Shown here: positions 1 to 29,414 of the stretch, one piece after another
Numbering within the stretch: the first letter of the stretch is position 1
How the letters are laid out: every line of letters begins with the position of its first letter
From: a virus
Strand: one strand, 5' to 3'
IMG/VR virus record: IMGVR_UViG_3300035034_002064
Location: 1-29,414 of that record
Length of the DNA: 29,414 nt
Notes under the pieces: generated by a model
Seen by the model: only the letters and a program-made list of their open reading frames with translations
Told to the model about the DNA's origin: nothing
Database searches by the model: none
Translations under genes and position numbers: made by a program

Positions 1-146
1 CTATAGATTTGTACGACAGGGGGTCGAACTCCCTGCTCCCCACGCAAAGAATACGACCCCAGTCTGTGCAGGATGGTCGTGTTCGAGTCGAACCACCTGC
101 CTTACCTTTAATATCTTTATCGATCGATGTGGTTACCTAATTGCAA
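1..146. other. Non-coding left edge with dyads and repeated GTCGAAC motifs
   Basis: No convincing gene is seen here. The plus strand has GTCGAAC twice (24-29 region and 87-93), each followed closely by CCTGC, and positions 81-93 form an odd 13-nt dyad, GTTCGA-G-TCGAAC. The motif resembles a tRNA T-loop, but neither copy forms a proper 5-bp T stem and no full cloverleaf can be drawn on either strand. It may be a decayed tRNA, a structured RNA, or a 3' UTR of the deaminase transcript. ATCGATCGAT at about 119-128 is a further short palindrome. Confidence 0.3.
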
Positions 147-617
147 TCAAACCACCATTATTTGGCCGTCGAATTTTTCTACTTGAATCCCGAAATCCTT
201 AAGGAACTTCACCCCCTCATCAACCTCTAGACCCTTATATTCAGCATACGACTTAAGGTATACGACCCTAGTAATTCCTGATGAATGTATGAGCTTAGCA
301 CATGGTAGGCATGGCGACAAAGTAACAAACAATTCCGCACATGTTGTGTCTGCGCCATTTCTTAAGGCATGCATTATGGCATTTTGCTCTGCGTGTATGG
401 CGTGTGAGCATCCACCATTTGCGTCTCTTTGACAGCCCTTATCTGGCCATTCTATGTCGCAGTTCGCATAGTTTTCGGGTGGACCATTATATCCAGTGGC
501 TATGACTCTAGTATCCTTTGTTAAGACTGCGCCGACATGTCTCTTTATGCAGTGGGAGTGGTTGGCGTATTCACAGGCCAACTTCATATAGATTGGCTCA
601 TATTTATTGGACTTCAT
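147..617 (-). CDS. dCMP deaminase (deoxycytidylate deaminase)
   Basis: This 156-residue enzyme deaminates dCMP to dUMP, the substrate of the thymidylate synthase encoded just upstream on the same strand. The zinc site of the cytidine/deoxycytidylate deaminase family is complete: HAEQNA with His75 and Glu77 (proton shuttle), and PCLPC with Cys103 and Cys106. An N-terminal Cys/His-rich stretch (residues 53-72, Cys53, Cys62, Cys70, His72) matches the extra zinc site seen in T4-type dCMP deaminases. Length is typical for the family. It lies 113 bp downstream of thyA, so the two probably form a dTMP supply unit in the infected cell. The start is the only ATG that keeps the full N-terminus. Confidence 0.93.
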   Translation of the reverse strand: MKSNKYEPIYMKLACEYANHSHCIKRHVGAVLTKDTRVIATGYNGPPENYANCDIEWPDKGCQRDANGGCSHAIHAEQNAIMHALRNGADTTCAELFVTLSPCLPCAKLIHSSGITRVVYLKSYAEYKGLEVDEGVKFLKDFGIQVEKFDGQIMVV

Positions 618-730
618 GACGATTTGCTTAATTTAGGTAAAAGGAAAATCGCTACAAAGGATGATGCTGATATAAGCACAGCCAAACTTTAGTAGCGAAA
701 AATAAGATATTTCACGTGCCCTGTGGGGTC

Positions 731-1525
731 TCAGACAGCAATCGGTGCCTTAATACCCGGATGACACACATAGTCAATAAGCTCAAAATCATCATAGGTG
801 AACTCAAAAAGGTCTTTTACATCTTTATTGATTTTCATGACAGGCAAAGGAAAAGGCTGTCTGGCCAGCTGCTTGTCAACCTGCTCCATGTGATTAGAAT
901 AAAGGTGTGCGTCACCGAATGTGTGGATAAAGTCTCCCACCTCTAAGTCGCAAACCTGTGCTATCATCATTGTTAATAGTGCATAAGATGCTATGTTAAA
1001 CGGCACACCTAAGAACACATCTGCAGAGCGTTGATAAAGTTGGCAACTTAACTTTCCATCCGCAACATAGAACTGAAATAGGGCATGACAAGGAGGCAAG
1101 GCCATATTAGGCACATCGGCCACGTTCCAAGCACTAACGATAATTCTTCTTGAATTCGGGTTATTTTTGATTTGATCAATTACTTGACTGATCTGGTCAA
1201 TATGCTTTCCGTCTGGTGTCGGCCAGCTTCTCCATTGCGAACCATAGACTGGTCCTAACTCCCCATTCTCATCAGCCCATTCGTCCCAGATAGAAACGTC
1301 ATTGTCTTTCAAGTACTTGATATTCGTATCTCCCTTGAGAAACCACAACAATTCGTGTATGATAGATCGGAGGTGTAGCTTCTTTGTGGTTACGGCTGGG
1401 AATCCTTCTTGTAGGTTGAATCTCATTTGATATCCGAACACGCTTTTAGTGCCTGTTCCAGTTCTGTCACCTTTCTGGACTCCATTATCCAAGATGTGCT
1501 GCATCAATTCGTGGTATTGCTTCAT
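731..1525 (-). CDS. thyA: Thymidylate synthase (ThyA type)
   Basis: This enzyme methylates dUMP to dTMP using methylene-tetrahydrofolate. At 264 residues it has the same length as Escherichia coli ThyA and aligns with it without visible gaps by eye. The catalytic cysteine is Cys146 in PPCHALFQF, and the DRTGTGT N-terminal loop (residues 20-26), the Arg pair [10 protein letters not shown] (residues 125-134), and the dUMP-binding [12 protein letters not shown] region are all present. It is followed by the dCMP deaminase gene, which makes its substrate. Its upstream region (1526-1661) has no recognisable TAnnTTTG box. The high similarity to cellular ThyA could reflect acquisition from a host, but phage thyA genes of this kind are common. 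Confidence 0.96.
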
Positions 1526-1661
1526 ATGTCTATTTTTTAGTTACACGGGGTATAAAAGAAGTATACGAGAGACACTTGAAGCGGTTACGAGGTGCCAGAG
1601 GTTTACAGAATAAACTGAGTTAAAGGAAGAGGCTATTGTGTGCTTCTGAATTATTAAACAC

Positions 1662-1692
1662 AAAAAAGCCCAACCAGTCTCCTAGTTGGGCT
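1662..1692 (-). terminator. Rho-independent terminator of the head operon
   Basis: Read on the minus strand, an 8-bp stem AGCCCAAC/GTTGGGCT with a 10-nt loop is followed directly by a run of six T. It sits 32 bp past the capsid gene stop and isolates the head operon from thyA. The capsid gene reads into it. Confidence 0.9.
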
Positions 1693-1723
1693 TCTATTAT
1701 TGATATTACGTAGTCTCTAGGAC

Positions 1724-3472
1724 TTAGATGATATTGTAACCACCTTCGCTCTCTACGACAAACGTCATGTAGTTCAATTCTGGGTAAGAACCAACTTCTG
1801 GCAACGCATATCTTGAGATCATAGCAATTTTAGCTGCCATAGTACCCTCAGAGATGGTACTGATTCTCTCGTTCAAGATGTACGGACAGAATTTGATACC
1901 GGGGTCTTTCTCATTACCGTGACGAGAAACGTTGATTCTCTGGTCCTCAGCACTCATCAAGTTATCCTCGTAAGTTCTGATTCCGTAAAGTGAACCAAGT
2001 AAACTCAATCCAGTATCAGTATCAAGATCGTTCTCGAATGGAGCCTCTCTATACCCTCTGATGTCTCTCAAAGTTGTAGAAAGAGTAACGTTCTGCACTG
2101 ATTGGTCACCTCTACCTCTTCTTGATCTTGTGTTCACAATACCAGAAGCGAATAATAAACGAGTTACTACTCTTCTCTGTAATGATGACAAGTTTTCAGA
2201 GATTGCACCAGTCGCTGGCAATACACCTGCATTTCCTGCAATAGTCAATGCTGTGTTCTCCTTACCTAAGTAAGATTGAGCAGAACCTGTGTTACCAGAA
2301 TCTCCCAAGAACGTGTTCATATTGAAACCGTTGTTCTGGTTCATTTGGTGGTGGTTAGACCATCCCAATGCAAACATTCTACCAAGAATGTGGTCATTGT
2401 ACCCTTGCGACAACTGATCGTTGATGATTGATTCAGCGAATTCATTGGCATCCTGATCGTGGTCCATGATCATATCTTGGATTTGCTCAGTTTGCAACTC
2501 AATGTCAACCTTAGAGGTTTGCGCCTCGTAGTTTCTATTGAACTGACGTAATCCCATTGATCTGTAATACGTCTTAGAACCAGTGAATCTCGACATAGGC
2601 TGGCTATATCTAGAACCGTTTCCTCTGTTCAAGAAGAATGGGTCTTGGTCATCAATGCCTGCTCCACTGTAACCAGCTAAGTAGTTAGTGAAACCTTCAA
2701 GGTAATCTACGCTTCCAGCATCAAAAGTGATGAAGTCTGTAGCATTTGAATAGATACCAGCACCGCTTGTAGCAGAATCGAAAAGATCAGCGATCAACGC
2801 TTCTTTCCAGTTAGTACCACCACTACCAGAATTATCGTTCACAGTACCTAATCTCAAGACTAAGTTACCGTTAACTCGGTGACGACCAACGAAAGTCACC
2901 GTAGCGATATCTTCACCACCAGTTGCAGCAGTAGCAATAGTGAAAGAAGAGCCTACATCAGGGTCACCCGGTAGTGCAGCAGCACCATTAACAGAAGCCT
3001 TAACCTGAATAATTTCTGGCTTAGATTCTGCAGATTCTAAAGTACCTCCAGCGTAAACTGGCTCACCGATATAAATACCGATTGATGATTTAGACATAGG
3101 AACCATTGGTACTAAGTCCATAGCGAAAGTCATTGCTGAAATTTCGATGAACATACCGAAAAGGTTCACGTAAACCTCACCAGAACCTAACTGAGAATAA
3201 AATTCCCCGTACCCGTTCTGTGGGTTGTTACCGAAGTCGAATGGACTTCTACCTACTGTGTTTCCAAGATTGGCAGTTCCCTGAGCATTCTCAGTAATTA
3301 ACTGTCTTTTCTTCTTTTCCCACATCATTCTCGTGTTGGCCATCAAGGCGATAGCCTTCAAACGTGATTCAGGTACTCTTTCTAATAGTCCTTCACCACC
3401 TTTTTTGCGGATTCTTTCTTTTACTTGTGGAACCCACGTATCGTAAACTAATTGCTTCTGTTGAGCGTTCAT
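1724..3472 (-). CDS. Major capsid protein, T4 gp23-like
   Basis: This 582-residue protein is the likely shell protein of the head. The segment TFAMDLVPMVPMSKSSIG (around residues 114-131) matches the conserved start of the gp23 core, where T4 has a DLVGVQPM-type motif. The N-terminus looks like a gp23 propeptide: a basic, helical stretch ends in QLITE at residue 61, followed by a Gly/Asn-rich segment, as in T4 where the cut is after Glu65 in a FLTE motif. Residues of about 140-250 (Gly/Thr/Ala rich, with VTFVGRHRVNGN) look like an inserted beta domain, and the protein is longer than T4 gp23 (521 residues). The protease-scaffold gene is directly upstream (43 bp), and a strong terminator follows. 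Remote assignment, but motif, size and context agree. Confidence 0.82.
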   Translation of the reverse strand: MNAQQKQLVYDTWVPQVKERIRKKGGEGLLERVPESRLKAIALMANTRMMWEKKKRQLITENAQGTANLGNTVGRSPFDFGNNPQNGYGEFYSQLGSGEVYVNLFGMFIEISAMTFAMDLVPMVPMSKSSIGIYIGEPVYAGGTLESAESKPEIIQVKASVNGAAALPGDPDVGSSFTIATAATGGEDIATVTFVGRHRVNGNLVLRLGTVNDNSGSGGTNWKEALIADLFDSATSGAGIYSNATDFITFDAGSVDYLEGFTNYLAGYSGAGIDDQDPFFLNRGNGSRYSQPMSRFTGSKTYYRSMGLRQFNRNYEAQTSKVDIELQTEQIQDMIMDHDQDANEFAESIINDQLSQGYNDHILGRMFALGWSNHHQMNQNNGFNMNTFLGDSGNTGSAQSYLGKENTALTIAGNAGVLPATGAISENLSSLQRRVVTRLLFASGIVNTRSRRGRGDQSVQNVTLSTTLRDIRGYREAPFENDLDTDTGLSLLGSLYGIRTYEDNLMSAEDQRINVSRHGNEKDPGIKFCPYILNERISTISEGTMAAKIAMISRYALPEVGSYPELNYMTFVVESEGGYNII

Positions 3473-3515
3473 ATCTTTTGCGAATTATTTTTTAATGAGA
3501 TTGTTTTTGTACTGA

Positions 3516-5636
3516 TTAACGCAGAGCATTTGAAATTTCATCTGCGTCATAGCCTAGAGGGTCGTGGCCTTGGTTAGGAACATCCTTACCTTCGGTGATC
3601 AGCCTCTCTAATTTGGCATCTGGTCGTAAGTTGACCGACTTCCAGAAATTATCGATAGAAACATCTGACTTTAAGCCCTTAGCATTAAACAGGGCAATGA
3701 TGTTGTTCTTCTGTGCCTTATTCAGAGCTTTCCACTTGTTAACCAAGTGATCAGGGATTCTTGATATCAATTTATCGACCACCGTGACACCCTTAACTGC
3801 CTCTGTAATCAACCCATTGATTTGTTTGTCTCCATGATAATTTTCAACGTTACCATTGACTTTTTTCTTTGTCAATTGGTCTAAACTAGCAAAACGTGCT
3901 AGTGTCTCTGGCTTAGCCTTGGATAACCAAGGATATTCAGCCCTTAACATCTTCTCTTGTGCCACAACCTTTTGTCCATTGGTGCTTGCAAGAATTTTTC
4001 TGGTACTCTCGACTATACTTTCAGTACTGTCCTCTTGAGACAGCTGAGCTTCAACCTCATCGAGTTCTTGGTAAAGTTCACTTAATTTATCTTCATCTGG
4101 CTCATCCTTAGCCTCTTCTGCTTCGATATCAGCAATTATAGCTGATCGCCTTTGGTCTAGAGGCTCTGCATCTTCCATAAGGCTGTTTACACCTTCTGTT
4201 AATGCATCTGAATGCTCTACTACTGCTTCGAATACTGTGCTAAGTCTGCCGACTTTTTCTTTTAACTTCATGAATTCAGTCACCATGTCATCGGAATGCT
4301 GGATGCTGATATCCATGGTTTTATCTGATCTGGACGAGTGCTCTGTGATAGCGTTGATGCTCTCAGTAACTTCGTCGCCATGGTCAACTACGTGCTGTAA
4401 TGTATCTACCATTTCATCAGAGTGGTCAACAGCAATGTCCATGTTTTCACGCATTTCAGTGATTGACTGGTCGTGGCCATCTAAGGCCTCCACCATTTCG
4501 TCCGAGTGAGTAATGATCTGTTCTATGATCGGAGTCAGTTGGTCCATATAAGCAAGCATCGCTGTCTGCTTGGACTGCATATGGTTGATTGTTTTGATGA
4601 CTTGATTCATTTTGCCCTCAAGAGCTGTAGCAGAACTACCTTCACCCTGAGACATTTCATCAATTGTATCTACCATGAATTCACCAGTACCGCTAACGTA
4701 GCCGTCCACTTCGTTCTCTTGGTCATCAACCATTTCAATGATGTATTCAAAGATGCCCTTCTTCTGGAAGTGCTTATGGTCAGGTTGTAAATCTCCAACC
4801 TTCACCACTTTTTTCACCTTAAGGTTCTTGCCATCGATTCCGATGCTAGTACCTGCTTTAGGAAGATGAACTAATGATTCTACTCTCATGCCGTCCAGCG
4901 TCAACTTGGATGGGGTGTTTAATGATTCCGTAATTAGGTTCGGCTTCAATCCCATCGATTTAATCGTTTCCTGCACGATTTTGGCTATCTTTTGATCTTG
5001 TGTCATTTCACTCGTGTTTAACCTATTTATGTTACCAGCAGTTTTATTTTTCTGCTCAAATATTGATATCTGTCCTTTAGCATTTTTGGATTCGTAAACA
5101 GACTCGAAGATTCTAACAAGATTAGATGTTTTGAATCCACCTTCTGATACTATATCGTAAGTGTATATCTTTTCTATGAAAACCTTGCCTGATCTATCAA
5201 CCACTCCAGATGCTCTTGAAGAGATAAAGACCACCCCACCTTTTCTAACAATGGATTTAACCGTATCAGCATGGGCGTTGTCAAGAAGCTCTATCTTGAT
5301 TCTTACCACGTGCTCCTCTTCCTCATACCAGATGTCTCTGATGATGTGGACTGCATTCTGATACTTTACTAAAAATTCGTCTGGGTGGTCAAGCTCTCCA
5401 ACCAATTCACCACCACGTGCTTTTTCCTGCAAGTATGGTAAATGGTCGTTAACGTAGTCTGACTCATCATAGAGCCTATCGTTTTCGTTGAAACCAGAAA
5501 AATCTGCGCATATGGCCTCAAACACAAAGGTCTCGCCGTCCTCGACGACATTGGTAGGTTTGGCAGCTATACTTTCCGCAATTAAAACTTCTCTCCTCTC
5601 AGGGAATTTGGTTCCCTTGGACTCTAGTATGATCAT
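3516..5636 (-). CDS. Prohead protease fused to scaffold/core protein (gp21+gp22-like)
   Basis: The first 200 residues resemble the T4 gp21 prohead protease family: ENDRLYDESDYVNDHL, then GELDHPDEF with candidate catalytic His84, and FISSRASG with candidate catalytic Ser139/140. The remaining 500 residues are charged and largely helical, with a 14-residue-spaced HSDEMV-type repeat, as expected of an internal scaffold. In T4 these are two genes. LITE motifs occur at the linker (Glu237), near the C-terminus (Glu612) and in the last 25 residues (Glu682), and the N-terminus itself reads MIILES and VLIAES; all fit self-cleavage. An ATG at 5004-5006, after an A-rich stretch, could give a separate scaffold product. 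The chosen ATG (706 residues) avoids a 30-residue extension that looks non-coding. The capsid gene follows at 43 bp. Confidence 0.75.
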   Translation of the reverse strand: MIILESKGTKFPERREVLIAESIAAKPTNVVEDGETFVFEAICADFSGFNENDRLYDESDYVNDHLPYLQEKARGGELVGELDHPDEFLVKYQNAVHIIRDIWYEEEEHVVRIKIELLDNAHADTVKSIVRKGGVVFISSRASGVVDRSGKVFIEKIYTYDIVSEGGFKTSNLVRIFESVYESKNAKGQISIFEQKNKTAGNINRLNTSEMTQDQKIAKIVQETIKSMGLKPNLITESLNTPSKLTLDGMRVESLVHLPKAGTSIGIDGKNLKVKKVVKVGDLQPDHKHFQKKGIFEYIIEMVDDQENEVDGYVSGTGEFMVDTIDEMSQGEGSSATALEGKMNQVIKTINHMQSKQTAMLAYMDQLTPIIEQIITHSDEMVEALDGHDQSITEMRENMDIAVDHSDEMVDTLQHVVDHGDEVTESINAITEHSSRSDKTMDISIQHSDDMVTEFMKLKEKVGRLSTVFEAVVEHSDALTEGVNSLMEDAEPLDQRRSAIIADIEAEEAKDEPDEDKLSELYQELDEVEAQLSQEDSTESIVESTRKILASTNGQKVVAQEKMLRAEYPWLSKAKPETLARFASLDQLTKKKVNGNVENYHGDKQINGLITEAVKGVTVVDKLISRIPDHLVNKWKALNKAQKNNIIALFNAKGLKSDVSIDNFWKSVNLRPDAKLERLITEGKDVPNQGHDPLGYDADEISNALR
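4182..4511 (-). repeat. 14-residue repeat with regularly spaced His in the scaffold region
   Basis: Within the scaffold part, histidines of [D/E/Q/T]-H-[S/G]-[D/S] motifs fall at residues 377, 405, 419, 433, 447 and 475 of the 706-residue protein, that is at steps of 28, 14, 14, 14 and 28. Fourteen residues equal two heptads, so this should be a long regular coiled coil with one polar His layer every second heptad. Copies have diverged at DNA level. Confidence 0.75.
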
Positions 5637-5757
5637 ATTGTGTATGTTATATTTTATGTAATATAATTGTGACATTAGATGGGAACTACAATGGTGTAAC
5701 CCCCATATGCAACCGCTTAGTACCATAGCTTTATAGAATCACTTAAAACTTTGATCA
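5637..5757. promoter_or_regulatory. Divergent AT-rich intergenic region with 7-bp dyad
   Basis: The region separates the minus-strand head operon from the plus-strand DNA-metabolism operon and must hold both start signals. A perfect inverted repeat TTATATT (5647-5653)/AATATAA (5660-5666) with a 6-nt loop lies just before the protease gene. No clear TAnnTTTG box is seen on either strand, so the promoters may belong to another class. Confidence 0.4.
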
Positions 5758-6330
5758 ATGCAAAAACTAAAAGGGTATCAGCAGTCCCAGTCCAAGCTGA
5801 TGGGAAAAACGGTGGTCGTGTCCAGCAACGATAGGTCTTACGATCTGGCAGACTTCAAAAACCTCGACTTCAATCTGTTTGATCTCGACTTCATGTTCAA
5901 GTCTTTGGCCAGAATCAACAGGTACTTAGGTCACACCGAGAGACCTTTATCTGTAGGTCAGCACATCGTAATGGGAACCGAGGCATTTATTTTCGCAGGT
6001 GAGTTAGATTATGCACTCCAATTTTTATTTCATGATGTCGCAGAGTCCTTGCTAGGAGACATAACCAAACCGATTAAGAGGCTGGTAGGTGAAGAATACG
6101 AAAAAATCACTGTAGAGCTGGAGACTGCTTTGTGTAAACACTATAACGTGAACTATCCCTTTTCAGAAGAAGTAGGTATTATGGATGCCAACCTAGCCCA
6201 AATAGAAATGACGTTTTTTATGGGAGGCAATGACAGAGTGGACTATGACTACTGGGACGAGGGCAAAACAGTCCAGAAACTTAGGTCATGCTACGATATG
6301 ATTTTAAAACTAAAACAACTAAACAAATGA
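5758..6330 (+). CDS. HD-domain phosphohydrolase (YfbR-like nucleotidase candidate)
   Basis: This 190-residue protein carries the metal-binding signature of HD hydrolases: RPLSVGQHIV with His69, FLFHDVAESLLGDI with His92-Asp93 and Glu96, and then KPIKRL. This arrangement is that of phage and bacterial HD proteins related to 5'-deoxynucleotidases such as YfbR, which remove phosphate from deoxynucleoside monophosphates. The exact substrate cannot be read from the sequence. Its TGA overlaps the ATG of the clamp-loader gene (ATGA at 6327-6330), so translation is likely coupled and the enzyme belongs to the DNA-precursor and replication operon. Confidence 0.75.
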   Translation: MQKLKGYQQSQSKLMGKTVVVSSNDRSYDLADFKNLDFNLFDLDFMFKSLARINRYLGHTERPLSVGQHIVMGTEAFIFAGELDYALQFLFHDVAESLLGDITKPIKRLVGEEYEKITVELETALCKHYNVNYPFSEEVGIMDANLAQIEMTFFMGGNDRVDYDYWDEGKTVQKLRSCYDMILKLKQLNK

Positions 6331-7289
6331 TAGCAGCAGAAGAATTAAAGCCAAAGGAGCTTTCACAAACCACCCACCTCAGAAGGGTGAAGGAAAAAGT
6401 CGATGGAAAGACACCATTGCTTTTGCATGGAAAACCGGGGACTGGGAAATCAAGTCTATTACACACTTACATCAAGGAGCACGGATTCAATAAGCACTTC
6501 GTGAATGCCTCTTTATCTGGAAGTATTGACACACTGAGAGAAAGCATCACCCAGTTCTGCGAGGCAGCCAGCCTTGAGGACAACCCAAAGGTGCTATTTC
6601 TTGATGAGATTGATAGCGCATCAGACGCTTTTTATATGGCCATGAGAGGCTTTATGGACAAGTATAGTGACAACATCTGGTTTGTAGCCACTTGTAACAA
6701 CTTCGGCAAAATGCTACAGGCTGGGGAAGGTGGACTAGCATCTAGATTCAATTATGGTGTCAACGTTGAGCCTACCAATGATGATGAGAGGAAAGAGCTT
6801 AGAGTCAATTATGCCAACAGAGTGGGTAGGCTACTAAAACTAATCGGCATCAAGCCAGAAAAGGCTATAGTGCTAGAGATCGTCAAAAGAGGATTCCCAG
6901 ACTGGAGAAAGGTCAACGCCATGCTATTGGATTTAGCGAAGAAACACGAGGCTGGGGAAGAGATCAGCATCGATAACTTGGATAACAACATCACAGGTGA
7001 CTACAACGACATATTTGATGCTATTGTGTCTACTATGGATAACGTGAAGCTCCACCAACTTTTGGTAGCGAAGTATTCTGATCAGACAGCAAGTGTTCTC
7101 AGTAGCCTCTCAAATAAGTTTCCGGGGTGGCTGGCAGAGAATCACCCTAAGCACAACAACGTTCTGGAGCATATCTTCTCTGTGATTAGCTATCATGTGT
7201 ACAACATGCCTACATCGGTTGACCAAGTTCTGCCTATGAAAGCTTGTATCTTCGAACTTAAAAACATAATAAAGTCTAACACAAAATAA
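6327..7289 (+). CDS. Sliding-clamp loader ATPase subunit, T4 gp44-like AAA+
   Basis: This 320-residue AAA+ ATPase should load the phage sliding clamp on primed DNA. Walker A is GKPGTGKS (residues 35-42), Walker B is VLFLDEID (Asp93, Glu94), sensor 1 is ATCNN (121-125) and the arginine finger is in ASRF (Arg140), the SRC/SRF motif of clamp loaders. The C-terminal half is helical, as in the gp44 collar. A longer ORF starts at 6288, but the ATG at 6327 gives the tight ATGA overlap with the upstream gene and loses no domain. The length matches T4 gp44 (319 residues). The probable partner subunit is encoded at 8407-8820, with the RNase H gene between, an order unlike T4. Confidence 0.85.
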   Translation: MIAAEELKPKELSQTTHLRRVKEKVDGKTPLLLHGKPGTGKSSLLHTYIKEHGFNKHFVNASLSGSIDTLRESITQFCEAASLEDNPKVLFLDEIDSASDAFYMAMRGFMDKYSDNIWFVATCNNFGKMLQAGEGGLASRFNYGVNVEPTNDDERKELRVNYANRVGRLLKLIGIKPEKAIVLEIVKRGFPDWRKVNAMLLDLAKKHEAGEEISIDNLDNNITGDYNDIFDAIVSTMDNVKLHQLLVAKYSDQTASVLSSLSNKFPGWLAENHPKHNNVLEHIFSVISYHVYNMPTSVDQVLPMKACIFELKNIIKSNTK

Positions 7290-7297
7290 CTGAAAGC

Positions 7298-8410
7298 ATG
7301 CTAAATTTAATAATTGACGGTGATTACCTTCTCTATAGCTCCTTTTTCAGTTTAGCCAAAGACGACAACTTCTATAATAGTCCTGACCCCCAGCCTCTTA
7401 CGGAATACGCTTTGCAGAAGCTGAACTGGTTCACACGAACTATAGAATGCCCCATAAACAACTGTATATTCGTTTTTGACGGCAGCAGCTCATGGAGGAA
7501 GCAATACAAGATGGAGCACAGGCACTTCATCTATAAAGAGGGTAGGAACGAAAAGCAAAGAGTCTCACTTGACCATTTCAAGGGGTACAAAAAGGCATTT
7601 ATGTCATTCGTCAAAAAGAATGGGTTCATAACATTCTACTCTGATAAACTTGAAGGTGACGACTGGTTGTATATCGTGCCGAATTCACCACGAGTGAAAG
7701 AGCAGTACAACCTAATCTTTAGTGGTGATTCGGATTTATACCAGCTTCTCAGAAATAGGACTAAAGATGCAGCACCAGTGGTTCAGTACTCAGCCACGGA
7801 GCATTACGTTATTTCAGATGTTGAATCGGTGGATAATGACAGCGATAAGGACTTCTTTAACATGGAAGTTGAGACCCCAGAGGACAGGTTCTATAATAAG
7901 TGTCTGTCCCAGAGCAATCTAGTCATAAATCCTTACAAGAAGATGCTAGCTAAGATATTGGCAGGTGACAGCGGTGATAAGATTCCAAGTGTTTCTTATA
8001 AGAGTACCAAAGGTGGTCCTGTGGCTTTCGGAGTAACAAGTGCAGAAAAATTCGTGGAGGCTCTATCAGAAGATACCGAGATCAATGAGAAGTATATGCA
8101 AGACTTGTACGAATCTGATTCGGCTCGGCTAGAAATGGCAAAGAATATCACACTTAAGCAGAAGGTGCCAGTTTCCAACGCCACTAATATTAGCGTCAAC
8201 ATCAAGGAAAACTTTGACATGATAGGCCTTACGCACTATACCCTGCCTAAGGACTACACAATTGGTGGCTTCAAAGTGGTGGATAAGAAAGTCAACGATA
8301 TGGAAATGAAAATGATACACAGGAGCCTATATGATAACAGAGGCTTTTTGGACCTTGAATCCATGGCGAATAAGAATGGTTTTAGTGTTAACGTAAGATA
8401 CAGCATATGA
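7298..8410 (+). CDS. RNase H / 5'-3' exonuclease, T4 Rnh-like (FEN superfamily)
   Basis: This enzyme probably removes RNA primers from lagging-strand fragments. The acidic metal-binding residues of FEN-type 5' nucleases are visible: Asp7 in IIDGDY, Asp61 in FVFDGS, Glu119 with Asp121/122 in LEGDDW, Asp144/146 in SGDSDLYQLL, and Asp224/227 in GDSGDKIPSV, where the helix-three-turn-helix begins. It is longer than T4 RNase H (370 against 305 residues), with extra sequence at residues 155-205 between the second acidic cluster and the GDSGD motif. It begins 8 bp after the clamp-loader gene and shares an ATGA overlap with the next gene, consistent with one replication operon. Confidence 0.85.
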   Translation: MLNLIIDGDYLLYSSFFSLAKDDNFYNSPDPQPLTEYALQKLNWFTRTIECPINNCIFVFDGSSSWRKQYKMEHRHFIYKEGRNEKQRVSLDHFKGYKKAFMSFVKKNGFITFYSDKLEGDDWLYIVPNSPRVKEQYNLIFSGDSDLYQLLRNRTKDAAPVVQYSATEHYVISDVESVDNDSDKDFFNMEVETPEDRFYNKCLSQSNLVINPYKKMLAKILAGDSGDKIPSVSYKSTKGGPVAFGVTSAEKFVEALSEDTEINEKYMQDLYESDSARLEMAKNITLKQKVPVSNATNISVNIKENFDMIGLTHYTLPKDYTIGGFKVVDKKVNDMEMKMIHRSLYDNRGFLDLESMANKNGFSVNVRYSI

Positions 8411-8820
8411 ATTTGTTTACAGTAATAGATGCGTTATTCGACCCCTCTGATAAGTGGGACTTGATAAGCGACAAAGACAAGAAGAACTGCAAGTTTATGA
8501 TAAACAGGCTGCTAAGTATTGAATACCCCGAGACAGCTCAGAGGTTAAATCATATGAGGCAAAGCCCTACTGGTATACTGGAGTTCTGGAGGTTAAAGCT
8601 TAAGGACAAGTACAAAAGGACACCCCAGTTCATGTACACTAAAACAAAGGCCATCGAACTGGCTAGGACAAAGGCTAAGGTAAAATCAGATGATATCAAG
8701 GCTTATGTGGAATTCCATGGCCTTGGAACAAGGGATATTGAATGGCTCCTGCTGTGGGATGATGACATCAAAAAGAAGGTGGCAGAATTCAATAAAGGAA
8801 GGGAGATGGTTATCAAATAA
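8407..8820 (+). CDS. Probable clamp-loader small subunit (gp62-like)
   Basis: This 137-residue protein has a KKNCKFMINRLLSIEYPETAQRLN stretch (in two blocks around residues 26-49) followed by WRLKLKDKYKRTPQF. This resembles short clamp-loader small subunits of T4-like marine phages, which share an INRxLSxxxP...A..N pattern and a later basic K/R-rich segment. No catalytic residues are expected, as gp62 is a non-ATPase wedge in the loader. The ATG overlaps the RNase H stop (ATGA), and the ATPase subunit is two genes upstream. The family call is from memory of the pattern, so it is moderate. A terminator hairpin follows at once. Confidence 0.5.
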   Translation: MNLFTVIDALFDPSDKWDLISDKDKKNCKFMINRLLSIEYPETAQRLNHMRQSPTGILEFWRLKLKDKYKRTPQFMYTKTKAIELARTKAKVKSDDIKAYVEFHGLGTRDIEWLLLWDDDIKKKVAEFNKGREMVIK

Positions 8821-8824
8821 TGGA

Positions 8825-8855
8825 GAGGGGCTACCAGTTAGACTGATAGCCCCTC
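8825..8855. terminator. Hairpin between convergent transcripts
   Basis: A perfect 9-bp stem GAGGGGCTA/TAGCCCCTC with a 13-nt loop lies 5 bp after the replication operon and 37 bp after the end of the facing minus-strand gene. The T tracts on both sides are weak (ATTAAG on plus, TCTCCATTATTT on minus), so it may act in both directions with modest strength. Confidence 0.65.
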
Positions 8856-8891
8856 ATTAAGAACCATTTTCACTTGAAACGACTATTTTAT

Positions 8892-9476
8892 TTATGATTT
8901 CTTCGCTTTTCTCTTGTGCTCGTCTCTGATGTTGATTACTCTCTGTCTTGAGATCATCAGCACCTTTTGCACATCTACCACTGCGTAGGTATTGATAAGC
9001 GACCTGATTATTTCATTCTTGGTCTTTAAGGCCTTCACCTCTTCCAAGTCTGCTTGCTCGAATCTGTCAAGGCAAAGTTGCTCTTCGACAGCCTCTTGGC
9101 CGTAATTTTTGATCAATAGGTCTAACCAGTCACCGAAGCTTACGCTCGGCTTGTTTAGCTCCTGTATGTGTTCCGTAGAAAAGTTATGAGACATTTTGCT
9201 CTGATTTTTTGATACTAATACTATGCCGAAGTCGCTTTTCAGCTTTGAAGTCAAATAGTTGACCACATCTTTTTTGGTGAAGTTGGCATTTGATCTGCCG
9301 ATTTCCTTAGCGTACGACCAGCCTTTTTCCTTGATATTTACGCTGTCGTCCTCAGATGTTATGCTGTTCAGAAACCTCACTATGCTGTGTCCTAAACTTA
9401 CCACTACTCCCTCTTTGAAGGTGATACTTTGTAATTCTTCTCTTACTTGCGATTTGTTTGATACTTGATTTGTCAT
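8892..9476 (-). CDS. Unknown protein with C-terminal HTH-like segment
   Basis: I do not recognise the family. The 194-residue protein is hydrophilic and mostly helical. The last 40 residues include AVVDVQKVLMISRQRVINIR (about 165-184) followed by a basic tail, a pattern like a helix-turn-helix in which SRQRV would be the recognition helix. A DNA-binding regulator is therefore possible but not shown. The gene is driven by one of the three shared promoter modules (9522-9566) with a 5' UTR of roughly 40 nt, which suggests early expression with the accessory genes at the right end of the window. Confidence 0.75.
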   Translation of the reverse strand: MTNQVSNKSQVREELQSITFKEGVVVSLGHSIVRFLNSITSEDDSVNIKEKGWSYAKEIGRSNANFTKKDVVNYLTSKLKSDFGIVLVSKNQSKMSHNFSTEHIQELNKPSVSFGDWLDLLIKNYGQEAVEEQLCLDRFEQADLEEVKALKTKNEIIRSLINTYAVVDVQKVLMISRQRVINIRDEHKRKAKKS

Positions 9477-9521
9477 GATTTAAAGATTTATGAGATTTAA
9501 ATTTTATTAATTTCTTACTTA

Positions 9522-9566
9522 CAAAGAAAACATATCGAAATTAAATTTGGTAACAAGTTTTGTTAA
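9522..9566 (-). promoter_or_regulatory. Shared promoter module, copy 1
   Basis: On the minus strand a 16-nt dyad TTAACAAAACTTGTTA (9551-9566) is followed after exactly 21 bp by TTTCTTTG (9522-9529), one mismatch from the Bacteroidota -7 box TAnnTTTG. The dyad overlaps the stop codon of the preceding gene. Copies 2 and 3 at 27697-27741 and 28976-29020 have identical spacing. Confidence 0.75.
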
Positions 9567-9856
9567 GCCTTACTTAATTGCATATCTTCAACCCTGCACT
9601 GCAAATCAATATCATCAATTATGAGATATCTTTTAGACTCCCTATTTTCTTTAACTGAAACACCGCAATGTCTGGTCACTAGGTAGACTTCTCCTAGCTC
9701 TGCTTTAACTTTCTGCTTTCTAGGTATCACCTCAACCCTGACCATTTTTGACTTCAAGCTGGGGGATAGGTCTACTTCCAAGCTGCCTTTTTTGTAAACT
9801 TGTCCTATTTCTTCTACTAGGACTTTCTTGCCTATTGTGTGTGCTATAAATGCCAT
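9563..9856 (-). CDS. Candidate GroES-like co-chaperonin (divergent)
   Basis: The protein has 97 residues, the same as E. coli GroES, and follows the GroES layout. KKVLVEEIG (10-18) matches the first strand (RVIVKR). Residues 17-35 (QVYKKGSLEVDLSPSLKS) lie where the mobile loop belongs, ELGEVYLV (54-61) matches VGDIVIF, and GVSVKENRESKRYLIIDDID (65-84) matches the terminal [20 protein letters not shown] segment. The strict IVL tripeptide of the mobile loop is not evident; LEV may replace it. T4 needs its own co-chaperonin, gp31, to fold gp23, so such a gene would fit this phage. The match is by eye and could be a small unrelated beta-barrel protein. The gene is transcribed divergently from 9906-10316. 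Confidence 0.5.
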   Translation of the reverse strand: MAFIAHTIGKKVLVEEIGQVYKKGSLEVDLSPSLKSKMVRVEVIPRKQKVKAELGEVYLVTRHCGVSVKENRESKRYLIIDDIDLQCRVEDMQLSKA

Positions 9857-9870
9857 TGAAACTAATTTTG
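9835..9870 (+). promoter_or_regulatory. Possible TAnnTTTG promoter for the 9906 gene
   Basis: TAATTTTG (9863-9870) matches the Bacteroidota -7 box exactly, with a TTG at 9835-9837, 25 bp upstream. It would give a leader of about 30 nt before the ATG at 9906. It lacks the dyad seen in the three minus-strand modules. Confidence 0.4.
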
Positions 9871-9905
9871 TAGGAATACTATAATTTCATCAAAACAAGG
9901 TTACA

Positions 9906-10316
9906 ATGTCTACATTCGAACAAAATTATATCAAACAAGCGAAATCCTTCGCTAAGGAGTCAATTGATAACAATGACCCCAAGTCTAATAACACTCTAGA
10001 TGTTCAATACGCAGAGGGGTATGAAAAAGGCATAAGTCAAGAGCTGGATAACTTTGTTGTCCCAAAGGTAAAAGAGTTAATGGAAGGTGGATTCGGCTTC
10101 GAGGCCGTGCACTTAGCCCTAAAAAGCAGATTAGACCAACTCAGAGAAAGCCTATCAGCAGCCAAAAAACGTGACTCAGCCCACGACACACTTGGTACGC
10201 TTAATGCGTCCATCGATCTGGTAGGTTATTGCTATACTAAGGCTCTTGAGTTGTCTAGTGGTGAAGCTGCCAAGCTTACTAAGACTATGATGAACAAGAA
10301 ACAGTCCAAAATATAA
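9906..10316 (+). CDS. Hypothetical protein
   Basis: The 136-residue product is not recognised. It is hydrophilic and predicted from composition to be all helical, with a Lys-rich C-terminus (MMNKKQSKI) and no cysteine apart from one near residue 108. There is no signal peptide or membrane segment. It is a lone plus-strand gene between minus-strand neighbours: it diverges from the co-chaperonin candidate, and its 3' end faces the 10320 gene with a 3-bp gap and no visible terminator hairpin. Confidence 0.75.
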   Translation: MSTFEQNYIKQAKSFAKESIDNNDPKSNNTLDVQYAEGYEKGISQELDNFVVPKVKELMEGGFGFEAVHLALKSRLDQLRESLSAAKKRDSAHDTLGTLNASIDLVGYCYTKALELSSGEAAKLTKTMMNKKQSKI

Positions 10317-10319
10317 GGA

Positions 10320-10625
10320 TTATTCGAATTCTAAAGCCATGATGGGCTTCTCTATTATTCCGTGATTTTTCATAGCAGAGTTAATAACACTCAGTACCGA
10401 TGAGACGTTCAAGTCCTCATGGCAGTCCATTTCTGAGTCTATGATATATTTGGAATCTTTTATTGTAATGAAACAAAGATGACTGGTTGGGTAATTCTTA
10501 TCATTCGTAAGAATACCCACCGTCTTTCCTTCGCTGGGTGCGCTTCCTAGTAACTTGAAAAAAACGTCACCTTCAAGTGCTATGTACTTTTTATCATCTG
10601 ACACTATATTTCTAATCTTATCCAT
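10320..10625 (-). CDS. Hypothetical protein
   Basis: The product is not recognised. The chosen ATG gives 101 residues starting MDKIRNIVSDDKKYIALEGD. The frame stays open upstream to a TTG at 10697, but that extension (rich in Ser, Thr and Arg) does not look coding. The sequence has alternating beta-type stretches (KTVGILTN, LCFITIKDSKYII) and ends acidic. It follows the tail-tube candidate by 74 bp on the same strand, so it may be co-transcribed with it. Confidence 0.65.
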   Translation of the reverse strand: MDKIRNIVSDDKKYIALEGDVFFKLLGSAPSEGKTVGILTNDKNYPTSHLCFITIKDSKYIIDSEMDCHEDLNVSSVLSVINSAMKNHGIIEKPIMALEFE

Positions 10626-10699
10626 TCTGTACTTTCTATTCGTTCTGTATACAAAAATGGTACAGATCGACCTGCTAGAAGTTTCCAATAATACCAACC

Positions 10700-11272
10700 T
10701 TACCCATTGATCTCATCAGTGAAATTCTCAGCAGCGTAAGTCACACTCATGGTGTAGATATTCTCTTCTGCGTGAGCCAATTCCATCTCATTAGGAGGGG
10801 TTATAGGGAACATTAAGGGTACGAATGATCTTCTAATCACCTGACCATCTTTGGTAAAGACCTCGATAGTCATGGAGCCTACGTAATCTCTTTTGATGGA
10901 CTGGAACCCTGTGTTAGGGTCGTACATCAACTTAGACCAAGCGGTCATTACGTTATATGGATACATTCTGCCTTGAGGGTCAACATTGACTTCGTATTCC
11001 ACCTCAATATCAACATTAGTATCAGTGACCACACCCATGAATCTTCTCTTATGGGTCTTGTACATCTGTTCTACTGTCTCAGGTAGTTTATCGAAAGTCA
11101 GTCCACCAATCCTTTTGATCTGCTCGTGTACAAGTTCAGTACCAAACGTCTCTCTCAGAGGTGGAGGCAATACTATCGTTTGACGAAATAAGGTCAAGTA
11201 TACTGGTTCATCCAGACTATTTGAAACCTTGCTTTGTTTAAAGTGGAAACTCATGTTTGTCTTGTTTAACAT
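10700..11272 (-). CDS. Probable tail tube protein, gp19-like
   Basis: This 190-residue protein has the order of features seen in T4-type tail tube proteins. There is an N-terminal beta region (EPVYLTLFRQTIVLPPP), a central segment with NVMTAWSKLMYDPNTG, then KRDYVGSMTIEVFTKDGQVI, a PLMFPITPP turn, and a final strand IYTMSVTYAAENF that matches the EVTFAYDYW end of T4 gp19. Length is close to gp19 (163 residues). A GTG 5 codons upstream and an ATG at 11254 are alternative starts. The start chosen lies at the foot of a strong hairpin (11274-11306) that could control translation. The sheath gene is about 5.6 kb away, unlike the adjacent 18-19 order in T4. No direct family marker is diagnostic, so the call is moderate. 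Confidence 0.5.
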   Translation of the reverse strand: MLNKTNMSFHFKQSKVSNSLDEPVYLTLFRQTIVLPPPLRETFGTELVHEQIKRIGGLTFDKLPETVEQMYKTHKRRFMGVVTDTNVDIEVEYEVNVDPQGRMYPYNVMTAWSKLMYDPNTGFQSIKRDYVGSMTIEVFTKDGQVIRRSFVPLMFPITPPNEMELAHAEENIYTMSVTYAAENFTDEING

Positions 11273-11273
11273 A

Positions 11274-11306
11274 TTTATTTCCACCACTTGAACTGTGGGA
11301 AATAAA
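11274..11306 (-). promoter_or_regulatory. Hairpin at the tail-tube translation start
   Basis: A 9-bp stem, TTTATTTCC (11274-11282) with GGAAATAAA (11298-11306), can extend by AC/GT past a one-base bulge. In the minus-strand RNA the 3' arm ends one base before the AUG at 11270-11272, so the A-rich ribosome-loading region would be paired. It has no T run and is unlikely to be a terminator. A translation switch or an RNA-processing site is possible. Confidence 0.55.
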
Positions 11307-11361
11307 CTACAACTTGTGTGTACTCAAGACAAGAAAGGCTACTAACTTGTGGGAAGTAGTG

Positions 11362-11532
11362 TTAGCTGGCAGGGGTGGAACTCTGTAGCTTTTGGAAGTC
11401 TTTAGCTAATTGGCTGCTTGCTGACCCCGATTCATTTATGGCCGTAGTCACTTTGGTGTAATCTACCGCTTTAATCCCAGCCACATTAGTGGTGAACTGA
11501 GGGTATTTCATTATAAATTCTGCTGGTGTCAT
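11362..11532 (-). CDS. Small hypothetical protein (56 residues)
   Basis: This ORF begins MTPAEFIMKYPQF and ends QKLQSSTPAS. It is short but well supported: its ATG overlaps the TGA of the upstream gene (ATGA at 11529-11532), the tight coupling seen elsewhere in this genome, and it fills a gap of 240 bp that otherwise holds no gene. It is hydrophilic, has no cysteine and no membrane segment. The Ser/Ala/Gln-rich middle and lack of motifs give no function; a small virion or chaperone role is possible from its place beside the tail-tube candidate. Confidence 0.65.
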   Translation of the reverse strand: MTPAEFIMKYPQFTTNVAGIKAVDYTKVTTAINESGSASSQLAKDFQKLQSSTPAS

Positions 11533-12050
11533 GTCAATATCTTTTTTACAATAGTATTTATCCTGTGGTTTATGCCTACATGGTGAGTCCTAAGTATCTC
11601 GGTGAATATCGAGTGGAAGTAGACCTCCATCTGGAGAGTGAATTTATACTTTGTGTTCTCCCCCATTTCCGATTCAGTGCTATTGTAAATGTCTATTAGT
11701 CTGAACTTCATGTAGTCGTGAACCTTGTTGTATGTCTCGAACTTCTCGGGAGCACCGTCCTGAAACTTCAATGTGTTTAGATATCCTGCTGGATGTATAA
11801 CTTCCACAACATGGTCTGCAATAGCGTGGAGGTGATTCTCAGTCTTGCTCACAAGCTCACCAATGTCCATACCGTACCCTCTCAAGTCGGACTTATCCTC
11901 TGATATGAAGCCGTCTATGCATGGCATAACATCTCCATAGTTGCCCTTTTCAGACCATTCAGTAGTAAGGCCTCTAGACCTCAAGCTAGCGTAAACCCTC
12001 TTCCAAGAGTCAGAGTCAGTAAGCGAATTTATGAGTAAATAATAAATCAT
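11529..12050 (-). CDS. Hypothetical protein, possible virion component
   Basis: I do not recognise this 173-residue protein. It has an acidic N-terminal half and a C-terminal half with aromatic and His-rich stretches (KYKFTLQMEVYFHSIFTEI, then THHVGINHRINTIVKK). It starts 2 bp after the adenosine deaminase-like gene and its stop overlaps the next ATG, so it is the middle of a coupled chain leading to the tail-tube candidate. Such a place would fit a tail-completion or tail-assembly protein, but nothing in the sequence shows this directly. Confidence 0.7.
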   Translation of the reverse strand: MIYYLLINSLTDSDSWKRVYASLRSRGLTTEWSEKGNYGDVMPCIDGFISEDKSDLRGYGMDIGELVSKTENHLHAIADHVVEVIHPAGYLNTLKFQDGAPEKFETYNKVHDYMKFRLIDIYNSTESEMGENTKYKFTLQMEVYFHSIFTEILRTHHVGINHRINTIVKKILT

Positions 12051-12052
12051 TT

Positions 12053-13006
12053 CTAAATATCTATAGTGCTCAGGTCTTTATCGATAACCCCTAGGTTGCT
12101 GGCTGGGTCACAGTCAAGGAACATCCAGCCATCCATGTTAATACTGTAGTCTATCTTGTGGCGTTCCAAGTTATCCAATATAAGCTCCCGGTAGGTAACC
12201 CCTGCGATCTCTTCTTGTTCTCCCAGAACCTTGAGTTTAATGTTAGACATAGGGCAAAGCTCTAGATGTATCTCACGCTCAGCTATCACGGCCATAAGCT
12301 GACTTGACTTGACACATGCTATGCCGTGGCCTACTCTGTCTAGCTCCAAGTGAGTAACGGCATGTTCAAGTTCTATGACATGATCTGAGGTTAAACCTTC
12401 ACCAGCGTGGAACGTGGTCATGGCACCTGCTTTTTTCAGCTCTGAGAATATGTTCATGTACTTAGTTGGATTAATACTACCTGTCCCTGACAAGTCAAAT
12501 CCTACCACACCTTTTCCAAGGAATTCAACGGTTTTTCCAGCCAATATCTCACCTTGTGTTAATGTGAACTTTCTATCGCTAGATATGATCAGACCCCCTT
12601 CTATTCCATACATATTTTTGGCCATCTGGAATCCGTCGCATGCCCTTTGTATGACCACATCCAGATCAAACCTTCTATCGTGCCCATTTCTAAGCATAGG
12701 GTTAAATCTAAGCTCCAGATAGTCGATACCGAAGTTGATCTTGTAGTGCTTGAAGGTCTCAAACACTGCTTTTTCTATAGCGAACGGTGAGCTTTGTATA
12801 GATTGTGTCATCGGGTACTTATCAAAATACCCCTTGTCTTTCACAAATCTTTCATAAAATTGCTCGTAGGTGTTAATTTCACGGCTTATTCTTATGCCTT
12901 GTTCGTGAGCAAGCTCCCAAAGGACGTGTACCGGGCAAGAACCCCCTAGATGACTATGATATTCTTGACTAAGACAATTATTTTCTGGGTTTAATTCTTT
13001 CTTCAT
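12053..13006 (-). CDS. Adenosine deaminase-family enzyme with altered C-terminal active site
   Basis: Most metal and catalytic motifs of the ADA/AMP deaminase family are present: HSHLGGS (His17, His19), GFDLSG (169-174), TFHAGE (His200, Glu203), RVGHGI (His227) and LELCPMSN (248-255). In ADA the last motif is S-x-N-T-D-D-P; here it reads SINMDGW, keeping the zinc-binding Asp292 but with Gly in place of the second Asp, and the protein ends only 25 residues later, whereas cellular ADAs continue for about 50. It could deaminate adenosine, deoxyadenosine or a modified purine nucleoside, or have lost activity. The ATG at 13006 (317 residues) is chosen; in-frame ATGs at 13030 and further up add no conserved sequence. 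Next gene starts 2 bp on. Confidence 0.8.
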   Translation of the reverse strand: MKKELNPENNCLSQEYHSHLGGSCPVHVLWELAHEQGIRISREINTYEQFYERFVKDKGYFDKYPMTQSIQSSPFAIEKAVFETFKHYKINFGIDYLELRFNPMLRNGHDRRFDLDVVIQRACDGFQMAKNMYGIEGGLIISSDRKFTLTQGEILAGKTVEFLGKGVVGFDLSGTGSINPTKYMNIFSELKKAGAMTTFHAGEGLTSDHVIELEHAVTHLELDRVGHGIACVKSSQLMAVIAEREIHLELCPMSNIKLKVLGEQEEIAGVTYRELILDNLERHKIDYSINMDGWMFLDCDPASNLGVIDKDLSTIDI

Positions 13007-13114
13007 ATTTTGATGGTATATTGAAAACATGATAATAAACCGTATAAATTCGGGTTTGCAGTTACATACATCTTTCCGCAAAATATACCAGTTGGTGCTG
13101 CCTATATAAATTGC

Positions 13115-13369
13115 ATGTTTGACCAGTTAGTAAAATATTCAATAAGAGGCAGAGGGATTTTCGTCCTAATAAAAAATGTCAGTGAAAAGATTATTCACAG
13201 GGACAAGATTCCTAAACGTATGGAAGTCGATGACGTAGAGTACGAGATACTCGGATTTGACTATCCCAACAAAATACCCAAGTCATGGATTAAGGTGGGA
13301 GACGTTATAGGTGTTCAAATAGGTGTGGATGAAGAGGATGTCGAAGAGACCTACTCTGACAATGCTTGA
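13115..13369 (+). CDS. Hypothetical protein
   Basis: This 84-residue protein is not recognised. It has a strand-rich look (GRGIFVLIKNV, DDVEYEILGFDYP, KSWIKVGDVIGVQIGVDE) and an acidic tail, suggesting a small beta-barrel. It is transcribed alone on the plus strand, divergent from the deaminase-like gene, and its 3' end overlaps that of the facing gene by 19 bp. TATATAAATT sits 12 bp before the ATG. Confidence 0.65.
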   Translation: MFDQLVKYSIRGRGIFVLIKNVSEKIIHRDKIPKRMEVDDVEYEILGFDYPNKIPKSWIKVGDVIGVQIGVDEEDVEETYSDNA

Positions 13370-13653
13370 ATCGATTTCATATAGGCATCAGTCATAGCGT
13401 TGGCCAGCACACTATGCTGTAATGCATGACCGTGCATTCTATTAATGCCACAGCCTTTCATGATCTTCATAAGCCTAATCACTGCTGTAGAATCTTCCTG
13501 ATAAACCTCGTCCTCTGGGTATCCAGCCTCAATTATGGCCTGTTTCATAGAGTGCATCTGATCTGGGGAGCACCCTTCATCAGAACATAATGTGACTACC
13601 ATAAATTCGGCGTGTTCAGCCATATTGCCATGATGCTCGCTAATGTATGCCAT
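13351..13653 (-). CDS. Hypothetical protein
   Basis: The 100-residue product is not recognised. It is rich in Met and His, with cysteines at three places (TLCSDEGCS and KGCGINRMHGHALQH), so metal binding is possible, although no known zinc motif is complete. Its ATG follows the stop of the membrane-protein gene by 2 bp, indicating coupling. The 3' end overlaps the 13115 gene on the other strand. Confidence 0.7.
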   Translation of the reverse strand: MAYISEHHGNMAEHAEFMVVTLCSDEGCSPDQMHSMKQAIIEAGYPEDEVYQEDSTAVIRLMKIMKGCGINRMHGHALQHSVLANAMTDAYMKSIQALSE

Positions 13654-13655
13654 AG

Positions 13656-13976
13656 TTACTCTTTTTCTTTATCCTTTTCTTTCTTAGTGCCTATACCGAA
13701 AGTGGAGAGTACATGCTTTACAAACCATTCATATAAAGTTACCGCCACCGTCGCCGAAAATATAAGTTCAGTAACCGTGTAGAACTCAGAGTCTATAAGC
13801 CAAAATACGGCACCAACAACTAGGGATACCACGAAAGCAGTAAGCGATTTTTTCTTAGGTGTTGTGTTCTTTAAGAACCTAACATTATTGATAGCAAAAT
13901 AAGTGATCAAAAGTGAAGTGAGGGCGTAATCCAGATGTAAAATCTCTAATACGCTCCCTACAATTCCGTTAGACAT
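13656..13976 (-). CDS. Small membrane protein, three helices; holin candidate
   Basis: The 106-residue protein has three hydrophobic segments: about 16-33 (LDYALTSLLITYFAIN), 45-62 (LTAFVVSLVVGAVFWLI) and 67-86 (VTELIFSATVAVTLYEWFV). A positively charged linker (KKKS) and a highly charged tail (KKEKDKEKE) flank them. Size, helix number and charged tail fit a class I holin, but there is no endolysin gene nearby and other small phage membrane proteins look alike. It is coupled by a 2-bp gap to the following gene and begins 26 bp after the 565-residue virion candidate. Confidence 0.7.
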   Translation of the reverse strand: MSNGIVGSVLEILHLDYALTSLLITYFAINNVRFLKNTTPKKKSLTAFVVSLVVGAVFWLIDSEFYTVTELIFSATVAVTLYEWFVKHVLSTFGIGTKKEKDKEKE

Positions 13977-14002
13977 AATAATTCAGTTTGTATTGTGATA
14001 AT

Positions 14003-15700
14003 TTATTTTTTCTTAGATATTCTCTCGCTGAGTTTCATCATATCTTGCTTTCGCTCCATACCACCCAGCTTGTTCTCATAAATTTTGAAGAATTTCTCAA
14101 GGTCTTCCACCTCTAGGCCTAACTGTGTTGCTGCTGATAATTTATCAAGTTCTTTAATAACCTCTGAATTGTCGTTATAGAATATCAGACTATCATCTTC
14201 CCATTCCCAACTATCGGCAATGTGTGAAGTGATCAACTGATCTAATAGGCCATGAGCCAAATCCATAGCATCCTCTTCTTCTTTGGGAATATCAGTTTCC
14301 TCATCTACAGAAGAAATATAGTCCACGAATTTCATACCAGCCGATTTAACTGCCTCTTCCGTGGAGTCCATCAAATTTTTATCTTTGTGCTCTTGGCCGT
14401 CAAGTAGATAATATTGCATCTTATCGAAATCCAGCACAGCCACGTTCTTGCCTCCTATCTTCACTAGGGTTCTACCATCTTCTAAGCTTCTAAATTCAGC
14501 ATTCTCACCACTTGCACTAGCCACCTTTCTGCCTATCTTATCAATAACCTTAGTATGCTTGCTTTGAACTTCGTTCACAGAGGTCACATAATCAATGAAT
14601 TTTAAGTTTTCACCCTTGGCTAACTTCTTGATAAGGTTGATCAAAGTTTGACTCATGTTACCAGAGCCACCAAACAAATGAAATTGCATATTCTTGAAGT
14701 CAATAATGGCGATGTTCTGCCTGAAACCTTTTACTAGGTTTCTGCCGTCTTTCAACTCTTGGAATTCCAGTCCGATGGTAGATCTGGATGTGTCCACGTC
14801 TGCGCCACCGCTACTGATGAACTTTTGCACCATCTTCTTCTCTTTAGGCTTCAAAGTATAACCAGACACCTCATTCACGGATTGAATGTAGCCTTTTACG
14901 ATTTCGTCATCTCCTTCCTCCTCGGTCTCCTCGCCCATAACAGCATCGAATTTTTTCACGGCTCTGGCTCTGTCTCCTGTGGAGTTGCTGTCATCCTGAA
15001 TAAAGGCATCAAGTTTGTCCAGAAGCTCTTTATCGGCATTGTGGTTGCCCTTTACTTCTGCTTTCTCAAGCTCTTCAATGCTTTCAGTCAAGAGACCATG
15101 CATTTGCTTGATATAGTCAAGATTGGATTGAACTTTGTCAGTACTAGGCACTAAGGTGATGTAGCTGATTAGCTCCTCGTTATCCATGTAGTCCATTTCA
15201 ACTAGAGCCAGCAAATTATCAACGAATGCGTTTCTTTTGAGACCAGCTTCATCCATGATGTCCACATTATCAGATGAGAAGTCCTTCTCGACTTGTTTGA
15301 ATATCACTTTCGCCTCATCCTCCCCAGCAGCTTTCAGATAGGCCATAACAAAGTCAGCTTCACCCATCTCATCCACAAGGTCTGAAACGTCCTGACTGTC
15401 AGACCTAGATTCTTTTACGAGCTTTTTTTTTAAACGCTTCGGTTTGTGGATGATGGATTCATACATCTTTTCAGCAGGAAATCCCTCTATCTTTTCAGTA
15501 AGCTCCTTTCTGGTGAAAGATTCCGTCTTATCTGAATCCTTGAAGGTGATAGAAAGGGTGGCTCCATCCCAATCAAATTCATCATGGTCTGGGTGCTCCG
15601 CTTTCAAGAAGTCATTAATCATGCTAATTTCTTCACCGAAGTTACTCATTTCTTCCTCGGCAGCTTCTTTAATGTATCGGGATGGTGTTATCAACTTCAT
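14003..15700 (-). CDS. Probable internal head protein with duplicated domain
   Basis: The 565-residue acidic protein is not recognised as a family but has telling features. Its N-terminus MKLITPSRYIKEAAEEE resembles T4 capsid-targeting peptides (MKTYQEFIAEA), with a possible protease site after Glu12 (YIKE/A). Further sites occur at LVKE/S (Glu97) and GLLTE/S (Glu206). Two tandem repeats of about 90-100 residues start at Tyr271 and Tyr371, each with Y-[IV]-x-SVNE, later EDGR-LVK, AxxDFxxMQ and a Lys-rich end; a third copy begins at Tyr461 and breaks off. N- and C-terminal parts also share a faint [DE]WxxxxLxIxFxD pattern (residues 44-56 and 500-511). It was chosen with the two genes that precede it as an internal-protein group. 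Confidence 0.7.
   Translation of the reverse strand: MKLITPSRYIKEAAEEEMSNFGEEISMINDFLKAEHPDHDEFDWDGATLSITFKDSDKTESFTRKELTEKIEGFPAEKMYESIIHKPKRLKKKLVKESRSDSQDVSDLVDEMGEADFVMAYLKAAGEDEAKVIFKQVEKDFSSDNVDIMDEAGLKRNAFVDNLLALVEMDYMDNEELISYITLVPSTDKVQSNLDYIKQMHGLLTESIEELEKAEVKGNHNADKELLDKLDAFIQDDSNSTGDRARAVKKFDAVMGEETEEEGDDEIVKGYIQSVNEVSGYTLKPKEKKMVQKFISSGGADVDTSRSTIGLEFQELKDGRNLVKGFRQNIAIIDFKNMQFHLFGGSGNMSQTLINLIKKLAKGENLKFIDYVTSVNEVQSKHTKVIDKIGRKVASASGENAEFRSLEDGRTLVKIGGKNVAVLDFDKMQYYLLDGQEHKDKNLMDSTEEAVKSAGMKFVDYISSVDEETDIPKEEEDAMDLAHGLLDQLITSHIADSWEWEDDSLIFYNDNSEVIKELDKLSAATQLGLEVEDLEKFFKIYENKLGGMERKQDMMKLSERISKKK
14306..14890 (-). repeat. Tandem protein-domain duplication in the 565-residue protein
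   Basis: Residues 271-368 and 371-459 are tandem copies, with matched blocks NLVKGFRQNIAIIDFKNMQF / TLVKIGGKNVAVLDFDKMQY and ENLKFIDYVTSVNE / AGMKFVDYISSVDE. The third copy is only its opening. The DNA has diverged, so the duplication is old. Confidence 0.8.
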
Positions 15701-15745
15701 CTTTATGTGCTTTTATTATTACAATGTTAGATTTATTATGTCTAG

Positions 15746-15768
15746 GCAGTGGAACACTGCGTGTTTTT
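15746..15768 (+). terminator. Hairpin with T run facing against the local transcription
   Basis: GCAGTG-GAA-CACTGC is followed by GTGTTTTT, a terminator shape on the plus strand, between two minus-strand genes. No plus-strand gene lies upstream for a long way, so it may block antisense read-through, or simply be a short hairpin in the leader of the 15700 gene. Confidence 0.35.
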
Positions 15769-15808
15769 AATTATTTAGGCAGATCGCAGATAGAATACAA
15801 GTCATCCA

Positions 15809-16297
15809 TCATTCTAGCTGCATCTTAGCATGCTTAATAACGGCTGTACTCTTTTCTTTTTTTAAAGCGTGTCTCATATCACCCGTCTCAGTTGGAGACG
15901 TGTAACCTTCTTTGATGAGGTTTTGCCAGTAAAGGTAGGCATCTGATCTTTTTCCAGCCTCTTCGTCAAGCTTTATGCCCTGCGGATTCTCATAGCCCAT
16001 CAAGTCCGCATCTATATTGGCCAGCATTAGGGTCAGAGCCATATCGAACACCCCTCTAGACCGAAAATCTTTTTCTATCATTGCTGACTTGAGAACCACG
16101 AACCCGTCAGATTTTACATCTGTCGAGAAAGCCAAGTTACCTGCATACCCATCTTCTTCATGGATGATACTAACCAAGTACTTGGATGATTCATTAGACA
16201 CCTCAAAGTAGAAGCCCTCAATCGGCTCAAGATGAAAGAAAGGGAAAGTACCGCTCTTAGGCATTGTACTTTCTAGGATGCTAGATAGCTTTCTCAT
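15809..16297 (-). CDS. Probable internal head protein with GNAT-like fold
   Basis: The N-terminus MRKLSSILESTMPKSG looks like a capsid-targeting peptide with a cut after Glu9 (ILE/S); a second site is NLIKE/G (Glu130). The body reads like a small N-acetyltransferase: strands LVSIIHEED and NLAFSTDV, then FVVLKSAMIEKDFRSRGVFDMAL, where RSRG followed by a helix resembles the acetyl-CoA pyrophosphate-binding motif A, and AYLYWQNL near the end matches the usual terminal region. If so it may be packaged and modify host proteins on entry, but activity cannot be inferred. At 162 residues it is a normal GNAT length. Next gene upstream starts 8 bp before it. Confidence 0.65.
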   Translation of the reverse strand: MRKLSSILESTMPKSGTFPFFHLEPIEGFYFEVSNESSKYLVSIIHEEDGYAGNLAFSTDVKSDGFVVLKSAMIEKDFRSRGVFDMALTLMLANIDADLMGYENPQGIKLDEEAGKRSDAYLYWQNLIKEGYTSPTETGDMRHALKKEKSTAVIKHAKMQLE

Positions 16298-16304
16298 TTT
16301 TTTT

Positions 16305-16808
16305 TTATACGCTATAGATTGCTTTGCCCTCAGTTATGGCGATTTCCATAACTCTTCGACCTTGGGCTACCAATTTGTCCCAAAGCTCGTCCATGTCACC
16401 GGGAAGAGGCTTTACATTGGTGGGCGTACTTTTTGGAATCTTCAAGTCCTTCCTATCTTCTAAAGGTCTGGTTGCGCCCTTGTAATTCAGTCCCATCTTT
16501 TTGTGGTTCAGGGACAGCCAATTAACTATGGTGGCTGTTGCTGGGTTGTGTGGCTCAGTGAGCATCAGTACGCCCTCGTAGGTGTCCACTTGGGCTAAAA
16601 GTCTGTTGGCTCCGTCCTCAACATAGGCTAGTGTCCAGATGTCTGGGTCGCCTTGATTGCTAGCTAGAACTTTTAATATCGGTCGGGATTCGTGATCGGT
16701 CATTCCATCTTCTACTTCACCCTTTAGGAACCAGCTTAAAAATAGGCTGGTGTGTACCCTCATTCGATACCCTTGAGCCTCTAATATGATCTCTGAAAGT
16801 CTTTTCAT
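16305..16808 (-). CDS. Probable internal head protein, unknown fold
   Basis: The 167-residue protein begins MKRLSEIILEAQGY, close to the T4 internal-protein leader pattern M-K-x-[LY]-x-x-[FI]-x-x-E-A, with a predicted cut after Glu10. A second site, EIAITE/G (Glu160), would remove the last seven residues. The middle (WTLAYVEDGANRLLAQVDTYEGVLMLTEPH) looks like an antiparallel sheet, but no family is recognised. It heads a three-gene minus-strand run with 15809-16297 and 14003-15700, all with similar leaders, and diverges from the sheath gene. Confidence 0.65.
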   Translation of the reverse strand: MKRLSEIILEAQGYRMRVHTSLFLSWFLKGEVEDGMTDHESRPILKVLASNQGDPDIWTLAYVEDGANRLLAQVDTYEGVLMLTEPHNPATATIVNWLSLNHKKMGLNYKGATRPLEDRKDLKIPKSTPTNVKPLPGDMDELWDKLVAQGRRVMEIAITEGKAIYSV

Positions 16809-16866
16809 GTTTTATATAATTATAATATATTTTGGTTATACGAAGTTTTGTGGGGCAATACATAAT

Positions 16867-16897
16867 CAAAAATACACCTAATAATGGCAGTAGTAAA
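16867..16897 (-). promoter_or_regulatory. Possible promoter for the internal-protein genes
   Basis: On the minus strand TATTTTTG (16867-16874) matches TAnnTTTG, with GTTTAC about 19-20 bp upstream near 16893-16897. The start would fall about 50 nt before the 16808 ATG. It overlaps the first codons of the sheath gene. Confidence 0.35.
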
Positions 16898-19800
16898 CGG
16901 AATCGACCTAAGTCAATTTGACGCAGCTGGTGTTGTAACCATCATTCAAGATCAAACAGTTCAGGCTGTCTTAGGAACAAACGAAATTGTAGTGTTAGTA
17001 CCCGGCTTTTCAAGACGTGGTAGCTTCAACACTGGTATATTAATCAGACAAGGAGACCAAGCAACAGCAGAGTCGCTATACGGTGGTATCAACCGTAAAC
17101 TTGAAAGGAAGGGTTCATTCTTCCATAGGAGTTTACAGGTTGCGTTACAGAACGCCCCGGTAATAGCCCTCAACCTGTTAAACCTCAATAACGAGGTCGA
17201 TCAGGCTGGCTTGCCTACCGAAAATGCGGATGTAGTTCCGTATCGCTCCTTTTCTTTGGACATTGCTGATGAGAACGGAAACGTCTCTGATAAGCTTTAT
17301 GCATCCTACTACAACAAGGATAGGTTCTGGAGAGCAGACCGTAAGTTCTTGTTGGCAACTAGGGATGCTGTAGACCAAGGAAGCTTGTTGAATATTGTGA
17401 ACTTGAGTCAGGTTCCTTATTCACTAATCATCAGAAAGTCAGTCATAGCAGGATTTGATATCCCAGTTAAAGAATTCTATGAAGATGACCCAGACGTGAA
17501 GCCTCCTTCTTTAAGGGATGATGATCTAATATCAGATTATTTCATCGATGTCTATGTCATCAACGGTAATTTCTCATCCGAGAGATTCGCCCAGTTAGCA
17601 GTTGACCCGATCTTCGGTGAATACTTCGACAACAACGGGCTTATAGCTGATAAATTTGAGGAATTCATTGCTCTACCAGAGCTTGTAGTTAGAGACATCA
17701 TCACTGGTACGTTTATCCCGAATTTCACGGATAACACTGGCGAGAACTTCTATATTGAGGCGATCATCAATAGAAAGGTTAATAGCCTAGGGCTTCTTTG
17801 CTCAGTGGACGTGAAAGAACTAGACAAGTTCGAATTCGGAACCAACAGTAAGAACATCGACCTTGTGGGTCACAACCTTATTGGTGGAAACGTGGACAAC
17901 GCTGATTTCCTTTCATACAAAGGTAAAGTCAATGAGAACATATTATTTGAAGAAGAGGCCACTAATGACACTACCGATGTTGACACAACTGGTGGTGGAG
18001 TGACTATTACACCTTCTCCTGCTACGAAAAAGATCACAGTAGTGATAGACAACACTAATCCTATCTTTTCGACTCTAGAGACAGAAATGGAGCTGGGAGA
18101 CTTAGTAGGTGGTGAGACCACAGCGGTAGGTACCGCAGCCGGGGTAGCAGTGGCTAACCCTGCACTGAGAGTATCGAGGTTGCTCAAAACTGCAACGCAG
18201 ATCACATTCGATCTTACTTCCCCACTTAAGGATGGTGAGACTGGAAATTCTGGTTCATTCGTGGATGTCCTATTGACAGCCGATGTGTTCACAGTGGAAC
18301 ATGATATCAACAGAATCTTGATAGACGGGACTAACACATTCTATATTGGAGATAGAAACTCCAAATTGTGGGATGATGTTCAATCTGGTATCATCACCAA
18401 CGGTGACAGAATCTCAGACGGTACAGACGAGTACTTCATTAGAGCATCATTCATCAACGCTACAGGTGGTATAGATGCTGCTGATGATTATAGAGACCTT
18501 GTGCTAGTCGAGATGTTCACTGACTCGGAATTGACATCCCCTGCACCAGTAGGGTCAGCTTTCGCATTCGGTGCAACTGTAGATGCTAGCGGATTCCCAG
18601 TGTCGGGAAGCGCAGTCAACATTATATCAATTGTAGGGTCATTGAATCAGAGAGTTGAGATTACTCCAGTTGATGATAAAACATTCACCACTGATGTTAG
18701 TAACTCTGACTTGTTCTCTATAGGACAATATGTGGTGGGATTTGATGCCGACAACGAAGAAATTCTTACTAGAATCCTTGAAATCAGGAACATAGGTACA
18801 TCTGTTGTGACTGATATTCAAGTGACGGTAGCGAACGTATTTAAGAAATTCACAGCCCCAGATGGTGCGATTCAAGTGGAAAGATACCAAGACTTCGAGT
18901 CTTTCTTCCCTAACTTCAATCCTACTTTCTTGAAGGGATTCACTCTAAGAGATAGCCACGAGCCAGACGGTACAAACGAAAGGATTCGAGAAATCTACGG
19001 GGTGATTGATAGAACCAACATAGGTAAAGCGTTGAAAGACCCTGACTTCATCAATTTCAGATACTTGGTGGACACATTCAATGGTGGTCTTGAGCCGAAT
19101 TCCAAGTCATACTTGTCTAGATTGGTGAGAGACAGACAGCGATCTATTGCTATCTTGAACACACCGACATTCGAAGAGTTTGCGGATTCTAAGAACCCTA
19201 GGTTTACTGATGCTCCAACGGCTGCAAACCCTGCACCGACATTGAACACTGAGTACATTTCTCAGGGAGCTAATATACAGTTAAATCCTGACTTCTTGTA
19301 CACCTTGCCATCAGAGGCAGACGGTGCTTCATTTAGTGGATTCTTTGCTCCTAACTTCGTCCTAGATGATGCAGGTGAAGAGGTAAGCTTTCCACCAGCA
19401 GCAGCAATAGCCAACGCTTTCGTATCGGTACAGACCAATGGAAACAACCCATTCTTGCCAGTGGCAGGACCAGTAAATGGTGTAGTGGGTGGAGCTATAG
19501 GTGGTCTTAGAAGAATGGAGTATCCTTTATTCAGAGAGGACAGAGGCTTCCTTGGTAAGAAAGGTATCAACCCGATCATACTTAAGAATCAGCAATTCCA
19601 AATCTTCGATGATAGAAGTGCATTCCAGAGATCACGTTCCATCTTGAACAGATTGAGTGCTAGGGACGCATTGATTTCCTTTGAGATCGCCACTGAGAGA
19701 CTGCTAGCACAATACGTGTTCACATTCAATAACGCTAATGTGAGAACAGAGGTATTAACGCTGCTTGACAACTATTATACTCAGATACAAACACGATTCG

Positions 19801-19982
19801 GAGCTATAGCTAGCTTTGAATTACAGTTCAATGACCAGAATAACCCAGACTCGCTATCAGCAGCAAGTGTTGGGCTTGTGGACACGAGACTGAGGCTACC
19901 TGACATCAACAGGGTATTCGTTAATAGAATCACGTTGTTCAGAAACAACACAGTGTCATCTGGTGGATTCGTAGCGGTATAA
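16884..19982 (+). CDS. Contractile tail sheath protein, gp18-like, with large insertion
   Basis: The 1032-residue protein forms the contractile tube around the tail. N-terminal residues 1-110 show the sheath pattern: TVQAVLGTNEIVVLVPGFSRRGSF, then GDQATAESLYGG and GSFFHRSLQVALQNAPVIALNLL. The C-terminal 130 residues match the sheath core: LSARDALISFEIATERLLAQ, a FNNANVRTEVLTLLDNYYTQI helix, then NDQNNPDSL and RLPDINRVFVNRITLF. T4 gp18 is 659 residues; the excess is in the middle (about 355-665), which is Thr/Asp/Val-rich and reads as inserted surface beta domains. The ATG at 16884 follows a 75-bp AT-rich divergent region. It is followed after 12 bp by another virion candidate, and by a terminator at 21424. 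Confidence 0.8.
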   Translation: MAVVNGIDLSQFDAAGVVTIIQDQTVQAVLGTNEIVVLVPGFSRRGSFNTGILIRQGDQATAESLYGGINRKLERKGSFFHRSLQVALQNAPVIALNLLNLNNEVDQAGLPTENADVVPYRSFSLDIADENGNVSDKLYASYYNKDRFWRADRKFLLATRDAVDQGSLLNIVNLSQVPYSLIIRKSVIAGFDIPVKEFYEDDPDVKPPSLRDDDLISDYFIDVYVINGNFSSERFAQLAVDPIFGEYFDNNGLIADKFEEFIALPELVVRDIITGTFIPNFTDNTGENFYIEAIINRKVNSLGLLCSVDVKELDKFEFGTNSKNIDLVGHNLIGGNVDNADFLSYKGKVNENILFEEEATNDTTDVDTTGGGVTITPSPATKKITVVIDNTNPIFSTLETEMELGDLVGGETTAVGTAAGVAVANPALRVSRLLKTATQITFDLTSPLKDGETGNSGSFVDVLLTADVFTVEHDINRILIDGTNTFYIGDRNSKLWDDVQSGIITNGDRISDGTDEYFIRASFINATGGIDAADDYRDLVLVEMFTDSELTSPAPVGSAFAFGATVDASGFPVSGSAVNIISIVGSLNQRVEITPVDDKTFTTDVSNSDLFSIGQYVVGFDADNEEILTRILEIRNIGTSVVTDIQVTVANVFKKFTAPDGAIQVERYQDFESFFPNFNPTFLKGFTLRDSHEPDGTNERIREIYGVIDRTNIGKALKDPDFINFRYLVDTFNGGLEPNSKSYLSRLVRDRQRSIAILNTPTFEEFADSKNPRFTDAPTAANPAPTLNTEYISQGANIQLNPDFLYTLPSEADGASFSGFFAPNFVLDDAGEEVSFPPAAAIANAFVSVQTNGNNPFLPVAGPVNGVVGGAIGGLRRMEYPLFREDRGFLGKKGINPIILKNQQFQIFDDRSAFQRSRSILNRLSARDALISFEIATERLLAQYVFTFNNANVRTEVLTLLDNYYTQIQTRFGAIASFELQFNDQNNPDSLSAASVGLVDTRLRLPDINRVFVNRITLFRNNTVSSGGFVAV

Positions 19983-19994
19983 TAAAAGTCGAAA

Positions 19995-21371
19995 ATGAAC
20001 GTAACATTTGAAGAGTTAAAGAGAGAATTGGAGGAGAAAGTAAAGGCACCTTATGTTAAGGTGTCTAAAGCTCCTTTAGGTGGGTACATTATTTCAGTAT
20101 CCTTGGATGAGGAATCATCTTGGCCGAATGGCATCATGATGAATTCTAGGTTCTTGAAATTGGTTTTACATTTGGACGGGGAGCTGGAGCGAGCAGCACA
20201 GTACTTCAAGTTCAAGGATAAATTCCGTAAGACCAGAATCAGTGACGTGAAACAAATTGTTCAGAAGATTAATAAATTTATAGAGAAAAACAAGGCTGTT
20301 AATGAGGCCTATAAAACCAAAATTATGAGTAATAACAAGAGGAGAAAGTACTCGGTTGGAGCTTCAAAAGGGCAAAAGATTCAGAAGTTATCAGCCATAT
20401 TAGAGTCTAAGAAAGTAATGATTAAGGAATCTGCAGATACCGAGGGTGCTCACTATATCACGGTTCCTAAGGAGATAGAAGATACCGCTTGCGAGCTTAT
20501 CACATCTATGGACATACCACATGAAGTTATTGGTGGCAATAAGTTAGTTTTTGCCTCTAATGAGAATGCTGCCGAGGCACTAGATGCTCTTAAAAGAGAT
20601 GAAATCGAGGTAGAAGCGACAAGCGTGTCAGATTCTGGCGATGGTGGTGAAGGTGCCGAGGAAGAAGCTATTGAAGAAATGGCTAACATGGTGAAAGAAA
20701 GCAAGCTCAGCTTGGATAGATCACTAATGTGGGCTGGAGTTGGTGTGAAGCTAGGCTTAGTCAATGCTAAACAAGCTAGGAAATCAGCCATCAAAATGCT
20801 GGGTATCAAAAAGACTGGTGCGTTCAACGGAAAGGTGACTGGGGAGTCTGCTAAATTGGTGAGACGATTGGCTATGAAAGCTGTCAGCACACCAGACGTG
20901 AAGAAAACTTGGAAGTCTCTAGCCGGGGAGATGGGAGTAGAGGATATCATGGAGGAACTGTTCAAGTATGCCCTAGTAGAGGAGAGCAAAGAAGATGCCA
21001 TGAAATTGGTGAAAGCTTGGTGTGAGGCTGGAGATGTAGTAGAAGGGGGTGATGCAGAGGACGCTTTGGAAGACTTCATAGAAAAAAGCCCTGAGAACGC
21101 AGCCTCGGCTACGCAAGCACTGGAAGAACTTTGTGCGGATAAATCTGACGAAGATAAGAAGAAGTTCATGGACGCTATGGCAGACATGGTTGCTGATTCC
21201 GAAGGTGGTGATGGTGGTGAAGAAGGTGGAGACCAAATCGATGAAAGCAAGCTATCAGCAGAAGAGAAGCAACTGATGAAAAAGAACAAGGGTATGACTT
21301 GGAATCAGATTCAAAAAAGACGTGCTACTAAAAAATTCGTAGCTGATAGACTCAAGAAAATGAAAAAATAG
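19995..21371 (+). CDS. Probable virion protein with internal targeting-like peptide
   Basis: The 458-residue protein is not recognised. Residues 1-110 form a charged alpha/beta domain. At residues 129-138 stands IQKLSAILES, nearly the same as the leader of the 16297 gene (RKLSSILES), followed by VMIKE/S (Glu145) and KMVKE/S-type sites. An ATG at 20325 (Met111, MSNNKRRKYS) lies 20 residues before this motif and could start a second product. The middle is Glu-rich, and residues 225-345 look helical with basic patches (KQARKSAIKM, KLVRRLAMKA). The C-terminus is acidic then strongly basic. It follows the sheath gene by 12 bp and ends at a strong terminator, so it is probably co-expressed as a late virion protein. 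Confidence 0.65.
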   Translation: MNVTFEELKRELEEKVKAPYVKVSKAPLGGYIISVSLDEESSWPNGIMMNSRFLKLVLHLDGELERAAQYFKFKDKFRKTRISDVKQIVQKINKFIEKNKAVNEAYKTKIMSNNKRRKYSVGASKGQKIQKLSAILESKKVMIKESADTEGAHYITVPKEIEDTACELITSMDIPHEVIGGNKLVFASNENAAEALDALKRDEIEVEATSVSDSGDGGEGAEEEAIEEMANMVKESKLSLDRSLMWAGVGVKLGLVNAKQARKSAIKMLGIKKTGAFNGKVTGESAKLVRRLAMKAVSTPDVKKTWKSLAGEMGVEDIMEELFKYALVEESKEDAMKLVKAWCEAGDVVEGGDAEDALEDFIEKSPENAASATQALEELCADKSDEDKKKFMDAMADMVADSEGGDGGEEGGDQIDESKLSAEEKQLMKKNKGMTWNQIQKRRATKKFVADRLKKMKK

Positions 21372-21423
21372 ATATCTTTTCGTGTAACGTGTCTAGTTAA
21401 CACGTGCTAGGATAAAAATGGGG

Positions 21424-21457
21424 AAGCCCCAGTCGTAAAAAGCTGGGGCTTTTTTGT
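21424..21457 (+). terminator. Rho-independent terminator of the sheath operon
   Basis: A 9-bp stem AAGCCCCAG/CTGGGGCTT with a 10-nt loop is followed by TTTTTT. It lies 52 bp after the 21371 stop and 1-2 bp before the end of the facing hub gene. A weaker dyad, ACGTGT...ACACGT (21387-21405), precedes it. Confidence 0.9.
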
Positions 21458-21458
21458 A

Positions 21459-22868
21459 TTATTTCACTGGCTCATTCCATTCACGTCTAACCAATGTCAC
21501 TTCTTGACTAAATTTCCTAGTAGCTCCTGAATAGATGTACTCGTAGCTATGAACCACATACCACCCAGATAAAAATTCATCCCTTGTTATACTGTCGGTC
21601 TGATCTTCTTCTCCACTCTGTGTTAAAGCCTTTCTGGCCTGATTCCCTTTGTTAAGGATGACGACCGGGATGGACATATATCTGTGTATGGCTGGGTTAA
21701 CGTACGGCAACCTGACCACCAAGCCCATTTTGGTTATTTCTACATTGTTGATGAAGTTCTGGACTGCTGCATGGTGATAGTTCTCATGAACGTTGACCGT
21801 GGCTTGCATTCCCGTGTAGTTGTACTTCCTGAATGCAGTATGATCTACGCCCACTCTATCTTTGAGTATGATCGAGTCATCGCTGCCCTCGGTGTTTAGG
21901 GTCTCTATAAAGTACCTTAGAAATTCCCTATTCGTCTTATCATAAGTCTGCAGGTACCTTCTATAGGCGTTCTTAAGGCTGACTTGACCAGTATTGTTGA
22001 AAGGAGTATATCCTTCTATGTAGAACGGAGTACCTTTGGCGTAATTGGAATTGGTTAGTACCTCAAACATGTTTTTCTTCAACATGTCGCCTTTCTCTAT
22101 CTCGGTGTTATCAGAAGCAGGTATGTGTGCAGTCACCTCTTTGAAATCAGCATCAATAGTAAATCTATCATTGACTTCAACTAGATTCAAGTAATAGTGC
22201 TGATCTACGAACACCGTGAAAAACGAATCATCATCAGCATAACTATGGAGTGCTAAGTCCTCTTGTATGAACCTTTTCTTACTGTGAGTGGGGCAAATCC
22301 AATTCATGGAATCGGCAGTCTTATTGACGTTTGACTGAAACCCTAGTAAGAATTCATTGGCTATGTCCTGCAGAACATTATGACTGCTGGACTCCCGGTA
22401 GCTCTGAGCCACTTCGCTGAAAAAGTTGGGTATGTGTAGCAGACCTTCCAAGGTTATGAAGTTGATTTCGCCTTGCGAATCTTGTGAAGGGGGAGCCGAG
22501 ACAGATATGACCCTGAAATCGTTTCTAACCACCGACTTATAATCCTCGTTCTTGCTCTGGATATAAACATTGAGCATGTCACCATCTTTCGGATAGTGCT
22601 TGCTGGAAAATATACCGCCCATCTCATAGAGTACGCAGGTAATCTTGGGTAACATACCTTCCATGGTGATTCGGCAGGACATTATCATTTTCTCTGCAAA
22701 AAGTATTCCATTGATTTGTATCAAAGGTGAGGTATACCCATAAGCCTTTGATAGCTGATAAGACGGGTCTTCTGTGCCTTGGTTATTGGTACCCATCTCT
22801 GTATCATCGATGTATATCTCATCCAGCTCTATGCTGGGGTCAAAAAAGGTCTTTATCTTATTCGGCAT
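21459..22868 (-). CDS. Probable baseplate hub protein (gp27-like)
   Basis: The 469-residue protein reads like a tail hub. Its first part has VYIQSKNEDYKSVVRNDFRVISV (about 100-122), then ITLEGLLHIPNFFSEVAQSYR and the key segment NKTADSMNWICPTHSKKRFI, followed by ALHSYADDDSFFTVFVDQHYYLNLVEVND (206-235). Hub-type proteins of other long-tailed phages carry such an NWI...SYKSDDSFLTAFID-like stretch. The C-terminal part ends VVHSYEYIYSG...FSQEVTLVRREW, the beta-rich end usual for this fold. The call is from pattern memory, not from a direct match to T4 gp27. It is transcribed towards the sheath operon terminator. Confidence 0.5.
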   Translation of the reverse strand: MPNKIKTFFDPSIELDEIYIDDTEMGTNNQGTEDPSYQLSKAYGYTSPLIQINGILFAEKMIMSCRITMEGMLPKITCVLYEMGGIFSSKHYPKDGDMLNVYIQSKNEDYKSVVRNDFRVISVSAPPSQDSQGEINFITLEGLLHIPNFFSEVAQSYRESSSHNVLQDIANEFLLGFQSNVNKTADSMNWICPTHSKKRFIQEDLALHSYADDDSFFTVFVDQHYYLNLVEVNDRFTIDADFKEVTAHIPASDNTEIEKGDMLKKNMFEVLTNSNYAKGTPFYIEGYTPFNNTGQVSLKNAYRRYLQTYDKTNREFLRYFIETLNTEGSDDSIILKDRVGVDHTAFRKYNYTGMQATVNVHENYHHAAVQNFINNVEITKMGLVVRLPYVNPAIHRYMSIPVVILNKGNQARKALTQSGEEDQTDSITRDEFLSGWYVVHSYEYIYSGATRKFSQEVTLVRREWNEPVK

Positions 22869-22918
22869 TTATTATCTGTAAGGTAACATTCATTGAACAA
22901 AATATATATGACGATACT

Positions 22919-23311
22919 ATGAGATTTATTACTCCGATAAAAACGAAGAATAGAGAGGCTTCCAGCCCAGTTCCTAACAATGGTAGTCCAATGCATGAGA
23001 TTATCAGGAAAAGACTCATAACCCATGTTAGTGGTCTGCAGGACGAAATAGACAAGCTTAGAACCCAGCAAGGAAAGGCCAGAGTACAGGCCGAGAAATT
23101 TAGCTATATTGTCAACAAATTCATGTCTTTCAAAGAGATACACAGTATCGATGACTATAGTATAGACGTAACCCAAGACCTTAGCTCCTTGCAGCTGGTG
23201 TTTAACCATGGTGGTTCCGACCTCATAAAGAAAGGGGCAGAAACTACTTTCAAGTTCAACCATGGTATGGACTTAGAAGACCCGTCTTACGGTGTGATAG
23301 ACTTCGCATAA
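22919..23311 (+). CDS. Hypothetical protein with coiled coil
   Basis: Starting at the ATG at 22919 (130 residues, MRFITPIKTKNREAS), it lies 50 bp from and divergent to the hub gene. A longer in-frame start exists at 22727, but it runs across the hub gene and is rejected. Residues 25-65 (HEIIRKRLITHVSGLQDEID and KLRTQQGKARVQAEKFS) look like a coiled coil; the C-terminal half is strand-like (LSSLQLVFNHGG, TTFKFNHG). It may be a tail or chaperone protein, but the family is not known. Confidence 0.7.
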   Translation: MRFITPIKTKNREASSPVPNNGSPMHEIIRKRLITHVSGLQDEIDKLRTQQGKARVQAEKFSYIVNKFMSFKEIHSIDDYSIDVTQDLSSLQLVFNHGGSDLIKKGAETTFKFNHGMDLEDPSYGVIDFA

Positions 23312-23312
23312 A

Positions 23313-23471
23313 CTACAACATCGGGTTGTGTATCTTACCACATCTATCACAGTACATTCTTGAATAAGACTGGAATCCTGCAAATCCTGCATTCGTCTCC
23401 CCCTTAGTAGGGCTTATACCTTTCGCAGCTTTAGAAGTCCAGTCATGACCGATAAGTGCGCAAGATATCAT
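23313..23471 (-). CDS. Small zinc-ribbon protein (DUF1660-like)
   Basis: This 52-residue ORF, MISCALIGHDWTSKAAKG..., ends SRMYCDRCGKIHNPML. C-x4-H (SCALIGHDW) plus C-x2-C (YCDRCGK) is the pattern of a widespread family of small phage zinc-ribbon proteins such as DUF1660. It fills a stretch of about 220 bp that otherwise has no gene. A 20-codon ORF (23471-23533, MKKIINKITSAC...) begins 2 bp after the preceding gene and its TAA overlaps this ATG by one base (TAATG), so it may be a coupling leader. It is below the usual size cut-off. Confidence 0.6.
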   Translation of the reverse strand: MISCALIGHDWTSKAAKGISPTKGETNAGFAGFQSYSRMYCDRCGKIHNPML

Positions 23472-23535
23472 TATTTGTATTGCTCTGGCTGCCTTCGACA
23501 GGCACTGGTTATTTTGTTTATTATCTTCTTCATTG

Positions 23536-23979
23536 TTATTTGGATTTTAATGCCTTTAGCATTTTTTGAGAAAGCTCATGCATTTCTCTTACTTCCTTGA
23601 GGTACCTCTTGTGCTGACCTTCATATTTGGTTATTGAAGGAAAGAACATCAAGTACCTCCCTTCGTCTCTTATTCCATAAGGAATCCCTTCTTTATAGAC
23701 TATTTCCAAGTACCTCAGGCCTTTCGGCTTACGCTTCTCTTTGAAAGAGCCTCCACAAAGCAAACAGTGATTGTTGAAAATCTCTTTGCCAGTCACCTTA
23801 TTGCCACAATAGTGCTCGCCTTTACCATCCACTAAGGTGATGGCCATTTCTTCAATCCCGTATTGGCGAAAAGCTTCCATTAGCTCGGATATACTGTGGT
23901 GACTTCCGTCCTCAGTAGTAGGCAAATCAGCATCTTTTGCACCTACCATGTCTAGATATTCATTTGCGTTCATGCTCAT
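23536..23979 (-). CDS. Hypothetical protein with a CxxC zinc motif
   Basis: The product is about 147 residues with the ATG used here (MSMNANEYLDMVG); an upstream ATG at 24000 adds seven residues but overlaps the divergent gene. In the middle it has GEHYCGNKVTGKEIFNNHCLLCGG, giving Cys, His and Cys-x2-Cys for one zinc, followed by basic SFKEKRKPKG. The C-terminal part is helical and charged (KRYLKEVREMHELSQKMLKALKSK). A nucleic-acid-binding role is possible; the family is unknown. It lies upstream of the 52-residue zinc-ribbon gene in the same direction. Confidence 0.65.
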   Translation of the reverse strand: MSMNANEYLDMVGAKDADLPTTEDGSHHSISELMEAFRQYGIEEMAITLVDGKGEHYCGNKVTGKEIFNNHCLLCGGSFKEKRKPKGLRYLEIVYKEGIPYGIRDEGRYLMFFPSITKYEGQHKRYLKEVREMHELSQKMLKALKSK

Positions 23980-23987
23980 AAAGTTAT

Positions 23988-24545
23988 ATGGACATTTCAT
24001 ATGCAGGGTTACCAGTAACTGACAGCATAAAAACTGAGTACAACGGAAAAGACTATATTATGAGTAGACCAATACATGGCGACCCAATGGTGGATAATTG
24101 GGTTATAGACAAGCTATACGAATACCAGATGGCTAAGAGGATAGGTAGAAGCTGGCAAATAGACCCAGAGCTAAAGAATCTAGATGCTAACAAGCTTCTT
24201 AATCTTAGTGCAGAGCTGGGCTGCTGGTATTACTTGTGGCACAAAGAAATAGGTGACCCATCAGATGACTTCCGTCTAACACAGATATGCTCCAAGGTCG
24301 GGGCTACCATAGCTAAAAGCTCTTTAGCTAGGGATTATCTCCCGAGTTCTCTTGTGGGTCTGAAAGAAAATCACAGGGAACCTCTGGTGCAAGCGTATAT
24401 CGGACACTTTAATGTCAAGGAGACTATCAACAAGTTCATCAAAAACATGCATGAGCTGAGAGACGCTAGCAACCTATTGGTGCTGCGTGGCAGAGATCGT
24501 GATCATGCTGATCGGTACGACCGGGGGATAGTAAGTATGTTTTAG
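23988..24545 (+). CDS. Hypothetical protein, possible virion or assembly factor
   Basis: The 185-residue protein is not recognised. It starts MDISYAGLPVTDSIKTEYNG and carries an all-helical body with conserved-looking aromatic clusters (AELGCWYYLWHKEI) and a C-terminal Arg/Asp-rich stretch (VLRGRDRDHADRYDRGI). No catalytic motif is obvious. Its start is only a few bases from that of the divergent zinc protein; its stop overlaps the end of the facing 24542 gene by 4 bp. Confidence 0.7.
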   Translation: MDISYAGLPVTDSIKTEYNGKDYIMSRPIHGDPMVDNWVIDKLYEYQMAKRIGRSWQIDPELKNLDANKLLNLSAELGCWYYLWHKEIGDPSDDFRLTQICSKVGATIAKSSLARDYLPSSLVGLKENHREPLVQAYIGHFNVKETINKFIKNMHELRDASNLLVLRGRDRDHADRYDRGIVSMF

Positions 24546-24766
24546 TATAGATGGATTTCTTCGAAAATAGCAGGATTCTCATATAGAAAAGCAGCTGATA
24601 TGCTCAGCTGCACCTCTTTGTTACTGTCATCGATAATATAGGGTTGGTCTTTCTTGATGTGGACGTATTCACCTCTTGCTTTCTGGTAGCCTTTCTTTAG
24701 GCTGGCGTTCGTTTTTTCTGGGAGTATGATGGTCTCAAGCGTTCTAAACAATTTGCTCCTACACAT
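24542..24766 (-). CDS. Hypothetical protein
   Basis: The 74-residue product is basic in its first half (TNASLKKGYQKARGEYVHIKKD) and acidic at its C-terminus (NPAIFEEIHLY). No family is recognised. It is the last gene of the minus-strand accessory block and faces the 23988 gene with overlapping stops. Confidence 0.55.
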   Translation of the reverse strand: MCRSKLFRTLETIILPEKTNASLKKGYQKARGEYVHIKKDQPYIIDDSNKEVQLSISAAFLYENPAIFEEIHLY

Positions 24767-24804
24767 GGGGGATTCTCTTTTAATATGATAGTTGCTGGTA
24801 TTTA

Positions 24805-25032
24805 TCAGCTCATTTCACAACTACCTGTTATCCACTTCATCTTTTTCACTAAATCGGGTTTCTCCAGCCCACCTTTACAGTAGGCATTCACGAGCTTGAA
24901 AGTATCTGCTTCGAAAGCACTTGCATCACCGCTATGGCCTAAGAGTTCAAAGAGGAAGTCCCTAGCTTCTTCCTCTGTTATTTTCTCCTGCTCTAGAGCA
25001 GAGGAAATCTGGGATAGTCTGTCCTTCATCAT
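24805..25032 (-). CDS. Hypothetical protein
   Basis: The 75-residue product (MMKDRLSQISSALEQEKITE) is acidic and helical, with two Cys near the C-terminus. The ATG at 25032 is preferred because it overlaps the TGA of the upstream gene (ATGA); a GTG two codons earlier is less likely. Not recognised. Confidence 0.6.
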   Translation of the reverse strand: MMKDRLSQISSALEQEKITEEEARDFLFELLGHSGDASAFEADTFKLVNAYCKGGLEKPDLVKKMKWITGSCEMS

Positions 25033-25478
25033 TTCCACAGTCTTTTAGATTCATCAACATATTGACAGTCAATGATTACCTTTTTCGCATCGGTTAAGCT
25101 GTCGATGTATTCACATTCATAAGCAGTGTCCTGTTTTCTCTGGCATACGCCCTCAGCTTCTTCCTTCGTGAACTTACGGGCTTTGCTGATGTCGCATGAA
25201 TAACTTCCACCTTCCTGCCACCAAATGAGTGCATTGCCAAGGTATCCCTCATTTCTGACGTAGTACTTCTTTTCTGCGTCTTTGACCGATACAAAGTTGT
25301 TTTCGAAATAACCGGGGTCGTCCTTGGACTTCTTCATTTCTTCAAGATGCGAGCTTGGTCTGTGGTCATATACGTACTCACGGGCAAAGGCATCCTCTTC
25401 ATTAATGTCTATGCCATGTATGGTCTTGAGCCACTTGGTGTAATCAGCCAGTAAGGCCTGAGTTTGATCTGCGTTCAT
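25029..25478 (-). CDS. Phage accessory protein with YVRNxGYxGNALxWW domain
   Basis: Residues 70-115 read KYYVRNEGYLGNALIWWQEGG, then SYSCDISKARKFTKEEAEGVC. This small domain, a receptive [YV]RNxG-x-N-x-WW stretch, a Tyr/Thr/Cys turn and then FTKEEA, is frequent in unnamed phage proteins; its function is not known. The N-terminal 50 residues are helical. It is joined by ATGA overlaps to the genes on both sides, so the three are one translational unit. Confidence 0.65.
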   Translation of the reverse strand: MNADQTQALLADYTKWLKTIHGIDINEEDAFAREYVYDHRPSSHLEEMKKSKDDPGYFENNFVSVKDAEKKYYVRNEGYLGNALIWWQEGGSYSCDISKARKFTKEEAEGVCQRKQDTAYECEYIDSLTDAKKVIIDCQYVDESKRLWK

Positions 25479-25741
25479 AATTTGCTCAATTGATTTAATT
25501 CTTCTTTTAACTTTTCATCCGAGACCTTAGGCAATTCCAGATTCTTGAGGAACTCGCATTTCTCGTATTCTTCCACTTCGATAAAGTGGTCAGTCATCCA
25601 TTGCACTTCGGGATAATTGTTGGTTCCTGCCTCTCTGAATAGATCGGAGTAATCTCCTGTAACCAGTGCCTCATAAATTTCATTGTAGTTCTTATATGAG
25701 GCCTTGATCTTACCAATACGCTTATCTTTAGGGCTACCCAT
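25475..25741 (-). CDS. Hypothetical protein
   Basis: The 88-residue protein starts MGSPKDKRIGKIKASYKNYN, has an acidic middle (IEVEEYEKCEFLKNLELP) and a helical end. Not recognised. Its ATG overlaps the end of the upstream gene by 8 bp, and its TGA overlaps the next ATG. Confidence 0.6.
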   Translation of the reverse strand: MGSPKDKRIGKIKASYKNYNEIYEALVTGDYSDLFREAGTNNYPEVQWMTDHFIEVEEYEKCEFLKNLELPKVSDEKLKEELNQLSKL

Positions 25742-25964
25742 CTAGTAGTTGGTTAGCAGTCACTATTTCAGCAGTTCCATACACAAACTTCTTTATTCTC
25801 TTTCCAGAATTAATGCTGGAGTTGAAATGAATAATCTCTTGTCCTTGAGAGTTGTTATCGATTCTCACCACAGTATTCTTAGTGATTGGCGCATCAGCGA
25901 ACTTAAAGGTTCTACCAATAGTCAGCTGATGGTCTGAGGTGGTTAATGTAGATCGGTCATCCAT
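25734..25964 (-). CDS. Hypothetical protein
   Basis: Using the first ATG gives 76 residues (MDDRSTLTTSDHQLTIGR); the frame is open up to a TTG at 26000 but that stretch is not supported. The protein is strand-rich (TFKFADAPITKNTVVRIDN, KKFVYGTAEIV), suggesting a small beta fold. It overlaps the next gene by 8 bp. Not recognised. Confidence 0.6.
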   Translation of the reverse strand: MDDRSTLTTSDHQLTIGRTFKFADAPITKNTVVRIDNNSQGQEIIHFNSSINSGKRIKKFVYGTAEIVTANQLLDG

Positions 25965-26020
25965 AGCGTTCAGTTTTAGTCGGTTTTCACAAATTATCAA
26001 GACGGGGTAGCACAGTTTCT

Positions 26021-26587
26021 CTATTCTGGCTTTGTCCCTTGGCCTTTAATGGGTGAATAATGGTTTTCAATAGCACGCTCTATATAAATCATCACTTTGG
26101 CCTTCTCGACCAAAAGCCTAGTTAGCCCATCCTCGTCTGACTTTTCTACCAGCTCTTCTATAATGGGTGAATAATGGTTTTCAATAGCACGCTCTATATG
26201 CTTTAGCTCTTCGCTAAGTTCTTTGTGGCGTTTTATCTGTTTATCGATGAAATCTTGTCTTTCCTGCTTATCCATTTCTTTTAGTGTTTTAGATCGATTT
26301 CTCCCATGTCTATCATGAAAGTTGTCATAGTTCTTATTGTACTGAATCTGTTTGGCCACTCTCTGATGCACTTCTTCGTCCGTTTCAAGTCTAGTCATAG
26401 TGTAGTATAGAATCACTTCTCCAGTGTTTTCATTCTCTTGAACACTGAATTCATCATTACGGCCTATGCCTAAGTCTTCTAATAGAAAATTGATGGTGCA
26501 TGAACCATCAAAACCTAGAGACTTCTCTTTCCTTGTGGTCACCTTTTGAGGCTCATGGTTTATCTTTATTTTACTTCCGTACATCAT
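26021..26587 (-). CDS. Hypothetical protein carrying an exact internal repeat
   Basis: The 188-residue protein (start MMYGSKIKINHEP; a TTG four codons up is also open) has a beta-rich N-terminus and a long charged helical C-terminal half. There the peptide IERAIENHYSPI occurs twice, 38 residues apart, the second copy six residues before the end region KGQGTKPE. The repeat is perfect at DNA level over 39 bp (26047-26085 and 26161-26199), so it is recent and may have changed the C-terminus. A terminator hairpin precedes the gene at 26616-26640. Function unknown. Confidence 0.65.
   Translation of the reverse strand: MMYGSKIKINHEPQKVTTRKEKSLGFDGSCTINFLLEDLGIGRNDEFSVQENENTGEVILYYTMTRLETDEEVHQRVAKQIQYNKNYDNFHDRHGRNRSKTLKEMDKQERQDFIDKQIKRHKELSEELKHIERAIENHYSPIIEELVEKSDEDGLTRLLVEKAKVMIYIERAIENHYSPIKGQGTKPE
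26047..26085. repeat. 39-bp exact direct repeat, copy A
   Basis: Identical to 26161-26199 over 39 bp, beginning TAATGGGTGAATAATGG. The copies start 114 bp apart, a multiple of three, so the frame is kept and the same peptide is encoded. Confidence 0.95.
26161..26199. repeat. 39-bp exact direct repeat, copy B
   Basis: Identical to 26047-26085. Flanks differ immediately on both sides (CTA against CTT before; G against A after). Confidence 0.95.
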
Positions 26588-26615
26588 AGTGCTATGCAAT
26601 TAAAATATAAAAATA

Positions 26616-26640
26616 GGCAGGTGCTCTACTTGCACCTGCC
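26616..26640. terminator. Rho-independent terminator after the DUF932 gene
   Basis: A perfect 9-bp stem GGCAGGTGC/GCACCTGCC with a 7-nt loop is followed on the minus strand by TATTTTTATATTTT, and on the plus strand by TTTTAT. It lies 8 bp beyond the DUF932 gene, separating it from the accessory genes that follow. Confidence 0.85.
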
Positions 26641-26647
26641 TTTTATC

Positions 26648-27646
26648 TTAGTACCCTATTAAGTTCCTCGGCTCCATGATCTCACTGAACATTTTCTTAC
26701 TAAAAGTGTTGTTGTTAAATGCTAGCTTCTTCATCTTGGTCTCGGCATTAGAGTACTCCTTCACGTGTGACTCCCAGTAGGTAGTCGCTTGGTATAGCCC
26801 GTATGCCGTACCTCTCGTAAGTTCCGTTTGCTGACCTGCGATGTCTGATGACTCGAAGATTTCCTTCACTTCGTCTCTGTAAGTGTGCATCTTGGTCTTT
26901 AGGCCTTTCTCTTCGGTCTCTTCTTTCACTGGGAATATGCCAGCCAGTAGCGATTCCACATCATTCCCTTTCAGTTGCATTCCTGACATGTTACCAAAGA
27001 TGGTGTTCAACTCTTGCTTCAACTGGTCGAACATCCCCATTGCAGACTTGGCTGCTGCCACTTGCTGCTTGATATTCGGTGTATGTGGGATATTCACCAT
27101 GTTCTTAGTGCTTTCCAATGCTAGGTTCAGAGTGTTTGAGCATACCACCCTAACGTTTGTCGTTGCGATCTTCACTGAACTCTTACCGTCAAATGAGTTG
27201 GCAAGTACTACGAATCTGTCGATTTCTTCACCTTCTTTGCCTCTGATTGCCCAGTTGTCAGGAATCTTAGCCAGTAGCCATGTGCGTTCTCCACCTCCTA
27301 GTACTCCACCTGATTGGTAGATTGCCTCTCCAGTTTGTGTGAATTCGTCAAAGAAGTTGAATGCCTCCATGTTCTGTAATGGCGTGTAATTGGTACCAAC
27401 CTTTGAGGCCAATACTGTTTTCAAGTCCTCTCTCACTACTGAGAATGAATCCTCATGTTTGATAATGTCATCACCTACTACCACCTGATTCGGGTACTTC
27501 TTCACCTCGAATCCCATGTTGGCTGCCTCTACGGCTTCTTCTGCGGTCAGTGGGTTATCAAGTACGTGACCCAGTCCGTGCCATGGCATACCGATTGTGA
27601 ATGCTGATGCTTTTTCTTTGTCTGATCTTTCTTCTAAATTGTGCAT
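26648..27646 (-). CDS. DUF932 phage/plasmid-like protein
   Basis: The 332-residue protein has the hallmarks of DUF932 (phage/plasmid-like TIGR03299 type): MPWHGLGHVLDNPLTAEEA near the N-terminus, VVREDLKTVLASKVGTNYTPLQN (about 67-90), GERTWLLAKIP, a central VVLANSFDGKSSVKIATTNVRVVCSNTL block, and a helical C-terminal half ending in NNTFSKKMFSE. The family is common on phages and plasmids, and its biochemical role is not established. It stands alone between a shared promoter module upstream (27697-27741) and a strong terminator, so it is a single-gene transcript, likely early and well expressed. Confidence 0.85.
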   Translation of the reverse strand: MHNLEERSDKEKASAFTIGMPWHGLGHVLDNPLTAEEAVEAANMGFEVKKYPNQVVVGDDIIKHEDSFSVVREDLKTVLASKVGTNYTPLQNMEAFNFFDEFTQTGEAIYQSGGVLGGGERTWLLAKIPDNWAIRGKEGEEIDRFVVLANSFDGKSSVKIATTNVRVVCSNTLNLALESTKNMVNIPHTPNIKQQVAAAKSAMGMFDQLKQELNTIFGNMSGMQLKGNDVESLLAGIFPVKEETEEKGLKTKMHTYRDEVKEIFESSDIAGQQTELTRGTAYGLYQATTYWESHVKEYSNAETKMKKLAFNNNTFSKKMFSEIMEPRNLIGY

Positions 27647-27696
27647 GTCGTTAAAATTGGTTAATGTTAAAAATTGTTTTCCTTAAATTTCTTATA

Positions 27697-27741
27697 CAAA
27701 GATAATAAAGCTTGCGCAAATCTCATAACAAGTTTTGTTAA
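27697..27741 (-). promoter_or_regulatory. Shared promoter module, copy 2
   Basis: TTAACAAAACTTGTTA (27726-27741, minus strand) is followed after 21 bp by TATCTTTG (27697-27704), a full TAnnTTTG match. TTTGCGCAAGC lies between them. The dyad overlaps the stop codon of the preceding gene. It should drive the DUF932 gene with a leader of about 44 nt. Confidence 0.8.
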
Positions 27742-27989
27742 GACCTATCTTGAGAGGCTTCCTTGATTACCTTCATTTCCTCCACACTAGCTTGCATGGT
27801 CTCAAAGTACATGTGTCGCAGCAACTTTTGGTGTAGAGCTTCGTCTGCCTCCATCAAGTTCCTAAGATGTGACCTAGACTTCTTAAGCTCTATGCTGCCA
27901 CCTTTGGGCGAATCTATGACCACTCTGGCCGTCTCATATGAGTGCATCCATTCTTTCCAGTTCAATTTCAGCGTTACCATCTTTTCCAT
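27738..27989 (-). CDS. Hypothetical protein
   Basis: The 83-residue product starts MEKMVTLKLNWKEWMHSYET; the second ATG (27980) is a possible alternative. A strand-rich first half with ARVVIDSPKGGSIELKKS is followed by a helical, Met/His-rich second half. Not recognised. It follows the duplicated-domain gene by 5 bp, and its stop lies inside promoter module copy 2. Confidence 0.6.
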   Translation of the reverse strand: MEKMVTLKLNWKEWMHSYETARVVIDSPKGGSIELKKSRSHLRNLMEADEALHQKLLRHMYFETMQASVEEMKVIKEASQDRS

Positions 27990-27994
27990 AGCTC

Positions 27995-28564
27995 CTATAC
28001 GTCTAAGTCCCCAAGTATGTCGTGACCTTTCTCCTTGAAGAACACGTCAGCTTTAGAATAACCAAACACAGTATCATTCGCCCAAAATATTGCTGGGTGG
28101 TGTTCGTCACCTTGTAGCATTGGAGGTCCATGTTCTATTGTGTGCCTAAGTATGTCGATTTCCTCTGGGCTTTCAACCCTCACCATATTGGATAAAAGTC
28201 GATTGTATGCCTTTCTCTGGTTGTCATCTAGACATTTGATAAGCTCTACTAGAGTTTTAGTGTCAACGAATAGTTCATTATCGCTTTCAGTGACATCGCC
28301 TCCCACTACCTTGAAGTAATTTCCAGACTGAGTGTACCCAAATATCGTGTCGTCCACCCAAAATATTACTGGGTGGTATCGGTCACCTTTTATCATAGGA
28401 GTAGCACCTTCCATGGCACCTTTCAGTAACTCCTTCTCATTAGGGTCAGTAACCGTTACCATTGTAGATATAAACCGATTATAGGCTTCTCTCTCGTTCT
28501 CGTCAAGGCCGTTTATCAGCTCGACGTATTCCTCGCTCGTATTATCGCTTAAAAATAAATCCAT
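27995..28564 (-). CDS. Unknown protein made of two copies of a 78-residue domain
   Basis: The 189-residue protein consists of two gapless copies of one domain: residues 13-90 and 105-182. By hand count 38 of 78 positions are identical. Shared blocks are VELI, DxNxRxAYNR, SxMVxV, then GDxxHPxIFWxxDT[IV]FGY and FK at the end. HPxIFWxxDT[IV]FGY looks like a tight beta core; no enzymatic motif is seen. I do not recognise the domain. It lies between the 28568 gene (3 bp) and the 27738 gene (5 bp) in a run from promoter module copy 3. Confidence 0.7.
   Translation of the reverse strand: MDLFLSDNTSEEYVELINGLDENEREAYNRFISTMVTVTDPNEKELLKGAMEGATPMIKGDRYHPVIFWVDDTIFGYTQSGNYFKVVGGDVTESDNELFVDTKTLVELIKCLDDNQRKAYNRLLSNMVRVESPEEIDILRHTIEHGPPMLQGDEHHPAIFWANDTVFGYSKADVFFKEKGHDILGDLDV
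28019..28528 (-). repeat. Domain duplication in the 189-residue protein
   Basis: The two copies align without gaps at an offset of 92 residues. They are about half identical in protein and have visible stretches in DNA such as the CCCAAAATATT...CTGGGTGGT block present in both (28078-28100 and 28356-28378). This points to an older duplication than the 39-bp repeat. Confidence 0.85.
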
Positions 28565-28567
28565 GGT

Positions 28568-28891
28568 TTAGCTCTTTTTGAGTTTGATACCTATTAACAA
28601 TTCGTCTCCTTTTAGACCCATATAGATCACTTTGATCTCTGAATAAAGCTCGTCCATTTCCAGCCTGATATAATCCTTCATGGGTAAGTCCATCTGATTA
28701 GTCCTTTTCTCTTTAGGTTGGCTGTATTTCTCAATAGTGGACTTAGCCAAATTATACAAGTCGAATATTGTGGTATCCTCGTCTGAGGTTAAGTAAGATT
28801 CGAAAGAGACGAAAAAGCTTCTAGATGCCTTTCTCTTTCTGATGGCAGATCGGTTGACCTCCACCTCGAATTTTTCATTAAGTTTTCTCAT
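28568..28891 (-). CDS. Hypothetical protein
   Basis: The 107-residue protein is basic at the N-terminus (RSAIRKRKASRSFFVSFESY) and has a helical middle with a strand-like end (EIKVIYMGLKGDELLIGIKLKKS). Not recognised. It is the first gene after promoter module copy 3 and leads the run of three genes down to 27738. Confidence 0.6.
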   Translation of the reverse strand: MRKLNEKFEVEVNRSAIRKRKASRSFFVSFESYLTSDEDTTIFDLYNLAKSTIEKYSQPKEKRTNQMDLPMKDYIRLEMDELYSEIKVIYMGLKGDELLIGIKLKKS

Positions 28892-28975
28892 AGTCGGTTA
28901 ATTGTGTTCAACGTTTTTCTTAGAATCTAAGGCTTGCGCACGTTTCTAGCTGCGCAAAATCCCTATTCTATTTCA

Positions 28976-29020
28976 CAAAAGTAATAAAGGGATATCAGAC
29001 CTCATAACAAATTTTGTTAA
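28976..29020 (-). promoter_or_regulatory. Shared promoter module, copy 3
   Basis: TTAACAAAATTTGTTA (29005-29020; TAACAAA-A-TTTGTTA is a perfect odd dyad) is followed after 21 bp by TACTTTTG (28976-28983), a full TAnnTTTG match. The leader to the 28891 ATG would be about 78 nt and holds two GCGCA motifs (TTTTGCGCAGC and GTGCGCAAGC). Confidence 0.8.
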
Positions 29021-29027
29021 GAAAGTT

Positions 29028-29264
29028 TTAGTGCGCTTTTTTCATATAAGCTACTCTGCCCATATTTTTGCCCTTTATTATGGGAGCCTTGAAATCATAG
29101 GGCAAGTGGTTATCTATAAGATTATCACCAGCTATAAACACTATCTTTGACTTGCTAGGGGCTTTTATCAAGCAAACATCATGCATAACTCCATTAGGCG
29201 ATGTCACCATATTAGGACTAGAGTCATAGGCAGGATTCATGCCAGCTCTGACACCAGTACTCAT
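29028..29264 (-). CDS. Hypothetical protein, start uncertain
   Basis: The ATG gives 78 residues (MSTGVRAGMNPAYDSSPNMV), with beta-type stretches such as KSKIVFIAGDN and DFKAPIIKGKNMGRVAYM. The frame stays open for 30 codons upstream to a TAA at about 29353, and this part (YYDFRDFFPNRFAFYDFID) reads like protein, yet has no ATG; a non-ATG start or a truncated N-terminus is possible. Not recognised. Confidence 0.5.
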   Translation of the reverse strand: MSTGVRAGMNPAYDSSPNMVTSPNGVMHDVCLIKAPSKSKIVFIAGDNLIDNHLPYDFKAPIIKGKNMGRVAYMKKAH

Positions 29265-29414
29265 AGTGAACCTATTAATTACATGGGGGTCTATAAAGTC
29301 GTAGAATGCGAATCTGTTAGGGAAAAAGTCTCTGAAATCGTAGTACAGTTGTTATAACCAATACTACATTATACGTTCTAATTATCATTTTGTTACAAAA
29401 ACTTTTAAAAATTA
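29265..29414. other. Upstream region with TTTTGTTACAAAA dyad
   Basis: TTTTGT-T-ACAAAA (29388-29400) is an odd dyad sharing the TTTTGTTA half-site with the promoter modules, but the downstream box (TAGTATTG or TATAATGT on the minus strand) does not keep the module geometry. Part of the stretch is the open extension of the preceding gene. Confidence 0.3.

Follow-up and report, generated by a model that had tools for sequence, protein, structure and literature searches.

Predicted T4-type capsid-targeting leaders on three consecutive genes of a phage fragment related to the jumbo phages of Bacteroidota

The internal proteins (IPs) of bacteriophage T4, which have only their leader in common, are injected into the host and inhibit different GmrSD restriction enzymes, and this leader directs their packaging (PMC12373910; PMC3012670). 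IPI, IPII, IPIII, and Alt, all processed by gp21, carry a short N-terminal leader that ends in (I/L)xE↓(A/S), the arrow marking the cut, on otherwise unrelated proteins. phiKZ-like giant phages such as SPN3US also load their heads with cargo that the prohead protease trims, the ejection proteins, which are thought to enter the cell (PMC5694885), but the propeptides of these proteins mostly exceed 100 residues, follow another cleavage motif, and have no short leader in common. Polyvalent proteins (Iyer et al. 2017, PMC5512222) are multidomain polypeptides, in contrast to the proteins described here, most of which are small and start with a shared leader, yet their predicted virion-delivered domains (InPase, NUDIX, and GNAT) also occur in the tagged or site-rich proteins of the relatives of our phage.

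The stretch of DNA analyzed here (the window) is a 29.4-kb virus fragment from IMG/VR with 38 genes in our leader counts; its open reading frames (ORFs) were called mechanically, and their starts are putative. Judged by its capsid and sheath proteins, its nearest named relative is Flavobacterium phage MaF61 (34% and 39%), and further near relatives are Tenacibaculum phages PTm1/PTm5, Sphingomonas phage PAU, the Prevotella Lak phages, and uncultured huge phages. The tail sheath gene (plus strand, positions 16884 to 19982; PHROG tail sheath), a divergent neighbor of the genes under study, served as the query for relatives, and the related records are partly fragments. The kind of system to which we assign the locus is already known: it works like the T4 internal proteins. 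As in T4, a gp21-type protease and a gp23-type capsid protein are encoded alongside short leaders on unrelated proteins. The window differs from T4 in that its leaders read ILE and IKE instead of IAE, its cargo has no detectable relationship to any T4 protein, its relatives infect Bacteroidota, and its packaging is a prediction from the sequence. PAU gp142, gp154, gp199, and gp270 belong to the same lineage as the window (capsid and sheath proteins 27 to 28% identical) and obey the same leader grammar; PAU differs in its LYE/LNE dialect, in its ~20 tagged genes, and in cargo that is not homologous to that of the window.

An earlier note, made from the sequence alone, had pointed to leaders at the starts of three consecutive minus-strand genes and to their likeness to T4 internal-protein leaders, and both observations are confirmed: no ORF has an in-frame start codon ahead of its leader, and T4 IPII and IPIII indeed start with MKTYQEFIAEA. 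The three leaders are 10, 9, and 12 residues long and end in IxE↓(A/S), a T4-type prohead protease site. Gene 1 (minus strand, 16305 to 16808; 167 aa) opens with the predicted capsid-targeting leader MKRLSEIILE↓A (16779 to 16808; site IILE↓A), and the predicted cut before A11 would leave a mature part of ~157 aa without known family. Gene 2 (minus strand, 15809 to 16297; 162 aa), with a predicted GNAT-like fold at residues 29 to 129, opens with the predicted leader MRKLSSILE↓S (16271 to 16297). Gene 3 (minus strand, 14003 to 15700; 565 aa), acidic and with two tandem domains, opens with the predicted leader MKLITPSRYIKE↓A (15665 to 15700), the least typical of the three. Only 7 nt separate genes 1 and 2, which look like one operon, and gene 3 starts another 108 nt on. 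A common T4-like late promoter (TATAAATA) was looked for upstream of the three genes and not found.

The three products have no common family or length, and their mature forms are acidic to neutral (pI 4.7 for gene 3, 5.1 and 6.1 for the others). No homologue of any of them was found in Pfam, PHROGs, PDB sequences, 50,697 phage records, single-sequence scans of IMG/VR, or 18 related records. Weak matches of the gene 1 product (E values of 0.9 to 4) were dismissed, their targets being unrelated proteins, and its structure model was unusably poor (pLDDT 39).

Whether the leaders exceed chance depends on how they are defined. The bare site, (I/L)xE(A/S/G/N) at residues 4 to 14, is present in 3 of the 38 window genes against 1.2 expected from shuffles, which is not significant (p 0.12). 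Under the full leader grammar (M[KR], 2 to 10 residues, then (I/L)xE(A/S/G/N)), the three cargo genes are the only ones to fit, where 0.12 would be expected (p 0.0004), and three matching genes in a row have a p of 0.0002; these p-values are optimistic because the grammar was written after the leaders had been seen, and independent genomes therefore weigh more. Applied unchanged, the grammar found 7 genes against 0.8 expected in the related genome G001, 5 against 0.5 in G003, 18 against 0.7 in G004, and 22 against 1.06 in PAU; it was not significant in G007 (2 against 0.57, p 0.11) or in MaF61 (2 against 0.60, p 0.12). In T4 itself it matched four genes, two of which are real internal proteins (IPII and IPIII) and two of which are false, so that about one false match per genome must be reckoned with as background. 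Counts of tagged genes vary with the grammar chosen.

Another line of evidence comes from the protease dialect of each phage. If (I/L)xE followed by a small residue is the cutting site, the scaffold is expected to be rich in it, and in all six genomes (the window, MaF61, G001, G003, G004, and G007) no other protein was as dense in sites, measured against its own composition, as the protease-scaffold (z 3.4 to 8.5). In the window, this prohead protease fused to a scaffold (minus strand, 3516 to 5636) matches Pfam PF03420 (S77; 36.3 bits against a cut-off of 27) and the head maturation protease of PHROG 207 (E value of 1.9e-21), begins MIILE↓SKG...VLIAE↓S, and has a z of 3.4 with sites reading ITE, IAE, ILE, and IFE. 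The neighboring major capsid protein of gp23 type (minus strand, 1724 to 3472; Pfam PF07068) has a predicted propeptide of 61 residues (minus strand, 3290 to 3472), placed by alignment with MaF61, PTm1, and PAU. Sites lie just before the conserved mature start in all of these proteins: QLITE↓N in the window, KIYE↓S in MaF61, IINE↓S in PTm1, and ALME↓N in PAU. The mature capsid protein of PAU comprises 520 of 585 residues according to N-terminal sequencing (PMC5646251), and this sequenced start lies at most one residue from ALME↓N. Leaders match the dialect of their own phage, with IFE in G001 and G003, LNE in G004, LYE/LNE in PAU, and ILE/IKE in the window, where the leader site agrees with the other predicted substrates, namely the capsid protein and the scaffold sites. 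All of the features of T4-type internal head proteins that can be read from a sequence are thus found here: leader, S77 protease, matching substrates, and unrelated cargo.

Conservation in related phages, which the earlier note had made decisive for its reading, was borne out for the leaders as a class, which are kept in several relatives, and not for the cargo genes, of which the 18 related records yielded no homologue. The relatives provide the stronger evidence. In the cultured phage PAU, ~20 genes start with MK(T/S)(L/I)..LYE↓(A/S) and often continue with KLNE↓(A/S), and the leader is present on four of the five PAU genes annotated as internal capsid protein (gp142, gp154, gp199, and gp270; hypergeometric 1.2e-4). 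The fifth, gp70, is without a leader. This annotation does not seem to derive from the leader itself, because only 4 of the ~20 tagged genes bear it. Many of the tagged PAU genes (L009 to L011 and L152 to L155) are clustered near the scaffold and capsid genes. The 166-kb genome G004 contains ~20 genes (18 to 21) with MKN..SY.EFLNE, and the 482-kb genome G010 (IMGVR_UViG_3300028558_000016) contains ~70 among 725 genes with MKH(I/V/L)KL(F/Y)E.F(L/I)NE or a near form, against 3.2 expected, where both count and expectation come from the grammar plus one broader pattern. Many of the tagged G010 genes (L127 to L151) are strung together over long stretches close to the sheath gene.

Behind the leaders, these proteins have little in common. 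Leader identity within a phage is 0.54 to 0.88 and falls to 0.06 to 0.11 right after the site, and once the leader was removed, no similar pair was found among the 70 products of G010 or the 21 of G004. Recognizable cargo in the relatives includes a poly-A-polymerase head, ATP-grasp (in two phages), cytidylyltransferase, inorganic pyrophosphatase, a DNA polymerase beta thumb, an alpha/beta hydrolase, and a weak GNAT. G007 encodes both a tagged poly-A-polymerase-head protein (L121:11698-12861) and a tagged ATP-grasp protein (L122:17687-18703), and G010 too has a tagged ATP-grasp protein. MaF61, the closest cultured relative, has almost no separate leader genes. Its scaffold ORF140 (L004:15692-19906) contains 25 LNE/LFE sites against 5.5 expected, and its ORF123 (L012:273-3047), a 924-aa protein with a NUDIX domain, contains 13 against 3.0 expected, as if its cargo were delivered as cleavable polyproteins. 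A limited literature search found no description of the scale of tagging in this lineage, of its diversity of dialects, or of the polyprotein form in MaF61.

We consider it likely that the three window genes encode T4-type head cargo, targeted to the capsid, trimmed by the protease, and probably injected. The earlier claim that they form a head-packaged group is well supported by the protease, the cleavage dialect, the relatives, and the annotated internal capsid proteins of PAU, a support that comes by comparison and not directly. The insignificance of the bare site in the window, a grammar written with the leaders in view and false in half of its T4 matches, cargo without a homologue in the 18 related records, the acidic-to-neutral cargo, the atypical leader of gene 3, and the scarcity of separate leader genes in MaF61 count against it. 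Some of the products, above all the 565-aa product of gene 3, could conversely be prohead core proteins like T4 gp67, gp68, and gp22, to which the same kind of leader would give access to the core and which would be cut up and lost at maturation, neither retained nor injected. The annotated PAU scaffold gp152 has the leader of an internal capsid protein (MKTLTQLYEA), T4 core proteins too have such sites, and the gene 3 product, being long, acidic, and partly repetitive, may be a core protein instead of cargo. It shows no site enrichment (z 0.6), however, against a z of 3.4 to 8.5 for the protease-scaffolds of the group, a result that also rules it out as a polyprotein; the window already has a protease-scaffold fusion; and the gene 2 product looks like a globular GNAT-like domain. 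On this balance we regard core proteins as an improbable explanation.

We give still less credence to the idea that the leaders are coincidental or play another role, such as an amphipathic N-terminal helix or an assembly or membrane signal, on proteins that are ordinary cytoplasmic ones. That the bare site is common in the window and that two of the four T4 matches to the grammar are not internal head proteins would fit such an idea. It is nonetheless hard to reconcile with full leaders on three consecutive genes, with a dialect that agrees with the scaffold and capsid-protein sites of the same phage, with the 5 to 70 such genes that several relatives have, a number well beyond what shuffles give, or with the leader on four of the five annotated internal capsid proteins of PAU.

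In the head-cargo reading that we prefer, the leader of 9 to 12 residues would tie each product to the scaffold core during prohead assembly, as we infer from T4, and the phage's own S77 protease would cut after (I/L)xE, as on the scaffold and the capsid protein, at sites that are present in the sequence. The mature proteins would stay amid the DNA in the head and probably accompany it into the host, where the GNAT-like product of gene 2 could modify or bind host components. By analogy with the T4 IPs as injected inhibitors, a role in countering host defenses, which the earlier note had raised, is plausible here. In the lineage, the leader would act as a general tag on many unrelated proteins.

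The three tagged genes and their counterparts in the relatives suggest that the phages of this group bring large sets of proteins, and not DNA alone, into the bacteria that they infect. We lean slightly towards a broader generalization, in which the T4-style leader has become a universal delivery tag in this lineage of jumbo phages and megaphages of Bacteroidota, each phage bearing its own dialect on tens of unrelated proteins that are all loaded into the head and injected, and MaF61 using polyproteins cut at the same sites instead. The tag would then span ~20 genes in PAU and in G004 and ~70 genes, or about one gene in ten, in the 482-kb phage. If this is true, head cargo could be read from sequence alone, by taking the protease dialect from the scaffold and capsid protein and then listing the genes that start with it. 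Dozens of "hypothetical" genes per genome would become candidate injected effectors or anti-defense factors of the first minutes of infection, and large heads, this suggests, would serve the delivery of protein besides that of DNA.

The GNAT-like fold that the earlier note had proposed for positions 15809 to 16297 is probable, at low confidence, and its catalytic activity is doubtful. A single-sequence AlphaFold2 model of the gene 2 product (pLDDT 54, pTM 0.54) has a predicted GNAT-like core of four strands, helix, strand, and helix (minus strand, 15911 to 16213). The top 50 Foldseek matches of this low-confidence model in the PDB are nearly all GNATs (best E value of 4.2e-3), the best viral match in BFVD has an E value of 7e-4, and the matches in VIA, with Z up to 8.4, are nearly all GNATs as well. 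A few rows of the VIA list are Crl regulators (Z of ~6.5), so that the case for a GNAT is carried by the majority of the matches and not by any one row. There was no Pfam match up to an E value of 5 and no GNAT among the PDB sequence matches. In place of the acetyl-CoA motif A, (Q/R)xxGx(G/A), the protein has RSRGVF, in which the R and the G are kept and the last position is F, and it is this alteration that makes catalysis doubtful. G010 encodes, as a second candidate for GNAT-like head cargo, a tagged product of 161 aa (L150:7044-7529, minus strand) with a weak GNAT match just under the cut-off (PF00583, E value of 0.0013); no homology between it and the gene 2 product was detectable.

The two tandem domains of the gene 3 product are each ~95 aa long (residues ~273 to 372 and ~373 to 463) and score 141 against 27.7 ± 5.1 for shuffles (maximum, 46). 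The motif Y(I/V)xSV(N/D)E, similar to the protease site except for V at P3, bounds each of the domains. Downstream of the sheath gene, a 458-aa product (plus strand, 19995 to 21371) with a match to PHROG 3308, a family annotated as of unknown function, is a possible further head protein of uncertain membership. Two sites, AILE↓S and MIKE↓S, lie inside it at residues 135 to 146, where KLSAILE↓SKKVMIKE↓S forms a leader-like stretch in mid-protein after the PHROG 3308 domain; as a polyprotein it was ruled out, being overall without site enrichment. Elsewhere in the window, genes that resemble, as judged by eye, those for dCMP deaminase (147 to 617), thymidylate synthase (731 to 1525), and adenosine deaminase (12053 to 13081) are also present.
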